This document shows positions 1 to 64,000 of a stretch of 64,000 nt of DNA, piece after piece. A program made the translations under genes and the position numbers. The stretch is from Chryseobacterium binzhouense. GTDB lineage: Bacteria > Bacteroidota > Bacteroidia > Flavobacteriales > Weeksellaceae. Positions within the stretch are counted from its first letter, which is position 1. Every line of letters starts with the position of its first letter. The stretch lies in contig NZ_VKOG01000003.1 of NCBI RefSeq assembly GCF_007474545.1, positions 62,001 through 126,000 on the forward strand. Direction: 5' to 3'. The notes below the pieces were generated by a model, which saw nothing but the letters and a program-made list of their open reading frames with translations, ran no database searches and had not been told where the DNA came from.

Positions 1-245
1 TAAGAATAGAATCGACTAAATAACTGGCCATAACAAGGGTTTGGCGAAATGGAGGGTTAAAGTTATAACTTCAACATTTACACATCTTTCGCCGCATAAG
101 CCGATTTTATTTTCTTTTTCATAAATTAGCAAATTGAAATCAGCTTATGCTACTGTGGTGCAAAAGTGAATTTTTGTACTTCCTTTTCCGCCACTGTCGC
201 CAAGCCCCAAACCTCTATCTGTAATTTTACACTAACCACGCAAAA
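1..245. other. gene-free spacer with nested inverted repeats before the SUKH gene
   Basis: No gene is visible here. The spacer is unusually structured. GGCGAAA (43-49) is matched by TTTCGCC (87-93), with the 10-bp palindrome AGTTATAACT (61-70) between them. Directly after that, GCATAAGCCGATTT (94-107) is matched by AAATCAGCTTATGC (137-150) with one mismatch in 14. CGCCAAG near 190-200 again complements the GGTTTGGCG stretch near 38-45. The arrangement resembles the folded flanks of mobile cassettes, but no integrase or proven recombination site is visible, so that reading is inference. Confidence 0.45.
94..150. repeat. 14-bp imperfect inverted repeat, stem-loop
   Basis: The left arm 94-107 and right arm 137-150 pair at 13 of 14 positions around a 29-nt AT-rich loop. 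It abuts the GGCGAAA/TTTCGCC pair, so the two could fold as one branched structure. It has no T-run and does not look like a terminator. Confidence 0.5.
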
Positions 246-1067
246 TTGGAAAAAATTGAAAAAAATTTATACAAAGAATATTTTGAAACTTTAAAATATT
301 ATCTAACAATTCTTAATATTGATAAGGATAAAAGAATACTTGGTTGTACAGAGGAAGAAATAGAAAGTATAAAATCTAAAAAAGAAAATTTTCCACTTGC
401 ATATGAAGAATTTTTGCGAAGTATTGGAAAATCTTTTTTATTTGAATTTATGAATGCCGAAAATATGGCATTTGAGGATTTAGATTATATCAATGAATTT
501 GCAAATGAAGTATTTAGCAATAATTCCTTGGAATTAGAAGATGAGTTTGTAGTAATTTCAGAAAGAAGAAATGATTATATATCTTTAATTTTTACGGAAA
601 ATGAAAACCCTCAAGTTTGGATTATGAGTGAGTGTTGGGATAAAAAAAATGGAGAGAATTTATCAATTAGAACAGAATCATTTACAGATTTAATGAATCT
701 ATTTTTTAGAGAAATATTACAAAATCATACAGCGTCTTTTCATTTTGTTTCAAGTAAAATAAAAGATACTGAAAAATATATTCGGAATAAATATATTTGC
801 TGGGTCAAAGGTCTAAATCAAATAAAAGAAAAAATTGATGATAATAAAAATGACAATAGTTTAGTTAATCAACTAAACCAGTATTTTCTCAATTATTATT
901 TACCTAATAAAAATACCTTTGATAAAATATTGAATGATAATAAGCCTGAACAAAGTAATAAAAAATCAGGAAAAATTACTACAGAAGATAGTAAAATACA
1001 GCAAAAAAAATACAATTCTGAAAAAAAACAATCGCTATTAAAAGTATTTTTAAATTTTTTTAAATAA
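246..1067 (+). CDS. SMI1/KNR4 (SUKH) family protein, probable immunity protein
   Basis: A 273-residue protein. Residues about 30-160 have the SMI1/KNR4 (SUKH) pattern: a short N-terminal helix followed by a PLAYEEFLRSIGKS-type stretch, then the alternating strands and helices of the fold, including an F-E-D-L-D-Y segment near residue 76 and a WIMSECWD segment near 127. The C-terminal 60 residues are lysine- and asparagine-rich and probably disordered. Many SUKH proteins are immunity proteins of polymorphic toxin systems; that role is inferred from the family and no toxin gene is visible in this window. The start is TTG at 246; no ATG occurs until inside the domain. The DNA is clearly more AT-rich than katE next door, consistent with recent acquisition. 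Confidence 0.65.
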   Translation: MEKIEKNLYKEYFETLKYYLTILNIDKDKRILGCTEEEIESIKSKKENFPLAYEEFLRSIGKSFLFEFMNAENMAFEDLDYINEFANEVFSNNSLELEDEFVVISERRNDYISLIFTENENPQVWIMSECWDKKNGENLSIRTESFTDLMNLFFREILQNHTASFHFVSSKIKDTEKYIRNKYICWVKGLNQIKEKIDDNKNDNSLVNQLNQYFLNYYLPNKNTFDKILNDNKPEQSNKKSGKITTEDSKIQQKKYNSEKKQSLLKVFLNFFK

Positions 1068-1087
1068 AAACTACAGACAACAAGGTT

Positions 1088-1156
1088 ATGGCTATTCTCC
1101 ACGGAATTTTGGGCTGGCTTTATGTGATTTATTTTGCTTTGACCGATAACAAATAA
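1088..1156 (+). other. 22-codon hydrophobic ORF, possible gene remnant
   Basis: An ATG-to-TAA frame of 22 residues reading MAILHGILGW followed by LYVIYFALTDNK. It looks like one membrane segment with a polar end. Base composition is less AT-rich than the preceding gene. It could be the 3' scar of a gene disrupted by the region to its left, or chance. No function is proposed. Confidence 0.2.
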
Positions 1157-1185
1157 AAGCACCTTGTAAAAATACAAAGTGCTTT
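1150..1185 (-). terminator. intrinsic terminator downstream of katE
   Basis: AAAGCAC-C-TTGTA pairs with TACAA-A-GTGCTTT around an A-rich loop, with one mismatch. Read on the minus strand it is followed by a TTTTATTTG run. It lies about 70 nt beyond the katE stop codon. Confidence 0.6.
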
Positions 1186-1252
1186 AAGTATCAAAATATC
1201 ATATTCTATGATCAAGGATCTAAAATGACCTTCATACAGTTGTCATCTTTTT

Positions 1253-3394
1253 TTATTTCATTCCGTTTCTTTGTTTTTCCAGCTTCCAGGCTCTGTGAGA
1301 GGCAATTGCTGAAATGAAATTCTGATCTCCACAGTTGTTTTCCTCGAGAATTACTGCATAATCCTCATGTTTTTTGGTATAAATGTCCGTGTGATCATAA
1401 ATAAGCTCTGTATGATTCCCGAAATAAATTGCCTTACAGTGACGGTAAGCTTCATTGATGAAATCCAGTACGCCGTTTTTATAATCAGGTTGAACCCAAT
1501 GATGGGTAGAATTTTCTCCAGAAACCACATACACAGCATCAAAACAAACGCTTGCCGTACTTGTAATGGAATGATGAGGCATAAATGTGATGCCGTTTTC
1601 ACCTTTTACCGGAATCATTTCCGGAGCTACAAACTCTACTACTCCACCCTGCTCTTCAAGTTTATTCTTAAGACCGGAAACACTTTCATCGTTAAAACCG
1701 TCTGCAATCAGAAAAGCAATTTTTCTGCTTTTAATGGAGTCTTTTATCGTATTTGCCATGCTTAATGCTTCAGAGACTTTTGTTTCAGGCTCACGCTCTT
1801 CACTCTGCAATGATTGGGAATCCGCATCTGCAGGAATACTTCCGTTGGGTTTTTCTAATATTTTTATTTCCACAGCAAGCTTTGAAGCTACTTTTTGAGC
1901 CAGTTCCTTATCAATAAAGTTAAGCTGACTTACCATTCTCTCACGAATTGCCGGAATTGTTACTTTGGTCAATTCAAAAATTAAAGCTTTCTGCAAGTGT
2001 TCTTTTTCATAATCCGCCTGACTGTTGTAAAACAATTTTGCCTGAGAATAATGATCAACAAAAGATTCACTTCTTGCTCTGATCTTTGTTCCGCTTATTT
2101 TTTCGCCATACGAAGCAAAGCCGCCATCTTTTATCATTGCCTGAAAAGGACATCCTCCGCCAATAGAATTAGGCTCATAGCTTACCTTTCCTTTTGCAAT
2201 CTGCTGTCTCATATGACCGTCACGCTGATTGTTGTGAACTGTATTTATTGATCTGTTGATAGGAATTTCGTGGAAATTCGGCGATCCTAATCTGGAAAGC
2301 TGGGTATCTGTATACGAAAACAATCTTCCCTGAAGAAGAGGGTCATTGGTAAAATCTATTCCCGGCACAATATGCCCAGGATGGAAAGCAACCTGCTCTG
2401 TTTCGGCAAAAAAGTTGTCGGGATTTCTGTCTAAAGTCAATGTACCGAAAATCTCAACGGGCACAACTTCTTCAGGAATAATTTTGGTGGGATCCAAAAG
2501 ATCAAAATCAAAATCAAATTCATTTTCCTCAGGCACAATCTGTACTCCGAAATCCCATTCCGGGAAAGCTCCTTTTTCTATTGCTTCCCAAAGATCACGA
2601 CGATGAAAATCAGGGTCAAATCCTGAAATTTTCTGAGCTTCCGGCCATGCTACAGAATGAACTCCCAGTTTTGGTTTTAAATGAAACTTAACAAAAGATG
2701 CAACGCCTTCACTATTAACGAATCTAAAGCTGTGAACACCAAAACCTTCCATCATTCGGTAACTTCGCGGGATGGCTCTGTCGCTCATCAGCCACATAAT
2801 CATGTGCATACTTTCCGGCATTAATGAGATAAAATCCCAGAATGTATCATGTGCCGACGAAGCCTGTGGAATTTCATGATCAGGTTCTGGCTTTACGGCA
2901 TGTACCAAATCCGGAAACTTGATGGCATCCTGTATAAAAAATACAGGTATATTATTAGCCACAAGATCGTAATTTCCTTCTTCTGTATAAAATTTTATGG
3001 AAAAGCCTCTTACATCTCTTGCAAGATCGGTACTTCCCCTGCTGCCTGCTACTGTTGAAAATCTTACGAAAACAGGAGTTTCTTTGCCGGCTTCAGACAA
3101 AAATTTTGCTTTGGTATATTTTTCCATGCTTTTGGAGAGTCTGAAAACTCCATGTGCACCAGATCCTCTTGCATGTACAATTCTTTCTGGAATTCTTTCA
3201 TGGTCAAAATGGGTAATTTTTTCTCTCAGGATAAAATCTTCAAGAAGTGTTGCTCCTCTCTCATCTGATTTGAGTGAATCCTGGTTGTTGTTGATTTTTA
3301 AGCCTTGGTTTGTCGTCAGTTTTTCACCGGAATTATCGGTGGTATATTGTTGTAACTGATCAACTTTCGGATTGTTTAAATTGTCTTTTTTCAT
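1253..3394 (-). CDS. katE: large-subunit (clade 2, HPII-type) monofunctional catalase
   Basis: A 713-residue haem catalase that converts hydrogen peroxide to water and oxygen. The catalytic His is H74 in the VHARGSGAHG segment, the active-site Asn is at N147/N148 in the DLVANN segment, and the haem-ligand Tyr is Y361 in RLFSYTDTQ. Residues about 560-705 form the extra flavodoxin/DJ-1-like C-terminal domain (SRKIAFLIADGFNDESV) that marks large clade 2 catalases and gives the usual length of about 700-750. There is no signal peptide, so it is probably cytoplasmic, although the first 45 residues are polar and look disordered. It stands alone between terminators beside a cluster of stress genes, fitting a stationary-phase or oxidative-stress role. 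Confidence 0.97.
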   Translation of the reverse strand: MKKDNLNNPKVDQLQQYTTDNSGEKLTTNQGLKINNNQDSLKSDERGATLLEDFILREKITHFDHERIPERIVHARGSGAHGVFRLSKSMEKYTKAKFLSEAGKETPVFVRFSTVAGSRGSTDLARDVRGFSIKFYTEEGNYDLVANNIPVFFIQDAIKFPDLVHAVKPEPDHEIPQASSAHDTFWDFISLMPESMHMIMWLMSDRAIPRSYRMMEGFGVHSFRFVNSEGVASFVKFHLKPKLGVHSVAWPEAQKISGFDPDFHRRDLWEAIEKGAFPEWDFGVQIVPEENEFDFDFDLLDPTKIIPEEVVPVEIFGTLTLDRNPDNFFAETEQVAFHPGHIVPGIDFTNDPLLQGRLFSYTDTQLSRLGSPNFHEIPINRSINTVHNNQRDGHMRQQIAKGKVSYEPNSIGGGCPFQAMIKDGGFASYGEKISGTKIRARSESFVDHYSQAKLFYNSQADYEKEHLQKALIFELTKVTIPAIRERMVSQLNFIDKELAQKVASKLAVEIKILEKPNGSIPADADSQSLQSEEREPETKVSEALSMANTIKDSIKSRKIAFLIADGFNDESVSGLKNKLEEQGGVVEFVAPEMIPVKGENGITFMPHHSITSTASVCFDAVYVVSGENSTHHWVQPDYKNGVLDFINEAYRHCKAIYFGNHTELIYDHTDIYTKKHEDYAVILEENNCGDQNFISAIASHRAWKLEKQRNGMK

Positions 3395-3465
3395 AAAATA
3401 TTGGTGATTATATTCAAAAGAATACCTTCCTGAAAAATTTATTGTCAGGTAAGTATAAAGTAAAA

Positions 3466-3494
3466 TTTTAGCTGAATAAAATGTTCAGCTAAAA
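3466..3494 (-). terminator. intrinsic terminator after the small lipoprotein gene
   Basis: A perfect 11-bp inverted repeat, TTTTAGCTGAA (3466-3476) and TTCAGCTAAAA (3484-3494), with a 7-nt loop. The minus-strand 3' side continues AAAATTTTACTTT. It lies between the lipoprotein gene and katE, both on the minus strand, so it should separate their transcription. Confidence 0.7.
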
Positions 3495-3567
3495 CATAAG
3501 GTATGTATCCATTACAGACATCCGCAAAAATGCTGTAAAGATTAATGGTTTTAATTATAAAACTTTC

Positions 3568-3795
3568 TTAGCGACGATTAGGAGAGGCAACACTATCTCT
3601 CATCATTTGTGATGAGTCCGGTCTTCCCTGTGCATTTAATGCTGCAGTGTCGGAAGGCGGAAGTGCCATAGATGTATCTGTTGACATATCGGCTGAATTC
3701 ATAGTATCAGTCTGATTGTCTACCTGCGTTTTTTCTTTTGAACAGCTGATTACAGTAAGCCCAAGAATAAGGGCACAAAAAAAATACGTTTTCAT
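3568..3795 (-). CDS. small predicted lipoprotein of unknown function
   Basis: A 75-residue protein with a short lysine-led hydrophobic signal (residues 3-16) ending in a lipobox-like VISC, placing the lipidated cysteine near residue 18. The mature part is only about 57 residues, rich in Ser, Thr, Asp and Gln, with no recognisable domain. Low-complexity, disordered lipoproteins of this type are common next to stress genes in flavobacteria, but function cannot be assigned. It lies between katE and a Crp/Fnr regulator on the same strand, separated from katE by a strong terminator. Confidence 0.75.
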   Translation of the reverse strand: MKTYFFCALILGLTVISCSKEKTQVDNQTDTMNSADMSTDTSMALPPSDTAALNAQGRPDSSQMMRDSVASPNRR

Positions 3796-3922
3796 ATAAG
3801 TAATATTTATTGGTTTTGGTTATCCAAATTTAACCTTAAAATAACTTACATCTTATGACTTCAATCATATCAAACTTTATTTTACAAAGAGATTACGTTA
3901 GAAAAGATAATTTAATCAGAAA

Positions 3923-4519
3923 TTATACACATATTTTTCCGTTACAAATTTTGAGCAGATTTTCTTTTTCTAACTTTTTGACGGTTCGAATTACAGTCTC
4001 TACTCTGAGACCTGTAAGACTTGCCAGCTGCTGCCTGGAAAAAGGAACAATATATTTGAAAGGTTCCGGCTGTTTATGATGGTGTTTCAGAAGTTCAAAA
4101 ACTTTACAGATTCTGTACGACGGTTTGTTTTCTGATAAAGTACTCAGCATTTTGTGACGATAAAACATCCTGTCTGAAGTATATGCCATAATGCTTTTCA
4201 TAATTTCGTCACAAGACTCTATCAGTTTGAAGAAATTTGATCTGGAAAGCTTCCAGATTTCTGTATCTTCAATTGCAACAGCATTAATGCAGTAAGGATG
4301 ATCACTCCATAAAAAGGTTTCGGCAAAACAGTTTCCAATGGTTGGAAAACTGTGTATAAACTCGCTTCCATCGTCTCGATAAGTATTTAGCTTAACAAGA
4401 CCTTTAGAAATCTGGTAATAAAATTTTGGATAAGAATTTTCTAGAAAAATGGTTTCACCTGCTTTGTATAGCTGTATTTCAGCATCATTTTTAATGAGTA
4501 TTTCTTCATTTATAACCAT
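3923..4519 (-). CDS. Crp/Fnr family transcriptional regulator (paralogue 1)
   Basis: A 198-residue regulator: an N-terminal cyclic-nucleotide-binding-type beta-barrel (about 15-105), a dimer helix (about 110-135) and a C-terminal winged helix (about 145-198). The HTH reads RQQLASLTGLRVETVIRTVK, almost the same as in the second Crp/Fnr gene at 9833-10429. The barrel lacks the RxS phosphate-binding signature of cAMP receptors and there are no Fnr-type clustered cysteines, so the ligand is unknown. It diverges from the DUF2383 operon starting at 4916, which is its obvious candidate target. GTATCTGT lies 35 nt before its ATG, and the same octamer lies about 40 nt before the second paralogue, suggesting shared control. 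Confidence 0.9.
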   Translation of the reverse strand: MVINEEILIKNDAEIQLYKAGETIFLENSYPKFYYQISKGLVKLNTYRDDGSEFIHSFPTIGNCFAETFLWSDHPYCINAVAIEDTEIWKLSRSNFFKLIESCDEIMKSIMAYTSDRMFYRHKMLSTLSENKPSYRICKVFELLKHHHKQPEPFKYIVPFSRQQLASLTGLRVETVIRTVKKLEKENLLKICNGKICV

Positions 4520-4673
4520 AAATTTTCTAAAGTTTATTTTTTATGAAAGTCAGGTATCTGTAAGTACACCTGTAGAATTTTAAAAGCCAGCAAAAGTATC
4601 ATAATAACATCAAAAAAATTATGATCAGCAACATAAACCCGCTAAATAGAAGATAAAAAAAATTTAATTTTCA

Positions 4674-4700
4674 CATACCACATATATTATGCTTGGCATA
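4674..4700 (+). promoter_or_regulatory. promoter-like element P1, CATACCACA-N13-GCATA
   Basis: CATACCACA (4674-4682), a 13-nt spacer, then GCATA (4696-4700). The identical arrangement with the same spacing recurs at 4859-4885. It does not match the TTG/TAnnTTTG housekeeping promoter, so an alternative sigma factor or an activator is inferred. The predicted transcript would start near 4706-4708 and run into the hairpin at 4751-4777. Confidence 0.45.
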
Positions 4701-4706
4701 TTGATT

Positions 4707-4790
4707 GCAAGTTATACAGTACACCATCACCAAATATATTAATATGAATCAACTTGCCTGCAAATCGTGGGCAAGTTTATTTTTATATTT
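4707..4790 (+). ncRNA. candidate small RNA or attenuated leader
   Basis: A stretch of about 80 nt bounded by promoter-like P1 and an intrinsic terminator, with no convincing coding frame. Its predicted 5' end carries GCAAGTT (4707-4713), identical to the 3' arm of the terminator stem. The terminator's 5' arm AACTTGC could therefore pair with either copy, giving alternative folds as in attenuators. If transcription reads through it becomes a long leader for the DUF2383 operon; if it stops, a free small RNA results. This is sequence-pattern inference only. Confidence 0.35.
4751..4788 (+). terminator. intrinsic terminator upstream of the DUF2383 operon
   Basis: AACTTGCC (4751-4758) pairs perfectly with GGCAAGTT (4770-4777) around an 11-nt loop, followed by TATTTTTATATTT. 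No protein-coding gene ends on this strand before it, which is the reason for proposing a small transcript upstream. Confidence 0.6.
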
Positions 4791-4858
4791 AAGTATGGAA
4801 ATTCTGTTGTTTATAACACATCAATTATTGGCGTTATACTTATAAAATAATATCATTG

Positions 4859-4885
4859 CATACCACAAACATTTTCAGAGGCATA
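4859..4885 (+). promoter_or_regulatory. promoter-like element P2, CATACCACA-N13-GCATA
   Basis: A second copy of the element seen at 4674-4700, with the same nonamer, the same 13-nt spacer and the same GCATA. It ends 30 nt before the ATG at 4916, so it is well placed to drive the DUF2383-YciE-like operon. A related GATACCACA occurs on the minus strand at 9810-9802 upstream of the second DUF2383 gene. Confidence 0.5.
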
Positions 4886-4915
4886 CAAATTGTAACTTCA
4901 TTCTAAAAGTATACA

Positions 4916-5380
4916 ATGGAAAAAGCAGAAACCACCAATGTTTTAAACGATCTTCTACAAATAACCAACGACAGAATCAGAGGTTTTGAGAAAGTGGAAG
5001 GAAAAGTCTGGGAAAATTACTCCGGATTAAAAGGTGAATATGAAAAAATGATTTCACAGTCTAAAATGATGAAAGTTGAAATTATTAATCTTATTACGGA
5101 AAGAGGAGGAGATCCTAATGACAGTACTACGGTAGCGGGAAATCTTCACAGAACCTGGATTGACATCAAAAATTCGCTTCCTACAAGCAATAAAGACATG
5201 GAAACGCTTGAAAATGTTGTTTTTGGTGAAAAAAATGCTATTGAAGCATACGAAGAAGCTTTAAAAAGCGGAAATCTTGATAACGATAGCCATAAAGTAA
5301 TTTCTGATCAGCTTAATAGTCTTAAAATTTCTTATGAACAGTTCAGTGAAATTGAAAAGTATAAAAGCAGAGAAGATTAA
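4916..5380 (+). CDS. PA2169-type four-helix-bundle protein (DUF2383), paralogue 1
   Basis: A 154-residue soluble helical protein of the DUF2383 family (ferritin-like four-helix bundle). Family hallmarks are the opening TTNVLNDLLQITNDRIRGFE, the central THRTW-like LHRTWIDIK segment near residue 80 and the acidic LENVVFGEKNAIEAYEEAL helix near 100-117. The biochemical function is not established; members are typically stress-induced. It heads a probable three-gene operon with the small gene at 5401 (20-nt gap) and the YciE-like gene at 5682. Its paralogue at 9271 also sits next to a Crp/Fnr gene. The start is supported by alignment of the first 20 residues with the paralogue. Confidence 0.9.
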   Translation: MEKAETTNVLNDLLQITNDRIRGFEKVEGKVWENYSGLKGEYEKMISQSKMMKVEIINLITERGGDPNDSTTVAGNLHRTWIDIKNSLPTSNKDMETLENVVFGEKNAIEAYEEALKSGNLDNDSHKVISDQLNSLKISYEQFSEIEKYKSRED

Positions 5381-5400
5381 TTTAAACAAATAAGAATACA

Positions 5401-5625
5401 ATGAATTATCAGGAAGCTTTAGCTCATAAAAAAGAGTCATTAAAAAATGCCGACAAAAATGTTCTGGATATGTTTCATCTCGTCATTGCTCCTGCGAATA
5501 CAGATGATGCCAAAAAGTTTATGGATGATTACCTGAAAAATCCGAGTGATTTTGATGATGAAAGCTGTAAAAATTACTCCTCGGATAATGAGTATGAAGT
5601 AATGAGTTTTAAAAAAGAAAATTGA
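5401..5625 (+). CDS. small acidic hypothetical protein
   Basis: A 74-residue soluble protein starting MNYQEALAHKKESLKN, with no signal, membrane segment or known domain. The second half is acidic (KNPSDFDDESCKNY, DNEYEVMSF) and the first half looks helical. Its position, 20 nt after a DUF2383 gene and 56 nt before a YciE-like gene on the same strand, suggests a stress-operon partner. I do not recognise the family. Confidence 0.7.
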   Translation: MNYQEALAHKKESLKNADKNVLDMFHLVIAPANTDDAKKFMDDYLKNPSDFDDESCKNYSSDNEYEVMSFKKEN

Positions 5626-5681
5626 TTTTCACATGGTCTGATAATTGTAATTAATGAAAGTAAATCATTTAAAATATTATT

Positions 5682-6278
5682 ATGGAAACAAAAAATGCAA
5701 CTGCTAAAAAAAGCACAGCGAAGAAAAACACTAAAAATACTACAAAATCTTCAAAAACATCATCATCGAAGACTGCTGCAAAAAAAGACGCAGCTAAAGA
5801 TCTGAAAGATTTATTTGAAGATTCATTAAAAGATATTTATTGGGCAGAAAAGGCACTTTCTAAAGCGCTGCCAAAAATGCAGAAAAATGCAACAGATCCT
5901 AAACTTAAAAAAGCAATCGGCGATCACCTGGAAGAAACAAAGGAACAGATTACCCGTCTTGAAGGTTGCTTTAAATCTTTAAAAAAGAAAGCGCAGGCAA
6001 AAAAATGTGATGCAATGCAGGGATTGCTGGATGAAGGCAAAAGTATCATGGAAGAAACAGAGCCCGGTGCAGTAAGAGATGCCGGAATCATTGCTGCCGC
6101 ACAAAAAGTTGAGCATTATGAAATTGCCACTTACGGAACTTTAGCTGCGTATGCCAAAATACTTAAAGAAAAAGACTGTCTAAAATATCTTATTGAAACA
6201 CTGGACGAAGAAAAAAACTGCAATAATCTTTTAACGAAAATTGCTGATACCAATCTGAATTCAAAAGCTATGAAATAA
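5682..6278 (+). CDS. YciE/YciF-type ferritin-like protein (DUF892) with lysine-rich N-terminal tail
   Basis: A 198-residue protein. Residues about 40-195 are a DUF892 ferritin-like four-helix bundle: KDLFEDSLKDIYWAEKAL, then GDHLEETKEQI, and a third helix with AQKVEHYEIATYGTL. The repeated E-x-x-H pairs (about E87/H83 and E143/H145) are the expected di-metal ligands. Residues 1-40 are almost entirely Lys, Ala, Thr and Ser with repeated AKK motifs, resembling a histone H1-like tail. A DNA-binding or condensing role for the tail, by analogy with lysine-tailed Dps proteins, is inference. It is the last gene of the DUF2383 operon and is followed by a strong terminator. Confidence 0.9.
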   Translation: METKNATAKKSTAKKNTKNTTKSSKTSSSKTAAKKDAAKDLKDLFEDSLKDIYWAEKALSKALPKMQKNATDPKLKKAIGDHLEETKEQITRLEGCFKSLKKKAQAKKCDAMQGLLDEGKSIMEETEPGAVRDAGIIAAAQKVEHYEIATYGTLAAYAKILKEKDCLKYLIETLDEEKNCNNLLTKIADTNLNSKAMK

Positions 6279-6297
6279 ATTTTCAGACAGTAAAAAA

Positions 6298-6330
6298 AAA
6301 TATCCTTCATAATAACGATGAAGGATATTT
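6298..6330. terminator. bidirectional terminator
   Basis: AAATATCCTTCAT and ATGAAGGATATTT form a 13-bp perfect stem with a 7-nt loop. There is a T-run on the plus side and the mirrored A-run on the other. It serves both the YciE-like gene (plus) and the response regulator (minus). Confidence 0.85.
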
Positions 6331-6331
6331 T

Positions 6332-6709
6332 TTAATGGCTTAATCTTTCGGCATAAAGATATTTTTCAACCATTCTTTCAAGCTTATTCAGATCAAATGG
6401 TTTAGCAATAAAATCATCAGCCTGAGCCTTTTTTGCGAGTGAACTTATATCGCTGTTAGCGGTCATGTAGATCACCGGAATATTTTTATAACTATCTTCA
6501 TTTCTTAAAAGCTTCAATGCTCCTATTCCACCAATCTCGGGAATCCAGTTATCCATTAAAATTAAATCCGGAAAAAAAGCACCTACCCGATCCAGAATAT
6601 CCTGAGAGGTCTGGGAGATTTGCACTTCATAACCGTTCTCTGCAAAAATAATTTTGAAAACATCAAGAATGGACTGATCATCGTCAAAAATTAGAATTTT
6701 CTTTTTCAT
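6332..6709 (-). CDS. single-domain response regulator (CheY-like receiver)
   Basis: A 125-residue receiver domain with no output domain. Acidic pocket D9-D11 (IFDDDQS), phospho-acceptor D53 (LILMDNW), T83 (YMTAN) and K103 (IAKPF) are all present, so phosphorylation should be possible. No histidine kinase is encoded nearby. Stand-alone receivers act through protein contacts or phosphorelays. Its place inside a stress cluster between a YciE-like protein and OmpA suggests a role in general stress signalling, which is inference. Confidence 0.93.
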   Translation of the reverse strand: MKKKILIFDDDQSILDVFKIIFAENGYEVQISQTSQDILDRVGAFFPDLILMDNWIPEIGGIGALKLLRNEDSYKNIPVIYMTANSDISSLAKKAQADDFIAKPFDLNKLERMVEKYLYAERLSH

Positions 6710-6811
6710 ATCTCAAATATTTCACTTCAAAATTACTCCCTAAACGAAATACCATATTATGACTTGAGTAATGTTTTATTACAAATAAATTCCTTATAGT
6801 AGATATATTAT

Positions 6812-6846
6812 AACAACAAAAAGACCGCCATTTTATATGGCAGTCT
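6812..6846 (-). terminator. intrinsic terminator of the ompA-like gene
   Basis: On the minus strand GACTGCCAT pairs with ATGGCGGTC (one G-T pair) around a short AT loop, followed by TTTTTGTTGTT. It lies just beyond the OmpA stop codon. Confidence 0.75.
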
Positions 6847-6867
6847 CACATTTAGAAGTAATTATTT

Positions 6868-8331
6868 TTATTTTGCTTCAAAATATACTCTTCTATTAGC
6901 TCTGTTTTTCCATTCAGGACATTTAGAAGCCGGGTCACATTCAGGATATTTCAGATCTTTCTTTCCATTTCCTTTAGAATTAAGCTTAGTAGCCTCTACC
7001 CCGTTTCTTACTAAATAATCTTTTACGTTTCTAGCTCTTTTTTCAGATAAATTTTGGTTGTACGCTTCCGTTCCTCTGGTATCTGTAGCACCAATTACAG
7101 TATAACTTCCATTTGAAGAATTGATGTAATTAACTGCATTATTTAAAATTGGTGTATTAGAAGGTAAGATTTTATCTGAGTTAAGATCAAATTCGATTCC
7201 GTCTAATTTAGTTTCAGCTTCAGAAACCATTCCACCGGTATTGTTTGCCGGTCCTGTAGGACATCCCTGATTTTCAACCGGTCCCGGAACAGTTACACAT
7301 TTATCATACAAATCAATCACTCCGTCCATATCTACATCCAAAGCAACACCTGCACCGTCAACTCTTGCACCTGCAGGAGTATCAAGCTGTCTGTCCCAGT
7401 CATCACAAACTCCGTCATTATCGGCATCACCGCTTTTACATACTTCAAGATCGTTTACTTTAGATTCCAAAACATCCATTTTGTAGTAAATTTCCTGTAG
7501 CGGATCATGCCACATCAAATGAGAATCGTGTTTTCCTAAGTTGATGCTAAGACCTAAAGTTGCATTGAAAAAATTGTCTGAAACCTGATCTTCTCTTCTG
7601 TTGATAGCGCTATATTGTTCTCCTCCACCATCAAACTGATCGTCTGTGGTTACAACATACATTACTCTACCTTCAAGATCTACTCTGTTGCTGATTTTAT
7701 ATTTAAGACCGGCTCCCGCTTGTCCGAAAAATGAAAATCCGCTGAATGGCTTCACTTCAGTCATTAACCGTTGCCCAAATTCGTCTTTCTGATATGCTCT
7801 GTAAGCTAAAGTTCCGATACCAGCATATCCATGAAGTGCCCATCTGTAAGGAGATTTGTTATCAACCCTTCTTAAAAGGTTTGAGAAATTAATATCCCCC
7901 AATAAAGATATTGCATCGTACTGTGTTCTGGCTCCTACCTGCTGAGTAACAGATGCGTTTGCAGGCGCATCGTCTTTAGTATTGAACCATCCTTGTCTTG
8001 TTTCACCGCGGTCATACTGCAATTTTAGACCGAAAGCATGAGTAATAGCTTTATCAACACTAAAATAAGCTGAATAACCAAAAAGATTTTTACCGTTTCC
8101 GTTTTTAATTGAAGTAAGATCTGCGGACTGCATCAACGGTACCCCGGCTCCAAAAGAGATTGACCAGTCATTGAATCTTTTAGAAGACTGATTAAAACGT
8201 TGTACATTGGCAGAACCAGAACTAAATGTGTTCGGATATTCAGTATTATCCACAACTTGTAAAGAATCCTGCGCCAATGCTGCAGTAGGAACTGCAATGG
8301 CAAGCGATAAAATTGCTAGTTTTGATTTCAT
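6868..8331 (-). CDS. OmpA family outer-membrane protein with thrombospondin type 3 repeats
   Basis: A 487-residue porin-like protein. A signal peptide (1-20, ending ALAQ) is followed by an N-terminal eight-strand barrel (about 50-270), then calcium-binding thrombospondin type 3 repeats (about 300-350: DADNDGVCDDWD and DVDMDGVIDLYDKC), and a C-terminal OmpA peptidoglycan-binding domain (about 375-487) with TDTRGTEAYNQNLSEKRA, the conserved Asp/Arg pair for diaminopimelate. This is the standard Bacteroidetes OmpA/P60-type layout. It is monocistronic with a terminator, and its roughly 300-nt upstream region is gene-free. It anchors the outer membrane to the wall and may be stress-regulated like its neighbours. 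Confidence 0.95.
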   Translation of the reverse strand: MKSKLAILSLAIAVPTAALAQDSLQVVDNTEYPNTFSSGSANVQRFNQSSKRFNDWSISFGAGVPLMQSADLTSIKNGNGKNLFGYSAYFSVDKAITHAFGLKLQYDRGETRQGWFNTKDDAPANASVTQQVGARTQYDAISLLGDINFSNLLRRVDNKSPYRWALHGYAGIGTLAYRAYQKDEFGQRLMTEVKPFSGFSFFGQAGAGLKYKISNRVDLEGRVMYVVTTDDQFDGGGEQYSAINRREDQVSDNFFNATLGLSINLGKHDSHLMWHDPLQEIYYKMDVLESKVNDLEVCKSGDADNDGVCDDWDRQLDTPAGARVDGAGVALDVDMDGVIDLYDKCVTVPGPVENQGCPTGPANNTGGMVSEAETKLDGIEFDLNSDKILPSNTPILNNAVNYINSSNGSYTVIGATDTRGTEAYNQNLSEKRARNVKDYLVRNGVEATKLNSKGNGKKDLKYPECDPASKCPEWKNRANRRVYFEAK

Positions 8332-8632
8332 ATAATTTATTTATTTGATTGTTTAATTCTTAAAAAAAAAAATTGAAAATTGAACAGATGTTAATTATAA
8401 AATTTTATGATAAAACATTAGAAAATTAACATAAGTAGTGTGCCGTCTCATATCCAATTACCATACCAAAGAAACAAAATGATAGTTTTAAGTTTATTAT
8501 TTAAATCATGTTGTATTATTAAAAAAATAACAATTTATAAAAGTTGATAAATAATTAATTTTTTTCAAAATGATTGATTTATATATTTCTCAATGAAAAT
8601 AATACAATAATACATTTATGGTAATTGATAAT
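8332..8632. other. AT-rich spacer upstream of ompA-like gene
   Basis: No gene is seen. It must contain the promoter of the OmpA gene on the minus strand and the 3' end of the small gene at 8633. ATAAAATTTTAT (8397-8408) is palindromic. ACCATACCA occurs at about 8459-8467, resembling the ATACCACA box of the DUF2383 genes but in the opposite orientation relative to ompA. No clean TAnnTTTG promoter was found. Confidence 0.4.
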
Positions 8633-8842
8633 TTAAGCACAAGACCTTGAAAAAATTTCACGTCCCAAATAGAACAAAAGATGCAGAGAATTTGACGGTA
8701 CAAAAAGCTGAATATTATTAGAATTAATCATTTTAAACTTCCAGCTGTATTTTTTACAGTAATGAAGTATTTGCTGTAGATCATTATCCAGCAGAGCAAG
8801 TGTTACAGAAATTTCCTGATTATTAATAGTAGATGGATTCAT
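8633..8842 (-). CDS. small hypothetical protein
   Basis: A 69-residue frame from ATG at 8842 (MNPSTINNQEISVTLALLDN). An in-frame TTG at 8875 would add 11 residues and leave a 17-nt gap to the gene upstream. It is soluble with alternating hydrophobic residues (LALLDNDLQQILHYC, NIQLFVPSNSLHLLFYLG), no signal and two to three cysteines. It probably forms a two-gene unit with the 85-residue gene at 8893. Family not recognised; coding status is moderately supported by position and composition only. Confidence 0.5.
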   Translation of the reverse strand: MNPSTINNQEISVTLALLDNDLQQILHYCKKYSWKFKMINSNNIQLFVPSNSLHLLFYLGREIFSRSCA

Positions 8843-8892
8843 ATATATTCTGATTGGTCTATCTTCCCTTTGCAATCAGCATGCCACAGAAC

Positions 8893-9150
8893 TCACTCGT
8901 CTCTAAAAACTTTTATAGATTCATCCGAGAAAATGATGGCAATTTCGACAGCAGATTCAAAATCAATTATATGACTTTTATTATCTTCATCTTTATTGTC
9001 AAGATTATATATGGTAACTTCAAAAGGATCATGCGTTATAACAGCAGGTTTACCTTCAACGACTTTTCTTTTTTTATATAGAACTCTTACGTTTTGAATA
9101 AGTGAAGTATTATCAATAAATTCTTTTTTTAGCTCAAAAGTTATTTCCAT
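8893..9150 (-). CDS. small hypothetical protein
   Basis: An 85-residue soluble protein (MEITFELKKEFIDNTSLIQN) with predicted beta-rich and acidic character (DNKDEDNKS in the middle, EIAIIFSDESIKVF at the end). No signal or membrane segment and no recognised domain. A hairpin with a T-run ends about 20 nt upstream of its ATG, so either the promoter is extremely close or expression depends on read-through from the DUF2383 gene. Confidence 0.6.
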   Translation of the reverse strand: MEITFELKKEFIDNTSLIQNVRVLYKKRKVVEGKPAVITHDPFEVTIYNLDNKDEDNKSHIIDFESAVEIAIIFSDESIKVFRDE

Positions 9151-9170
9151 AGATTATTTATTAGGTATTA

Positions 9171-9205
9171 AAAAAAACAATCCTAAAAATCACTCTTTAG
9201 GATTG
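9171..9205 (-). terminator. intrinsic terminator after DUF2383 paralogue 2
   Basis: CAATCCTAAA (9178-9187) pairs perfectly with TTTAGGATTG (9196-9205). On the minus strand it is followed by a run of seven or more T. It lies only 20 nt before the start of the next gene on the same strand, which makes an attenuation role conceivable. Confidence 0.75.
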
Positions 9206-9218
9206 CAAAATTGTAACA

Positions 9219-9238
9219 TGTGATCAATATGGATCACA
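9219..9238. promoter_or_regulatory. 7-bp dyad TGTGATC-N6-GATCACA, possible operator
   Basis: A perfect inverted repeat, TGTGATC (9219-9225) and GATCACA (9232-9238). It contains TGTGA and TCACA half-sites like those of Crp/Fnr proteins, though spaced by 10 rather than 6 nt. It lies between the DUF2383 stop codon and the terminator before the gene at 8893. A Crp/Fnr target is plausible because such a gene lies 600 nt away, but unproven. Confidence 0.35.
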
Positions 9239-9270
9239 AAATCAAAAATCAAAAATTAAAAATTTGAATT

Positions 9271-9723
9271 CTAATTTTTCATTTCGTTTAAATTACTGAA
9301 TTTGTTATAAGAAGATTTTAGATGATGAAGCTGATCGCTCACAATTCTTGAGCTTTCCGGACACAAATCTCCACTGTCTAAAGCATCCTGATAGGCGTCT
9401 ATTGCTGCTTCTTCACCAAAAACCACATTTTCTAAAGTAGACTCTGTTTTATCACCGGAAAATGAATTTTTAACATCAATCCATGCTCTGTGGATTGCTC
9501 CTGCTGTACTTGTAGTATTGTCTGCATCTCCTCCTTTTTCACGGATAAGACTCATCAGTTCAGATTTCATGGTTTGCGACTGACTTACCATTTGATCGTA
9601 ATCTGCTTTCAAAGGAGAATACGTTTCCCAAACTTTGTCTTCTACTTTAGAAAATCCTTCAATTCTGTCGTTCGTAATGTTCAGTAGATCGTTTAATACT
9701 GAAACTGTTCTTTCGTTTTGCAT
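9271..9723 (-). CDS. PA2169-type four-helix-bundle protein (DUF2383), paralogue 2
   Basis: A paralogue of the gene at 4916, sharing VLNDLL-ITNDRI-GF near the start, the HRAWIDVK segment and TLENVVFGEEAAIDAY. The chosen ATG at 9723 (MQNERTVSVLNDLL) matches the start of paralogue 1; a longer frame from 9780 adds 19 residues unlike the family. The protein is about 150 residues, soluble, helical and of unestablished biochemical function. It lies about 110 nt downstream of the second Crp/Fnr gene on the same strand and is followed by a strong terminator. GATACCACA, close to the P1/P2 box, lies about 80 nt upstream on its strand. Confidence 0.9.
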   Translation of the reverse strand: MQNERTVSVLNDLLNITNDRIEGFSKVEDKVWETYSPLKADYDQMVSQSQTMKSELMSLIREKGGDADNTTSTAGAIHRAWIDVKNSFSGDKTESTLENVVFGEEAAIDAYQDALDSGDLCPESSRIVSDQLHHLKSSYNKFSNLNEMKN

Positions 9724-9801
9724 AAAAATATTTTTTGTGATGTGTTTACTTTCTTGCAACGACCATACCATAAAAGGCATTTTATAATTAAAAATTAAAG
9801 A

Positions 9802-9810
9802 TGTGGTATC
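9802..9810 (-). promoter_or_regulatory. P1/P2-like box GATACCACA upstream of DUF2383 paralogue 2
   Basis: On the minus strand GATACCACA matches CATACCACA of the elements at 4674 and 4859 in eight of nine positions. The downstream GCATA partner is not conserved; the region 13-18 nt later reads ATTATA. Its presence before the paralogous gene is the reason for listing it. Confidence 0.3.
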
Positions 9811-9832
9811 TTTTTAAGTCAATTATTTTTTT

Positions 9833-10429
9833 TTAAACATAAATTTTACGATTGATAATTTTTAGAAAGTTTTCTTTTTCCAGCTGTTTCACAGTACGGA
9901 TAACTGTTTCCACACGTAATGCCGTTAAAGAAGCCAGCTGTTGGCGCGTAAGAGGAATTTCATATTCAAATTTTTCGGAATCCTCATTATAGCTTCTATA
10001 GTAATCTAAAGCTCCTTTCACTCTTACTGCTGGTCTTAAAGAAGAATTGTTATCAAGCATTATATATTTGTGATAAAGTCTTTCTGAAAGAAACTTATTG
10101 ATATCCCTGGATACATGAGGATTTTCATCTAATAACATCTCAAATTTTGCTTTAGGTAGTTTCAAAATTGTACATTCTTCGAACGTAATTGCATTTACAG
10201 GATATGTTTTATCAATAAAAAGCAAAAGTTCACAAACACTTAATCCTTTTTCCAAAATCGCAAAAATAAGTTCTTTACCTTCTTCGTTATAATTGTTGAG
10301 CTTAATTCTTCCTTCTACAATCTGATAATAGTATCGGGGACTATCTCCTTCACTAAAAATAACATGGGACGGCTGAAAAGTTTCGGTTTCTGCTCCGTAT
10401 CTCATAAGAAGATCTTCATGTATCAGCAT
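9833..10429 (-). CDS. Crp/Fnr family transcriptional regulator (paralogue 2)
   Basis: 198 residues, the same length and layout as the regulator at 3923: a beta-barrel sensor (about 15-105), dimer helix and winged helix. The HTH RQQLASLTALRVETVIRTVK differs by a single residue (A for G) from paralogue 1 over 20 positions, whereas the sensor domains are much more diverged. The two proteins should therefore recognise the same DNA site but respond to different signals, which is inference. No ligand signature (cAMP RxS, Fe-S cysteines) is seen. The DUF2383 gene follows about 110 nt downstream. Confidence 0.9.
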   Translation of the reverse strand: MLIHEDLLMRYGAETETFQPSHVIFSEGDSPRYYYQIVEGRIKLNNYNEEGKELIFAILEKGLSVCELLLFIDKTYPVNAITFEECTILKLPKAKFEMLLDENPHVSRDINKFLSERLYHKYIMLDNNSSLRPAVRVKGALDYYRSYNEDSEKFEYEIPLTRQQLASLTALRVETVIRTVKQLEKENFLKIINRKIYV

Positions 10430-10627
10430 AGCTTAATTTTTTTAGGTTTAATAAAGTATTCAAAGAAAGTATCTGTTGTAAACATCTAACAACAATTATT
10501 CCAATGCAGGAATAATTTTAATGTATAAAAACCAAGCATATTTCTATTTTTTAAAAAATTTTGCAATTTTTTTGAATAAAACTACATAAAGGCATAAAAA
10601 GTGTATTGTATGAGTACAACCAAATAA

Positions 10628-10810
<183 letters not shown>

Positions 10811-10830
10811 ACTAAACAAATTAAAAGAAT

Positions 10831-10860
10831 AAACAGCTGTCAATCGGCTGTTTTTTTTTT
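10831..10860 (+). terminator. intrinsic terminator of the small membrane protein gene
   Basis: AACAGC (10832-10837) pairs with GCTGTT (10847-10852), followed by an uninterrupted run of T to about 10860. Confidence 0.85.
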
Positions 10861-11246
10861 GCTTTTAACTAAGAAACAATAAAAAAGAGTATTTTTTAGT
10901 TATATAACCGGAGGGTTCAGTCTATATATCATCAAATTATTATTTAATTTTCAAATATTTGAAAATCAATCATTTAAAAATCTATATACCATTCTAGTTT
11001 TATAAATTTTTACGTTAATATTTATAAATGCTACCCACACTTGTTTGCCAAAGAAAATATATGCTTATATATTTGTTACAGAAAAGCATGAGACACTAAT
11101 CATTCATATATAACTTTTCATCATTCAGTTTTCATGTAGAATATCAGGGTTCGGACAAGCTAGGAACATGAACCCTGTTCTCTACAATTCCAGAAATATT
11201 TTTTGATGAAAATCACCATTTATACCATCACATTATATTAATAAAA

Positions 11247-11280
11247 AAATCTAACCTTCTTTGCGAAGGTTAGATTTTAT
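11247..11280. terminator. terminator of the TPR-AraC gene
   Basis: AAATCTAACCTTC and GAAGGTTAGATTT form a perfect 13-bp stem with a 5-nt loop and flanking A- and T-runs. It lies 30 nt beyond the stop of the minus-strand gene at 11310. Confidence 0.85.
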
Positions 11281-11309
11281 TTTTTGTAAAGTATAACTTT
11301 TTCTAAGAA

Positions 11310-13022
11310 TTATTCTTTTGATCTTTCCAGCTCACTGATTCTTTTCTTAATAAAATCTGCCGGTCTTATACCATTTTGTTCAAGAAAAATATTAGAGAAA
11401 CTTTGCCGGTTACTAAAACCAGCCGCTGAAGCAATGTGTTCAATTGAATACTTTCTCCACTCCTTATCATGATAAATTTTCTCGGTAGCGAAATTGATTC
11501 TTAAGACATTAATATAAGTGTTGAAGTTACTGCCTTTATATTCATTAATTACTTGTGACAGGTAAGAAGTATTTGTTTTAAACTGTTCAGCTAATTTTTT
11601 TAATGTCAAACCTTGTTCAAGGTAGCCTTGATTTTTTTCAAAGTTCTGTATGTCTTTCAATAACTTTTCAACAATACTATTATCAAACTTAATATTTTTC
11701 TCAGAATCAGCTATTGGCTCTTGCTTTACCGGAATTTCAACAGGCTGCTGTTGCTGCTGTTGCTGTTTTTCTTCCATTTTCTTTAGCAGATCTTCATAAC
11801 TTTTTTGGATTTTTTTCTGTTTCTTAAGCCTCATATAAATTACAAAAGCAAGAAATCCAATAACAACTACACAAAATAAAAGCAAAATTTTACTGAAGGA
11901 ATTGCTTTTTTCTAAATCTTCTTTAGTGTCCAAAAGCCTTTTGGTATCATATTCTTTATAGACACGTGTAGATAAATATTTAAAATCAGCTGCAATGATG
12001 CTATCCGCTTTCAATAGCTGATTAGTATAATACAACTCCTCCTTATGATTTTCTCTTTTCTTGTAAAATTCTATGAGTTCTTCATAATTTGTTCTTAATT
12101 CCGGAAGAATAAAGGTGTTTTTATTGAAAATTGAATCTACTTTTTTATAGTTCTCAACTTCTTTATCATGATTTCCAAGAATTTCATAACTTCTACCTTT
12201 ATAATAATAAATATATGAAATCCATGTAAAGTCATTAACTTTAATTAATTCAGGCAAAGATTTATCAAAATATTCAATGGCTTTATTATAGTTCTTCTTT
12301 CTAAACTCTGAAATACCTATGCTTTTATTAAAATAGCTCTTCTCCAGATAAAAATCTTTAGAATCAGGTAAAGTCTTTATTCCTTCTTTTAACAATTGAT
12401 CAGCCTGCGCATTCTTATCAAGCATCTGATAACAGACAATCGCTTGGTGAAGTGAGTTAAAATAACCCTTTCTATTGTTAAATAAAAGGTTTTTGTGCAG
12501 ATTATCACTCAGCTTTGTTTCAAAATACCTTATGCAATCATTAAAAATTTCTAGAGCCTCGTCGTAGTACCCTAAATAACTTTTAACAACACCAATATGA
12601 TATAAATTTTGATATTTTAAAAAGTCATCTTTAGAATCTTTTAAGTGCTCATAAGCTTTTAAGTATTCTTCTAAAGCTAACTGAAACTTTCTCTGGTTAA
12701 AATAATATATTGCACCTTTACTTAAAAAAGCATCACCAATCAAATCTTCATCTCCTGATTTTTTTGCTGCTGCTATTGCACTATCAGCATAGTTCAATTT
12801 ATTATTTGATGAATATAATATCGCATCTTTGTATGCTTGAAAAAGCTCTTTATGGTTATTTTCTGACTTGGCTTTCTTTATATATTGATTAATAAACACA
12901 AATGCTCTTGAATCATTTTCTTCAAAACCGTAATATTTCTCTCTCAATTTAGAATAATAATCCTGTGCATACAGTAATACAGTAAGCATAATAAAGAAAG
13001 AAGTAAAAATTTTTTTAATCAT
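11310..13022 (-). CDS. membrane-anchored TPR sensor with AraC-type DNA-binding domain
   Basis: 570 residues. A signal peptide (1-19, ending LLYAQ) is followed by a periplasmic region of TPR-like helical repeats (about 40-345; typical pieces are YYFNQRKFQLALEEYLKAY and YNKAIEYFDKSL), one transmembrane helix (about 379-397), a coiled, basic linker with seven consecutive Gln (420-426), and a C-terminal AraC/XylS HTH pair (about 460-565, with KLAEQFKTNTSYLSQVINEY and HIASAAGFSNRQSFSNIF). This one-component, membrane-spanning layout is a recurrent flavobacterial regulator type; the signal is unknown. It is divergent from the small lipoprotein gene at 13257 across 234 nt, so regulation of that gene is a reasonable guess. 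Confidence 0.92.
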   Translation of the reverse strand: MIKKIFTSFFIMLTVLLYAQDYYSKLREKYYGFEENDSRAFVFINQYIKKAKSENNHKELFQAYKDAILYSSNNKLNYADSAIAAAKKSGDEDLIGDAFLSKGAIYYFNQRKFQLALEEYLKAYEHLKDSKDDFLKYQNLYHIGVVKSYLGYYDEALEIFNDCIRYFETKLSDNLHKNLLFNNRKGYFNSLHQAIVCYQMLDKNAQADQLLKEGIKTLPDSKDFYLEKSYFNKSIGISEFRKKNYNKAIEYFDKSLPELIKVNDFTWISYIYYYKGRSYEILGNHDKEVENYKKVDSIFNKNTFILPELRTNYEELIEFYKKRENHKEELYYTNQLLKADSIIAADFKYLSTRVYKEYDTKRLLDTKEDLEKSNSFSKILLLFCVVVIGFLAFVIYMRLKKQKKIQKSYEDLLKKMEEKQQQQQQQPVEIPVKQEPIADSEKNIKFDNSIVEKLLKDIQNFEKNQGYLEQGLTLKKLAEQFKTNTSYLSQVINEYKGSNFNTYINVLRINFATEKIYHDKEWRKYSIEHIASAAGFSNRQSFSNIFLEQNGIRPADFIKKRISELERSKE

Positions 13023-13256
13023 TGATATCTCCCTGACAAATTTTCATCAAAAATACATAAAAACTATTTATAATAAGCTATTTTAAACTGATCTGTTTAA
13101 ATTTTTAAACAGCATTTTTTTATTAATGCTTTTATTACAAATTGTAAAAATTTATAAATCAGACCCCCTGTTTCTTGCTTTAAGTACAGATTTTGACTAC
13201 TTTCGAGCATCTAAAATTATCAAAAAATAGTAAGTTTAATCATTAATCCTAGTACA

Positions 13257-13601
13257 ATGAAAAACAATTTTATAGCACTTAGCTTAGCAATTATCGGAAT
13301 TTGCACAGTTGCCTGCAGGCAGTCTGATGAAAACTTTGATGAAGATTTTAAAGCATCTAAAGAAAATGTTGAAGAACCTCAAATGACAGCAAGAGATTCG
13401 ACAGGAATAAACCCAGATCCACCAAGAAACGGTACACATTGGAAAATAGCAGGTAAAAACAAGGAGAATCCAAAAGAGACACCTGAATCAGGAAGTCTAA
13501 TAGTTATAAAAAGAGATACCATAAATACTCCAACAACTGATATAGGTGATAATGGCGGTGGTGATCCTCCTAGAAATGGAACACACTGGAGAACAAAATA
13601 A
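13257..13601 (+). CDS. small lipoprotein with two DPPRNGTHW repeats
   Basis: 114 residues. The N-terminus MKNNFIALSLAIIGICTVAC looks like a lipoprotein signal with Cys20. The mature part is polar and apparently disordered, but contains an exact nonapeptide DPPRNGTHW twice, at residues 54-62 and at 103-111, the second only three residues from the C-terminus. The two DNA copies (13416-13442 and 13563-13589) differ at five third-codon positions and no residue changes, indicating selection on the peptide itself. I do not recognise a family. The divergent TPR-AraC membrane regulator next to it is a possible partner. A terminator follows. Confidence 0.8.
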   Translation: MKNNFIALSLAIIGICTVACRQSDENFDEDFKASKENVEEPQMTARDSTGINPDPPRNGTHWKIAGKNKENPKETPESGSLIVIKRDTINTPTTDIGDNGGGDPPRNGTHWRTK

Positions 13602-13624
13602 TAAGACATTTTTATTTAACAACT

Positions 13625-13657
13625 ACTACTTTCTAAAATTAGGAAGTAGTTTTTTTA
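13625..13657 (+). terminator. intrinsic terminator of the repeat lipoprotein gene
   Basis: ACTACTTTCT (13625-13634) pairs with AGGAAGTAGT (13641-13650) with one wobble pair, followed by seven T. Confidence 0.8.
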
Positions 13658-13704
13658 TGATAATTATCCATCTTTAATAAAGTACTCTGTACGTCCACTT
13701 ATAT

Positions 13705-13738
13705 TATTAAAAAAACCTTCCGAATTATGGAAGGTTTT
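13705..13738 (-). terminator. intrinsic terminator of the pdh E2 gene
   Basis: AAAACCTTCC (13712-13721) pairs perfectly with GGAAGGTTTT (13729-13738). The minus-strand 3' side continues as TTTTTTAATAAT. It lies 25 nt beyond the E2 stop codon. Confidence 0.85.
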
Positions 13739-13763
13739 AATAATATAAAAATCGTAATTTCTT

Positions 13764-15365
13764 TTACAGTAATAATGTTAGGGGACTTTCTAAATATGTT
13801 TTCAAAGTTTGTAAAAACTGAGCACCTGTAGCGCCATCTACTACTCTATGATCACAAGCTAACGATAATTTCATTGTATTGCCCACTACAATCTGTCCGT
13901 TTTTAACTATTGGTTTTTCAACAATTGCACCAACAGAAAGAATGGCAGAGTTTGGCTGATTGATAATACTTGTGAAAGTTTCAATTCCGAACATTCCTAA
14001 GTTTGAGATTGAGAATGTAGAACCCTCCATTTCATTGGCTTTAAGACCTTTCGATTTGGCTCTTCCTGCCATATCTTTTACAGCAGAAGAAATCTGAGTA
14101 TAAGTCATCTGATCAGTATTCTTCAAAACAGGAACAACCAATCCGTCTGGAATAGCTACTGCAACACCGATATTGATATTTCCTCTATGAATAATTTTGT
14201 CTCCTGCCCAGCTTGAATTCACCTGCGGATGTTTTCTTAAAGCAATTGCTGTAGCCTTTATAATCATATCATTGAAAGAAATCTTTGTGTCTGGTAAAGA
14301 ATTGATTTCTTTTCTGGCTTCAATTGCTTTATCCATATTGATTTCTACCATCAGGTAATAGTGAGGCGCAGTAAACTTGCTTTCGGAAAGTCTTTTGGCA
14401 ATAATATTTCTTACCTGAGAATTCGGAGTTTCTGAATCTTCACCCTGTACAAAACTTAAAGCAACCTGAGTCGCTGCAGGACTTGCAGACGGAACTGAAT
14501 CAGCTGATTTAGCAGAAGGCTGATAGTTTTCAATATCTTTTTTAACAATTCTTCCGTTTTCACCAGATCCTTTTACAGAACTGATGTCTAAACCCTTCTC
14601 CTGAGCCATTTTTTTAGCTAAAGGAGAAATAGCAACTCTGTCATTGTTGCTGGTTGCTGCTGATTGTTGATTGTCAGTTATTTGTTTTGGAGCTTCAGCT
14701 TTTTGTTCAGCAGGCTTTTCTGATGATGAAGCAGCGGCTTTCGGAGTTCCAACTCCTGAAACATCTGTTCCTTCAGGTCCAATAATTGCCAAAACCGAAT
14801 CAACTGGAGCAGCTCCACCTTCTTCAACGCCTTGTTTTAACATAACGCCATTGAATTCAGATTCAAAGTCCTGAACAGCTTTATCTGTTTCGATCTCGGC
14901 TAATAGATCACCTTCTTTAACAGTATCTCCTACGTTTTTATGCCATTTCGCCACTTTTCCTTCCGTCATTGTATCAGAAAGGCGCGGCATTGTGATTACT
15001 TCCACCCCTTCATGAGCTTCTGAAGAAGTTTGTTCAGTAACGGCAGTTTTTTCTTCAGTTGTAGATTCTTTTTCTGATGAATCATTACTGGGAGTACTTC
15101 CGCCTGTTAATCCTGAAATATCTTCTCCCTCTTTTCCTATAATTGCAAGAACAGAATCTACAGCAGCAGCGTTACCTTCTTCTACACCAACATACAAAAG
15201 TGTTCCTTCCATTTCAGACTCAAAATCCTGAACAGCTTTATCCGTTTCTATTTCGGCTAAAATATCGCCTTCTTTTACTTTATCTCCTACTTTTTTATGC
15301 CATTTCGCCACTTTTCCTTCCGTCATTGTATCGGAAAGACGCGGCATTGTAATTACTTCTGCCAT
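13764..15365 (-). CDS. pdhC: pyruvate dehydrogenase complex E2, dihydrolipoamide acetyltransferase
   Basis: 533 residues. Two N-terminal lipoyl domains have lipoyl-lysines K43 and K162, both in IETDKAVQDFESE. These are followed by Ala/Ser/Glu-rich linkers, a peripheral-subunit-binding domain (about 243-280, ISPLAKKMAQEKGLD) and the catalytic acetyltransferase domain (about 310-533) with H506 and D510 in DHRVVDG. It transfers acetyl groups from lipoamide to CoA in the pyruvate dehydrogenase complex. It lies downstream of pdhA, 109 nt apart. The DNA for the first 45 residues of each lipoyl domain is nearly identical (around 15240-15365 and 14880-15005), pointing to recent duplication or gene conversion. 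E1 beta and E3 are not in the window. Confidence 0.96.
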   Translation of the reverse strand: MAEVITMPRLSDTMTEGKVAKWHKKVGDKVKEGDILAEIETDKAVQDFESEMEGTLLYVGVEEGNAAAVDSVLAIIGKEGEDISGLTGGSTPSNDSSEKESTTEEKTAVTEQTSSEAHEGVEVITMPRLSDTMTEGKVAKWHKNVGDTVKEGDLLAEIETDKAVQDFESEFNGVMLKQGVEEGGAAPVDSVLAIIGPEGTDVSGVGTPKAAASSSEKPAEQKAEAPKQITDNQQSAATSNNDRVAISPLAKKMAQEKGLDISSVKGSGENGRIVKKDIENYQPSAKSADSVPSASPAATQVALSFVQGEDSETPNSQVRNIIAKRLSESKFTAPHYYLMVEINMDKAIEARKEINSLPDTKISFNDMIIKATAIALRKHPQVNSSWAGDKIIHRGNINIGVAVAIPDGLVVPVLKNTDQMTYTQISSAVKDMAGRAKSKGLKANEMEGSTFSISNLGMFGIETFTSIINQPNSAILSVGAIVEKPIVKNGQIVVGNTMKLSLACDHRVVDGATGAQFLQTLKTYLESPLTLLL

Positions 15366-15474
15366 AATTTTTTTTAATTTGAAAATTTGGTAATTTGGTA
15401 ATTTGAAAAATTAAAAAAGATATGATAATAGATCAGTTTCGAATTTTCAAACTTTCAAATTGACTCATTATCTG
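15366..15474. repeat. 109-nt AATTTG-type repeat spacer between pdhA and pdhC
   Basis: The spacer has tandem TTTGGTAA units and TTTGAAAAT stretches near 15376-15410, and the complementary GAATTTTCAAACTTTCAAATT near 15440-15460, so it can fold back on itself. A spacer of nearly the same length (108 nt) with TTTGAAATTTGAAGTTCAAATTT-like content, there a 9-bp-armed palindrome, separates etfB and etfA at 52637-52744. It looks like an intergenic repeat inside an operon. Confidence 0.45.
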
Positions 15475-16476
15475 TTAGTTTTCTAATTTATCTAAGAATG
15501 GATAATCTTCCTGAGCATAGACGTATTCGTATATTTTTTCAGTATCCGGATATGGTGAGTTTTCCATAAATTCAATACATTCCTCAACGAAATCTCTTGA
15601 TTTATTATCCATTGCTTCCAGCTCTTCTTCAGTTGCCCAGTTATTTTCTAAGATTCTTGCCTTGATCAACTCAATAGGATCATCTTTTTTAGCAATAGAA
15701 ACTTCATCTTTAGATCTGTATGGTTCTGCATCAGACATTGAGTGACCTCTGAAACGATACGTTCTTGCTTCAATGAAAGTAGGTCCATCTCCTCTTCTTG
15801 CTCTCTCTATAGCTTCATAAGCAGCTTCAGCCACTTTTTCAGGATCCATTGCATCTACTGCGAGACAAGGCATTTCGTAACCTAAACCTAACTTATAGAT
15901 GTCTTCGTGATTGGCAGTTCTTTTTACAGAAGTTCCCATTGCGTATTGGTTGTTTTCAACTACAAATACCACAGGAAGTTTCCAGTTCATTGCCATGTTG
16001 AAGGTTTCGTGAAGCGAACCCTGTCTTGCAGCACCATCACCGAAGAAACAGATATTTACTGCTTTTCTGTCAAAATATTTATCTGCAAAAGCAATACCCG
16101 CACCTAAAGGAATTTGTCCCCCAACAATACCGTGACCACCGTAAAAACGATGTTCTTTGCTGAAAATATGCATAGATCCTCCCATACCTCCGGAAGTACC
16201 GGTTGCTTTACCGCAAAGCTCTGCCATGATTCTCTTAGGATCTACTCCCATCGCCATTGGGTGAATATGACATCTGTAAGCAGTAATCATACTATCTTTG
16301 GTTAAATCCATTGCGTGCGTAAAACCTGCAGGAATAGCTTCCTGACCGTTGTACAAGTGTAAAAAACCTCTGATTTTTTGTTTTAAATAAAGAGAACGGC
16401 ATTTGTCTTCAAACCTTCTCCACATTGTCATATCTTCATACCACTTCAGGTACACTTCTTTAGAAAATTCTTTCAT
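15475..16476 (-). CDS. pdhA: pyruvate dehydrogenase E1 component subunit alpha
   Basis: 333 residues, the usual size for the alpha subunit of heterotetrameric E1. It has the thiamine diphosphate motif GDGAARQGSLHE (from G146) ending in ENN near residue 175, the GGMGGSMH and GGHGIVGGQIPLGAG segments, and the RYRFRGHSMSDAEPYR loop. It decarboxylates pyruvate with ThDP and acetylates E2 lipoamide. It needs the beta subunit, which is not in this window, so the complex genes are split in this genome. It is transcribed before the E2 gene in the same direction. Confidence 0.96.
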   Translation of the reverse strand: MKEFSKEVYLKWYEDMTMWRRFEDKCRSLYLKQKIRGFLHLYNGQEAIPAGFTHAMDLTKDSMITAYRCHIHPMAMGVDPKRIMAELCGKATGTSGGMGGSMHIFSKEHRFYGGHGIVGGQIPLGAGIAFADKYFDRKAVNICFFGDGAARQGSLHETFNMAMNWKLPVVFVVENNQYAMGTSVKRTANHEDIYKLGLGYEMPCLAVDAMDPEKVAEAAYEAIERARRGDGPTFIEARTYRFRGHSMSDAEPYRSKDEVSIAKKDDPIELIKARILENNWATEEELEAMDNKSRDFVEECIEFMENSPYPDTEKIYEYVYAQEDYPFLDKLEN

Positions 16477-16600
16477 GTGTTAGCTCTTGCTTATTTATAA
16501 TGAAATAGTTGAGCAAAAATATAAAAAAACTTTGTTTTTATTATATACGGAGCAATTGTTTTTTTGGTTATAGTGTTATATTTACATTTCAGAATTATTT

Positions 16601-17203
16601 ATGGAAGAAAAAACAACTTCATCACTGCATATTGTATCAAGATTAATCTCAGACTTTTTCAATCCTCTTGTTTCGCTTTTTATTTATTTTGTGTATTTAA
16701 GCTTTAAAATTTATACATTCAAAGAAGCAGTTATGCACTTTCTCCCTATTTTGTTGTTAACAATCTTTCCGATCATTATTTGGATCTACTGGAACGTAAA
16801 AACAGGCAGATACACCAATATGGATGTGTCTAACCGGGTACAAAGGAAAAGTTTGTATATTTTTATAGCGGTCTGTATAGTTTTGTATCAACTGTATCAT
16901 TATATAATGAATGGCTTTCTGGATTTTGTCATGCTTTTCATTCTTGTACTTCTTTTTGCATTGCAGTACAGCAATTTGTACATCAAAAGCTCTATGCATA
17001 CTGCTTTTAATGTCTTTGTTGCGGCATTGTTTTATGATTCTAATTGGAGAGCTGGCTTATTCTGGCTTTTCATTGCTGCTTTGGTAGGCGTCACAAGAGT
17101 TATATTGCGTCGACATACCGTAAAAGAAGTATTTATGGGAGCTGGTATCGCATTTATGGTATCTTTTGTATATCTTTATTGCAATATTCACTTTCAACAT
17201 TAA
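16601..17203 (+). CDS. PAP2-superfamily-like integral membrane protein
   Basis: 200 residues with about five to six hydrophobic helices. The pair YIKSSMHTAFN (about residues 126-136) and VTRVILRRHTVKEVFMG (about 163-179) corresponds to the PSGH and SRxxxxxHxxxD motifs of type 2 phosphatidic acid phosphatases, but with a degenerate first motif and Glu in place of the usual Asp. Catalytic activity is therefore uncertain. Lipid phosphatase or a related membrane role is inferred from family resemblance. It is followed after 9 nt by a BlaI-type gene, so the two are likely cotranscribed. Confidence 0.7.
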   Translation: MEEKTTSSLHIVSRLISDFFNPLVSLFIYFVYLSFKIYTFKEAVMHFLPILLLTIFPIIIWIYWNVKTGRYTNMDVSNRVQRKSLYIFIAVCIVLYQLYHYIMNGFLDFVMLFILVLLFALQYSNLYIKSSMHTAFNVFVAALFYDSNWRAGLFWLFIAALVGVTRVILRRHTVKEVFMGAGIAFMVSFVYLYCNIHFQH

Positions 17204-17212
17204 GAATATCTT

Positions 17213-17701
17213 ATGAAAATTAACCATCTTACATCTGCTGAAGAAAATCTAATGAAGTTATTCTGGAAACTGGAAAAATTTTACCTGAAAGATGTAATGG
17301 AACAACATCCGGAGCCTAAACCTCATCAGAACACAGTTTCTACTTACCTTAAAATTCTTGTTGAAAAAGGATACCTTTCTACAGAGAAAGAAGGCAGAAT
17401 TTTCAGATATTCTGTTATCGTTCCTGCTGAAGAATATAAAAAGTTTTTACTGAGAGAACTTTCTCATCAGTTTTTTGATGATTCAGGAAAAGAAATTTTG
17501 GACTTTTTATTCAAAGAAAAGCTGATCTCGCAAAAAGACCTGCAATCTTATTTTGATTTGAAAATAGAAATGAAACCTGTAAAAATAAAAGAGCCAAAGC
17601 TTGAATACGCAGAGGAAATTCTAAACCCAAAGAAAACTAAGAAAGAAAAAGTGAAGAATAAGGAAAAGAAAAAGAAGAAAAAAGATCAGAACAGGATATA
17701 A
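17213..17701 (+). CDS. BlaI/MecI/CopY family transcriptional repressor
   Basis: 162 residues. An N-terminal winged helix (about 1-75: LTSAEENLMKLFWKLEKF, then HQNTVSTYLKILVEKGYL) is followed by a dimerisation helix region (about 80-120) and a C-terminal tail of about 30 residues that is nearly all Lys and Glu. The usual partner, a BlaR1/M56 sensor protease, is not adjacent; instead the gene follows a PAP2-like membrane protein. The target is unknown. The polybasic tail may add non-specific DNA affinity, which is inference. Confidence 0.9.
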   Translation: MKINHLTSAEENLMKLFWKLEKFYLKDVMEQHPEPKPHQNTVSTYLKILVEKGYLSTEKEGRIFRYSVIVPAEEYKKFLLRELSHQFFDDSGKEILDFLFKEKLISQKDLQSYFDLKIEMKPVKIKEPKLEYAEEILNPKKTKKEKVKNKEKKKKKKDQNRI

Positions 17702-17704
17702 AAA

Positions 17705-17730
17705 AAGCGGCTAAAAAGCCGCTTCTTGTT
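17705..17730. terminator. bidirectional terminator between blaI-like and RRM genes
   Basis: AAGCGGC (17705-17711) pairs with GCCGCTT (17718-17724) with a short A-rich loop and T/A runs on both sides. It overlaps the 3' ends of the two convergent genes. Confidence 0.8.
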
Positions 17731-17732
17731 TT

Positions 17733-18095
17733 TTACCAACGGTTTCCACCGCCATTTCCGCCACGGCTGTTTCCGTAACCACCGCCGTTTCCACCACGAT
17801 TGTTACCATAACCACCTCCGCTTCTGTTATTATCGAAACTTCTTCTTGGTTTTTCTTCTCTTGGCTTAGCTTCAGAAACATTAAGAACTTTTCCGTTAAA
17901 TTCTTTCTGATTAAGCGCGTCAACAGCTTGCTGACCTTCTGCGTCACCCATTTCGATGAATCCGAAACCTCTTGAGCGACCAGTTTCTCTGTCTGTTACG
18001 ATTTTAGCTGATGATACATCGCCAAATTCTGCAAATAAATCGTGCAACTCATACTCTTTAGTTGCGTAGTTGATGTTTGAAACAAAAATGTTCAT
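17733..18095 (-). CDS. RRM-domain RNA-binding protein with Gly-rich tail
   Basis: 120 residues. One RNA recognition motif (1-80) has RNP2 IFVSNI (3-8) and RNP1 RGFGFIEM (42-49), followed by a tail of repeated GGGYGNNRGG units ending in NRW. This matches the small glycine-rich RNA-binding proteins common in Bacteroidetes and cyanobacteria, often cold-regulated. A gene-free region of more than 400 nt lies upstream, shared with the divergent thioesterase gene. Confidence 0.95.
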   Translation of the reverse strand: MNIFVSNINYATKEYELHDLFAEFGDVSSAKIVTDRETGRSRGFGFIEMGDAEGQQAVDALNQKEFNGKVLNVSEAKPREEKPRRSFDNNRSGGGYGNNRGGNGGGYGNSRGGNGGGNRW

Positions 18096-18507
18096 TTAAA
18101 AAAAATTAAAAAATTAATAAAAATTGGGGATATAAAAGAAAAGCAACATAATAATGAACATAATATTGATTCCAAATATAAACGTCTGCAAGATACAATT
18201 TATAATTGCATGACAAAGTATTTTTTAAATTTATTTTAGTTAATTTTTCAACCAAAGGATTATTTTGATAAAAAGTATTAATTTATGATCAAATTTCCAT
18301 GAATAAAATTTAAATATCATAGGTTCTGGATAATATTTGTAGTTTTTGAATTTAACAGTTTGTTTCATAAAAATCAGTAAAATAAATTAAAACCATTTAT
18401 TCTAAAGCAAATGATTGAGAATATAAATTGCTGTTTTAAGATTACTAAATTCAGTTAAGTTGAAAATGCAGGTTTTAAAAACTAAATTTGCAGTACAATT
18501 ATAAAAA
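18096..18507. other. divergent spacer, rbp-like (minus) and thioesterase (plus)
   Basis: No gene is seen. On the plus side TTG (18460-18462), a 20-nt spacer and TAAATTTG (18483-18490) form a standard flavobacterial promoter 17 nt before the thioesterase ATG. The RRM side is very A-rich just before its start. The unusual length could hold a long leader for the RRM gene, as in cold-regulated genes, but no specific fold was identified. Confidence 0.45.
18460..18490 (+). promoter_or_regulatory. TTG-N20-TAAATTTG promoter for the thioesterase operon
   Basis: TTG at 18460-18462 and TAAATTTG at 18483-18490, spacing 20, within the 17-23 range known for Flavobacterium promoters. Expected transcription start is a few bases before the ATG at 18508. 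Confidence 0.6.
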
Positions 18508-18903
18508 ATGAATTATCATACAAGAAAATGGGTAAAACCTGAAGACTTAAATCCTAATCAATCTCTTTTTGGAGGACGGCTTTTGCAGTGGATTGACGAA
18601 GAAGCGGCTTTGTACGCAGTAATTCAGTTGGAAAACAAAAAAGTGGTAACGAAATTTATCTCAGAGATCAATTTTGTAAGTTCTGCAAAACAGGGAGATA
18701 TTATTGAAATCGGTATTGAAGTTACAAGCTTTGGTTCTACTTCTCTTACTTTAAGATGTGAGGTAAGAAATAAAATGACACATCAGACCATTATTACAGT
18801 TGACAGAATTGTGATGGTAAACCTTGATGAGAACGGCAACCCTGTTCCGCACGGAAAAACTCAGGTAGAATTTGTGAAAGACAGAATCAAGTTAAAGGAA
18901 TGA
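18508..18903 (+). CDS. acyl-CoA thioesterase, hotdog fold (YciA-like)
   Basis: 131 residues of a single hotdog domain. LNPNQSLFGGRLLQWIDEEAAL carries the N-x-x-G/F-G-G-x-L-x-x-W-x-D pattern of the acyl-CoA hydrolase (YciA/BACH) group with the catalytic Asp near residue 30, followed by INFVSSAKQGDIIEIG. It hydrolyses acyl-CoA to free acid and CoA in the cytoplasm. Its stop codon overlaps the ATG of the next gene (ATGA), so it is translationally coupled to the HMA/AraC regulator, an unusual pairing. Confidence 0.92.
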   Translation: MNYHTRKWVKPEDLNPNQSLFGGRLLQWIDEEAALYAVIQLENKKVVTKFISEINFVSSAKQGDIIEIGIEVTSFGSTSLTLRCEVRNKMTHQTIITVDRIVMVNLDENGNPVPHGKTQVEFVKDRIKLKE

Positions 18904-19460
18904 AAATATTCATAAAAAATATGGTTTGCGGAAGATGCATTGCAGCTGTTTCGGCCATTTTTGATGAATTGGGTATTAAAATTAAATCTATCAACCTTGG
19001 TGAAGTAGAAACAGTCTCTTCGATTTCAGAAAAAGATACTACACACATTGAAAACCGTCTTTTGGAAACTGGTTTTGAACGAATCAAAGACTCTTCACAT
19101 CAGTTGACCGATAAAATCAAAAGCATCATTATCCTGAAAATCAGCAGTCTTGATATTGAAGAAAATTTTTTGATCTCAAAATTTCTAAGTTCAGAATTAA
19201 GCAAAGATTACAGTTTACTTTCCAAAACTTTTTCTCAGAACGAGAATGTTACCATTGAGCAGTTTTTTATCCTTCAAAAAATTGAGAAAGTAAAAGAACT
19301 GCTTCTATATAATGAATTTTATTTAACAGAAATTGCTGCAAAACTTGGCTATAAAAGCGTGCAGCATTTATCTTCACAGTTCAAAACAATTACAGGCTTC
19401 ACTCCTACTGAATTTAAAAAACTGAAGGTTCACAGCAGGAAACCACTAGATCAGATCTGA
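18900..19460 (+). CDS. AraC-type regulator with N-terminal HMA-like metal-binding domain
   Basis: 186 residues. Residues 1-70 resemble a heavy-metal-associated domain with a C-x-x-C pair (KNMVCGRCIAAV, Cys10 and Cys13) and the ferredoxin-like pattern of the fold. Residues about 105-175 are an AraC HTH half (LLYNEFYLTEIAAKLGYKS, then LSSQFKTITGFTPTEF). A copper- or heavy-metal-responsive activator is inferred from the fused metal domain and from the P1B ATPase gene 150 nt downstream. It overlaps the thioesterase gene by 4 nt. Confidence 0.88.
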   Translation: MKIFIKNMVCGRCIAAVSAIFDELGIKIKSINLGEVETVSSISEKDTTHIENRLLETGFERIKDSSHQLTDKIKSIIILKISSLDIEENFLISKFLSSELSKDYSLLSKTFSQNENVTIEQFFILQKIEKVKELLLYNEFYLTEIAAKLGYKSVQHLSSQFKTITGFTPTEFKKLKVHSRKPLDQI

Positions 19461-19612
19461 AAATCACTTAGTTTATAGTTATTTAGTCGTACATTTATTC
19501 AGTTTCCCGGTCAAGTAATTCTTACAGCTAACTAAATTCTATAACTATTATCCCTAAATTTATAACAGCTTACAAAATCCTTTTCGGAAATTTGTAAAAT
19601 AAATGTAAAATC

Positions 19613-22345
19613 ATGCACCAAAAATATAAAGTCTTAGGGATGACCTGTTCAGGTTGCCAGAAAAAAATTTCAGAAAAACTTAATAGCCTGAAAGGAATCT
19701 CTGCCGAAATCAACCTTGAAGAGAGCACTGCCGAAATTCATTCGGAACAGGAAATCAATTTATCACAGCTCAATCAGTCACTTTCTGAAATTGGAAATTA
19801 TAAGCTCGAAGATCCAAAAAAATCTGATAACACTTTTATAAAACCGCAGGATCGGGTTTCTCCTTCATCCGTTTATTATTGTCCGATGGAATGTGAAGGT
19901 GATAAAGTCTATTTTCAGCAGGGAAAACGATGTCCGGTCTGTAATATGTTCTTAGTTCCGATTGAGGAAAAATTAGCAAAAGATCCGAATTATAAACCTA
20001 CTTATTCGTCAACAAATCTTCCAGAAAACTTCAAAAACCATATTGGAAAATATTACTGTCCGATGTTTTGTGAAGACGATAAAGTGTATGATGAGAAAAC
20101 AGACTGCCCTGTTTGTCACATGCATCTGGAAGAAATTACGGAAGATCTGGTTAAAAATTCTGTATCACAATCTCACCATTATCATCATGAAGTTAAAACA
20201 CCAAAAGTTACAGATGATATGGCAGGAAGATATTATTGTCCGATGTTTTGCGAAGGTGATAAAACATATGATAGCAATGTAGGCTGTCCGGTCTGCGGAA
20301 TGGATCTGGTAAAATATCCGGAAAAAGGTGAAGAAGAAAGTGATGATACTTACAACATTTTAAAAAGAAAATTCATCATTTCTTTGGCTTTTACCATTCC
20401 CGTTTTTGTTTTATCAATGGGCGGAATGTTGGTTGATTTTCCTTTCTCACACAACATTCAAGGAGTTTTTGAATTAATTTTAACACTTCCTGTCCTGTTT
20501 TATTCCGGATGGTTTTTGATGAAAAGAGGCTGGGTTTCTTTTAGAACATGGAACTTAAATATGTTCAGCTTAATTGCTTTGGGAGTAACTGCAGCATTCA
20601 TTTTTAGCGTTATCGCACTAACGTTTCCTGATTTGCTTCCGCACGAAATTCGAGGACACAACCATAAAATTCCTTTATATTTTGAAGCCGTCTGCGTGAT
20701 TATGACTTTGGTAATTCTTGGTCAGCTGATGGAAGCTATAGCCCATAAAAAAACAGGAAATGCCATTAAAGAACTGATGAATCTTTCTCCCGATGAAGCG
20801 AATCTGATGATTAATAACGAAGAGAAAAGAGTTCCGCTTTCCGAAGTGAAAATCGGGGATATTATAAAAGTAAAACCAGGTGAAAAAATTCCTGTTGACG
20901 GAAAAATTATCGACGGAAACTCTACTGTTGACGAAAGCATGATTACGGGAGAGCCCATTGCTGTTGAAAAAAATAAAAATGATCTGGTAACATCAGGAAC
21001 CATCAACGGAAATCAGGTTTTCATCATGAAAGCAGAGAAAGTAGGCGATGAAACTTTGCTTTCCAAAATTATTAAAATGGTGAATGATGCAAGCAGAAGC
21101 CGCGCTCCTATTCAGAAACTTACCGATAAAGTTGCAAAAGCTTTTGTTCCTGCCGTAATAGTTGCTGCTGTTATCACTTTCGTGCTGTGGCAGATTTTCG
21201 GACCGGAAAACCAAAAGACCCTGTACGCTTTTATCAATGCTGTGGCGGTTTTAATTGTAGCCTGTCCCTGTGCTTTAGGATTGGCAACACCAATGTCTTT
21301 GATGGTAGGAATCGGAAAAGGTGCTAAAAACGGAATTTTAATTAAAAATGCAGAGGCTTTAGAACAAATGAATAAAGTAAATGTTCTGATTACCGACAAA
21401 ACAGGAACTTTAACGGAAGGAAAGCCATCGTTGGAACATATAGAAATTACAAACAATTTTGATCAAAGTTTAATTTTAAAATTAGCCTATTCATTAAATC
21501 AAAATTCAGAACATCCACTTTCAAATGCTGTGATAAAAAAAGCAAAAGACGAAAATATTACTGCTGAAAAAGTAGAAAAATTTGAAAATATTTCGGGAAA
21601 AGGCGTTAAAGGAATTATTAATGGGAAAATGGTTTATTTGGGAAATGAGAATCTTTTGGTTTCACATAATATTCAAATTTCCGGAGATTTAAAATTAAAA
21701 GCTACCGAAATTCAGTCAAAAGCGCATACCATTTCATACATTGCTCAGGAAAATGAGGTATTAGGATTTATAAGTTTCACAGACAAAATTAAAGAAACCT
21801 CCAAAAAAGCCATTCGACATTTGATAAAGGACGGGATTGAAGTAATCATGATGACAGGAGACAACGAAAATACCGCAAAAGCAGTTGCTGATGAGCTGGG
21901 AATAAAACACTTTAAAGCCAATTGTCTTCCTGAAGATAAACTGAACAAAGTAAAAAAACTTCAGCAAAAAGGAAAAATTGTTGCAATGACCGGTGACGGA
22001 ATCAACGATTCTCCTGCTCTGGCACAGGCAAATATTGGGATTGCAATGGGAACCGGAACCGATGTGGCAATAGAAACGGCAGAAATTACCTTATTAAAAG
22101 GTGATATTACGGGAATTGCAAAAGCAAAAATTTTAAGCGAAAAACTATTGAGAAACATCAAAGAAAATTTATTCTTTGCATTTATTTATAATGTTTTGGG
22201 AATTCCGGTTGCGGCAGGATTGTTGTATCCTTTTTTTGGAATCCTTTTGTCACCAATGATTGCGGCGGCAGCGATGAGCTTCAGTTCTTTATCGGTGATT
22301 TTAAATTCATTGAGACTGAATTCTGTAGATCTGGATATTAAATAA
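19613..22345 (+). CDS. copA: P1B-type heavy-metal (copper) translocating ATPase
   Basis: 910 residues. An N-terminal HMA domain (C12/C15 in GMTCSGC) is followed by three tandem heavy-metal-binding YYCPM-type modules (about 88-118, 147-175, 207-235), each with CP(M/V)-x-C and CPVC cysteine pairs. The ATPase core follows: eight membrane helices with the CPC transport motif (551-553), phosphorylation site D595 in DKTGT, the HP locus (H634-P635) and GDGINDSPA near residue 800. CPC with the HP motif indicates copper/silver export. It is longer than usual because of the three extra cysteine modules. It follows the HMA/AraC regulator on the same strand, with which it may form a metal-responsive unit. 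Confidence 0.94.
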   Translation: MHQKYKVLGMTCSGCQKKISEKLNSLKGISAEINLEESTAEIHSEQEINLSQLNQSLSEIGNYKLEDPKKSDNTFIKPQDRVSPSSVYYCPMECEGDKVYFQQGKRCPVCNMFLVPIEEKLAKDPNYKPTYSSTNLPENFKNHIGKYYCPMFCEDDKVYDEKTDCPVCHMHLEEITEDLVKNSVSQSHHYHHEVKTPKVTDDMAGRYYCPMFCEGDKTYDSNVGCPVCGMDLVKYPEKGEEESDDTYNILKRKFIISLAFTIPVFVLSMGGMLVDFPFSHNIQGVFELILTLPVLFYSGWFLMKRGWVSFRTWNLNMFSLIALGVTAAFIFSVIALTFPDLLPHEIRGHNHKIPLYFEAVCVIMTLVILGQLMEAIAHKKTGNAIKELMNLSPDEANLMINNEEKRVPLSEVKIGDIIKVKPGEKIPVDGKIIDGNSTVDESMITGEPIAVEKNKNDLVTSGTINGNQVFIMKAEKVGDETLLSKIIKMVNDASRSRAPIQKLTDKVAKAFVPAVIVAAVITFVLWQIFGPENQKTLYAFINAVAVLIVACPCALGLATPMSLMVGIGKGAKNGILIKNAEALEQMNKVNVLITDKTGTLTEGKPSLEHIEITNNFDQSLILKLAYSLNQNSEHPLSNAVIKKAKDENITAEKVEKFENISGKGVKGIINGKMVYLGNENLLVSHNIQISGDLKLKATEIQSKAHTISYIAQENEVLGFISFTDKIKETSKKAIRHLIKDGIEVIMMTGDNENTAKAVADELGIKHFKANCLPEDKLNKVKKLQQKGKIVAMTGDGINDSPALAQANIGIAMGTGTDVAIETAEITLLKGDITGIAKAKILSEKLLRNIKENLFFAFIYNVLGIPVAAGLLYPFFGILLSPMIAAAAMSFSSLSVILNSLRLNSVDLDIK

Positions 22346-22370
22346 ATTATTAATTCTACGAAACAACAAT

Positions 22371-23100
22371 ATGAAAGAAGGTAATATCTATCGGCTGTTC
22401 AGGTTTCTATAATAACGACTGGAAAGGCTCGCTATATCCCGAAAATGCCCAAAGCAAAGATTTCCTGACTTTATATTCTAAAGAGTTTAATACCGTTGAG
22501 ATCAATTCAACTTTTTACAGAAAACCTACGGCAAAAACATTATTGAAATGGTTTGACGAAACACCGGATGATTTCAGATTTTTTATTAAAATCCCTAAGA
22601 CCATTTCGCACGAAAAGTGCCTGAAGGACTGCAAAGAGAAAATTAAAGAATTTTGTAATCATATTGGGACTCATTTACAGGATAAACTTGCAGGTTTTTT
22701 GTATCAGTTTCCTCCATCATTCAAAAATACGGATGAAAATCTGGATTTAATCACCAATAATCTTGATTTTGACTATTTAAATGTGATTGAATTTCGTCAT
22801 AATTCGTGGTGGAATGATGACGTTTATTCAGCTTTATTCTCAAAAAATATTATTTTTTCGGGTGTTAGTTTCCAGGGAAATCTTTCTGATGAATTGATCA
22901 TTAATCATCCGCAACTGTTTTATTATCGTCTTCACGGAAAACCTGTTCTTTATAAATCGGAATATCCTCAAAATGAATTGGAAAATTTAGCCCGAAATAT
23001 TTTAAATTCAGGTAAGAAAGGCTTTATTTTCTTCAATAATACTTGGGGAACAGCAGCAGTAAAAAATGCTGTTGAGCTAAGAACAATGATTCAAAAATAA
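22371..23100 (+). pseudogene. DUF72 family protein, frameshifted at the 5' end
   Basis: DUF72 sequence is readable without interruption in one frame from about 22381 to 23100: IGCSGFYNNDWKGSLYPENA, then NTVEINSTFYRKP, IEFRHNSWW, FYYRLHGKP and NTWGTAAVKNA. That frame has a stop (TGA at 22372-22374) immediately before it and no ATG until 22543, inside the domain. An ATG at 22371 is in a different frame. Removing one A from the AAA after that ATG would give MKKVISIGCSG. A 2-nt loss after NIY is the alternative. So the gene is either mutated by a small indel, misread in sequencing, or translated from a rare start. The gap to copA is 25 nt. Confidence 0.7.
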
Positions 23101-23215
23101 TTTTAGCTGAAATTTCATTAAAAAGTGAAAATAATATAAAAATGTGGTACAAATTTTGCTAAATTTACCGTGTAAAATTTAACAATTTTTAACAATTTAA
23201 TTTCCACTAATTTTT

Positions 23216-24082
23216 ATGAACAAAACTTTTGCGGAAAAGTCTTTAAAACAGACTTTTCTTGGGATGTTTGCAGTGATGAGTGCAGCATCAGCCTTTTTAA
23301 CTGGTTGTAACCAGAAGTATGAAACAAGAGAATCTGAAAAGATTTTCACAGAACAGCCTCCCCTCGCAAAAGTCCCCGTCACCGTAGAAGATGAAGAAGT
23401 TCCTGCAGATAAAAGAGTTATCTATCTCACCTTTGATGACGGTCCAAACCGCGGAACCGAAAACCTTCTGAAAATTTTACAAAAAAGGAATGTGTGTGCT
23501 ACAGCATTTTTAATAGGAAAACATGCATCAGACAGCAAAAAACAGAAAGCTGACCTTGAAAATATGAGAAGCAATAATCTGATAGAGCTTGCCAATCACA
23601 GCTATGCCCATGCCCATCATAAATATTCTGAATATTACAAAAATCCCGAAGCAGTAGTACAGGATTTTAACCGTGCAAAAGACAGCCTCAAACTTACCGG
23701 GAAAATTGCAAGAACACCCGGAAGAAATATCTGGAGACTCAACAATATCAACGTAACAGATATTAAAAGCTCTTCAGAGGCTGCTAATCAGTTACAGAAA
23801 GCCGGATATAAAGTCATCGGCTGGGATCTTGAATGGAAACCTACCCATAAAATGACACTTAAAGGAAATCACGAAGCTATGCTGAAAAAAGTGGACAGTA
23901 TTTTCTTTAATGATCTTGAGGAAACATCAAGACATCTGGTATTTCTTACACACGATCAATATCTTACGGATGCAGATTCTGTGGAAGAACTGGATAAGTT
24001 TATTGTCAAACTTCAGAAATCTAACAGGTTTGTTTTTAGAAAAATTTCGTCATATCCGAAAATTAACGAGGTTCTGAATTGA
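23216..24082 (+). CDS. polysaccharide deacetylase family lipoprotein (NodB fold)
   Basis: 288 residues. The signal ends in the lipobox LTGC (Cys31). The NodB domain starts near residue 66 with motif 1 TFDDGP (catalytic D74/D75) and motif 2 NHSYAHAHH with metal-binding H128 and H132. TPGRN corresponds to motif 3 and HDQ near residue 243 to motif 5. It is expected to remove acetyl groups from a surface or cell-wall polysaccharide in the periplasm or outer membrane. It is probably transcribed alone; no polysaccharide cluster is adjacent. Confidence 0.92.
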   Translation: MNKTFAEKSLKQTFLGMFAVMSAASAFLTGCNQKYETRESEKIFTEQPPLAKVPVTVEDEEVPADKRVIYLTFDDGPNRGTENLLKILQKRNVCATAFLIGKHASDSKKQKADLENMRSNNLIELANHSYAHAHHKYSEYYKNPEAVVQDFNRAKDSLKLTGKIARTPGRNIWRLNNINVTDIKSSSEAANQLQKAGYKVIGWDLEWKPTHKMTLKGNHEAMLKKVDSIFFNDLEETSRHLVFLTHDQYLTDADSVEELDKFIVKLQKSNRFVFRKISSYPKINEVLN

Positions 24083-24132
24083 TTCCACACATATTTAATG
24101 AAGCAGTTTAAAAACTAAACCATTAAAGAAAA

Positions 24133-24217
24133 TAAGAAGTTAAGCAATATTAAGAAAATCAATAGATTTTAAATAAGACAATCAAAATAAGCTTAACTTA
24201 ATACTCTTAACTTCTTA
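24133..24217. repeat. imperfect inverted repeat, TAAGAAGTTAAG arms
   Basis: The left arm 24133-24154 (TAAGAAGTTAAG, then TATTAAG) and the right arm 24197-24217 (CTTAATA, then CTTAACTTCTTA) pair over 19 positions with a small internal bulge and a 42-nt loop. It sits in the 211-nt gap between the deacetylase and YggS genes. It has no T-run, so it is more like a dispersed intergenic repeat than a terminator. Confidence 0.5.
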
Positions 24218-24293
24218 CTCAGCGATTCTAAACTTCTGTAAAATCTCTGAGATTTATTTAATTTTTTATTTTAAAATTCAGAAATTTGCAGTT

Positions 24294-24953
24294 ATGAGCA
24301 TTCAGGAAAATTACAATGAAATAAAAAGCAGACTTCCGGAAAATGTTGAATTGGTAGCGGTTTCTAAAACACATCCGGTTTCAGCAATTCAGGAAGTTTA
24401 TGATCTCGGACAAAAAGCTTTTGGCGAAAACAAAGTACAGGAGCTGTCGGAAAAACAGCCGCTGCTTCCGAAAGATATCAAATGGCATCTGATCGGGCAT
24501 CTTCAGACCAATAAGGTAAAATATATTGCAGAATTTATTGATACTATTCAGAGTGTGGATTCCGAAAAACTTCTGAATGAAATCAATAAAGAAGCCGCGA
24601 AACACAACCGCAAAATAAAGGTTTTGCTTCAGGTGAAAATAGCTGAAGAAGAAAGCAAATTTGGTCTGGAAATTTCTGAAGCGAAGATTTTGTTTGAAAA
24701 ATTTACTATAGGTGAATTTCCAAATATTGACATCACGGGTTTAATGGGAATGGCAACATTTACCGATGACGAACATCAAATCAGAAAAGAATTTTCAGTA
24801 TTGAAAAATCTTTTTGATGACCTGAATCATACTCACAAACTCAATACTTTATCAATGGGAATGAGTGACGACTTTCCTATTGCCATTGAATGTGGTGCAA
24901 ATTCGGTACGTGTCGGCTCTGCAATTTTCGGAAAACGAGATTATTCAAAATAG
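24294..24953 (+). CDS. yggS: YggS/PROSC family pyridoxal-phosphate homeostasis protein
   Basis: 219 residues of a single TIM-barrel PLP-binding domain. The PLP lysine is K25 in LVAVSKTHP. Family segments KWHLIGHLQTNK, LLQVKIAEEESKFG, SMGMSDDFPIAI and VRVGSAIFG are all present. It binds PLP without known catalysis and balances vitamin B6 and amino-acid pools. It is followed closely by an NtrC-type regulator with its own promoter. Confidence 0.95.
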   Translation: MSIQENYNEIKSRLPENVELVAVSKTHPVSAIQEVYDLGQKAFGENKVQELSEKQPLLPKDIKWHLIGHLQTNKVKYIAEFIDTIQSVDSEKLLNEINKEAAKHNRKIKVLLQVKIAEEESKFGLEISEAKILFEKFTIGEFPNIDITGLMGMATFTDDEHQIRKEFSVLKNLFDDLNHTHKLNTLSMGMSDDFPIAIECGANSVRVGSAIFGKRDYSK

Positions 24954-24970
24954 AGATTTAGGAATGATAT

Positions 24971-25004
24971 TTGCTAATAATCAAGCAAAAATTAACTAAA
25001 TTTG
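24971..25004 (+). promoter_or_regulatory. TTG-N23-TAAATTTG promoter, almost leaderless
   Basis: TTG at 24971-24973 and TAAATTTG at 24997-25004, spacing 23. The ATG at 25010 lies only 5 nt beyond the TAnnTTTG element, so the transcript would be leaderless or nearly so. Confidence 0.5.
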
Positions 25005-25009
25005 CAACT

Positions 25010-26194
25010 ATGCAAAAAATCCTTATAGTAGAAGACGAAAAAGCAATTTCCGGAGTACTTCACAGTATCCTTTCCGATGAACTTACTGATTATGAATTTG
25101 TAATTGCCGATGACGGTCTGGAAGGCTACAAACAAGTTGAAAAAGAAGATTTTGCATTGGTGATTTCAGACATCAAAATGCCAAAACTTTCAGGTACTGA
25201 ACTTTTAAAGCAAAGCTTGAACCTGAAACCTGAGTCTACCTTTATTATGATTTCCGGTCATGCTGATATTGATTCTGCGGTTTCTTGCCTGAAAGATGGA
25301 GCTTACGATTTTATCTCTAAGCCTATTGACATCAACAGATTAATTACCAGCGTTAAAAATGCTTTAGCAAAAGAGACATTAAAGAAAGAAAATAAAAATC
25401 TGCAGTCTGAAAATAAAACTCTGAAAAAGAAAGTCAGCAAAAAATACCAGATGATTGGTGAATCTGCTCCTTTGAAGAAAATTCAGGATATGATCGAAAA
25501 AGTAGCTGCTTCCGATGCAAGAGTTTTGATTACAGGTCCCAACGGAGCCGGAAAAGAACTGGTTGCTCATGCCATTCATAACCTGAGCGAAAGAACAAGA
25601 GGACCAATGGTAGAAGTAAACTGTGCAGCTATTCCTTCCGAATTGATAGAATCTGAACTTTTCGGGCACGTAAAAGGTTCGTTTACAGGAGCGATCAAAG
25701 ACAAGCAGGGAAAATTTGAACAGGCAAACGGAGGTACCATTTTCTTGGACGAAATTGGTGATATGAGCCTTATTGCTCAGGCAAAGGTTCTAAGAGCATT
25801 GCAGGAAAGCAAAGTTTCACCGGTAGGAAGTGATAAGGAAATCAAAGTAGACGTAAGAGTTTTGGCTGCAACCAACAAAAATATGCAGACAGAAATTGAA
25901 GCCGGGAGATTCAGAGAAGATTTATATCACAGACTTTCTGTAATTGAAATCTATGTACCGCCTTTGGATGAAAGAAAAGACGATATCAAACTTCTGGTTG
26001 AGCATTTTGCCAAACTTATTTCTGAAGAGCACGGAACTGCTTTGAAAAGTTTTGATGATACAGCTATTGACGCATTGAAAGAGCTTTCCTGGACAGGAAA
26101 TATCAGAGAGCTGAGAAATGTGGTAGAAAGATTGATCATTCTTGGTGGAAACACTGTTTCTAAAGAGGATGTTGCAAGTTTTGTAAGGAAATAA
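25010..26194 (+). CDS. NtrC-type sigma-54 response regulator lacking a DNA-binding domain
   Basis: 394 residues from ATG 25010 (MQKILIVEDEKAIS); an upstream in-frame start at 24971 would add 13 residues before the receiver and overlap the promoter. A receiver domain (1-120, phospho-Asp in VISDIKMP) is followed by an AAA+ sigma-54-activating domain (about 140-375) with Walker A GPNGAGKE, the loop GSFTGA in place of the usual GAFTGA, and Walker B GTIFLDEIGD. The protein ends at VASFVRK, right after the lid subdomain, without a Fis-type HTH. Like FlgR-type activators it may work from solution; the S in the sigma-54 loop is also seen in functional homologues. A terminator follows. Confidence 0.92.
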   Translation: MQKILIVEDEKAISGVLHSILSDELTDYEFVIADDGLEGYKQVEKEDFALVISDIKMPKLSGTELLKQSLNLKPESTFIMISGHADIDSAVSCLKDGAYDFISKPIDINRLITSVKNALAKETLKKENKNLQSENKTLKKKVSKKYQMIGESAPLKKIQDMIEKVAASDARVLITGPNGAGKELVAHAIHNLSERTRGPMVEVNCAAIPSELIESELFGHVKGSFTGAIKDKQGKFEQANGGTIFLDEIGDMSLIAQAKVLRALQESKVSPVGSDKEIKVDVRVLAATNKNMQTEIEAGRFREDLYHRLSVIEIYVPPLDERKDDIKLLVEHFAKLISEEHGTALKSFDDTAIDALKELSWTGNIRELRNVVERLIILGGNTVSKEDVASFVRK

Positions 26195-26225
26195 TTTAAT
26201 CATAAATTAAAATAAATTCTAAAAA

Positions 26226-26258
26226 TTTGCAGTAACTATACTGCAAATTTTTTTTGTA
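26226..26258 (+). terminator. intrinsic terminator of the NtrC-type gene
   Basis: TTTGCAGTA (26226-26234) pairs perfectly with TACTGCAAA (26239-26247) around a 4-nt loop, followed by about nine T. It lies immediately before the MATE gene. Confidence 0.88.
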
Positions 26259-26265
26259 AATTAAA

Positions 26266-27630
26266 ATGGCTTTTTTAAATAAAAACTACACCAAAGAAGC
26301 ACTTACACTAGCTCTTCCGGTGATGCTTACGCAGGTAGGACAGGTTTCTGTAAACCTTTTTGATAATATTATTGTAGGCAAACTTCTGGGAGCAGATGCA
26401 TTGGCGTCTGTATCTTTAGGCAACGGGGTATTTTTCTCAATGTTTGTTTTAGCTCTGGGATTTTCTTTTGCTATTCCGCCTTTGGTTTCAGAAGCGCATT
26501 CTCAGAATGATCATAAAACCATTAATTCTGTTTTCAGCCATGGCTTTGTTATCAATATGTCTGTCGGAATCATTCTTATGGCAATATTATTGGCAGGAAT
26601 GCCACTGCTCTATCATTCTGGTCAGCCTGAAAAAATCATTCCAGATACTGTAGATTTTCTCACGATCATGGCAATCAGTATTATTCCTTTCATGGCTTTT
26701 CAGACTTTAAGAGAAGTTTCAGAAGGATTATCATATACAATTGGAGTAACGAAAGCGACCATTATTGCCAATGTCATCAATATTGTACTGAACTATGTTT
26801 TCATCAAAGGACTTTGGATTTTCCCTGAAATGGGGGTTAAAGGATCTGCTTTGGCAAGTTTGATCGCAAGAATTTTTATGGTTATTTTTCTTTATTATGT
26901 TTTATTAAAAGAGCCTAAAACCAGAATATACATCAAAGAGTTTTCTCTGAAATTGCAGGTTTTTTCAAAAAAAATGTTTGAAAAAATGGTAAGACTGGGC
27001 TTCCCTACTGCTTTACAGATGTTTTTTGAAGTAACCGCATTTGCAGGAGCTGCATTTATCTGCGGATTGATTTCTGCTCATGATATAGCTTCGCATCAGA
27101 TTGCGTTGAGTATGGCTTCTTTCACTTTCAATTTGTGTATTGGTTTCAGCGTTGCATCAACCGTGATGATAGGAAGAAAATTGGGCGAACAAAACTTTAT
27201 AGAACTCAGAAAGATAGGAATCAACAATCTCAAAATTTCTTTTCTCTTTATGTGTCTTTGCGGATTGCTTTTCATTTTAGGACGAAACATTCTGCCTACA
27301 TTTTTCACAAAGCCTGAAGAAGTGGAAGTTATCATGCTGGCGGCAAAACTGATGATTATTGCAGCTTTATTCCAGCTTTCTGACGGAATTCAGGTAACGG
27401 CTTTAGGAATGCTGCGAGGTTTACAGGACGTGAAAATTCCGTCTATTTATACTTTCATTGCGTATTGGCTGATTACTATTCCTTTAGGATATTTTCTTTG
27501 CGTAACGATGGAAATGGGCGCATTCGGAATGTGGATTGCGCTTGGATTGGGACTTACGATCTCTGCGATGATGCTTGTAAAACGTTTTCTTAATTTATCC
27601 GCAAAAAGAATTAAATCGAATCCCATATAA
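26266..27630 (+). CDS. MATE family multidrug/sodium antiporter
   Basis: 454 residues, twelve predicted membrane helices in two similar halves, typical of NorM-like MATE exporters. Diagnostic pieces are LALPVMLTQVGQVSVNLFDNI in helix 1, LGADALASVSLGN, and the second-half counterpart LGFPTALQMFFEV with the GLLSAHDIASHQIAL-like segment around residues 265-280. It exports cationic or organic compounds in exchange for H+ or Na+; the substrate is unknown. It starts 8 nt after a terminator and ends before another, so it is probably monocistronic. Confidence 0.95.
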   Translation: MAFLNKNYTKEALTLALPVMLTQVGQVSVNLFDNIIVGKLLGADALASVSLGNGVFFSMFVLALGFSFAIPPLVSEAHSQNDHKTINSVFSHGFVINMSVGIILMAILLAGMPLLYHSGQPEKIIPDTVDFLTIMAISIIPFMAFQTLREVSEGLSYTIGVTKATIIANVINIVLNYVFIKGLWIFPEMGVKGSALASLIARIFMVIFLYYVLLKEPKTRIYIKEFSLKLQVFSKKMFEKMVRLGFPTALQMFFEVTAFAGAAFICGLISAHDIASHQIALSMASFTFNLCIGFSVASTVMIGRKLGEQNFIELRKIGINNLKISFLFMCLCGLLFILGRNILPTFFTKPEEVEVIMLAAKLMIIAALFQLSDGIQVTALGMLRGLQDVKIPSIYTFIAYWLITIPLGYFLCVTMEMGAFGMWIALGLGLTISAMMLVKRFLNLSAKRIKSNPI

Positions 27631-27634
27631 TTAG

Positions 27635-27660
27635 AAGCGGTCTTTTGATCGCTTTTTTTA
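27635..27660 (+). terminator. intrinsic terminator of the MATE gene
   Basis: AAGCGGTC (27635-27642) pairs with GATCGCTT (27647-27654) with one G-T pair and a 4-nt loop, followed by seven T. Confidence 0.8.
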
Positions 27661-27908
27661 TTTTGAATATTTAAAACAGCATCAGTAAAAGTTTTAGAAA
27701 AAATCGGAATGAAATACAACAAAGATTTTAATTTTGATGGTCATGAAGGAGTGTTTTAAAAATAAACAATGTCGGTTTTTAAATATAATAATCTGGTTAA
27801 ATTTTCGTTAAAATAATTTAGTAATTCCAGAAATATGGAAATAGTATGTATATTAGTCTGAAATTACGAATAAAATAACAACAGTTTATTGATAAATAAC
27901 ATTTAAAG

Positions 27909-28208
27909 ATGAAAATTTTAATTTTTGGTTTACTTACTTTTTCTGGTTTGATTTCAGCACAGACAGAAATTAAACCGCTTCCGATAGACCGTTCACAGCT
28001 TTTTAATAAGGAGAATACGAAAATCTTAGACTCAGTTTCTACAAATCCGTTAGACAGTTCGATTGCAAAACTATACAAAATGCCTGTTCATAAGCCGGAA
28101 AATATCAATTCACACTCTGCGCTAAAACTTAAGACAGCAGACAGCACCAAACATAAAATGCCAAACGCACTGGAACCTGTTTTGAGATCTAAAATCGCCT
28201 CGAAATAA
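27909..28208 (+). CDS. small secreted hypothetical protein
   Basis: 99 residues. A clean signal peptide MKILIFGLLTFSGLISAQ is followed by about 80 polar residues with several Pro, Lys and Ser and no recognised domain; probably periplasmic and disordered. It sits alone between the MATE gene and the HD-domain gene. Function unknown. Confidence 0.65.
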   Translation: MKILIFGLLTFSGLISAQTEIKPLPIDRSQLFNKENTKILDSVSTNPLDSSIAKLYKMPVHKPENINSHSALKLKTADSTKHKMPNALEPVLRSKIASK

Positions 28209-28308
28209 CATACTCACTATCGTCTGTGGATAAAATTATGAGATTTATATCCTGAATCAATGAGTTTGTCTCGTATGTTTTTTATTTTTGTATTTAGTTT
28301 TACAAAAA

Positions 28309-28755
28309 ATGACAAAAGAGGAACTTCTGAACAAGGCTATAAAAATAGCAGACAAGGCACATAAGGGTCAAAAAGATAAATATCACGCTCCATACATCGC
28401 TCATGTTATGCGTGTAATGGAATACGGAAAAACACTTGACGAAAAAATTGTAGGTGTTTTGCACGATGTTGTTGAAGATCATCCTGAAGAATTCAGCTTT
28501 GAATATTTAAGATCGGAAGGTTTTCCTGAATATATTCTCTTTGCAGTGAGCTGTCTCACCAAATTTGATCCTGATGAGGTGTATGATGATTTTATAAAAC
28601 GTACCGAAAGATCTCCGCTTGCCGTAGCTGTAAAACTGAATGATCTTCGCGATAACATGGATTTGAGAAGGGTAAATCGTGAGCTAACCCAGAAAGATAT
28701 CCACAGATTTAACAAATATCTGAAAGCGTACCGCTATCTTTCAGAAAAGTATTAA
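28309..28755 (+). CDS. small HD-domain protein resembling (p)ppGpp hydrolases
   Basis: 148 residues from ATG 28309 (MTKEELLNKAIKIADKAHKG). It carries the metal-binding HD-family pattern of the RelA/SpoT hydrolase domain: AHKGQ near residue 18, PYIAHVMRVM, LHDVVEDHPEEF with H-D and E-D pairs, and VKLNDLRDNMDLRR near residue 112. No synthetase, TGS or ACT domain follows. A stand-alone alarmone or nucleotide pyrophosphohydrolase (MESH1-like) is the best guess from family features; other HD phosphohydrolase activities are possible. Its stop overlaps the convergent DUF2490 stop by 3 nt. Confidence 0.8.
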   Translation: MTKEELLNKAIKIADKAHKGQKDKYHAPYIAHVMRVMEYGKTLDEKIVGVLHDVVEDHPEEFSFEYLRSEGFPEYILFAVSCLTKFDPDEVYDDFIKRTERSPLAVAVKLNDLRDNMDLRRVNRELTQKDIHRFNKYLKAYRYLSEKY

Positions 28756-29468
28756 TCAAGCCCCGGAAAGTGATATGTTTTTTTCTCACTTCCGCTGTCA
28801 TCAATATTAATATTGAGTGCAAAATAAACAAAGTGAAGATTACGGTTTCCTTTTGCTTCAAATTCTCTTTGCCACAGATAGCCGCAAAGGATTCCGAAAT
28901 ATTTGTCAATCTGATATCCCATTCCGCCATATACCCTGTTTCTTGCGAAAGTTGGCTTATTGGGGCTTACAACAAACATTTCATCAAACGCGTTGGCAAA
29001 AACAGTTCCAGGTTCAACTTTTTTTGAATTAAGCGGCACAGTAACATTTAGTCTGTATCTGTAACGCATTCTTTCTGATTTTACATCTTTTTTAGGATCA
29101 TAAAAATAAGATTTTTCAGCACGGAATCTATTTTCAAACTTTACAATCCCTTTTCGGAAATCAATGACATCCTGCAGCCAGATTCTTAATTCTTCTCTGT
29201 TAAGACGCTGGTCTCTATAGGTTACATATCTGCCGATTCCAATGAAAGGCTTATGATTTTTGGTAAGATTATAGCCTAAACCTCCTTTTATTTCGTAGTA
29301 ATCCGGATAAGAGTATTCTTCAATCCCACGGAGCTGAGTTTCTCCGTACAAGAAAAATTTCGGATGAAACTTATAGGTAAGAGTGATAGCATTAAAACTT
29401 GAAATATGTTCCTGCGATTTCACCAAATTAAGGCTTATAAGTAAAGCCAAACTTAAAATAAGTTTCAT
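28752..29468 (-). CDS. DUF2490 outer-membrane-type protein
   Basis: 238 residues. A signal peptide (1-18) is followed by repeated amphipathic strands with aromatic ends, as in the DUF2490 family of predicted small outer-membrane barrels (for example FLYGETQLRG, YEIKGGLGYNLTKN, RMRYRYRLNVTVPL, FVYFALNINID). No catalytic motif is visible. It lies 51 nt downstream of a TonB-dependent receptor on the same strand, so it may act in the same uptake pathway. The role is not established. Confidence 0.9.
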   Translation of the reverse strand: MKLILSLALLISLNLVKSQEHISSFNAITLTYKFHPKFFLYGETQLRGIEEYSYPDYYEIKGGLGYNLTKNHKPFIGIGRYVTYRDQRLNREELRIWLQDVIDFRKGIVKFENRFRAEKSYFYDPKKDVKSERMRYRYRLNVTVPLNSKKVEPGTVFANAFDEMFVVSPNKPTFARNRVYGGMGYQIDKYFGILCGYLWQREFEAKGNRNLHFVYFALNINIDDSGSEKKTYHFPGLD

Positions 29469-29519
29469 CCAAAAAATTTTTGCAAAAATAGAATAATTAA
29501 CAGTACCGTAATATTAAGT

Positions 29520-31331
29520 TTACTTAATATTAATATTGTAAGATACTCCTAAATGAAACCATCTTTGAGGCATTGGCACACCAAATGTTTCTGTATATTC
29601 TGTATTGGTTACGTTGTTAATCAAAGCATAAACCGAAAAATTATTTTTATTAAAACTGATTTTTTCGTCTAAAAGATGATAGCTTCCCAGATTTATTCTG
29701 TCATTATATCGGTATACCAATTCATTGGTGAAATACTTCAGAAATCTGGTCTGAAGTTTTGCCACCAACTGATGTTTAAGATTATCAAGAGCATAACGCG
29801 AATTAAGCCCGTTGATATCTTTAAGTTTATTATCCAGATAAGTATAACCTAAAGTATATTTCATCCAGCCTAAAACCTGATGGCTGATTTCTGCTTCCAA
29901 TCCCTTAATTTCAGTATCTCCGATATTTCTTGAATACCAGACCGGATCCTGCAGTGAAATTTTAGTCCAGTCAATTGCATTGTTGGAACCTCTGTAAAAA
30001 CCACTTAGTTTGGCTAAGATATTTGCATTCTGGTATTGATAGCCAAGCTCTGCATAAACAGCACTTTCGGGCAATAAGTCAGGATTCCCCTGCTCAGTTT
30101 TACTTGTATAGTACAAGTCGGTAAAAGTCGGTACTCGGTGAACTTTTGAGATATTACCATAGATTTTGTTATTTTCAAAAAATGTATATCCCACATCAAG
30201 TCCCGGATAGAAGAAGTTTCCGTTTGTAGAATAGTTTGCCCACGATGCTCCCGGAGAAATGTTCAATTTATTATCAAAAAATGAAAAATGGTGTTCAAAA
30301 AATACCTGTGTTACAAAACGTTCTCGGTCACCTAAATTATTACTGGATAAAAATTCTTTTCTCAACTCAACACCTAATCCTGTTGTACCCAAACCTGAAG
30401 TATAGCTGGAATTTACTTCTCCTCCTACATTATTTCCGATATGCATATTCCTGTAGATTTCAGGTTTTTGTCTGTTGAAAAGATACATATCCTGACCTCT
30501 TCTCCAGTAAACATTAGAATTGAGCTTAAATTTGCCAAAGCTCTGCTGATGGGCAACACTGATGATAGAGGCCTGTAACTCCTCATACTGTTCTGTCGCA
30601 AGTGGTGAAGCATAGAAACCGTTGGCTCCGAACTTTTTCTCTGAAAACCCTGCCTGCATTTTCAGACTTCCGTTTTTGATATTGAGCTGATTTTGGTAAA
30701 ATACATTTCTAATATCAAAATCGGTATTATATCGGTAACCTTGGGAAGAATTGGAATTTGCCTGTAAAGAATTTGAGAACTTCTCGTTTCCTACATTTGC
30801 ATTAAATCCAAAACCGTACGTTTCATAATCTCCGGCATTGGCACTTATTTTTACATTCTTCCCAACATGAGTTTTAGTAATAATATTGATGGCACCTGCA
30901 TACGCATTTTGTCCGAACCTTCTTGCTGCAGGACCTTTAATTATTTCTATTCTCTCAACATCATCCAGATCTACAGGAATATTAAGAGAATTATGTCCGG
31001 TTTGAGAATCATTCATTCTGATACCGTTGATGAGAATCAAAACCTGCTCAAAAGAACTTCCCCTAAAACCCACATCACTCTGTACTCCGTTGGCTCCTCT
31101 CCTTCTGATATCCATTCCCGGAACCTGCTGCAGAATTTCATCGATACTTACTGCCGGAGAATTGAGAATTTCGTCTCTTGTGATAATTGAAATATTCTGG
31201 TTGGCGTTTTTATAAGTCGTTGCAATAAATTTTCCCTGAATCTGCACCGAATCTATATCAGATGTTTTTATCTGAGCTTCTGTATAAAGTGTACCTAACA
31301 AAAAAATTATTGTTCCTAATTTTCTTTTCAT
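29520..31331 (-). CDS. TonB-dependent outer-membrane receptor (BtuB-like)
   Basis: About 603 residues from the ATG at 31331 (MKRKLGTIIFLLGTLYTEAQ); an ATG nine bases upstream is equally possible. After the signal peptide comes the plug (about 40-150): ISIITRDEILNSPAVSIDEIL, QQVPGMDIRRRGANG and the classic VERIEIIKGPAARRFG. The 22-strand barrel follows, ending in an aromatic-rich terminal strand. There is no SusC-type carboxypeptidase-like extension and no SusD partner. The substrate is unknown; the size and plug resemble cobalamin/siderophore receptors. A TAATTTTG element (31355-31362 on the minus strand) is a likely promoter. The DUF2490 gene follows. Confidence 0.94.
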   Translation of the reverse strand: MKRKLGTIIFLLGTLYTEAQIKTSDIDSVQIQGKFIATTYKNANQNISIITRDEILNSPAVSIDEILQQVPGMDIRRRGANGVQSDVGFRGSSFEQVLILINGIRMNDSQTGHNSLNIPVDLDDVERIEIIKGPAARRFGQNAYAGAINIITKTHVGKNVKISANAGDYETYGFGFNANVGNEKFSNSLQANSNSSQGYRYNTDFDIRNVFYQNQLNIKNGSLKMQAGFSEKKFGANGFYASPLATEQYEELQASIISVAHQQSFGKFKLNSNVYWRRGQDMYLFNRQKPEIYRNMHIGNNVGGEVNSSYTSGLGTTGLGVELRKEFLSSNNLGDRERFVTQVFFEHHFSFFDNKLNISPGASWANYSTNGNFFYPGLDVGYTFFENNKIYGNISKVHRVPTFTDLYYTSKTEQGNPDLLPESAVYAELGYQYQNANILAKLSGFYRGSNNAIDWTKISLQDPVWYSRNIGDTEIKGLEAEISHQVLGWMKYTLGYTYLDNKLKDINGLNSRYALDNLKHQLVAKLQTRFLKYFTNELVYRYNDRINLGSYHLLDEKISFNKNNFSVYALINNVTNTEYTETFGVPMPQRWFHLGVSYNINIK

Positions 31332-31396
31332 AACAGTCATTATTTTGAAGCTTTCAAAATTAGCAGACTTTCCTTAAACTAAAACGTGATACTTAT

Positions 31397-31428
31397 CATA
31401 AAAAAAAGATGCAAATTGCATCTTTTAA
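31397..31428 (-). terminator. intrinsic terminator with no annotated gene upstream
   Basis: AAAAGATGC pairs with GCATCTTTT (31405-31428), followed on the minus strand by TTTT. It lies upstream of the probable TonB receptor promoter, so it must end a different minus-strand transcript within 31430-31700. Confidence 0.65.
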
Positions 31429-31442
31429 AAAACATTTTCGAT

Positions 31443-31493
31443 CTACCTTTTTCTCATTAAATGTGTAATTAAATCTCTGAATAGCTTTCTCAT
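31443..31493 (-). CDS. candidate 16-residue basic micropeptide MRKLFRDLITHLMRKR
   Basis: An ATG-to-TAG frame of 16 codons ending 14 nt before the orphan terminator. The peptide is amphipathic with Arg/Lys at both ends. About 30 nt upstream on the same strand TAGATTTTG (31534-31526) resembles a TAnnTTTG promoter element with one extra base. Together these would make a short transcript of about 115 nt. Whether the RNA or the peptide matters cannot be told from the sequence; chance is possible. Confidence 0.3.
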   Translation of the reverse strand: MRKLFRDLITHLMRKR

Positions 31494-31702
31494 TTAATTA
31501 CAATTTTATAAGTGTAATTTTAAAACAAAATCTATTATTACACAACATAATTTTTAATAAATCAGTAATAAATAATTTTTAAAAAGAAAATATTACATCA
31601 TAATTCAATTATATAATATTTATAAATAGCTTTTGTATTTTAGGATTTGAATAATAAGAAAAACCATCAAAAATTCGTAATTTTGTTGGTCTTAATATTA
31701 AT
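31494..31702. other. AT-rich divergent spacer upstream of uvrA
   Basis: This forms the rest of the 360-nt gap between the TonB receptor and uvrA. TAATTTTG at 31678-31685 lies 18 nt before the uvrA ATG and fits the flavobacterial -7 element, but the nearest TTG is 28 nt upstream, longer than usual. No SOS-type operator was recognised. Confidence 0.35.
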
Positions 31703-34492
31703 ATGGCTGCAACAACAGAAATAGATATAAAAAAACAGGTTTTCGTTAAAAACGCACATCTTAACAACCTGAAACACATAGATGTTCTTATCCCGAAAAA
31801 TAAACTGATTGTCATAACAGGAGTTTCCGGAAGCGGAAAATCTTCTTTGGCATTTGATACCATTTATGCGGAAGGACAAAGAAGATATGTAGAAAGTTTA
31901 AGCTCTTATGCTCGTCAGTTTTTAGGTAAACTGGAAAAACCGAAAGTTGATGATATTAAAGGATTGGCTCCTTCCATTGCTATTCAGCAGAAAGTGATCT
32001 CATCCAATCCAAGATCTACAGTTGGCACTTCGACGGAGATTTATGATTATATGAAGCTGCTTTTCGCAAGAATCGGAAAAACCTATTCACCCGTTTCGGG
32101 CGAGGAAGTAAAAAAAGATTCGGTGACGGATGTTGTAGATTTTATTAAAAATTCAAAAAAAGAAACACCGTTTTTATTAACGGCTCCACTCAGTTTTGAT
32201 ATTGACAATTTTACTGAAACGCTTAATATTCTTAAGCTTGCAGGTTTCACAAGACTTGAGGTCAACGGAAATGTTGCAGGAATTGAAGATCTGGAGAGTT
32301 TTGGTTTTGTTCCCGAAAAGGAAATGATCATCAATCTCGTTATCGACCGTTTTACCTACGAAGATGACGAAAGTTTTCTTCAGAGACTTGCAGATTCTAT
32401 ACAGATGGCTTTTTATGAAGGAAGAGGATACTGCGCACTTAAAAATACCGAAACCGGAAAAATAAAAGAGTTTTCTAATAAAGTTGAACTCGACGGAATT
32501 GAATTTCTTGAACCGAATGTTCATTTTTTTAGTTTTAATAATCCATACGGAGCCTGTCCTACCTGTGAAGGATATGGAAAAGTGATCGGAATAGATGAAG
32601 ATCTGGTTATTCCGAACAAAGCTTTGTCGGTTTTTGAAGATGCTGTTGCTTCATGGAAAGGTGAAAGCATGAGCGAATGGAAAAAAGATTTCATTAAAAA
32701 AGCAAATGACTTCCCAATTCACAAACCTTATCATCAGCTTAGTAAAGAGCAGAAAAACTATCTCTGGAAAGGTGACGGAAAAAGCAGTTTCCCATCTCTG
32801 AATAATTTCTTCAAAATGCTGGAAGAAAATTTGTATAAAATTCAGTACCGGGTAATGCTTTCACGTTATCGCGGAAAAACGCTTTGCCCTACCTGTGAAG
32901 GTTTGCGTCTGCGTGAAGAGACCGCTTGGGTAAAAATTGATTCACACAATATTCAATCAATGATAGAGCTCCCGCTGGATGAGCTTTTACCTTTAATTCA
33001 AAATTTAAAGCTTTCTGAACATGACCAAGAAGTTGCTAAAAGACTGCTGTACGAAATCACTACAAGACTTGAGTTTTTACTGAAAGTAGGTTTAGGTTAT
33101 CTTACCTTAAACCGTACTTCCAACACACTTTCCGGTGGCGAAAGCCAGAGAATTAATTTAGCAACAAGCCTGGGAAGCTCTTTGGTAGGTTCTATTTATA
33201 TTTTGGATGAGCCGTCCATCGGTTTACACTCAAGAGATACAGAAAATTTAATTGAAGTTCTAAAAAATCTCCGCGACATCGGAAATACCGTTATTGTAGT
33301 AGAACATGATGAAGATGTGATGAGAGCAGCCGATTATATTATAGATATTGGTCCTGAAGCTGGATATTTGGGCGGTGAACTGGTTTTTGCAGGTGACTTT
33401 AAAGAACTGAAAAATGCAGATACGCTTACTTCAAAATATTTAACCGGAAAATTAGAAATAAAAGTTCCTGAAAAGCGTAGGAAAGCAAAAGAATTTATTC
33501 ATATTAAAGGAGCAAGATCCAACAACCTGAAAAATATTGATGTAGATGTTCCGTTGGAAAGTCTAGTCGTTATTTCGGGAGTTTCCGGAAGTGGAAAATC
33601 TACTTTAATGAAAGAAATTCTGACGAATGATATTCAGATTCAATTGGGAATGGGCGGAAAAAAGGGTGATTATGATTCAGTGGAATTTCCAAAGAAATTG
33701 ATCAAGCATATTGAGCTGATTGACCAGAATCCAATCGGAAAATCTTCACGTTCCAATCCTGTAACGTACCTAAAAGCATACGACGACATCCGTGATCTTT
33801 TTTCTAAACAGAAAAGTGCCAAACTGATGGGCTACAAACCCAAACATTTTTCTTTCAACGTGGATGGCGGAAGATGTGACGAATGCAAAGGAGAGGGCGT
33901 AATCAATGTTTCGATGCAGTTTATGGCAGATATTGAGCTGGAATGCGAGGTTTGCAAAGGAACCCGTTTTAAAAACGAAATTCTTGAGGTGAGGTTTGAC
34001 GAAAAGAATATCTCGGATATTCTTCACATGACCGTAGATGAAGCACTGGAATTTTTCAGAGAAAATAAAGAAGATAAAATCGTAACCAAACTGACACCTC
34101 TTCAGGATGTAGGTTTAGGCTATCTACAGCTCGGACAAAGCTCTTCCACTCTTTCGGGTGGTGAAGCGCAACGTGTAAAACTGGCTTCTTTTTTGGTGAA
34201 AGGAGTAACCACAGACAAAACTTTGTTTGTGTTTGACGAACCTTCAACCGGACTTCACTTTCACGATATTCAGAAATTGCTGAAATCTCTTCAGGCTTTG
34301 ATTGATTTGGGACACTCTGTAATTGTTATCGAACATCAACCCGATATTATGAAATGTGCCGATCATATCATAGATATCGGTCCTGAAGCAGGAAAACACG
34401 GCGGAGAAGTTGTTTTTGCCGGAACTCCAGAAGATTTAGCGAAAAACAAAAAATCGCACACCGCAAAATATATTGCAGAAAAGTTGGGTTAA
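31703..34492 (+). CDS. uvrA: UvrABC excinuclease subunit A
   Basis: 929 residues, close to the family's usual 940. Two ABC ATPase halves: Walker A GVSGSGKSS (from G40) and GVSGSGKST near residue 630, ABC signatures LSGGESQRINLA and LSGGEAQRVKLA, and Walker B ILDEPSIGLH and VFDEPSTGLH. The zinc-binding CxxC pairs are CPTCEGYG and CPTCEGLR in the first half, and CDECKGEG with CEVCKGTR in the second. It scans DNA for bulky damage and loads UvrB. The other uvr genes are not in the window. It ends in a shared bidirectional terminator. Confidence 0.98.
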   Translation: MAATTEIDIKKQVFVKNAHLNNLKHIDVLIPKNKLIVITGVSGSGKSSLAFDTIYAEGQRRYVESLSSYARQFLGKLEKPKVDDIKGLAPSIAIQQKVISSNPRSTVGTSTEIYDYMKLLFARIGKTYSPVSGEEVKKDSVTDVVDFIKNSKKETPFLLTAPLSFDIDNFTETLNILKLAGFTRLEVNGNVAGIEDLESFGFVPEKEMIINLVIDRFTYEDDESFLQRLADSIQMAFYEGRGYCALKNTETGKIKEFSNKVELDGIEFLEPNVHFFSFNNPYGACPTCEGYGKVIGIDEDLVIPNKALSVFEDAVASWKGESMSEWKKDFIKKANDFPIHKPYHQLSKEQKNYLWKGDGKSSFPSLNNFFKMLEENLYKIQYRVMLSRYRGKTLCPTCEGLRLREETAWVKIDSHNIQSMIELPLDELLPLIQNLKLSEHDQEVAKRLLYEITTRLEFLLKVGLGYLTLNRTSNTLSGGESQRINLATSLGSSLVGSIYILDEPSIGLHSRDTENLIEVLKNLRDIGNTVIVVEHDEDVMRAADYIIDIGPEAGYLGGELVFAGDFKELKNADTLTSKYLTGKLEIKVPEKRRKAKEFIHIKGARSNNLKNIDVDVPLESLVVISGVSGSGKSTLMKEILTNDIQIQLGMGGKKGDYDSVEFPKKLIKHIELIDQNPIGKSSRSNPVTYLKAYDDIRDLFSKQKSAKLMGYKPKHFSFNVDGGRCDECKGEGVINVSMQFMADIELECEVCKGTRFKNEILEVRFDEKNISDILHMTVDEALEFFRENKEDKIVTKLTPLQDVGLGYLQLGQSSSTLSGGEAQRVKLASFLVKGVTTDKTLFVFDEPSTGLHFHDIQKLLKSLQALIDLGHSVIVIEHQPDIMKCADHIIDIGPEAGKHGGEVVFAGTPEDLAKNKKSHTAKYIAEKLG

Positions 34493-34510
34493 ATAAAGAA
34501 ATTTAGAATA

Positions 34511-34548
34511 AAAAATAAGCGTTGTAGTAACAACGCTTATTTTTTTAT
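34511..34548. terminator. bidirectional terminator between uvrA and the permease gene
   Basis: AATAAGCGTTG (34514-34524) pairs perfectly with CAACGCTTATT (34531-34541) with a 6-nt loop, and A- and T-runs flank it. The genes on both sides converge here. Confidence 0.88.
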
Positions 34549-34549
34549 A

Positions 34550-35956
34550 TTATTTTTTACCCCTGTTAATAAAATAATACACCGGAAGTCCGATCATTAC
34601 CATCAAAAATCCGGGCCATGTATATTGCTGTTTATAAATAAGAAGCAATACGCAGAAACCGGTTCCGATCAGCAGATAAATAATCGGAGTAATCGGGTAA
34701 AGCCATGTTTTGTACGGTCTTTCAAGTTCTGGTTTTTTTATTCTAAGATAAATAACGCCGAATACGGTAATCATATAAAAAAGTACAATCACAAACGAAA
34801 TCATATCTAAAAGATTACCATACTGTCCGCTCAAACATAAAACCGATGCCCAGATTCCCTGCATCCAAAGCGCATTTTCAGGAACCTGATTTTTATTATT
34901 CTTAACAGCAGATTTGAAAAACAACCCATCATTTGCCATTGTCTGGAAAACTCTTGAGCCTGCCAGAATCAGTCCGTTGTTACACCCAAAAGTGGAAATC
35001 ATCACCAAAACAGCAATAATAACTGTTCCCGCATTTCCGAAAATATTTTGTGAAGCCGAAACTGCAACTCTTTCGTTAGCTGCAAAAGCAATAGAATCCC
35101 GGTCTAAAGCATTAAGATAAACAAAATTAACCGCAATATAAAGCAGCATCACCGCAGAAGTTCCTAAAATCATGGCTTTGACAACATTTTTTTTCGGATT
35201 TTCAATTTCGCCCGAAACAAAAGTTACGCTTTCCCAGGCTACAGAACTGAATACCGAACCCACCATTGCGGCAGCAATACCGCCTAATAACGCCATTCCG
35301 GAAATAGATTCCCAACCTGTCTGAAGAAAATTTCCTTTTATATCTTTATCCAGATTATTAAATGCATCGGTCCCAAAGCTGAAATTTTCTGCCAAATGAG
35401 AAAAATCTACCAGTATAAATCCTAAAGCAATAAGACCTAATAATGCAAGAATTTTTGACCCTGTAAAAATATTCTGTAACAATTTACCGCTTTCTACACC
35501 CCTCGTATTGATATAAGTAAGCAGAATAATCACTAAAATTGCCAGAATCTGGATCCATTTAATCTGAAATTCTCCACTCTGAAATATAGGTGCCGCATCA
35601 TTGAGCCACGGAACAAGGTAAGCGGTAAATTTTCCGAATGCCATTGCTACGGCTGCGATAGTTCCGGTCTGAATAACGGTGAAGAGTCCCCATCCATAAA
35701 GGAAACCCATTTTCTTTCCGAAAATTTCTGTGAGATAGGTGTATTGTCCCCCAGCTTTAGGGAAAAGCGCCGATAATTCTCCGTAGCTTATTGCAGCAGC
35801 CACCGTCATTATTCCCGTGATAATCCAGACTACAATAAGCCAGTAAGCCGATCCCAGATTTCTCATCATATCGGCACTTACGATAAAAATTCCGCTGCCG
35901 ATCATTGAGCCCATCACGAGCATGATGGCATCCCAGAGTTTTAGTTTTTTCTGCAT
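34550..35956 (-). CDS. APC family amino-acid permease
   Basis: 468 residues from the ATG at 35956 (MQKKLKLWDAIMLVMGSMIG). A longer frame from 36061 adds 35 non-family residues and would overlap the opposite-strand gene region, so it is rejected. Twelve hydrophobic helices; the helix-1 unwound motif GSMIGSGIF and the following SYGELSALFPKAGGQYTYL are diagnostic of the amino acid-polyamine-organocation superfamily (LAT-like subgroup). It imports or exchanges amino acids at the inner membrane; substrate unknown. Confidence 0.94.
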   Translation of the reverse strand: MQKKLKLWDAIMLVMGSMIGSGIFIVSADMMRNLGSAYWLIVVWIITGIMTVAAAISYGELSALFPKAGGQYTYLTEIFGKKMGFLYGWGLFTVIQTGTIAAVAMAFGKFTAYLVPWLNDAAPIFQSGEFQIKWIQILAILVIILLTYINTRGVESGKLLQNIFTGSKILALLGLIALGFILVDFSHLAENFSFGTDAFNNLDKDIKGNFLQTGWESISGMALLGGIAAAMVGSVFSSVAWESVTFVSGEIENPKKNVVKAMILGTSAVMLLYIAVNFVYLNALDRDSIAFAANERVAVSASQNIFGNAGTVIIAVLVMISTFGCNNGLILAGSRVFQTMANDGLFFKSAVKNNKNQVPENALWMQGIWASVLCLSGQYGNLLDMISFVIVLFYMITVFGVIYLRIKKPELERPYKTWLYPITPIIYLLIGTGFCVLLLIYKQQYTWPGFLMVMIGLPVYYFINRGKK

Positions 35957-36051
35957 AATATAGTATTGCATCAAATATAGAAAAATAACAGTTTCCTTTT
36001 TGAATTTGTTTACTATTTTGATAATCAAATGTGATTTATCATTTAATTTCT

Positions 36052-36084
36052 TTGTCTGCAATTAAAAATTTATTATTACTTTTG
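36052..36084 (+). promoter_or_regulatory. TTG-N22-TACTTTTG promoter of the DUF4920 gene
   Basis: TTG at 36052-36054 and TACTTTTG at 36077-36084, spacing 22, with the ATG at 36100. A good match to the known flavobacterial consensus TTG-N17-23-TAnnTTTG. Confidence 0.65.
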
Positions 36085-36099
36085 AAAAAATTATTAATA

Positions 36100-36609
36100 A
36101 TGAAATTTAAAGCAATATTACTTTTAGCATCATTAAGTTTATCTACTTTGGCTTTTTCTCAGGAAACACAAAAAATGGGACCACCGGAAGGAAGCGCATT
36201 GGTAGGTGATATCTATGGAGCAGGAATAGATACTAAAACAGAATCTAAAGCAATAAGCACGGAGAAACTTGGAAAAAAGCTTAAAAAAGCCAATAAAAAA
36301 GTTGAAAATGTAGCGATCAAAGGAAAAGTAACTGATGTTTGTGACAAAAAAGGATGCTGGCTGACAATTGAAACTGAAGACAATTCCAAATTGTTTGTAA
36401 AGATGAAAGATTACGGATTTTTTGTTCCTACTGCTTTAAAGGGGAAAAATGTAGTTTTGGAAGGCAGTGCAGAGAAAAAAGTAACTTCTGTGGATGAGCA
36501 AAAGCATTATGCTCAGGATGCTAAAAAACCACAAGCTGAAATTGATGCGATTACAAAACCTAAAGAAGAAATAAGATTTGTAGCCAACGGAATTAAAGTG
36601 GTTAACTAA
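36100..36609 (+). CDS. DUF4920 secreted protein
   Basis: 169 residues from ATG 36100 (MKFKAILLLASLSLSTLAFS), the only start giving a proper signal peptide and one that lies 16 nt after a good promoter. The mature protein has an OB-like DUF4920 domain (about 40-150) with VCDKKGCWLTIE, a conserved C-x3-GCW motif that could bind metal, and FVKMKDYGFFVPTALKGK. Periplasmic; the role is unknown, though metal handling has been suggested by the cysteine motif. It ends at a shared terminator with the M14 peptidase gene. Confidence 0.9.
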   Translation: MKFKAILLLASLSLSTLAFSQETQKMGPPEGSALVGDIYGAGIDTKTESKAISTEKLGKKLKKANKKVENVAIKGKVTDVCDKKGCWLTIETEDNSKLFVKMKDYGFFVPTALKGKNVVLEGSAEKKVTSVDEQKHYAQDAKKPQAEIDAITKPKEEIRFVANGIKVVN

Positions 36610-36612
36610 ATA

Positions 36613-36645
36613 AAAGAAAAGCGGAATCAATTTCCGCTTTTTTTA
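36613..36645. terminator. bidirectional terminator
   Basis: AAAAGCGGAA (36617-36626) pairs with TTCCGCTTTT (36632-36641) with a short loop and a T-run. It separates the DUF4920 gene (plus) from the M14 peptidase (minus). Confidence 0.85.
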
Positions 36646-37755
36646 TTAATCTTCTATTGTAAAATTTACTTCTGCATCCAGTTTTGGGTATTTGCTTTCA
36701 GAAACGAACTTTTTCCCGGTACAGTCAATCTCGATCCATCCTTTTCTACCTTTTACATCACCCGCTTCCATCACAAAAGGAATAAACGAAATCTCTTCTT
36801 TACCATTCTCAAAAATCTCACGGTACTGAACGGCAATATCCAAGATACATTCATGATCTGTGTTCAGCTTTACATTCCTGTAAATTACATCATAATGAGT
36901 TTCTTTATTTTCGGGAATATCATTATAAATTTCCCAGCCTTCTGTTCCTGAACGAAGTTTACACATTGCATCCAGAGCATAATAAAGCGCAATTGTGTAA
37001 TATTTTCTTGTTTCTTTTCTCGTATAATCATCAATAAAATGCCCGCCTTCAAACAAGATTGTCGGCATTCCGGATTTTATAAAATTATCGCCTGTAGATG
37101 CAGGATAAAATTCATCAGAATATCTTCCGATACTGTTTGGAATTAATTTTTTGAGCTTTAGATAAACTTCAGCGATTACAGCCATACATTGTTTACGGTT
37201 TTCAGTTACCTTTCGTTCTTCATTTTCGGCAGGAGCTAAAAAGGAGAGCGTAGCAGGATGTAGCCCGTCAGTTGTAAAAATAGTTCGCTGCTCATGAAGA
37301 TTCAATGCATAATCATATTTTTTAGAAGCAGCTATTTTTTTCAGAATTTTTATTTCCACACTTGCTTCATTATGAAAATCACGGTTAAGATCAATATCTG
37401 AAGCATTCAGACGAGTCCATTTTTCGGAACCGTCAGGATTAAGCATAAAAATAAAATCAAGCTTTATTTTTTCAAATAATTCTTTTTGAATCGCAGGCTC
37501 TTTTTTTAAAGTTTCCAAAAGATCTAGCATAGCGTGCGTAGCATTTGATTCGTTCCCATGCATTTGCGACCAGGCTAATACAGTAATCTCTCCACTTCCT
37601 ATTGAGAATTGATAAACAGGCTGATCTAAAAAAGATCTTCCAATCTCCTTAATATAATCGCTGAAATTCTCCTCTAGATAATTAAATAATTTTTTAGGAG
37701 AAATATACCGAGCAGGAAAGTTAGGATTGGGTATATAGAAATGTTCAAAATTCAT
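36646..37755 (-). CDS. M14 family zinc carboxypeptidase-like protein
   Basis: 369 residues. The M14 zinc ligands are H66 and E69 (SQMHGNES) and H154 (ALNLHEQ). R125 in DLNRDF is the substrate-carboxylate Arg, NPDG sits at 106-109, and catalytic Glu E236 is in ILFEGGHF. No signal peptide is visible, so it is probably cytoplasmic or uses a non-classical route. The C-terminal 90 residues form an extra beta domain. It should cleave C-terminal residues or related amide bonds; substrate unknown. The large gene-free region lies upstream. Confidence 0.92.
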   Translation of the reverse strand: MNFEHFYIPNPNFPARYISPKKLFNYLEENFSDYIKEIGRSFLDQPVYQFSIGSGEITVLAWSQMHGNESNATHAMLDLLETLKKEPAIQKELFEKIKLDFIFMLNPDGSEKWTRLNASDIDLNRDFHNEASVEIKILKKIAASKKYDYALNLHEQRTIFTTDGLHPATLSFLAPAENEERKVTENRKQCMAVIAEVYLKLKKLIPNSIGRYSDEFYPASTGDNFIKSGMPTILFEGGHFIDDYTRKETRKYYTIALYYALDAMCKLRSGTEGWEIYNDIPENKETHYDVIYRNVKLNTDHECILDIAVQYREIFENGKEEISFIPFVMEAGDVKGRKGWIEIDCTGKKFVSESKYPKLDAEVNFTIED

Positions 37756-38550
37756 TTAATGTTAGTTTACATTGTTCAAATTTAGGTATTTGAGAACAAA
37801 AAAACCAATTAACATTTGTGAAATAACTAAACATTTACAATTGTCGTTTTGTCTGTTGATAAAATTGTGGATTAACAAAAATTTAATTATATATATTTAA
37901 AATCATCATATTCAATTATTTAAATTGTTTATATAAAGCTTAAAATGAAATTTACTTTAGGTATAAATATGCCGACTTTTCAACATTTGATTGTAAATAG
38001 ATTAAACATGAATAATGTGGAAAAAGCTCTGAAAAAACATATTATACATTTGTAAATTATCGTTCTTATTTGTTTATTTTAACCATAATTACCTGATCCA
38101 ATAGAATCTTATGACTTGAAAATTTATATGAATTAATTTTAATGCTTGGATTAATTAAAAAAGTTCTTGATACCGGAATTATTCAAATTTAGAATGAATC
38201 AATGCCTTTGCTAAGGTCTATATAATGGGTTGTAACCTATATATCCACTATCCTACTCCACAGAATCATTTACTATTCAAATAATTTTTTCTATAGATAA
38301 CAGCCATGAATTTTAGAAAGACAAAAGTTGTTAAGTTTTATTAAAGCAGCTTATCTAATGCGTTGCTTTAAGTTGATAATAATTATACAATCTAAATACA
38401 CTAAAAAACATTTAACAAATAAAATATTGATTATCAATTAAATAACGCCGTTACATTTGTTTACTAAAAGATTTAAATTTGTATACAAATGTATTTTAGT
38501 ATTGTAAATTAATTTTTTACATTTGTAATTACGTTTATGAGACAAAAATT
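37756..38550. other. 795-nt gene-free AT-rich region with several promoter-like elements
   Basis: No credible gene is seen; a 36-codon frame at 37945-38055 is the best and is weak. TACATTTG, a perfect TAnnTTTG element, occurs three times: about 38045-38052, 38453-38460 and 38518-38525. Other structures are GGTTGTAACC near 38228-38237 and a 14-bp palindrome at 38477-38490. The region is the largest non-coding stretch of the window and must at least carry promoters for the M14 gene and the XRE gene. Confidence 0.5.
38477..38490. promoter_or_regulatory. 14-bp palindrome ATTTGTATACAAAT, candidate repressor operator
   Basis: A perfect palindrome 60 nt upstream of the XRE regulator ATG, between two TACATTTG promoter elements. 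Autoregulation of the XRE gene through this site is inferred from position and symmetry. Confidence 0.4.
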
Positions 38551-39084
38551 ATGAGTTTAAATGAGAGAATTTCAAAAATTATAGAATATTCCGGATATAC
38601 TTCTTCAGAATTTGCAGATGAAATTGATGTGCAGCGATCATCTGTTTCCCATGTAACTTCCGGACGGAATAAACCTTCTCTTGAATTTATTATAAAAATA
38701 AAATCCCGCTTTCCTGAAATTCTGTGGGATTGGTTGGTGAATGGCGATGGTGAAATGCTGAAATCTGATTTGCCTGCAGAAGAGAACGAAGAAATTATTG
38801 AACCGGAAAAAAACAAGCCTACTTCTCTACCCGATCTTTTTACGTTGATTAATGAAGAAACAAATTTGGAAGATAGTAAAGAGGAAGTAATGCCAACTTT
38901 TAAAACAACTTCAGAATCTGATATAATGCATAAAGTTCCGGAAGAAAGAAAAATATCCGATTCTCAGCGTTTAGAACAGAATAGTTCGGAACAAATTATT
39001 AAATCTGCTGAAAATCAGAACAGTAAGATCAAAAGAATTGTTTTGTTTTATGAAAACGGAAAATTTGAAAGTTTTGAACCGTAA
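38551..39084 (+). CDS. XRE-family helix-turn-helix protein
   Basis: 177 residues. An N-terminal Cro/C1-type HTH (about 3-65: SLNERISKIIEYSGYTSSEF, then IDVQRSSVSHVTSGRNKPS and a PEILWDWLVNGDGEML ending) is followed by a long acidic, disordered middle (about 70-150) and a short C-terminal strand RIVLFYENGKFESFEP. This layout is a recurrent flavobacterial HTH protein and not phage-specific. No phage genes are adjacent. It probably controls itself via the palindrome upstream. Confidence 0.92.
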   Translation: MSLNERISKIIEYSGYTSSEFADEIDVQRSSVSHVTSGRNKPSLEFIIKIKSRFPEILWDWLVNGDGEMLKSDLPAEENEEIIEPEKNKPTSLPDLFTLINEETNLEDSKEEVMPTFKTTSESDIMHKVPEERKISDSQRLEQNSSEQIIKSAENQNSKIKRIVLFYENGKFESFEP

Positions 39085-39123
39085 ATCAAAAAACTCCATC
39101 AGATGATGAAGTTTTTTGATTAA
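39084..39123. terminator. bidirectional terminator
   Basis: AATCAAAAAACT pairs with AGTTTTTTGATT, extended by CATC/GATG with one mismatch; the stem overlaps the XRE stop codon. It also serves the proline dehydrogenase gene on the minus strand. Confidence 0.8.
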
Positions 39124-39141
39124 TTTTTATTGAAAAGAAAT

Positions 39142-40308
39142 TTATTTTCTTCTCCTTTCCAGTTCTTTTTTTATCAAGCCCAATTCTCTTCCAGTTTGAC
39201 CAGCAACAGAAGTATTTTCTCTGGCTCTTCTGGTAAGATAAGGAACAACATCTTTTACAGGTCCATAAGGAAGATATTTCGTTGCATTATAGCCTTTATC
39301 CGCAAGATAGAATGTGATATTGTCACTCATCCCGTAAAGCTGTCCAAAATAAATGTTTTCATGATCATTGTTAAGACCTTTTGCTTTCATTTTGTCCATT
39401 ACAAGCTCAGAAGATATTTCGTTATGCGTTCCGAAAAATGCAGAAACTCTGTCCAGATGATTCATCACAAAATCAATTCCTGAATTATAATTTTTATCAG
39501 AAGCATCTTTAGTTGGCTGTATATGATCCGGATACCCTTTTTGTACTGCTCTTTCTCTCTCTTTTTCCATGTAGGCACCACGAACTATCTTATAACCAAT
39601 AAAATAGTTTTTATCTTTTGCCCGCTGAAGATGCTGCTCCATATATTCCAGTCTGCCCGTTCTGTACATCTGAATGGTGTTCCATACAATCGGTTTTTCC
39701 TGATTGTATTTCTCCATCATTTCTTCACACAGTTGATCTGCAGCATCCTGCATCCATGTTTCTTCTGCATCTACCATAACTTTTTTGTTGTTCTCATGGC
39801 AAAGTCTGCATACCTCATCAAATCTTTTTACTACTCTCTGCCACTCTTCTTTCTGGCTTGAAGTCAGCTCAGATCCTTTTCCTACAGCTTCGTAAAGATC
39901 AATTCTTCCAAAAGCAGTGGGTTTGAAAACAATAAAAGGAATAGCAGGATTTCCTACAGAAAATTTAACAATATCTTTAATCTCATTACAGACTGCATCA
40001 AAAGTTTCTTCGTCCTCTTTTCCTTCAATGGAGTAATCAAAAATACTTCCTACCCCTTTTTTGAAAAGCTGTTTAACCACTTTCATGCTTTCTTCACGGG
40101 TTTCTCCGCCTACAAACTGTTCGAAAAGTGTATTTTTAACAATTCCTTTCACAAAAGGAAAATCATTGTGGACAGTAAAATTCAGGACAGAGGTGCCAAG
40201 ATTGGTTAATGCAGGCTGTTCAATCATTTTAAACATCCAGTACGCTTTTTTAAGCTGTGCATCTGTTTTATCTGCAAAAGCAACTTTAGTATCGTTAAAA
40301 ATGGGCAT
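39142..40308 (-). CDS. proline dehydrogenase
   Basis: 388 residues of the FAD-dependent ProDH TIM-barrel. KIVRGAYMEKERE and the C-terminal RRARENTSVAGQ (RRxxEN active-site signature binding the proline carboxylate) are both present, as are VMVDAEETWMQDAAD and FGTHNE. It oxidises proline to pyrroline-5-carboxylate and passes electrons to quinone at the inner membrane. It is the mono-functional form without the P5C dehydrogenase half of PutA. Transcribed alone. Confidence 0.95.
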   Translation of the reverse strand: MPIFNDTKVAFADKTDAQLKKAYWMFKMIEQPALTNLGTSVLNFTVHNDFPFVKGIVKNTLFEQFVGGETREESMKVVKQLFKKGVGSIFDYSIEGKEDEETFDAVCNEIKDIVKFSVGNPAIPFIVFKPTAFGRIDLYEAVGKGSELTSSQKEEWQRVVKRFDEVCRLCHENNKKVMVDAEETWMQDAADQLCEEMMEKYNQEKPIVWNTIQMYRTGRLEYMEQHLQRAKDKNYFIGYKIVRGAYMEKERERAVQKGYPDHIQPTKDASDKNYNSGIDFVMNHLDRVSAFFGTHNEISSELVMDKMKAKGLNNDHENIYFGQLYGMSDNITFYLADKGYNATKYLPYGPVKDVVPYLTRRARENTSVAGQTGRELGLIKKELERRRK

Positions 40309-40372
40309 TCTTTTATGTTAAATTTATTAGTACAAATGTAAGAATAACCACCACTTTATTAAAGTTTTTTCT

Positions 40373-41308
40373 TTATAAATTACCCTGAATTCCTGAAATA
40401 AGCATTGCCATAATTCCTATGAAAATCCAAAGTCGTAAAATATTGAGAGTTAAAACCTTAGATTGTTTTGAAGAATTAATTATCAAATAAACACATAAAA
40501 TCATAACAAATATTCCCGTCACAAAATAATTGTACATAGAACCCGATATATCTGTTCTGGTGACAATTTTCATAGAAACTGCCATCGTGATAATAAGCAG
40601 TGATATGACCATTGTATTGGTCTTTTTTACATTAAAAAAGTTGGGAATTGTAATGTAACCAAATGTCTTATCAACACTTTTTGTCAACATATCTTTTACT
40701 ATATCAACGCATAATAGAACCAAGAACAGAAAAATTGCCATCAAAAATATTTTAATGGAAAATGTTTCGTAATACACCATCATTCCAAAGAACGGATATA
40801 AAGTGAGACTGACGAAAGTGAGATTATTAATCACTAAAATACGGCTCAACTTATGGCTGTAAAACCACATAAAAAACTGGTAAACAATAAAAAATATAAG
40901 AACACGGTGAGAAATAAAGCTTGCAACCCCGAGCGAAATAACCGTCAGTATCAAATAAAAATACAGAAAATACTTTTGCTTGATAAAACGCTGTATTCTG
41001 GTTCTGAATGGTTTAACAAGATGATCTTTTTCCAAATCATAGAATTGATTAATGATTCCTCCTGCCAGAATAGAAAGAACTGTGCAAAAAATAATCCCAT
41101 GAACTTTAAAATCAAACACAAATTTTCTGAAAGATTCTTCTTGGTTAAACAGAAAAAAAGTGGAAACATAAAGCGCAAAAGTAAGCAAGGCAGCCACAAA
41201 AAAACGTGCGCCTAAAAGAAAGCCCACGAATTGTGATAATCTGTATAGTAAAGATTTCTGGATATAATTTTTCTGTTGGAAACTCTCTTTTTCAGAAATC
41301 ATTTCCAA
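40373..41308 (-). CDS. UbiA-family prenyltransferase (geranylgeranylglycerol-phosphate type)
   Basis: 311 residues, about eight to nine membrane helices. The first prenyl-diphosphate motif is N87-x3-D91-x3-D95 (NQFYDLEKD) and the second is D202-x3-D206 with D213 (VDIVKDMLTKSVDKTFG). Relatives in Bacteroidetes are annotated as geranylgeranylglycerol-phosphate geranylgeranyltransferases, enzymes of ether-lipid synthesis; menaquinone-type or haem-type prenyl transfer is the alternative. It lies 4 nt downstream of a mevalonate kinase gene, so isoprenoid supply and use are encoded together. Confidence 0.88.
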   Translation of the reverse strand: MEMISEKESFQQKNYIQKSLLYRLSQFVGFLLGARFFVAALLTFALYVSTFFLFNQEESFRKFVFDFKVHGIIFCTVLSILAGGIINQFYDLEKDHLVKPFRTRIQRFIKQKYFLYFYLILTVISLGVASFISHRVLIFFIVYQFFMWFYSHKLSRILVINNLTFVSLTLYPFFGMMVYYETFSIKIFLMAIFLFLVLLCVDIVKDMLTKSVDKTFGYITIPNFFNVKKTNTMVISLLIITMAVSMKIVTRTDISGSMYNYFVTGIFVMILCVYLIINSSKQSKVLTLNILRLWIFIGIMAMLISGIQGNL

Positions 41309-41312
41309 GCTT

Positions 41313-42245
41313 TTAGAATCTGTAAATCACCTCCTTCTGGAAGCCATCAAGCATTTTTTCTGCTTTTTCGTAGTCTTTAGTAAACCCAAGAATATAGCCG
41401 CCACCGCCGCTTCCGCAAAGTTTAAGATAATAGGCATTGGAATCCAGACCTTTTTTCCAGATGTTGAAAATACTTTCTGGAATCATTGGACGGAAATGCT
41501 CATAAGCCCAGTGGGAAAGCTTCTTAAGATTTCTAAAAAACGGATTCATATCTTTTTTAAGGAAAGAATCAATACATGCATTATTGTACCTGATAAACTC
41601 TTCTTTCAGTGTTTTTCGGAAGCCTTCTGTCTTCATCTTTTCAAAGAAAATCTGAATCATTGGTCCCGTTTCTCCGGTAATACCGGAATCAATCAGAAAT
41701 ATGGCTCCTTTACCTTCCTCACCTTCGGGGATTGCTACTTTATCCAGATTTTCTTTATTTTCAATAAGAATAGGCAGATTCATATAGCAAATCAAAGGAT
41801 CCATTCCTGAGCTTTTCCCGTGAAAGTAACTTTCCATTTCACCAAAAACAGCTTTTATATTTTTCAGGTTTTCTTTAGAAATGGTTTCAGGATTATGTTT
41901 TGTGAAAGAATATTTTTCAAAAATTGCTGCGACCAAAGCTCCTGAACTTCCAACTCCATATCCCTGAGGAATATTGGAATCGAAGAAAAGACCTTTCGAA
42001 ATATCATTTTTAAAACGGCTGACGTCTAGCTTAAAACTTTCAGGAAGTATAAGGTTTTCTAAAAAATCTGCGTACTTCTGCAAATGATGATTAGATTTTT
42101 TTTCGAATTCTGAATCGGAATTTTGCTTTGAAAACTTTAAGGTTCCCTTATAAAAACTATACGGAACTACAAGACCTTGTGAGTCTTCTATCATTCCATA
42201 TTCTCCGAAAAGGATTATTTTAGCATAAAATAAAGGGTTCGTCAT
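41313..42245 (-). CDS. mevalonate kinase (GHMP family)
   Basis: 310 residues. The start AKIILFGEYGMI has the GHMP N-terminal motif with K9. The phosphate loop is GYGVGSSGALVAA (G97-A103 core), SSGMDP at 145-150 holds the catalytic Asp, and LCGSGGGGYILGF is the C-terminal glycine motif. The order fits mevalonate kinase rather than homoserine or galactose kinase. It phosphorylates mevalonate in isoprenoid synthesis. The UbiA gene follows after 4 nt, forming a two-gene unit. Confidence 0.9.
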   Translation of the reverse strand: MTNPLFYAKIILFGEYGMIEDSQGLVVPYSFYKGTLKFSKQNSDSEFEKKSNHHLQKYADFLENLILPESFKLDVSRFKNDISKGLFFDSNIPQGYGVGSSGALVAAIFEKYSFTKHNPETISKENLKNIKAVFGEMESYFHGKSSGMDPLICYMNLPILIENKENLDKVAIPEGEEGKGAIFLIDSGITGETGPMIQIFFEKMKTEGFRKTLKEEFIRYNNACIDSFLKKDMNPFFRNLKKLSHWAYEHFRPMIPESIFNIWKKGLDSNAYYLKLCGSGGGGYILGFTKDYEKAEKMLDGFQKEVIYRF

Positions 42246-42310
42246 TGTGTGTTAATATGTTTTTGCAAAGTTAAGATATTCTGCTGAATATTTAACAAAT
42301 TTTAAGCCAA

Positions 42311-43852
42311 CTATAAAGTATCCCTATCCTTTACTTTAGGCACATCCAAAAAACGAATTAAGATAAGTCCCACAAAGAAAAATATAGCCATCGAAAAGGC
42401 AGCAAATCGCATTCCTGATGCAGAAGGTAAAGCAACATCAATTTTAGCAAAAATTCTGATAAGCGTATCGTATTTGTCTATGAATAAAGCAAACACAAAT
42501 GTTCCTACAATAATTGCCATTTTCTCAAGAACATCGTAAAAACTGAAAAATGTAGTATTTTCCATTGAATTTTCAGGCAGCAGCTTGGAATATGTAGATC
42601 TGGACATAGCCTGTAACCCGCCCATTACCAAGCCGACAACCGCAGCAACACCGTAAAACTGATATTCTACGGTAGGATTCTCTTTATTGAGGAAAAATGC
42701 CCAGATACAGGCAACAATCCATAAGATTACGGCAATAGAAATCACGTTTTTGTTCCCGATTTTTCTTGAAAGTCTGGAAAAAATAACTGCGCCAATAATC
42801 GCTTCGATCTGAATGATTAATAAAGTTCCGATCAGCTTATCCTGAGCCAGGTTGATTTCACTTTTACCAAATAGCGTTGCCATAAGGAAAATAGTCTGCA
42901 TTCCTACACTGTAAAAGAAAAAACTTGATAAGAAAAACTTAAGATTTCTGTCTTTAAAAAGTCCTTTTCCTACTTTAAAAAGTTCTTTGAAGCTTTCTTT
43001 TGCTATATCTTTATAGAAGCTGATATTGTCTTTTAAAACCTCAAAAAAACCGCCCTGCTCTTCATGTCTTTTGAAGATGTTTTTATAATTTAAGAGTACT
43101 AAATCTTTAGGCAGCTTTTCTTTAACATCACCAAACTGAGGCAAGTGTTTGAAAGTATACTGTGAAAATCCGAACCACCATGCTCCCGTCAAAAGAAACG
43201 TAATTCTTGTAAATATAAGCTTCTGCTCTTCTCCTTTAGCCAAAACCATAATTAAAACCAGACAAAGAACAACCAAAACTACCGAACCAATATATCCGTA
43301 TACATAGCCTTTTGCAGAAAGTGCATCCTGCTTGTCTCTTGTGGCAATATCCGGAAGAAACGAATTGTAAAATACCAGACTTCCCCAAAAACCAACACTC
43401 GCAGTAATACTGAACAATAATCCTAGAAAGACATTATGCATTCCTGTAAACATCGCCAATCCCATACATGAAGTGGCTCCGAGATAGCAGAAAAACTGTA
43501 AGAAAGACTTTTTGTTCCCAATGGTGTCGGCTAATGACGATAAAAATGGAGACAGTAAAACCACAATAAGGAACGAAATCGTTAAAGAATATCCGTAAAC
43601 CGCATCCGGTTGATATTCTTTCCCCAAAATAGTAATCATATGTCTTACGGGAACATCAATCCACCTTCCGGTTTCCTGCACAAACTCTTTTTTTTCGTAA
43701 GCTGTGGTAATGATTGAATAATAAATTGGGAATATAGTTGAAGTAATAACCAGAGAATACACTGAATTTGCCCAGTCATAGACCGCCCAGGCTTTCATTA
43801 TTTTCGGATTATTCTTGATATTCTGAGTCGGTTGAATTTCAGTTTGAGACAT
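42311..43852 (-). CDS. UMF1/Atg22-like MFS transporter
   Basis: 513 residues from ATG 43852 (MSQTEIQPTQNIKNN). A longer frame to 43897 adds 15 residues that overlap the promoter. MKAWAVYDWANSVYSLVITS at about residues 19-38 is the signature opening of the Atg22/UMF1 subgroup. About twelve membrane helices and a large cytoplasmic loop between helices 6 and 7 are visible. In yeast the family exports amino acids; bacterial substrates are unknown. TATTTTTG (43880-43873 on the minus strand) is a likely promoter. Confidence 0.93.
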   Translation of the reverse strand: MSQTEIQPTQNIKNNPKIMKAWAVYDWANSVYSLVITSTIFPIYYSIITTAYEKKEFVQETGRWIDVPVRHMITILGKEYQPDAVYGYSLTISFLIVVLLSPFLSSLADTIGNKKSFLQFFCYLGATSCMGLAMFTGMHNVFLGLLFSITASVGFWGSLVFYNSFLPDIATRDKQDALSAKGYVYGYIGSVVLVVLCLVLIMVLAKGEEQKLIFTRITFLLTGAWWFGFSQYTFKHLPQFGDVKEKLPKDLVLLNYKNIFKRHEEQGGFFEVLKDNISFYKDIAKESFKELFKVGKGLFKDRNLKFFLSSFFFYSVGMQTIFLMATLFGKSEINLAQDKLIGTLLIIQIEAIIGAVIFSRLSRKIGNKNVISIAVILWIVACIWAFFLNKENPTVEYQFYGVAAVVGLVMGGLQAMSRSTYSKLLPENSMENTTFFSFYDVLEKMAIIVGTFVFALFIDKYDTLIRIFAKIDVALPSASGMRFAAFSMAIFFFVGLILIRFLDVPKVKDRDTL

Positions 43853-44156
43853 TTTCAAAACAATTAGTTTCACAAAAATAGAAAAACCGCTGAACATTCG
43901 GAGGTTTTTATTTTTTTATGATGAAATTTTATTGATTTATTAAAATAGAACACACAACGCAAAGATGATATATTATTATTTATTTTAAAGATCAGATACA
44001 AATCACTTTATTTCGCAAGACCTGAAAAATTATTTCTATTTACTCGAAGCCTTTTTTCTAAATTTAAAGCATAATATTTAAATAAAGGTTATTTAAAATA
44101 AAAAAATCCGGAAACTAAAAGTTCCCGGACTACAAAGATTTATTGAAAAACAATAA
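43853..44156. other. spacer with an orphan hairpin and the thiolase terminator
   Basis: No gene is seen. AAAAACC (43882-43888) and GGTTTTT (43903-43909) close a hairpin with an inner GAA/TTC pairing and a T-rich run on the plus side; it sits just upstream of the MFS promoter and has no gene to terminate. The thiolase terminator lies near the right end. Confidence 0.45.
44103..44132 (-). terminator. intrinsic terminator of the thiolase gene
   Basis: On the minus strand TCCGGGAAC pairs with GTTTCCGGA (one G-T pair) around a TTTTA loop, followed by TTTTTTTAT. It is 25 nt beyond the thiolase stop. Confidence 0.8.
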
Positions 44157-45335
44157 TTATAAATTTTCGATAACAATTGCAGAAGCACCACCGCCGCCGT
44201 TGCAAATTGCTGCAGCTCCATATTTACCGTTATTTTGCTTCAAAATATTGATCAAGGTAACTATAATTCTTGAACCAGAGCTTCCCAGCGGATGACCTAA
44301 AGCTACCGCTCCGCCATTTACGTTTACTTTAGCAGCATCTAATCCCAAAATCTTATTGTTTGCCAAACCAACTACAGAGAAAGCTTCGTTAAACTCAAAA
44401 AAATCAATATCTGAAATTTCCAGACCTGCTTTTTTAAGAGCAATTGGCAATGCTTTTGCCGGAGCTGTTGTAAAGTTTTCAGGTTCCTGAGCTGCATCAG
44501 CATAAGAAATAATCTTAGCCAAAGGTTTCAGTCCTAGTTCGTCCATTTTTTCTTTAGAAACCAAAATCAATGCAGATGCACCGTCATTCAACGTAGATGC
44601 ATTTGCTGCAGTAACTGTTCCTTCTTCTTTTTTGAAAACCGTAGGAAGTGTAGGCAGCCTGTCAAAATTCACAGATTTATATTCTTCATCTTCAGCAAAT
44701 ATTACAGGTTCTCCTTTTCTTTGAGGAATACTAACAGGAACAACTTCTTCTGCAAATTTACCTTCGCTCCATGCTTTTGCAGATCTTTTATAAGACTCTA
44801 TTGCAAAATTATCCTGATCTTCTCTTGAGAAACTGTAATCTGTTGCGCACTTCTCTGCGCAAACTCCCATGTGAACCTTGTTATAAACGTCTGTAAGACC
44901 GTCTAAAACCATCCCGTCCTGCATTTTTACATCACCTAATTTAGTAGCATTTCTTGCATTATAGTAATGAGGAACCATCGACATATTTTCCATTCCACCT
45001 GCAACAATTACTTCTGCATCACCTGCTTTTATTGCCTGCGCTGCCATCATTACTGCCTTCATACCGGAAGCACAAACTTTATTGATTGTAGTAGAAGGTG
45101 TTTCGCTTGAAAGTCCTGCTCCTAAAGCTACCTGACGAGCCGGAGCCTGCCCTTCACCTGCCTGCAAAACATTTCCCATATAGATTTCCTGAACGTTTTT
45201 AGGATCTAAATTTATTTTGTCTAATGCTCCCTTTACCGCTGTAGCTCCCAATTTGGTTGCAGGTACAGTAGATAAACTTCCCATAAAACTTCCCATTGGA
45301 GTTCTTACTGCGGAAACAATGAATACTTCTTTCAT
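44157..45335 (-). CDS. acetyl-CoA C-acetyltransferase (thiolase)
   Basis: 392 residues, the standard length. Nucleophile C88 is in NKVCASGMKA, H348 in ALGHPLGSSGSR, and acid/base C378 in ICNGGGGAS near the C-terminus. It condenses two acetyl-CoA or cleaves 3-ketoacyl-CoA. In an organism with a mevalonate kinase the biosynthetic role (first step of the mevalonate pathway) is attractive, though degradation is equally possible. It is preceded on the same strand by a small membrane protein gene, 15 nt away. Confidence 0.96.
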   Translation of the reverse strand: MKEVFIVSAVRTPMGSFMGSLSTVPATKLGATAVKGALDKINLDPKNVQEIYMGNVLQAGEGQAPARQVALGAGLSSETPSTTINKVCASGMKAVMMAAQAIKAGDAEVIVAGGMENMSMVPHYYNARNATKLGDVKMQDGMVLDGLTDVYNKVHMGVCAEKCATDYSFSREDQDNFAIESYKRSAKAWSEGKFAEEVVPVSIPQRKGEPVIFAEDEEYKSVNFDRLPTLPTVFKKEEGTVTAANASTLNDGASALILVSKEKMDELGLKPLAKIISYADAAQEPENFTTAPAKALPIALKKAGLEISDIDFFEFNEAFSVVGLANNKILGLDAAKVNVNGGAVALGHPLGSSGSRIIVTLINILKQNNGKYGAAAICNGGGGASAIVIENL

Positions 45336-45350
45336 GTGTATGATATTATT

Positions 45351-45749
45351 TTATTTATTTAAAATTACTTTAACTCTTTTGGATCCAAACATCAATATAA
45401 AAGCTCCTGCAAACTCAACAATCCAACCCCATTTCAGCTTTACGGTTGAAGCAAGGGTTTCTGTCCAGGATTTGAATGGAAGAAAACTGAAATAACTGAA
45501 TGCCTGATATTTGGTTGCAAAAATGGTGAATGCAAAAAGAATTATCAGCAAAACAGCACTTATCCTGACCAGTTTCTGATAGCCATTCATCATTCCAAAT
45601 AAGGCTAATGCACTTAAAATCCAGCAGATGATAGCAAGATAATGATCTACTTGCCAGTAATTCCAGTTCCCGATAATAGGAACATGAACCAACGGAAGAA
45701 AACTTCCCATGACAACTAAAACCAATCCTATAAGCTGAATATTTTTCAT
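45351..45749 (-). CDS. four-helix hypothetical membrane protein
   Basis: 132 residues from ATG 45749 (MKNIQLIGLVLVVMGSFLPL); an earlier in-frame start at 45773 would add eight residues that are not signal-like. Four hydrophobic helices alternate with short loops (first helix 4-20, last near 110-125), ending in a basic SKRVKVILNK tail. No catalytic or transport motif is visible. It precedes the thiolase gene by 15 nt, so they are probably cotranscribed; function unknown. Confidence 0.75.
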   Translation of the reverse strand: MKNIQLIGLVLVVMGSFLPLVHVPIIGNWNYWQVDHYLAIICWILSALALFGMMNGYQKLVRISAVLLIILFAFTIFATKYQAFSYFSFLPFKSWTETLASTVKLKWGWIVEFAGAFILMFGSKRVKVILNK

Positions 45750-45771
45750 AAGTACTGAAATGCCAAAATAC

Positions 45772-45803
45772 AAAAAAAAACATACTTATTACCAGTATGT
45801 TTT
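45772..45803 (-). terminator. intrinsic terminator of the 360-residue protein gene
   Basis: AAACATACT and AGTATGTTT pair around a 7-nt loop. The minus strand continues with about nine T. It lies just upstream of the small membrane protein start, about 95 nt beyond the stop at 45898. Confidence 0.75.
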
Positions 45804-45897
45804 AAAATCAATTAATTAAATATGAATTATCAGAATATACAATTTATTCTATTATAATTTAATAAATATTTAACATTAAGATGATTATGTTATAAAA

Positions 45898-46980
45898 TTA
45901 AAAATTTATATAAAGTAATTCTAAGCCTATCTGAATGCCATATTTGTTTGTGAAGCCCGCATTATTATTAAAAGCAGGTGTAAAATCTTTCTTTATAAAT
46001 AAGTTGAATGCGCCATAACCAACAGACAATTTGCCTCCAAAAAGAAAATCATTAACAGATCCGGTAATATTCTCACGATAATTAACTCTATGATCATTGA
46101 AATTATTGTATAGAATCTGGCTTTGGCTAAGGTATCTCACACCACCGTATATCCCTGCCGTAAGCCTTAGATTCCCTTTTGAGTTATCAAGCATTTTTTC
46201 TTCGTTCTCTGTTGTATATTTAGGATTAAGAACAAAAACAAAATCTACAGGAACAACAATGTAATTGTTTGCTACTCTTGAAATTCTTAAATTACCTGCT
46301 GAAAAATCTTCCAGGAAAATCTGGCGTTCGTTCTGCACGATCACTTTAGAATCAGCGAGCCTGTAAGAATCACTTCTTGCACCCAGACCAATCCTGTAAA
46401 AAACAGGAGAAGTAAGTTTGCCCAGCTGACCTGTATACCGCACCTCAAAAGATAAAGACACTGATTTTCCGAAAATTACATCTGAAGATTTAGTAAACAG
46501 ATCCAATGAAGCTGCAGATTTTGTAAGATTTGTAAAGCCCAGAGAAAAATTAACATCTGTGCCGCTCAACAATTCTTTTTTGCTTTTTTTAGGATCTCTA
46601 AAACTAAAAAGAGCATTGTTCTCTGCAAAAATTACCTCATTTAATCCATTCGCTTTTCCCATTACAGAATTCTTCACCAATTCTTTGGTTGCATCTTCCA
46701 AATGAGATTTTTGCAAATCTACTTTTTCATTAATAATTTGTTCATACTTCTGAGCTATTTCAGTTTTTTGTTGTTGTTTCTCTTCCGCAGAAAGTTTTTT
46801 CTCCTTAAAAGTTTTTTCAAGCGAATCCAGTTCAGCATTCATTTTGCCTTTTTCCGAAACAATGATACTATCAATTTTTTTAGAATATTTAATCATTTCT
46901 GAGTCTGTAAAAGGCTTTTCCTGAGAAAAACTGTAACTAAAGGCGAATAATGCCGCAATTAAAGTAATTTTCGTTTTCAT
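45898..46980 (-). CDS. outer-membrane-like protein of an ECF sigma module
   Basis: 360 residues. A signal peptide (1-19, ending SFSQ) is followed by a charged coiled-coil region (about 30-110, Lys/Glu-rich heptads) and a beta-rich C-terminal two thirds with amphipathic strands ending in an aromatic terminal strand (GIQIGLELLYINF), suggesting an outer-membrane barrel. I do not recognise a family. It lies 96 nt after the anti-sigma-like gene on the same strand, so it may be the main target or effector of the sigma system. Confidence 0.7.
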   Translation of the reverse strand: MKTKITLIAALFAFSYSFSQEKPFTDSEMIKYSKKIDSIIVSEKGKMNAELDSLEKTFKEKKLSAEEKQQQKTEIAQKYEQIINEKVDLQKSHLEDATKELVKNSVMGKANGLNEVIFAENNALFSFRDPKKSKKELLSGTDVNFSLGFTNLTKSAASLDLFTKSSDVIFGKSVSLSFEVRYTGQLGKLTSPVFYRIGLGARSDSYRLADSKVIVQNERQIFLEDFSAGNLRISRVANNYIVVPVDFVFVLNPKYTTENEEKMLDNSKGNLRLTAGIYGGVRYLSQSQILYNNFNDHRVNYRENITGSVNDFLFGGKLSVGYGAFNLFIKKDFTPAFNNNAGFTNKYGIQIGLELLYINF

Positions 46981-47076
46981 ATGTAGAGATTTTTATTGTT
47001 TTTACGTGGTTGATTTTGAAAAATATAATTCTTCCGTTCAGGTTAAATGAACAGTAAATAATGATGTGATAATAAT

Positions 47077-47751
47077 TTACTTGTGATTTAAAGAATCGCT
47101 ATAAATCGTAAAACCTAATATCTTAAGAGAATTGGGACCTTTTATCTTGCTCTTATCAATTACCCCAAATTTTCTTTGATCGCTGTAATTCTCTTCTCTG
47201 GTTTTATCAAGCTCATTTCCTAAAAGCAAATCATCTGAAGTGATGTAAACGATCTTTTTATTCTCTTTAACAGTAATTTTCGGAGTCATTTGAATTTTCT
47301 CATCATCAATAATTTTGATTTCAGAAATCTTGTCGGGTTCAGCAGCAATAATAAGATCGGGATATTTTTCATATTCTGCTTTTTTTAGATCCGATGCTAT
47401 TTTAATATTTTTTTGAGCAATTTCAGGCTTAATATTGTCATCAATATCTTTTTTCTGAATTATTTTAGGAGGAATCCAATTATTATTTTGCACAGAATTC
47501 TGCGATGTTTCTTCAGCAATGGAAATTTTAGTTTGAGGTAATGAATGATCATTAAAAAAATAAACCCAACAACCTGTTGAAATCATTATAATAACAGCTG
47601 CTGCGTATTTCAACCAATGAAAAGACTGTTTTGAATGTGACAAATCCTTTTCCTCAAGTCCGGATTCAATTTTATCCCACAAGCTTGCAGAAGGCTTTAT
47701 TTCAAGCTCTTCGTATTCAGATTTTAATTGTGTCAGTATATTTTTTTTCAT
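47077..47751 (-). CDS. anti-sigma-factor-like single-span membrane protein
   Basis: 224 residues. A cytoplasmic N-terminus (1-45) contains a short amphipathic segment SASLWDKIESGLEE typical of the region that holds sigma factors, a single membrane helix (about 47-67, YAAAVIIMISTGCWVYFF), and a polar periplasmic domain without a recognised fold. The gene start lies inside the sigma gene (35-nt overlap), a strong sign of translational coupling. Anti-sigma function is inferred from topology and context; no zinc-binding HxxxCxxC motif is present. Confidence 0.7.
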   Translation of the reverse strand: MKKNILTQLKSEYEELEIKPSASLWDKIESGLEEKDLSHSKQSFHWLKYAAAVIIMISTGCWVYFFNDHSLPQTKISIAEETSQNSVQNNNWIPPKIIQKKDIDDNIKPEIAQKNIKIASDLKKAEYEKYPDLIIAAEPDKISEIKIIDDEKIQMTPKITVKENKKIVYITSDDLLLGNELDKTREENYSDQRKFGVIDKSKIKGPNSLKILGFTIYSDSLNHK

Positions 47752-48271
47752 TTCGTTTTTCTTTTAAATAATCTGAAATCCATTTTTTTGCTTTACTGAA
47801 CTGGCTTTTGCTCGTTCCTTCAGAAATATTAAGTATTTCTGCAATTTCCTGATGTTTTTTTTCTTCGAAAACATAAAGATTGAATATCAACCGATAACCT
47901 GCGGGCATATGTGAGAAAATTTCTTCGATATTGATTTCAGTGGACACATTTTCATCTTCATCTTCCGGAAAGTCGTCTGCAATTTCAACATCTACATACA
48001 TAACATTCTTATTTTTCCTGACGAAAGTAATGGAATCATTCACAACAATTTTCCTCAGCCAAAACGGAAAACTTTTCCATTCTCTGCATTCACTAATTTT
48101 GGAAAAACACTTTAAAAATGCATTAAGCAGGATATCTTCCGCATCATGAATATTATTGGTATAAGAATTAGCTACCAAAAGCATTTTAGCCGAAAACATC
48201 TCATAAAGTTCTTTTTGAGCTTTACGATCCTGTTTTTTTGCCAGCTTAAAATTCTCTTCCAGTCCCTTCAT
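47717..48271 (-). CDS. ECF-type RNA polymerase sigma-70 factor
   Basis: 184 residues. Region 2 (about 20-90: DAEDILLNAFLKCFSKISEC and the FPFWLRKIVVNDSITFVRKN stretch) and region 4 (about 115-170: MPAGYRLIFNLYVFEEKKHQEIAEIL, then SEGTSKSQFSKAKKWI) are intact; region 3 is absent, as usual for ECF factors. It overlaps the anti-sigma-like gene by 35 nt and that is followed by an outer-membrane-like gene. The signal is unknown; cell-envelope stress is a reasonable guess from the third gene. Confidence 0.95.
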   Translation of the reverse strand: MKGLEENFKLAKKQDRKAQKELYEMFSAKMLLVANSYTNNIHDAEDILLNAFLKCFSKISECREWKSFPFWLRKIVVNDSITFVRKNKNVMYVDVEIADDFPEDEDENVSTEINIEEIFSHMPAGYRLIFNLYVFEEKKHQEIAEILNISEGTSKSQFSKAKKWISDYLKEKRNEKKYTDTIKI

Positions 48272-48323
48272 GAATCTAGTTTCTGATTATAAGACGAAAC
48301 ATTTTTGAAATAGTTGCCTAAAA

Positions 48324-48361
48324 ATAAAAAAAATTTGCACCTTATTTCTAAAGTGCAAATT
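48324..48361 (-). terminator. intrinsic terminator of the M43 protease gene
   Basis: AATTTGCAC (48332-48340) pairs with GTGCAAATT (48353-48361) with a 12-nt loop; the minus-strand side continues with a run of T. It lies just beyond the protease stop and before the sigma gene. Confidence 0.8.
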
Positions 48362-48378
48362 ATGTTTAATGTAAATAT

Positions 48379-49353
48379 TTACTGGGCAAAAGAATATCTC
48401 GGACCTCCCGGCTGAAATATTGCCAACATTCTGCTTTTCTGATCAGTAGAAAACATAAACATAGCGCGGTCGTCCACATAATCCATATAATTCATCGTCA
48501 TTTCTACAGGATTTCCTGAGCAAGAACTATAATGCGGATAAGCCGGAGCACCATAATTAGCGGTATTATGAGAAGGAGTATCACCACAGAAATCATTGCC
48601 GCAAGTAGCATCTCCCCAAATATGACGAAGATTCATCCAGTGTCCCACTTCATGCGTACCTGTCCTTCCTAAATTGTAGGGATAAGTTGCCGTCCCTGTA
48701 GTTCCGAAATATTTTGAATCTATCACAACTCCATCTGTAGCAGAAGAACCACCTGGAAACTGAGCATATCCCAATATACCATTACCAATAGTACAAACCC
48801 ACAAATTAAGTTTTGTTGTTGGAGACAAAGGATTTAATCCTCCCTGACTTGTTTTTTTCATTGCATCTCTGGTTCCCCATGATGTTTTCTTAGTAGACTT
48901 TCTTACTACCTGATCTAAAACAAAACGGATACCTACGTTAGCTTTTACTCCTGCAAACAAAGTTGGAACATCATTAAAATCCGTATTTGTAGCATTAAAA
49001 TCTTTATTGAGAACATCAATCTGCGATTGAATTTGTGCCTGTGAAATGTTTTCGGCCGCTGTTCTGTACAAAACATTTACCAAAACCGGTATTTCGATGA
49101 CACCATTTACCAATCTTGACTGAAAATTTTGCTGGATTTTCTGCTGGGTAAAGTTTTCTATATCAGAAATTCTTTTAGATAATCCGGGGTCTGTTGCCAT
49201 CTGATCTTTCAAAACATCATCTGAAGCACACTTTCTTTTAGCTGAAACACTCGCCGTTTCTACTCCCGCAGATTCAGATTCAATCTTTTCATCAGATTCA
49301 CATCCAATCAAAAACACACTTGCTATACATAGCATAAAAACTTTCTTTTTCAT
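48379..49353 (-). CDS. M43 family zinc metalloprotease lipoprotein (cytophagalysin-like)
   Basis: 324 residues. A lipobox near residue 18 (FLIGCESDE) suggests outer-membrane anchoring or secretion. The metzincin zinc motif is HEVGHWMNLRH (H234, E235, H238, H244) and the Met-turn is M287-N288-Y289-M290 in TMNYMDYVDD. The catalytic domain spans about 100-320, and four cysteines (187, 251, 256 and 278) may form disulphides. M43 enzymes of Bacteroidetes are exported peptidases. There is no type IX C-terminal domain, so it is probably cell-attached. A prodomain of about 75 residues precedes the catalytic region. Confidence 0.94.
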   Translation of the reverse strand: MKKKVFMLCIASVFLIGCESDEKIESESAGVETASVSAKRKCASDDVLKDQMATDPGLSKRISDIENFTQQKIQQNFQSRLVNGVIEIPVLVNVLYRTAAENISQAQIQSQIDVLNKDFNATNTDFNDVPTLFAGVKANVGIRFVLDQVVRKSTKKTSWGTRDAMKKTSQGGLNPLSPTTKLNLWVCTIGNGILGYAQFPGGSSATDGVVIDSKYFGTTGTATYPYNLGRTGTHEVGHWMNLRHIWGDATCGNDFCGDTPSHNTANYGAPAYPHYSSCSGNPVEMTMNYMDYVDDRAMFMFSTDQKSRMLAIFQPGGPRYSFAQ

Positions 49354-49481
49354 AATAATATCTTATAAATTAGGTTAAATAAAAATATATTTGTTAAATA
49401 AATTGCAATTCTTTTACAAATGTAATAATTAAAAATTAATCAAAAACAAGTGTGAATTAAATTTAGAATTTGTGTAAATAA

Positions 49482-49513
49482 AAAAATGCATTCTACGAAG
49501 AATGCATTTTTTC
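49482..49513 (-). terminator. intrinsic terminator of the nucleoside transporter gene
   Basis: AAAAATGCATTC (49482-49493) pairs with GAATGCATTTTT (49500-49511) with a 6-nt loop and A/T runs. It sits 20 nt beyond the transporter stop on the minus strand. Confidence 0.85.
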
Positions 49514-49533
49514 TGATTTTATATTAACAAAAA

Positions 49534-50793
49534 TTAATGTGTAATTTCTTTTAATTGTGTAGGATCATGTTTGTGTTTGAAAAACAATCCGAATAGTATC
49601 GTTATTACCAATGCGTAACCTGCAAAAAGAAGCCAGATTTGGTGCCACATTTTATCACCGTTCTCTAAGGTAAAGTATTTAGAGATAATCCAACCGCTTC
49701 CAAAACTTCCTGCAATTGCACCAAAACCATTGGTCATCATCATAAAAAGACCTTGCGCGGAAGAACGAATTTTGTAATCTGTAGAAGTTTCCACAAAAAG
49801 AGAACCGGAAACATTAAAAAAATCGAATGCCATTCCGTAAACTATACACGATAAGATAATTAAACCTAATCCAAATCCGTAAGGATCACCATAAGCAAAG
49901 AATGCAAAACGTAAAACCCACGCAAACATAGAAATCAACATCACATTTTTGATTCCGAATCTTTTTAGGAAAAAAGGAATTGCCAAAATAAATGCAGTTT
50001 CTGAAAACTGTGATATAGACATAATCAAAGTAGAACGTTTTACTACAAAACTCTCTGCGTAAGCCGGATTTTTGCCAAAATCTGACAAGAAAACGTCTCC
50101 GTACATATTGGTCAGTTGTAATGCAGCTCCCAAAAACATTGAAAAAGTAAAAAACAATGCCATTTTGTAATTCGCAAAAAGCCTGAAAGCATTTAATCCT
50201 AATTTTTCTGAAACTGATGCACCTTTGGGAATAAGACTTTGTGGTTTGCAGGCAGGTAAAGTGAATGCATAAAAAGCCAAAATTACAGCAAAAACTGCTG
50301 CAATATAAAATTGATTTGCAGAAGCTTTATTATCGGTAAGATTGGTAATCCACATGGCAGCAATAAAACCTAGTGTTCCCCAGACTCTTATCGGGGGAAA
50401 AACTTTTACCACATCAAAGTTATTGTTCTTTAATATATAATAAGCAACAGAATTGGATAGAGAAATTGTTGGCATATAAAATGCCATAGCAATAAGCATG
50501 ACCCAAAAAAATGTGTCCGGATTCTCTACCTGTGGTAAACAAACTAAGGCAATGGCATATCCCAAATGCAAAATTCCATATAATTTTTCGGCATTCATCC
50601 AACGGTCAGCAATGATTCCTGTAATTGCAGGCATCACAATGGATGCAATCCCCAATGTTGTAAAAACAATTCCAAATTCTTCAACGCCCCATTTCTTGGT
50701 TTCGAACCAGTAATTGGCAAATGTGATAAGCCATGCTCCCCAAACAAAAAACTGCAGAAAGCTAAGAATGGTTAATCGTAATTTTAAATTCAT
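49534..50793 (-). CDS. NupG/XapB-type nucleoside:H+ symporter (MFS)
   Basis: 419 residues, about twelve membrane helices. The start LRLTILSFLQFFVWGAWLIT and the following GIVFTTLGIASIVMPAITG with IADRWMNAEKLYGILHL are the signature of the NHS nucleoside transporter family (NupG). FPPIRVWGTLGFIAAMW and MYGDVFLSDFG are further family segments. It imports nucleosides with protons across the inner membrane. The start is 19 nt after the bifunctional nuclease gene, suggesting co-transcription. Confidence 0.93.
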   Translation of the reverse strand: MNLKLRLTILSFLQFFVWGAWLITFANYWFETKKWGVEEFGIVFTTLGIASIVMPAITGIIADRWMNAEKLYGILHLGYAIALVCLPQVENPDTFFWVMLIAMAFYMPTISLSNSVAYYILKNNNFDVVKVFPPIRVWGTLGFIAAMWITNLTDNKASANQFYIAAVFAVILAFYAFTLPACKPQSLIPKGASVSEKLGLNAFRLFANYKMALFFTFSMFLGAALQLTNMYGDVFLSDFGKNPAYAESFVVKRSTLIMSISQFSETAFILAIPFFLKRFGIKNVMLISMFAWVLRFAFFAYGDPYGFGLGLIILSCIVYGMAFDFFNVSGSLFVETSTDYKIRSSAQGLFMMMTNGFGAIAGSFGSGWIISKYFTLENGDKMWHQIWLLFAGYALVITILFGLFFKHKHDPTQLKEITH

Positions 50794-50812
50794 CTTATAA
50801 AAATATCTCTTT

Positions 50813-51412
50813 TTAATCTATTTTCTTTTTTCTCCTTTTTATTTCTTCCTGAATTTCAAGGGCTGTATCAAAATCTTCTTCCTTTACTGCTTCTTCCAGC
50901 AATTTCTGCAGTTCTTCCATTGAGACGGACTGTAAACCTTCTTCGGATGATACTGTTTCAGAGAATGATTCATCTTCTTTGGCAACTTCTTCCAGCTCAA
51001 GAAGAATTCCCGCTTCGTTCAGAACCTGCTGCGTAGTGAAAATTGGCGCATCAAAACGCACTGCCATTGCAACTGCATCTGAAGTTCTTGCATCTAAAAT
51101 AAGCTCTTCCTGTGTTTGGGAATTTCTGAAATTGATATTGGAGAAGAAAACTCCGTCTACAATCTGATAAATAATAACGGAAACCAACTTGTAATTTGCC
51201 GAAACTATAAATTTTGAAAATAAATCGTGGGTAAGAGGACGCGGTGGATGAATGTCTTTTTCGAGACCTAAAGAAATGGATTGTGCCTCGAAGTTGCCGA
51301 TGACAACGGGCAGTTTTATGTGTGTTTCTTCGTGTTCCAAGAGCAATGCATAAGCTCCAGATTGAGTCTGGCTGTACGATATTCCGCGTATGATGAGCTG
51401 TTTATAATCCAT
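50813..51412 (-). CDS. bifunctional nuclease (BFN/DUF151) with a C-terminal UVR motif
   Basis: 199 residues. Residues 1-120 are the BFN (DUF151) domain: LPVVIGNFEAQSISLGLEK near residue 38 and LDARTSDAVAMAVRFDAPIF near residue 106. Residues about 155-190 are a UvrB/UvrC-type motif (LLEEAVKEEDFDTALEIQEEIK). Plant BFN1 gives the family its name; the bacterial in-vivo role is unclear. The fusion of nuclease domain and UVR motif is common in Bacteroidetes. It is followed on the same strand by the nucleoside transporter gene. Confidence 0.9.
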   Translation of the reverse strand: MDYKQLIIRGISYSQTQSGAYALLLEHEETHIKLPVVIGNFEAQSISLGLEKDIHPPRPLTHDLFSKFIVSANYKLVSVIIYQIVDGVFFSNINFRNSQTQEELILDARTSDAVAMAVRFDAPIFTTQQVLNEAGILLELEEVAKEDESFSETVSSEEGLQSVSMEELQKLLEEAVKEEDFDTALEIQEEIKRRKKKID

Positions 51413-51502
51413 GACTACAAAGATAAATGTATTTTTTTATCTATACTTTTTATTTTTAAAATTTTATAGGTCTTTTAATTTCCCGGCTTACTTTGATGTA
51501 AT

Positions 51503-51591
51503 GGTCACGCAGCCCGGCTTGAGCGGAGCTCTTTTTGTCGCGACCGAAGGGAGCGGCAAAAAAGCGGGAGCGGAAGACGGAAAAAGCTGCC
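51503..51591 (+). repeat. GC-rich island, probable dispersed intergenic repeat
   Basis: 89 nt with about 62 per cent G+C by direct count, in a genome stretch otherwise near one third. It contains two GGGAGCGG copies and repeated AAAAAAGC-type linkers, so it is internally repetitive. No credible gene; a short plus-strand frame across it is just translated repeat. Such GC-rich intergenic elements recur across Flavobacteriia genomes, as far as I recall, and are of unknown origin. Confidence 0.55.
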
Positions 51592-51630
51592 ATAATAAAA
51601 AAACTGTTTTAATAAAATAAAAATAACTCT

Positions 51631-51666
51631 TAAAAAAACTTCCGGAATAATAATTATCCCGGAAGC
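51631..51666 (-). terminator. intrinsic terminator of etfA
   Basis: CTTCCGG (51639-51645) pairs with CCGGAAG (51659-51665), extended by ATAA/TTAT, followed on the minus strand by TTTTTTT. It is 25 nt beyond the etfA stop. Confidence 0.8.
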
Positions 51667-51688
51667 TTAATTATTGATAAAAAGTTTT

Positions 51689-52636
51689 CTAGCCTTTTAT
51701 CGCCTTTATTTTTTCTGTCAATGCAGGAACAATCTGAAAAGCGTCTCCTACAACACCATAATCGGCTGATTTGAAGAACGGTGCTTCTGCATCACTGTTG
51801 ATCACTACAATAGTTTTGGATGAGTTTACACCAGCCAAATGCTGAATAGCACCAGAAATACCGATGGCAATATATAAGTTAGGAGCAATTGCCTTTCCTG
51901 TCTGTCCAACGTGTTCGTTATGACCTCTCCACCCGATGTCTGAAACTGGTTTGGAGCAAGCTGTTGCTGCACCTAAAACACTTGCCAAATCTTCTACCAT
52001 TCCCCAGTTTTCCGGACCTTTAAGCCCTCTTCCTGCAGAAACAACTACTTCTGCTTCTTTGAGATCTAATTTTCCTGAACTTTGCTCATGGGAAATCACT
52101 TTAGTATCTTCATTGGCAACAGCCAATTCTTTTACTTCTTCTGAACCTGCAACTGCATTTTCTTTCACACCAAAGGCGTTCTGAGAAACTGTAATGATAA
52201 CTCCCGTTCCTTCTGCTTTTGCATGCATGAAACCTTTTCCTGAAAAAGCTCTTCTCTTTACCTGAAATGGTGAAATGCTTTCCGGGGCTTCCAATACGTT
52301 GGTGATTAAAGAATAATTCTTCATCACCGCCAACATTGGTGCTACAGAAGAAGCATCTGTTGTATGAGGGAAAATGATAATATTTCCTTCTGTCACTTCA
52401 CTTACTGCCTGTGCATAAGCTTTTGCCGAGAAATTTTTAAGACCTTCGTCTTTAATATTGATCACATTAGTCGCTCCATATTTATACAATAAATCTGAAG
52501 AATCTGTTGGGTTTACAGAGATTGCGGTAACGGTGTCTCCTGCCTGATCAGCTACTGCTTTAGCATACGAAACTGCTTCAAAAGCCGCTTTTTTGTAAAC
52601 TCCGTTTATATTTTCTGCGTATACGAATACTGCCAT
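51689..52636 (-). CDS. etfA: electron transfer flavoprotein subunit alpha
   Basis: 315 residues. An N-terminal adenine-nucleotide-like domain is followed by the C-terminal FAD-binding domain (about 190-310) with SAGRGLKGPENWGM, HNEHVGQTGKAIAPNLYIAIGISGAIQHLAG and the VVINSDAEAPFFKSADYGVVGD ending. It carries electrons from acyl-CoA and amino-acid dehydrogenases to the quinone pool with EtfB. It lies 108 nt downstream of etfB on the same strand, with an AATTTG-type repeat between. Confidence 0.97.
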   Translation of the reverse strand: MAVFVYAENINGVYKKAAFEAVSYAKAVADQAGDTVTAISVNPTDSSDLLYKYGATNVINIKDEGLKNFSAKAYAQAVSEVTEGNIIIFPHTTDASSVAPMLAVMKNYSLITNVLEAPESISPFQVKRRAFSGKGFMHAKAEGTGVIITVSQNAFGVKENAVAGSEEVKELAVANEDTKVISHEQSSGKLDLKEAEVVVSAGRGLKGPENWGMVEDLASVLGAATACSKPVSDIGWRGHNEHVGQTGKAIAPNLYIAIGISGAIQHLAGVNSSKTIVVINSDAEAPFFKSADYGVVGDAFQIVPALTEKIKAIKG

Positions 52637-52744
52637 TTTAATTATTGTTTAAAGTTTAAGGTTTGATGTTCAAGATTTGAAATTTGAAGTTCAAATTTAT
52701 TCTGCCAATTTCAGTTCCTGAATCTTTTTACTTTTACTTGGTTC
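52637..52744. repeat. 108-nt AATTTG-type repeat spacer between etfB and etfA
   Basis: AAATTTGAA (52680-52688) and TTCAAATTT (52690-52698) form a 9-bp-armed palindrome, surrounded by TTTGATGTTCAAGATTTG-like copies of the same theme. Length and composition resemble the pdhA-pdhC spacer at 15366-15474. It lies within an operon, so it is not a simple terminator. Confidence 0.45.
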
Positions 52745-53491
52745 TTAAATAACTTTAGCTTCTTCATGAAGAAGTCTTACCAATTCATCTAAATTATCAG
52801 GAGAAACCATTTTAACCGCAGCTCTTGGCGGAACTGAATCATAAGAAACTCCCTGAACTTTTACTTCGGAAGAAGTAGGCTCTACCACCTGCAAAGGTTT
52901 TGTTCTTGCAGACATAATTCCTCTCATGTTTGGAATAATCAAATCTTTTTCGTCTACCAAACCTTTCTGACCAGCAATTACAGCCGGCAATTTCACAGAA
53001 ATTGTCTCTTTACCACCTTCAATTTCTCTTACTGCAGTAGCTTCACTACCGTTTACGTCCAAACCTACTGAAGCGTTTACGAAAGGCTGATTTAACAACT
53101 GAGCTATCATTCCCGGAACAGAACCACCATTGTAATCAATAGATTCTTTACCACAAAGAATTAAGTCATATCCTCCGTTCTGAGCAACTGAAGCAATTTC
53201 TTTTGCTGTAGAAAAACTGTCTTTAGGATCTAAATTTACTCTTATCGCATCGTTAGCTCCAATTGCCAAAGCCTTTCTTACCACAGGCTCTGTAGCGGCG
53301 TCTCCTACATTTACAACTGTAACAGTTGCGCCCTGAGATTCCTGCAATTTGATGGCTTTTGTCAAGGCAAATTCGTCTAGAGGGTTGATTACCCACTGAA
53401 TACCGTTTTTGTCGAACGCAGATTTATCTGCTGTGAAATTAATTTTTGAAGTAGTATCGGGAACACTACTGATACAAACTAATATTTTCAT
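52745..53491 (-). CDS. etfB: electron transfer flavoprotein subunit beta
   Basis: 248 residues of a single nucleotide-binding domain. It opens MKILVCISSVPDTTSKI and carries WVINPLDEFALTKAI, then LILCGKESIDYNGGSVPGMI and LPAVIAGQKGLVDEKDLIIPNM, as in EtfB. AMP-binding subunit of the flavoprotein heterodimer with EtfA. It is the first gene of the etf pair; the spacer to etfA is unusually long for two subunits of one complex. Confidence 0.96.
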   Translation of the reverse strand: MKILVCISSVPDTTSKINFTADKSAFDKNGIQWVINPLDEFALTKAIKLQESQGATVTVVNVGDAATEPVVRKALAIGANDAIRVNLDPKDSFSTAKEIASVAQNGGYDLILCGKESIDYNGGSVPGMIAQLLNQPFVNASVGLDVNGSEATAVREIEGGKETISVKLPAVIAGQKGLVDEKDLIIPNMRGIMSARTKPLQVVEPTSSEVKVQGVSYDSVPPRAAVKMVSPDNLDELVRLLHEEAKVI

Positions 53492-53720
53492 ATGTAGATA
53501 TTTATTGTTTTTTTAAATTATATAGAAACACATTCTACTAATGGTCTTTTTATTTTACCAATTGATGCGATCTTATATTGGTTATTTTCTTCATTTACTT
53601 CTTAATCTCATGATTGATGAAGTATTTTTTTTTATTTAGTTCAATTCTGTAAATATAATTAAAAAAAATATTATGCATGCATAACAGTTATTTAATTATT
53701 ATTCAGTGCATTATAAGTTA

Positions 53721-54428
53721 TTAAGACTTTGGTTTTGCAGCTCTAAACTCAATTTTGCTTGGCAAAACTCCCGGATTCATTTTCAAAATATCCAAAACCA
53801 GATTCCCCATATCTTGTGGCTGGATCTTCCATGCATCTTTTTCTGAAGGAATATTTCCGTTGAAATGAGTGGCAACTGAACCAGGCATGATCACAGTTGA
53901 TTTGATATTGTATTTTCTCAGATCAATCATTGCTGCCTGGGTAAAACCAACTACACCAAATTTTGAAGCATTATAACCTGTGCCGTTTTCAAAAAAATTG
54001 GCTCCGGCAAGACTTGAAATCGTTATATAATAACCTTCTGTTTTTTTCAGTTCAGCAACTGAGGCTTTCAGTGTATGAAATACTCCTGTAAGATTGGTAT
54101 CAATCATAGAATTCCATTCTTCGGAAGTAAGTTCATCAACTGGTTTGAAAACACCAAGCCCTGCATTGGCAATAACAAAATCAAGCCTGCCAAACTTTTT
54201 GATTATTTCTGAAACAGCATTAACTTCATCATCCAAATTTCTTACATCCGATACCAATCCTAAAACATCACCGTAATTTTCCTTTAGTTTAGCTTCGATC
54301 TTCTCAACATCTTTTTTATTTCTTCCTGAAAAAGCTACTTTGATTCCGTTTTGTAACAAAATTTCTGAGATTCCTAAACCTATGCCTTTAGTTCCTCCTG
54401 TTATATATGCAACTTTATTTTCTATCAT
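53721..54428 (-). CDS. short-chain dehydrogenase/reductase (SDR)
   Basis: 235 residues. Rossmann motif TGGTKGIG (10-17), NAG at 88-90, catalytic Ser138/139, and Tyr152 with Lys156 in YNASK give a complete classical SDR. The N-terminus and size fit 3-ketoacyl-ACP reductase-like or general SDRs; substrate unknown. The next residues after the active site (PGSVATHFNG) are typical. No signal, so cytoplasmic. Its neighbours do not point to a pathway. Confidence 0.93.
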   Translation of the reverse strand: MIENKVAYITGGTKGIGLGISEILLQNGIKVAFSGRNKKDVEKIEAKLKENYGDVLGLVSDVRNLDDEVNAVSEIIKKFGRLDFVIANAGLGVFKPVDELTSEEWNSMIDTNLTGVFHTLKASVAELKKTEGYYITISSLAGANFFENGTGYNASKFGVVGFTQAAMIDLRKYNIKSTVIMPGSVATHFNGNIPSEKDAWKIQPQDMGNLVLDILKMNPGVLPSKIEFRAAKPKS

Positions 54429-54454
54429 AATTAATAAATTTAATACTTCTAAAA

Positions 54455-54488
54455 TAGCAAAAACGCTCCAATTGGAGCGTTTTTATAA
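54455..54488 (-). terminator. intrinsic terminator of the T9SS protein gene
   Basis: A perfect 26-bp palindrome at 54459-54484: AAAAACGCTCC, AATT, GGAGCGTTTTT. T-runs on both strands; it lies 20 nt beyond the stop codon at 54507. Confidence 0.9.
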
Positions 54489-54506
54489 GATAACATTTAT
54501 CAGTTA

Positions 54507-55949
54507 TTATTTTTTGATGAATTTCTCTGTAGAAATACCATCTTTAGTTTCAATATTAATTAAATATGTTCCAGCCGGAAGACTTCTTACATCTACCTGA
54601 GTACCATTTAATTTAACATCAACTTTTCTTCCTGTCATATCAACTACCGATACTGCATTGATCTTTGAGTCTGTTTTGATGTTTAGGATGTCTGGGGTAG
54701 GATTTGGAGAGATTGAGAAACCGTTACTAATTACTAAATCATTAGTTCCCAATGTTGAAGCGGTAACATTAACATTATCTAATCTCAAAGATGTTGAAGT
54801 AGGAACAATAGGAGTTTCATTACTAAAAATAATATAGTATATACCAGTAGTAGGAATATTGAATGTTACATTTTGTTGAGTATAAGTTGTTCCAGAAACA
54901 TTAATTGTTGTTCCAACTTGCGTTGCTCCTGTTATAGAATTTGTTGTATTGTAATACACTTTTAAATTTTGTGCTGTTCCTGTTGCACCTAAACGAGTCC
55001 AGAAACTTGCAGATACTGATTGTCCAGCTGTGAAGCTAAGAGCTCGAGAGTATAACTGAGCATTTGTTGCAGCAGTGGTACTAGAATTTGAAAAATAATA
55101 AATTGAACCATCTTGAGCTCCAGACGCAGCATTACCGAGAGACCACGTAGAACTACTAAAACCATTAGATAAACTAGGTTGCTCAAAACTATTTGAGTAT
55201 GGTGCAGTTTTTGCTAAGAAGATTGAAAAAGGTCCCACCCAAGCACTTTGAGTTGCTCCGCAGTTACTTCTTACATAATAGCTATGATTACCTCCAACAG
55301 GGAGATTTGTTAGTGATGCTGAATTTGTTCCTGTATTCAGTATTGTACCAGTTCCCAAAGCAAATCCACTTGCACCATGCTGCACGTCATATGAAGCAGG
55401 TGTTCCGATTGCATTACTCCATCCGATAGAAGCTGAATTAGTAGTGATATTAGTAGGTGCAGTAAAAGAAAAATCACTTGGTCTAATACAGGAAACAGTG
55501 TTGAAGTTTACTGTAAAATCAAAACCTAAGTTACTCCAATTGTTATCCCAAACAATATAGTACGTAGTTCCAGCAGTTACCGGAACTGTCACTGATGATA
55601 AATAATTAGTACCAGAAACGTCATCATTTCCTCCGTAACAAGACAATGCTGTACATGCCCCCGTTATAATAGAAAGTCTAGTGTCATCACTTTTAAGAAG
55701 ACCATTATTTTGTGGTAAATCAGAAGAAACCGTAAGTTCCCCATTTGCAGTAGCAGTAAATTTGTACCACATTGCAAAAGGAGTTGTAGCTTGTCCGCTA
55801 CCAGCACAAGTCCCTACAAAACTTCCAGTATAACTTGAAACAGTAGTTGTACTACCAGAAGTTACAGCTAAAGCACCAGCGCAATTTGCTTGAGCAAATG
55901 AAAATTGCGACAAAATTGCAATTCCCAAAGTTGATAAAACTTTTTTCAT
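54507..55949 (-). CDS. type IX secretion cargo protein with FnIII domain
   Basis: 480 residues. A signal peptide (1-19, ending FAQA) is followed by a PPC-like or CBM-like beta domain (about 25-150), a fibronectin type III repeat (about 160-245, TTNSASIGWSNAIGTPASYD), and a beta-sandwich MAM/jelly-roll region (about 250-395). A C-terminal T9SS type A sorting domain covers about 410-480 (ISPNPTPDILNI, RSLPAGTYLINIETKDG, EKFIKK ending). It should be exported through the outer membrane and cleaved or anchored by the T9SS; adhesin-like or carbohydrate-binding function is inferred. Confidence 0.93.
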   Translation of the reverse strand: MKKVLSTLGIAILSQFSFAQANCAGALAVTSGSTTTVSSYTGSFVGTCAGSGQATTPFAMWYKFTATANGELTVSSDLPQNNGLLKSDDTRLSIITGACTALSCYGGNDDVSGTNYLSSVTVPVTAGTTYYIVWDNNWSNLGFDFTVNFNTVSCIRPSDFSFTAPTNITTNSASIGWSNAIGTPASYDVQHGASGFALGTGTILNTGTNSASLTNLPVGGNHSYYVRSNCGATQSAWVGPFSIFLAKTAPYSNSFEQPSLSNGFSSSTWSLGNAASGAQDGSIYYFSNSSTTAATNAQLYSRALSFTAGQSVSASFWTRLGATGTAQNLKVYYNTTNSITGATQVGTTINVSGTTYTQQNVTFNIPTTGIYYIIFSNETPIVPTSTSLRLDNVNVTASTLGTNDLVISNGFSISPNPTPDILNIKTDSKINAVSVVDMTGRKVDVKLNGTQVDVRSLPAGTYLINIETKDGISTEKFIKK

Positions 55950-56030
55950 AATTATTTTAAATTTAAATTTTAATAGCGTAAATATAAAAAAACATCACGT
56001 ATCAATGATAATATTTTTTGTTAAAATTAA

Positions 56031-56066
56031 AATAATCCTCAAGAAAAATTTCTAAGGATTATTTTA
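56031..56066 (-). terminator. intrinsic terminator of the M20 dipeptidase gene
   Basis: AATAATCCT (56031-56039) pairs with AGGATTATT (56055-56063), with an inner AGAAA/TTTCT pairing. The minus-strand side continues TTTTAATTTTAA. It separates the dipeptidase from the T9SS cargo gene. Confidence 0.65.
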
Positions 56067-56085
56067 TTGTAATATTATAAGCAAA

Positions 56086-57465
56086 TTACTTAGAATAATT
56101 CTCAAAAAATAAAGGGATACTTTCAATGCCTTTATAGAAATTAAATAAGCCGTAATGTTCGTTTGGTGAATGAATGGCATCAGAATCAAGACCGAATCCC
56201 ATCAATACTGACTTTGCTCCCAAAACCTGCTCAAACATAGCAGTAATAGGAATGCTTCCTCCGCCTCTATATGGCAAAACTTCTTTTCCAAAAGCAGTCT
56301 GCATCGCATTTTTAGCCGCTAAAAATTCTTTTGTATCTGTCGGTAAAACATACGGCATTCCGCCATGATGCGGTGTTACTTTTACTTTTACATTTTCAGG
56401 AGCTATTTTTTCAAAATATTTAGTAAACTTTTCGGTAATTTCTTCAGGAGTCTGGTAAGGAACCAAACGCATGGAAATTTTAGCAAAAGCTTTGGATGGA
56501 ATCACTGTTTTTGCTCCTTCTCCTGTATATCCGCCCCAAATCCCGTTACAGTCTAAAGTAGGTCGAATTGAAGTTCTTTCTAAAGTTGTATATCCCTTCT
56601 CTCCTTCTACACCATTTAAACCGATTGATTTTTTAAATTCTTCAGGATTGTCTTTCAGCTTATTCATTTCTGCTCTTTCTGCATTAGAAACAGCTTCCAC
56701 ATTATCATAAAAGCCATCAATAAGAATATGCCCGTCATCATCAATCATTTTGGCAATCATTCTTGAAAGGACGTGAATCGGGTTGGGTACTGCTCCGCCA
56801 TATAATCCGGAGTGTAAATCTCTGTTGGGACCTTCAACTTCAACTTCCACGTAGCTTAAACCTCTCAAGCCCGTGGTCACCGTAGGCTGTTCGTTGCTGT
56901 AGATATGGGTGTCTGAAATCAAAATACAGTCGCAAGATAGTTTTTCTTTATTTTCTTCTACCCAACTTCCTAAACTTACTGATCCTACCTCTTCTTCACC
57001 TTCCAGTATAAATTTCACATTACACGGAAGAGAATCGGTTTTCATCATTGCTTCAAAAGCTTTTACCTGCATAAAAAACTGACCTTTATCATCTGCTGAA
57101 CCTCTTGCAAAAATAGCTCCTTCAGGATGAAGATCGGTTTTTTCAATATAGGGTTCGAAAGGCGGTTTTTTCCATAATTCTAAAGGATCTGCAGGCTGTA
57201 CATCGTAATGACCGTAAACCAAAACAGTAGGGAGTTTTTCATCAATCAGCTTTTCACCAAAAACAATAGGATAACCTTTGGTTTCGCAGATTTCAACATT
57301 GTCTGCTCCTGCATTCTTTAGATGTTCTGCGCAAACTTCTGCACATTTCAAAACATCATTTTTGTAAGCCGGATCGGCTGAAATAGAAGGTATTCTGAGT
57401 AATTCAAACAATTCATCAACGAAACGGTTTTTGTTCTCGCTGATATACTTTAATGTTTCTTGCAT
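56086..57465 (-). CDS. M20 family dipeptidase
   Basis: 459 residues. Zinc ligands and catalytic residues follow the M20 order: H86 with D88 (VYGHYDVQPADP), bridging D125 in GSADDKGQ, and catalytic E157/E158 in LEGEEEVGS. The dimerisation (lid) domain lies about 190-320. The N-terminus has no signal, so it is cytoplasmic. It cleaves dipeptides of broad type, like carnosinase/PepV-group enzymes. Confidence 0.95.
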   Translation of the reverse strand: MQETLKYISENKNRFVDELFELLRIPSISADPAYKNDVLKCAEVCAEHLKNAGADNVEICETKGYPIVFGEKLIDEKLPTVLVYGHYDVQPADPLELWKKPPFEPYIEKTDLHPEGAIFARGSADDKGQFFMQVKAFEAMMKTDSLPCNVKFILEGEEEVGSVSLGSWVEENKEKLSCDCILISDTHIYSNEQPTVTTGLRGLSYVEVEVEGPNRDLHSGLYGGAVPNPIHVLSRMIAKMIDDDGHILIDGFYDNVEAVSNAERAEMNKLKDNPEEFKKSIGLNGVEGEKGYTTLERTSIRPTLDCNGIWGGYTGEGAKTVIPSKAFAKISMRLVPYQTPEEITEKFTKYFEKIAPENVKVKVTPHHGGMPYVLPTDTKEFLAAKNAMQTAFGKEVLPYRGGGSIPITAMFEQVLGAKSVLMGFGLDSDAIHSPNEHYGLFNFYKGIESIPLFFENYSK

Positions 57466-57617
57466 TATAATTTTAAATTTTGTTAAAATTAAAAAATTGT
57501 ACCGTCATCACAAACAAAAAAGACAGTTATTTATTGGAATAAATTCGTTATAAACCTGATAATAAAAGCAAATCCCACACTAATGTGCAGGATTATTTTA
57601 TGTAATATAGTTTTATA

Positions 57618-57902
57618 TTAATGCTGTTCAACCGAAGGTTTTTGCAGACCTTTGTTGTGTTTATCAGAAGATTTCTCTGTAGAAGCACTATCTCTTTTAG
57701 GAGCTGCAGTTTCATGATTACCATGACCTGCATCTTTGTGTTCTACCGCAAGATCTTCTTCATGACCACTTGTTTGCTCGGCATCAGAATATCTTTCTAC
57801 ACCTTCTTCAAGCTTAATGATACTTTTATTTCCTCCAGCCTGAATTTTTTTGCAGCTTACCGCTACTGTTGCAAGAGCTAAACATAGAACTAATTTTTTC
57901 AT
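57618..57902 (-). CDS. small His-rich lipoprotein
   Basis: 94 residues. The signal ends in a lipobox-like VAVSC with lipidated Cys near residue 17 (ATVAVSCKKIQAGG). The mature part is disordered with about ten His and many Glu/Lys (EQTSGHEEDLAVEHKDAGHGNHE), which could bind metal ions; that is inference from composition. No homologue is recognised. It sits alone between the dipeptidase and methyltransferase genes. Confidence 0.7.
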   Translation of the reverse strand: MKKLVLCLALATVAVSCKKIQAGGNKSIIKLEEGVERYSDAEQTSGHEEDLAVEHKDAGHGNHETAAPKRDSASTEKSSDKHNKGLQKPSVEQH

Positions 57903-58000
57903 ATGCAGATATTTATTTTTTTAAGATCAGCAGGAATTATAAGATTCCTTAATTTTTAATTGCCCAAAAGTAAGAAATATTGCATTTTTCGGCAACATTT

Positions 58001-59149
58001 TTATACTGATTTTAATATTATTTTGCCTTTTTTTGACTGTGTAAAAATAAGATAGCTATTACCACCGTCTTTCAGCTGATATTTTTTCTTTATTTCTTCA
58101 GGTTTTAAAGGATAATTTTTAGAAATAATATTATACTGTTCTTTTTTTGTAATTTGTTTCGAATCAATGGTTTCCATTTCCAACATTCGTCCCGGAAAAT
58201 TTTCAGTTTTAGCATCCGATGTATAAATGTGAGTGTTTGGATGCAATTTCCTTAGTTCAAATTTATTTGAAATCAAATTGAAAGTTCCCGCTTTCAGCAC
58301 AGCATTATTAGGTATATAAATAAATTTCTGAGGTTCGCCGTATTCTGCTGCTGCATTTTTTTCCTCGTCAAAATAAAAGCTGAAAGACGCTTCTTGTGAC
58401 TCCAGATTTACACAATAACAGATTATTTTACCTGAAAAATCTTTAGTCTGGGTAATCACAACTTCTTTCACATCATTTTTGACGGCGATAATATCAATTT
58501 GGGAAACATTTTTTAATACAGAAACAAGATATTTCAAATCAACAAGCGGAGATAGTTTTATTACGACTTTTCGTGATATTGAAAGAAGTTTATCCTGAAT
58601 TTTTAAAATATTGGGGGATAAATCCTCAAGCAGAAAAACTTTATTTTTATTTTGATCTCTTCTTGCAGGATCAAGATATATCACATCAAAATTTTCATTA
58701 TTTTCTTCTAAAAAATCCTCAAGTTTTTTATTGATAAACTTCGCTTTTCTCTCTAGAATTCCCCAATTATTCTGTACAATTGCCAAAAGTTCAGCATTTT
58801 GCTCTATAAGAGTTATTTCTTTAAAATTTTTCGATAAATAGTAGGCATCAATTCCAAATCCGCTTGTGAGATCAATAAAACGGTCTCCTTTAAGATTATC
58901 AGATTTATATTTTGCGGTAATTTCAGAGGAAGACTGCTCAATATTAAGCTGAGGCGGAAAAATAATCCCTTCTTTGAGTAAAAACGGAAACTTCTTCTGT
59001 GCCACCAGTTTTCCTTTGATTTGTTGCACGATTTCCTGCATGGAAACTTCGGGAAATGGAGACTTTTTTAATAACAAAGAATGCAAATCTGTTTTCAGAT
59101 TTGTATTGATAAATTTTTGAATTTCAGAACTTAATATTTCTTTTTTCAA
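58001..59149 (-). CDS. class I SAM-dependent methyltransferase with THUMP-like domain
   Basis: 382 residues. A central Rossmann methyltransferase domain (about 90-250) has motif I FIDLTSGFGIDAYYLS, an acidic IEQN position, and motif IV VIYLDPARRD. The C-terminal 90 residues correspond to the THUMP-like extension found in this family. Target RNA or protein is unknown. Its start is 2 nt after the DinB-like gene, in a three-gene minus-strand unit with mutA. Confidence 0.9.
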   Translation of the reverse strand: MKKEILSSEIQKFINTNLKTDLHSLLLKKSPFPEVSMQEIVQQIKGKLVAQKKFPFLLKEGIIFPPQLNIEQSSSEITAKYKSDNLKGDRFIDLTSGFGIDAYYLSKNFKEITLIEQNAELLAIVQNNWGILERKAKFINKKLEDFLEENNENFDVIYLDPARRDQNKNKVFLLEDLSPNILKIQDKLLSISRKVVIKLSPLVDLKYLVSVLKNVSQIDIIAVKNDVKEVVITQTKDFSGKIICYCVNLESQEASFSFYFDEEKNAAAEYGEPQKFIYIPNNAVLKAGTFNLISNKFELRKLHPNTHIYTSDAKTENFPGRMLEMETIDSKQITKKEQYNIISKNYPLKPEEIKKKYQLKDGGNSYLIFTQSKKGKIILKSV

Positions 59150-59151
59150 AA

Positions 59152-59592
59152 TTATCTTTTATAAAAAATATAATCTGTCAGTATTGGTTCAATACCGCTT
59201 TGTTTAAGCAAAAAGTTTATTTGCCCTCTATGATATGTTGAGTGATTAATTGCCTGAAAAAGTATTTCAAAAATGATGTTCTGAAATTTTATTCCTTTTG
59301 AATTTTGGTATTCGATTGTTTCATCCAGATCAGAATTTCGGATAATATCAACACTTTTCAGATAATTTTGCAGATTAATCTCACTAAGATTTTCAAAAGA
59401 ATTTATTTGCCAAACTTCAAATAATTCCTCTCCCAATATTCTTGAATTCCAAATTTGTTGTGCATTGAGAGTATGGTTGATTAAACCGATGGTTTTTTCA
59501 TCTACCTTAGAAATATTTTCTGAAATCACACGTATCATTTCTTTGTTAAAATGATAAGTATAATCAAATAAATCAATCATCTTTTCTTTCAT
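59152..59592 (-). CDS. DinB-family four-helix-bundle protein
   Basis: 146 residues from ATG 59592 (MKEKMIDLFDYTYHFNKEMI); M5 is an alternative start. The DinB/YfiT metal site is suggested by HTLNAQQIWNSR (His about 42) and the ending HSTYHRGQINFLLKQSG with two His near residues 117 and 121. The fold binds a divalent metal and often thiols; substrate unknown. Its start overlaps the mutA stop by 1 nt (TAATG), and the methyltransferase follows after 2 nt. Confidence 0.85.
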   Translation of the reverse strand: MKEKMIDLFDYTYHFNKEMIRVISENISKVDEKTIGLINHTLNAQQIWNSRILGEELFEVWQINSFENLSEINLQNYLKSVDIIRNSDLDETIEYQNSKGIKFQNIIFEILFQAINHSTYHRGQINFLLKQSGIEPILTDYIFYKR

Positions 59593-60755
59593 TACTCATA
59601 CATTTCTGCCCAACGAACTGTTTTTATTTCTTTCTCATTGTATAAATCATCAACCGATTTTTTAACATCCAGTTTAGGGTATAAATTAACACCAATCAGC
59701 TTGATTTTTCCTTCTTCTACCCATTTCTGCTCTTCAATGGCATGAGTATAAATTTCTTTTTGAATATAACCTTGTTTCAAGAGAGCAAGATAACCTCCTT
59801 TTTCTTCAATTTCAACAAAATATTTCCACGATTTTTCAGCAATCTGCTGAGTAAGGTCTTCAATATAGTAGCTGCCATTGGAAGCATCTTCAAAGACATT
59901 GATGATACTTTCATAAGCCAAAACAATCTGCTGTTTAAAAGAAATTTCCTGCGAATTTTCTGTTGACTGATTGATAAGATAATTGTTGCTGTACACTGCA
60001 TCTGCACCACCGATCATCGCAGAGGCAAGCTCTAAAGTTGACCGAATAAGATTATTTTCATTATCTGAAACCGCTTTATTTCTCAAAGAAGTTTCTGCAA
60101 AAATGTACGGAATATCATCTAAATCATATTCTTTTGAAAACTGATTAAAAACCAGCTTAAGGGCACGGATTTTTGCCATTTCAAAGAAATAATTTCCTCC
60201 TACAGCCAATCTGAATATTATTTTGCTTAAAATTTCGGCTCCGTATACTTCAACTAGCTCTTTTGTTTTGGCTAAAGCAATTCCTAACTGCTGAAAAATG
60301 GCTGCACCTGCATTCTGATGAAGAGATATATCAACACAGAGGTTTCTTTTAAAATCTTTTGCCAGAAGCTCTTTAACCAGCTGATCGTTGATTTCAGCAT
60401 TTGTTTCATCAAAAACGTCGATAAGTGAAAAATACTGATCTTCATCTTGTGGACTGATATGTTCCACTAAATCTTTGTTATTGATAAAAATGGTTTTCCC
60501 AACCAAACTTTCAACATTTTCGTTCAGCAAAAAAGCAAAAACATCATCTTCCAGATTTTCCTGATAGAGAGCAACTAAATGTGTACTTTCTTCTATCTTC
60601 GGGAGATTGGGAAGCTGCTTTTCAACCGAATGATAAAAAGGCTTAACTTCAATTCCTTCAAGATTTTCTTTTTTCAGAATAGTGTAGATATCTTCTGTTT
60701 TAAGTTGTTTCTTAACAAGATTTTCCCAGTTTAAGAAGGTTTCAGTATTAGACAT
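59592..60755 (-). CDS. mutA: methylmalonyl-CoA mutase small subunit
   Basis: 387 residues from ATG 60755 (MSNTETFLNWENLVKKQL); an upstream in-frame start at 60800 adds 15 unlike residues. It corresponds to the catalytically inactive partner of the mutase dimer (MutA), with the barrel domain but no functional B12 site. YGAEILSKIIFRLAVGGNYFFEMAKIRALKLVF and FAETSLRNKAVSDNENN-type segments (shown in parts) are family hallmarks. It converts methylmalonyl-CoA and succinyl-CoA together with MutB, which is not in the window. Confidence 0.94.
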   Translation of the reverse strand: MSNTETFLNWENLVKKQLKTEDIYTILKKENLEGIEVKPFYHSVEKQLPNLPKIEESTHLVALYQENLEDDVFAFLLNENVESLVGKTIFINNKDLVEHISPQDEDQYFSLIDVFDETNAEINDQLVKELLAKDFKRNLCVDISLHQNAGAAIFQQLGIALAKTKELVEVYGAEILSKIIFRLAVGGNYFFEMAKIRALKLVFNQFSKEYDLDDIPYIFAETSLRNKAVSDNENNLIRSTLELASAMIGGADAVYSNNYLINQSTENSQEISFKQQIVLAYESIINVFEDASNGSYYIEDLTQQIAEKSWKYFVEIEEKGGYLALLKQGYIQKEIYTHAIEEQKWVEEGKIKLIGVNLYPKLDVKKSVDDLYNEKEIKTVRWAEMYE

Positions 60756-60895
60756 GGAATATGGATATTTGTGAATTGTCAATCGTAAATTTTGTTTCAC
60801 AAGTGAATCTTGAATCGACGAAAATTTGACAACTATATTTACATTTAAATTAAAATTTCACAGCGAAGCTAATTGACAATTAATTTACCTTAATA

Positions 60896-61252
60896 TTATT
60901 TTTTAGCAACGTTTGCACTATCTGCCACGAGAATGAAAATCTCTTCATTCGGCTTTTTCATAAAGTAATTTTCTCTGGCATATTTTTCTTTTTCATACTT
61001 ATTATTCATCAGTTTTTTATAGAATTTATCATTCTTTTCATATTCTGATTTGTAATATTCTAGCTGCTCTTCGTATTTGTTGATTTCGCCATTCAGTTCA
61101 TGAATTACCAGAAAAGAAGTTTTATCAAAGAAAATCATCCAAACCAAAAACAGAACAATGGTAATAACATACTTATTCAGAATATAATTCTGGATAAACT
61201 TTAAAGTATCAGATTTTGGCTTTATGTCTTTAATAAGCTCTTTTTCTGGCAT
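60896..61252 (-). CDS. FtsB/DivIC-type septum formation protein
   Basis: 118 residues. One membrane helix (about 26-43, NKYVITIVLFLVWMIFF) is followed by a coiled coil (about 50-85, rich in Glu, Lys and Tyr) and a short conserved tail AKEKYARENYFMKKPNEEIF. This is the DivIC/FtsB layout; it should act in the FtsBLQ divisome subcomplex. It lies 3 nt after udk, so the two are coupled. Confidence 0.9.
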   Translation of the reverse strand: MPEKELIKDIKPKSDTLKFIQNYILNKYVITIVLFLVWMIFFDKTSFLVIHELNGEINKYEEQLEYYKSEYEKNDKFYKKLMNNKYEKEKYARENYFMKKPNEEIFILVADSANVAKK

Positions 61253-61255
61253 TTT

Positions 61256-61870
61256 TTAGTGTTTTCTGAGTGAATTTTTAATAACAGTAGTCAAAAAATC
61301 AATGGCTACAGAATTTTGTCTCATATTAGGAATAATCAAATCCGCTTCATTTTTTGAAGGCTCAATAAACTCCTGATGCATAGGCTTTAAGGTCGTCTGA
61401 TAACGATGCAGAACCTCGTTCAGATCTCTTCCTCTTTCCTGTGTATCTCTTCTTATTCTTCGGATTAATCTTTCATCTGAATCTGCATGTACAAATACCT
61501 TCAGATCAAATTCTTTAAGAAGTTCTTTGTTGGTTAAAACTAAGATTCCTTCAACTACCAAGACATTTTTAGGTTCTACAGTTACATGATCTCCTGTTCT
61601 TGAATGAGTTACAAAACTGTAGATAGGCTGCTCAATAGGCTGATTGTTCTTTAAGGCTTTTACATGCTTGATCAGCAAGTCAAAATCTATTGATTTAGGA
61701 TGATCATAATTAAGAGCTTCTCTTTCTGCCAAAGTCAGATTATGATTATCATGATAATAATTATCCTGGGAAAGGATGTTCATTCCTTCAATATCAAGCT
61801 GTTGTATAATTTTATCAACAACGGTAGTTTTGCCGGATCCCGTTCCACCGGCAATTCCTATTACAAGCAT
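61256..61870 (-). CDS. udk: uridine kinase
   Basis: 204 residues. P-loop GGTGSGKTT (8-16), the DNYYHDNHNLT segment that binds substrate and YDHPKSIDFD are diagnostic. It phosphorylates uridine and cytidine with ATP or GTP for pyrimidine salvage. The DivIC-like gene follows after 3 nt. Confidence 0.95.
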   Translation of the reverse strand: MLVIGIAGGTGSGKTTVVDKIIQQLDIEGMNILSQDNYYHDNHNLTLAEREALNYDHPKSIDFDLLIKHVKALKNNQPIEQPIYSFVTHSRTGDHVTVEPKNVLVVEGILVLTNKELLKEFDLKVFVHADSDERLIRRIRRDTQERGRDLNEVLHRYQTTLKPMHQEFIEPSKNEADLIIPNMRQNSVAIDFLTTVIKNSLRKH

Positions 61871-61975
61871 TTTTCTAGTCTGTTTTTAATTTACAAATAT
61901 AGTATTTTATTTAAAAGCTAAAAATGGGAATTAAGGTATGTTTTTTAAACAGTAAAGATTTAATTTAAAGTAAAT

Positions 61976-62002
61976 ATCAAAAAAACCGGCAATTTTGCCG
62001 GT
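61976..62002 (-). terminator. intrinsic terminator of the clpS operon
   Basis: ACCGGC (61985-61990) pairs with GCCGGT (61997-62002), extended by AA/TT; the minus strand continues with seven T. It is adjacent to the clpS stop. Confidence 0.8.
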
Positions 62003-62003
62003 C

Positions 62004-62309
62004 TTATACTATTTCGCTTGTTAAACTTCGGGAAATGAGTTTATCATGCATTGGCTTCAGTAAATCTATAGAGCCAGTTTTTACTGTACATTTGCCTTTG
62101 TAATGAACCAGCATTGTACACTGCTCAGCCTGCATCGGCTCATGTTTGCAAATCTGAATAAGAGCCTCAATAACTTCGTCAAATGTGTGAATATCATCAT
62201 TATGAAGCACTAATTTGTATACTTCATCTGTCTCATCCAAAACCAACACTTCTTCTTCATACTGCCGTTTTGGACTTTCATAATTTTTTACTGAATTATT
62301 AAAAAGCAT
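62004..62309 (-). CDS. clpS: Clp protease adaptor ClpS
   Basis: 101 residues. The substrate-binding pocket segment KLVLHNDDIHTFDEVIEAL (Asn-Asp-Asp at the pocket) and the ICKHEPMQAEQCTMLVHYKGKC region match ClpS. It delivers N-degron substrates to ClpAP/ClpCP. The gene follows a CNNM/CorC protein gene after 12 nt. Confidence 0.95.
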   Translation of the reverse strand: MLFNNSVKNYESPKRQYEEEVLVLDETDEVYKLVLHNDDIHTFDEVIEALIQICKHEPMQAEQCTMLVHYKGKCTVKTGSIDLLKPMHDKLISRSLTSEIV

Positions 62310-62321
62310 TTTTAATTTTTA

Positions 62322-63671
62322 TTAAACTTCTATTTTGTCAATTAATTCATCTAAGACATTCGGCTCAATATATTCAAGCTCAACCATTTCAACACTTTTA
62401 TTATTCATCTTAAGTATTTTAAAATGGTAACCTTCCAGATCAAACTCCTGGTTTTCTTCAGGAATTTCTTCCAGCTTATGTAAAATAAATCCTGCCAAAG
62501 TATTATACTCTTCCGCAATCGGGAGTTTTCTAGGTAAAGACTCGTTGATCTCATCTAAAGGCTGTGTAGCTTTTACCCAAAAAAGATTTTCACCAATTTT
62601 ATCTACCAGTTTTTCTTCATCATCTTCTTCGTCCTGAATTTCACCCACCAGTTCTTCTAAAATATCTTCCAGTGTGATAATTCCTTCAGTTCCTCCAAAC
62701 TCATCAATTACGATGGCTAAATGCTGTTTTTTCTGCTGGAAAATTTTGAGCAAATCTGAAATTTTCTTGCTTCCTACCACAAAGAAAGATTCACGCATTA
62801 ATTCTCTTAAATCATCATGGCTAAGATTCCCTTTTCTTTTAACAAATTCTCTGATAATTTCTTTGGTATAAAAAACTCCAATTACATTATCAATTGAATT
62901 TTCGTATACCGGAATTCGGGAGTAACCGCTCTCCATGATTTTATTAATGATATCATTAAGATCATCTGAGAAGTTGATTGAAGTAATATTCTGCCGTGGA
63001 ACCATGATTTGTTTAGCTGAATGATCTGTAAAATCAAAAGCATTTTTGATAATTTCATAGTTTTCCTCTTCTATTTCACCGGAATCGGCACTTTGTTTTA
63101 CCAAAAGCTGCAATTCTTCCGTAGAGTGAATTTCCTGTTCTGAAGCCGGGTGAATTTTCATCAGCCTTAAAACTCCGTTTGACATGAGATTCATCAACCA
63201 TATAAATGGTTTAAAAATCGTATAAAAAACTCTTAGAGGAACAGCTGTTGCCATAGTTGTAGCTTCTGCCTTTCTGATTGCAATAGATTTGGGAATCAAT
63301 TCACCAAAAACAATATGCATAACCGTAATAATCAAGAAGCTGATAACCAGCGATATTGTTGTAACGGTAGATTCGGAAAAACTGACATCCATTGAATGGA
63401 GCAAATTATCAATCATATGGTGCATTGCACTTTCACCTACCCAACCCAATGCAAGAGAAGCTAGCGTAATCCCGAGCTGGGTTGCAGACAGATATTCGTC
63501 AAGACGTTTGATGATAAATTCAGCCTGCTTAGCCATAGAATTACCTTCTGCTGCTTTCAGCTGAATCTGTGAGTAACGAACTTTAACAATTGAGAATTCT
63601 GCGGCCACAAAAAAGCCATTAAGTAATACAAGAAACAAGGCTAGCAAAAGCCTGACTATGTCCGAATCCAT
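62322..63671 (-). CDS. CNNM/CorC family (DUF21-CBS) membrane protein
   Basis: 449 residues. A DUF21 membrane domain (about 1-190; FFVAAEFSIVKVRYSQIQ, then LGWVGESAMHHM) is followed by two CBS domains (about 210-330, with MVPRQNITSI and DEFGGTEGIITLEDILEELVGEI) and a CorC/HlyC C-terminal domain (about 350-445). Family members handle Mg2+ or other divalent cations and were formerly called haemolysin-related. ClpS follows. Confidence 0.94.
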   Translation of the reverse strand: MDSDIVRLLLALFLVLLNGFFVAAEFSIVKVRYSQIQLKAAEGNSMAKQAEFIIKRLDEYLSATQLGITLASLALGWVGESAMHHMIDNLLHSMDVSFSESTVTTISLVISFLIITVMHIVFGELIPKSIAIRKAEATTMATAVPLRVFYTIFKPFIWLMNLMSNGVLRLMKIHPASEQEIHSTEELQLLVKQSADSGEIEEENYEIIKNAFDFTDHSAKQIMVPRQNITSINFSDDLNDIINKIMESGYSRIPVYENSIDNVIGVFYTKEIIREFVKRKGNLSHDDLRELMRESFFVVGSKKISDLLKIFQQKKQHLAIVIDEFGGTEGIITLEDILEELVGEIQDEEDDEEKLVDKIGENLFWVKATQPLDEINESLPRKLPIAEEYNTLAGFILHKLEEIPEENQEFDLEGYHFKILKMNNKSVEMVELEYIEPNVLDELIDKIEV

Positions 63672-63716
63672 TTAGAAAATTATAATTTATTTACAAAGAT
63701 ATACAAAATAATAATA

Positions 63717-63746
63717 GCAAAAAAAGCACCGAAAACATCGGTGCTT
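63717..63746 (-). terminator. intrinsic terminator of atpG
   Basis: AAGCACCGA (63724-63732) pairs perfectly with TCGGTGCTT (63738-63746), followed on the minus strand by TTTTTTTGC. It is 20 nt beyond the atpG stop codon. Confidence 0.85.
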
Positions 63747-63766
63747 ATTATTTTGTGAAAATTTTA

Positions 63767-64000
63767 TTAAGAATTTTTCAGTGCTTCTGCCCCTGAAACA
63801 ATTTCTAAAATTTCGTTAGTAATTGCTGCCTGTCTTGCTTTATTATAGAAAATTACCAGGTCATTTTTCAGAGCCTGTGCATTATCTGTTGCTTTATGCA
63901 TTGCTGTCATTCTCGCCCCATGCTCAGATGCTACTGAATCAAGTACTGCCTTGAAAACCTGAGTTTTAATAGATTTTGGAATGAGGTTATCAAGAATTTC
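63767..64000 (-). CDS. atpG: ATP synthase gamma subunit, C-terminal part (truncated by window edge)
   Basis: The last 77 codons plus the stop (TTA at 63767-63769). The reading [17 protein letters not shown] followed by [16 protein letters not shown] is the characteristic C-terminus of F1 gamma: its [10 protein letters not shown] helix is part of the rotor stalk. The 5' part lies outside the window. The gene belongs to the atp operon, which should continue to the right. Confidence 0.95.

Follow-up and report, generated by a model that had tools for sequence, protein, structure and literature searches.

A two-copy motif lipoprotein and a divergent TPR-AraC regulator as a candidate ligand-receptor pair in Chryseobacterium and its relatives

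The DNA analysed here (the window, 64,000 nucleotides of Chryseobacterium binzhouense, positions 62,001 to 126,000 of contig NZ_VKOG01000003.1, assembly GCF_007474545.1) carries a gene for a small lipoprotein and, divergent from it, a gene for a TPR-AraC regulator, which lies where a first-pass annotation of the sequence had placed it. The genes flanking the pair we take to encode pyruvate dehydrogenase subunits. The features of the locus are as follows.

10997 to 11013, minus strand: one-mismatch copy of the 17-bp box listed below, about 300 bp downstream of the receptor gene
11310 to 13022, minus strand: receptor (regulator) gene, 570 aa; Pfam TPR_12 and HTH_18; AlphaFold2 model
11952 to 12959, minus strand: TPR solenoid, residues 22-357, predicted periplasmic ligand-binding part
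12609 to 12623, minus strand: receptor residues 134-138 (Phe134, Gln138), co-varying with the Asn/Asp position of the motif
12915 to 12920, minus strand: receptor residues 35-36 (Glu35, Asn36), with weaker co-variation with motif positions p5 (His/Asp) and p1 (Lys/Arg)
13144 to 13160, no strand assigned: conserved 17-bp box GTAAAAATTTATAAATC, candidate operator, in the shared intergenic region just upstream of the promoter-like element
13198 to 13206, plus strand: promoter-like element TACTTTCGA, of the form TAnTTTCGA in 13 of 13 aligned regions
13257 to 13601, plus strand: lipoprotein ORF, 114 aa, ATG start, lipobox VAC20 (Cys20)
13314 to 13334, plus strand: putatively lipidated Cys20 and the next residues (CRQSDEN), resembling in sequence the Bacteroidetes lipoprotein export signal
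13416 to 13442, plus strand: motif copy 1, DPPRNGTHW, residues 54-62
13563 to 13589, plus strand: motif copy 2, DPPRNGTHW, residues 103-111
13625 to 13657, plus strand: terminator-like hairpin and T-run 3' of the lipoprotein gene, found by eye

The lipoprotein consists of a signal peptide with lipobox, an acidic CRQSDE start, a linker that by eye is polar and of low complexity, and the two motif copies, the last of which ends three residues short of the C-terminus. It had been claimed that an exact nonapeptide occurs twice in this ORF and that its DNA copies differ only synonymously, and both statements hold: copy 1 is encoded by GAT CCA CCA AGA AAC GGT ACA CAT TGG and copy 2 by GAT CCT CCT AGA AAT GGA ACA CAC TGG, five of the nine codons being unlike, all in the third position and with the amino acids unchanged. 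The exact pattern DPPxNGxxW has just these two matches in the 3.6-Mb genome, and a reversed control pattern has none. When the protein was compared with Pfam and NCBIfam, no family was found above cut-off.

The two copies appear to be tied to each other in other members of the family as well. Over 20 proteins with several copies, the mean difference between first and last copy was 0.6 amino acids within a protein, against 2.16 with shuffled partners, and none of 20,000 shuffles gave a value as low as that observed. The last motif position was Trp in both copies of 18 proteins and Tyr in both copies of two, with no mixed case, while the Asn/Asp position was N/N in 12 and D/D in six, never N/D, and mixed in another way in two, as N/S in one protein and I/S in the other; at the two inner positions that follow, five rare variants were shared by the copies of a protein and one was confined to a single copy. 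Between the first and the last copy, synonymous differences are saturated (82 on 108 sites, pS 0.76), as against 12 non-synonymous differences on 432 sites (pN 0.028), both being simple counts in which one non-synonymous change was taken per differing codon. The proposal of an old duplication with the peptide held constant is supported. On the tree, 10 changes fall in both copies on one branch, eight in the first copy only and seven in the last only, with seven of these 15 one-copy changes at the first motif residue. Since the copies change together, both seem to answer to one selecting partner. Recent gene conversion was considered as a source of the identical copies and is unlikely, because the synonymous sites are saturated; conversion followed by long divergence is possible for some pairs.

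Among relatives the motif takes the general form (D/E)PPx[KR][ND]xxxW, with variants, near the C-terminus of proteins whose other shared features are a lipobox, a polar linker and an acidic CRQ(S/D)DE-type start. Two or three copies are found in one group, which includes the window protein, and one copy in most others; many single-copy relatives are 64-90 aa long. Homologues with repeats occur in several species and not in one strain only. The exact sequence of the nonapeptide, however, is not kept among them (relatives have DPPRNTTHW, DPPRDGSHW, DPPKNGTHW, DPPKDKDHW or NPPKNGTHY), and both copies largely change together. A chance repeat or one-strain artefact is ruled out by the existence of the family and by the codon pattern. 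At E 0.001, a profile built from 21 relatives found matches in 130 of the 174 genomes available for the genus; in the order, 77 of 296 genomes had a match. Both counts are upper bounds because many weak matches cover little beyond the signal peptide; a search with the single protein at E 0.01 gave matches in 32 of 149 genomes of the genus. Three relatives compared with NCBIfam gave nothing above cut-off. In a regular-expression parse, 99 of 114 distinct family lipoproteins had at least two acidic residues at +2 to +6, and most had Arg at +2 and Gln at +3, mostly without Lys.

Several variations on the lipoprotein gene were also observed. At four loci (L076, L077, L078 and L079) a tandem second lipoprotein gene carries different motif copies (e.g. 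NPPRDTSHW beside DPPKNGTHW), at three of them with an extra SGS(H/Q)WRIS stretch, and at L079 its Asp-type motif misfits the adjacent receptor (Phe134, Gln138), so that this second lipoprotein may work as an antagonist or may belong, as ligand, to a different receptor. A small ORF of about 56 aa (CPxSGIWESxGxFKTTxxxxKGxxMPxYCGxKxxWxL) recurs 3' of the single-copy lipoprotein gene and on the same strand (L103, L121, L124, L129, L137, L141, L142, L143, L148, L150, L156, L158 and L168); one representative had no match in Pfam or NCBIfam.

The regulator is built of a signal-like helix (residues 2-18), a TPR solenoid (about 22-357), a long helix (360-424) and an AraC-type HTH (448-569). Its Pfam assignments are TPR_12 (2.3e-11) and HTH_18 (1.2e-10, above the curated cut-off), and the AlphaFold2 model has a mean pLDDT of 88.1. 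Between the TPR and HTH parts, the long helix contains a hydrophobic stretch, seen by eye, that is predicted to cross the membrane. Because of the signal-like N-terminal helix, the predicted transmembrane helix and the C-terminal AraC HTH, the TPR domain is predicted to be periplasmic. Structure comparison placed the peptide-binding TPR receptors NprR-NprX and Rap among the fold neighbours, and by sequence profile RapF was the best TPR match (E 1.6e-5, although each stretch taken singly fell short). In the structure comparison, eukaryotic TPR proteins such as LGN and APPBP2 scored no lower than the RRNPP receptors, and the fold match by itself therefore indicates a peptide-binding TPR solenoid and no more.

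Other TPR-AraC genes were met in different company. A third such gene of the window's genome (L120, C1:395500-403500), with 31% identity, faces not a lipoprotein but an ORF (3360-3596, minus strand) for a Gly-Gly-leader peptide that matches NCBIfam leader_Chryseo, a bacteriocin-like protein, and a similar Gly-Gly-leader ORF was seen by eye at L330. TPR-AraC regulators may thus read several kinds of exported peptides. Two distant TPR-AraC genes (L318, L321) directly adjoin ORFs that, we assume, resemble lantibiotic dehydratase-type proteins.

The first-pass annotation had proposed to look for such repeats next to TPR-AraC regulators, and the search was positive. A TPR-AraC homologue was present in 137 of the 138 regions fetched around lipoprotein profile matches (39 of 40, 58 of 58 in L121-L178, and 40 of 40; one of the 39, L095, has a split receptor ORF). 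The only region without a regulator, L097, is a duplicated stretch holding an extra, truncated copy of a two-repeat lipoprotein. In the first two sets of regions the regulators were 28-92% identical to that of the window, the regulator of C. echinoideorum being 92% identical. The 97 receptor regions of these sets (L072-L111 and L121-L178) hold 95 distinct receptors, and in 96 of the 97 the lipoprotein gene is directly divergent from the regulator gene (92 by filter and four by reading the ORFs); in the exception, L155, a 360-aa receptor ORF has no lipoprotein directly upstream. With starts chosen mechanically, 87 of 94 loci have an intergenic region of 165-296 bp, and the other seven have one of 374-490 bp. 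The window's genome has a second complete pair (L119), whose motif is EPKKDKQHW.

Starting from the receptor, the best 80 of 188 regulator loci found by profile in named genomes were taken; among their sources were Chryseobacterium, Epilithonimonas, Cloacibacterium and Moheibacter, and 78 had enough upstream sequence (L236 and L238 were left out). A divergent lipoprotein was found at 59 of the 78 (56 by filter, each with the motif, and three by eye), and the remaining 19 had no adjacent lipoprotein (L190, L191, L195, L196, L198, L204, L212, L218, L221, L222, L223, L227, L228, L229, L231, L233, L241, L248 and L250). In these regions the lipoprotein thus nearly always lay beside the regulator, and the regulator can stand alone. 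Tyr134 and Gln138, otherwise states of different receptor types, were combined in 10 of the 19 orphan receptors and in three of 109 paired ones; this mixed state fits a relaxed constraint after loss of the ligand and is confounded by clade.

The outer neighbours of the pair vary between loci. Two genomes from the window's genus (L131, L133) and one from a different genus (L160) have in common a 10.28-kb stretch that includes one pair, at 99.99-100% identity, which suggests a recent transfer of the pair between genera. At one recurring locus the pair lies beside ORFs of about 1063, 485 and 361 aa, presumably an efflux pump. This locus bears on an explanation that we hold to be quite unlikely, in which the lipoprotein is a permanent regulatory subunit of the regulator (an inhibitor, an activator or a decoy), what is really sensed is something else, for instance envelope damage or a drug, and at some loci the pair may control the adjacent pump. 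A precedent is provided by VtrA/VtrC and ToxR/ToxS, in which a membrane regulator has an adjacent periplasmic partner (PMC9214523, in excerpt). Receptors occur here without any partner, though, the two genes are divergent and do not form an overlapping operon, and by eye the lipoprotein resembles a flexible epitope and not a folded sensor, all of which argues against such a subunit.

The link between motif and receptor was followed to single residues. With the motif positions numbered p0 to p6 (p1 Lys/Arg, p2 Asn/Asp, p6 Trp), 152 pairs were reduced to 115 by dropping identical receptors and to 109 by omitting six that had no parsable motif. Where p2 is Asp, receptor residue 138 is Lys (49) or Arg (7) in 56 of 59 cases and residue 134 is Tyr in 58 of 59; where p2 is Asn, Gln138 and Phe134 are each found in 24 of 36. 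Column 138 ranked first of 530 for Lys/Arg against ligand Asp (phi 0.85, the next column 0.50, in the 109 pairs), and the rule was correct in 101 pairs and failed in eight. When the ligand character was simulated on the receptor tree, none of 740 kept simulations reached this phi at any column, a family-wise result. Tyr at column 134 went with Asp at phi 0.82, a value reached by none of 3,000 simulated receptor columns in a pointwise test, made on a column that the data had already singled out. By mutual information, 138 and 134, one helix turn apart in the TPR domain, were the top two columns for p2, and the top columns for p0 and p3 lay in the HTH (469, 483).

Two further associations were borderline family-wise: Asp at p5 with Lys/Arg at residue 35, which is otherwise mostly Glu (phi 0.93; 7 of 186 simulations), and Arg at p1 with Asp36 (phi 0.58; 48 of 901). 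Three charge tests failed, the observed value being reached in 68 of 503 simulations for p4 Asp, in 390 of 592 for p3 Lys/Arg and in 147 of 750 for basic or His p5 against acidic receptor residues. In all of these tests, simulations with a state frequency far from that observed were dropped, leaving of 1,000 the 740 for p2 Asp, 186 for p5 Asp, 750 for p5 basic, 503 for p4, 901 for p1 and 592 for p3.

A hold-out set of 40 regions, fetched later, gave 33 pairs, 28 of them non-redundant and 26 parsable; the other seven regions failed the lipoprotein filter and went uncounted, and all seven show DPPVRDGDNWR by eye. The set is not fully independent, because its receptors share 51-88% identity with their closest counterparts in the training set. 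Asp at p2 faced Lys/Arg138 in 20 of 20 pairs and non-Asp in four of six (Fisher 0.046, phylogeny ignored); non-Asp ligands here still mostly face Arg, and Tyr134 accompanied Asp in 17 of 20. Glu35 was found with acidic p5 in none of six pairs and otherwise in 17 of 20 (Fisher 0.0004, phylogeny ignored), and Asp36 with Arg at p1 in six of 10 and otherwise in none of 16 (Fisher 0.0009, phylogeny ignored).

The motif co-varies with the TPR domain of the regulator, with charge complementarity. It could be argued that the lipoprotein is merely a regulated target, that its motif serves some other partner (as a surface adhesin, a substrate, or in metal or cell-wall binding) and that shared ancestry produced the co-variation. 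Divergent pairs of regulator and target genes are common, and related receptors tend toward related motifs. Parsimony on 216 branches placed only two of 10 Asp switches on the same branch as a switch at 138, and four of 10 with one at 134, so that many of the co-variation counts are inherited. Shared ancestry is poorly reconciled with the family-wise simulations on the tree and with the charge complementarity that held in the hold-out set. Moreover, the motif tracks the TPR domain rather than the HTH: in partial Mantel tests on 108 pairs (one of the 109 was dropped for coverage) the correlation of motif with TPR given HTH was 0.283, reached in none of 2,000 permutations, against 0.06 (p 0.071) for motif with HTH given TPR, while the signal peptide, used as a control, had no TPR preference (0.132 and 0.157). 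Together with a recurrence in a second family, described below, these results make the target-only explanation very improbable. The earlier ideas that the repeated peptide is a binding epitope and that the divergent TPR-AraC protein is its receptor gain support, at the level of sequence, from the near-universal linkage and the residue-level co-variation.

Distant receptors (30-36% identity) from a genus of another family of the order, probably Flavobacterium, face a lipoprotein of 229-246 aa at five loci (L312-L316). Relatives of one of these lipoproteins were found at 21 loci in 16 of 81 genomes of that genus, with lengths of 222-259 codons from stop to stop, and each of the 21 is adjoined by a TPR-AraC homologue on the opposite strand, as read in its 5' part. 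All 21 contain DxDW, and 13 contain [KR][KR]DxDW. Five of the 21 have Asn or Lys, and no Asp, directly after the basic residue, so that their fit to the Asp rule depends on anchoring at the Trp. Tyr134 and Lys138 were present in 20 of 20 readable receptors (L333, unreadable there, was left out) and in none of 15 distant TPR-AraC proteins lacking such a partner, in an alignment that is uncertain at about 30% identity; an acidic residue 35 was kept in four of the 20 (two Glu, two Asp). Two of these lipoproteins had no match in Pfam. By eye, the epitope is internal, some 20-50 residues before the end of the protein. Two unlike lipoprotein scaffolds thus seem to present a similar epitope, with no need for a C-terminal place or for repetition.

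The position of the epitope is of importance for the possibility that the motif is a peptide pheromone, which would be cut from the lipoprotein, shed, diffuse, re-enter the periplasm and activate the same TPR receptor in a form of quorum sensing, more copies giving more yield. The same linkage and co-variation data would be expected, the set of features is RRNPP-like (PMC10075063, in excerpt), and the repeats are kept identical. In addition, 91 of 114 proteins end at most four residues after the last Trp, 22 of them exactly there, and the residue after the Trp is usually Lys or Arg, a possible processing site. Against this, the second-family epitope lies inside a larger lipoprotein and a free peptide end is therefore not required, and a shed peptide would not need a lipid anchor. 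We regard a pheromone as unlikely, though it is the strongest of the competing explanations, and the ligand is probably the lipoprotein itself and not a released peptide.

In the shared intergenic region, the first 16 bases of the 17-bp box are identical in 13 of 13 aligned regions (the window and 12 orthologues) and the 17th in 12. The promoter-like element downstream of it resembles the Bacteroidetes -7 element. Because the box sits just upstream of this element, activation of the lipoprotein gene, in a feedback loop, is most likely. Genome-wide the box has one exact site and three one-mismatch sites, and a regulon search with it in this genome returned no convincing target beyond the shared promoter. 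The one-mismatch copy at 10997-11013 precedes a stretch without a clear ORF and possibly marks a second regulated transcript. The core of the box was found in 16 of 94 loci. Different conserved boxes take its place in other clades, namely GGCCGGGATAA (about -30; 37 of 94 loci) and AATTA[GA]GACG (about -125; 27 of 94), and the operator is therefore not universal.

We propose, with a probability of about 0.6, that the divergent genes are a dedicated ligand-receptor cassette, RRNPP-like in its working but placed in the envelope. The lipoprotein would be exported by Sec, lipidated, and would display (D/E)PPx[KR][ND]xxxW on a flexible stalk, twice in the case of the window. The TPR-AraC protein would sit in the membrane and bind the motif directly with its periplasmic TPR solenoid, the residues near 134 and 138, and probably 35 and 36, reading the Asn/Asp, Lys/Arg and His/Asp positions. 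Binding might then be relayed via the transmembrane helix to the cytoplasmic AraC domain, which would act at the shared intergenic region and so control the lipoprotein gene, most likely by activating it. Paralogous pairs that are unlike in motif and in receptor residues would insulate several channels in one cell. The resemblance of the lipoprotein start to a surface-export signal counts against the cassette, as it would put the mature protein outside and away from a periplasmic receptor. Our preferred guess for the physiological cue is lipoprotein abundance or stalled export in the periplasm; the sensing of an export-stalled lipoprotein, again a guess, would reconcile a surface signal with a periplasmic receptor.

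Peptide-type signalling through TPR receptors is known from Firmicutes. In the open-licence literature we recognised no counterpart in Bacteroidota, and a description elsewhere is possible. A broader reading, which we offer tentatively and consider rather doubtful, is that of an undescribed polymorphic system of cell-cell or self-recognition in Bacteroidota, in which membrane TPR-AraC receptors recognise variable epitopes on their cognate lipoproteins, at the surface or in the periplasm. Each genome would have several insulated channels, pairs would pass between genera, and the system would be a Gram-negative counterpart of RRNPP signalling. As for the lipoprotein-receptor cassette itself, it occurs in many Chryseobacterium genomes, in Epilithonimonas, Cloacibacterium and Moheibacter and, altered, in a second family. 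Through it these bacteria would have a testable signalling language whose specificity code can be read from the residues (Asp goes with Lys/Arg138 and Tyr134, and Asn mostly with Gln138 and Phe134), an unannotated lipoprotein family would gain a function and a ligandless class of membrane AraC regulators a ligand, and orthogonal parts would be at hand for synthetic circuits.

Parts of the proposed cassette can be compared with several known systems. The lipoprotein export signal is given, in the portion consulted of PMC5080379, as C-x-K-(D/E)2-x in C. canimorsus and SDDFE in F. johnsoniae. The CRQDDE-like start after the lipidated Cys is similar in its acidic motif (the 99 of 114 above) but differs in having mostly Arg at +2 and Gln at +3 where the export signal has Lys at +3, and surface exposure of the family is putative. 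Co-component systems pair a membrane-tethered transcription factor with an adjacent periplasmic partner, the two evolving fast, and in the VtrA/VtrC type the gene of a lipocalin-like partner lies downstream on the same strand and often overlaps that of the regulator; CadC-type regulators combine an HTH, a transmembrane segment and a periplasmic sensor, part of which is a helical domain built of tetratricopeptide repeats (both from an excerpt of PMC9214523). With VtrA/VtrC and ToxR/ToxS the present pair has the logic of a membrane regulator with an adjacent partner in common, and not the parts: those systems have a ToxR/CadC-like HTH and a lipocalin-like co-sensor in one operon, whereas a TPR domain, an AraC-type HTH (by its HTH_18 match a member of the AraC family) and a small lipoprotein in divergent orientation are found here. 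In CadC-type regulators the domain order is reversed and the HTH family is another one. To our knowledge, no lipoprotein ligand belongs to them.

The closest likeness is to the RRNPP systems of Firmicutes (Rap-Phr, NprR-NprX, PlcR-PapR), in which the gene for a small protein exported by Sec adjoins that for a TPR receptor, and the receptor often is itself a DNA-binding regulator. According to an excerpt of PMC10075063, the propeptide has 10-100 aa, is exported by Sec and is matured by exopeptidases to the communication peptide, the receptor is intracellular with 250-500 aa and TPRs, and the two genes are directly adjacent. Direct adjacency and receptor TPRs (by Pfam, model and fold neighbours) are found here too, and Sec export fits the sequence of the window lipoprotein, with its evident signal peptide and lipobox. 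The sizes are different, the lipoprotein having 114 aa, the second-family partners 222-259 codons and the receptor a measured 570 aa, as is the probable location, the receptor being predicted, from its signal-like helix, transmembrane helix and C-terminal AraC HTH, to hold its TPR domain in the periplasm and not inside the cell. The putative ligand is moreover a lipoprotein and not a demonstrated free peptide, and the hosts are Gram-negative. The proposed cassette is thus like RRNPP in its working without being a member of that family.
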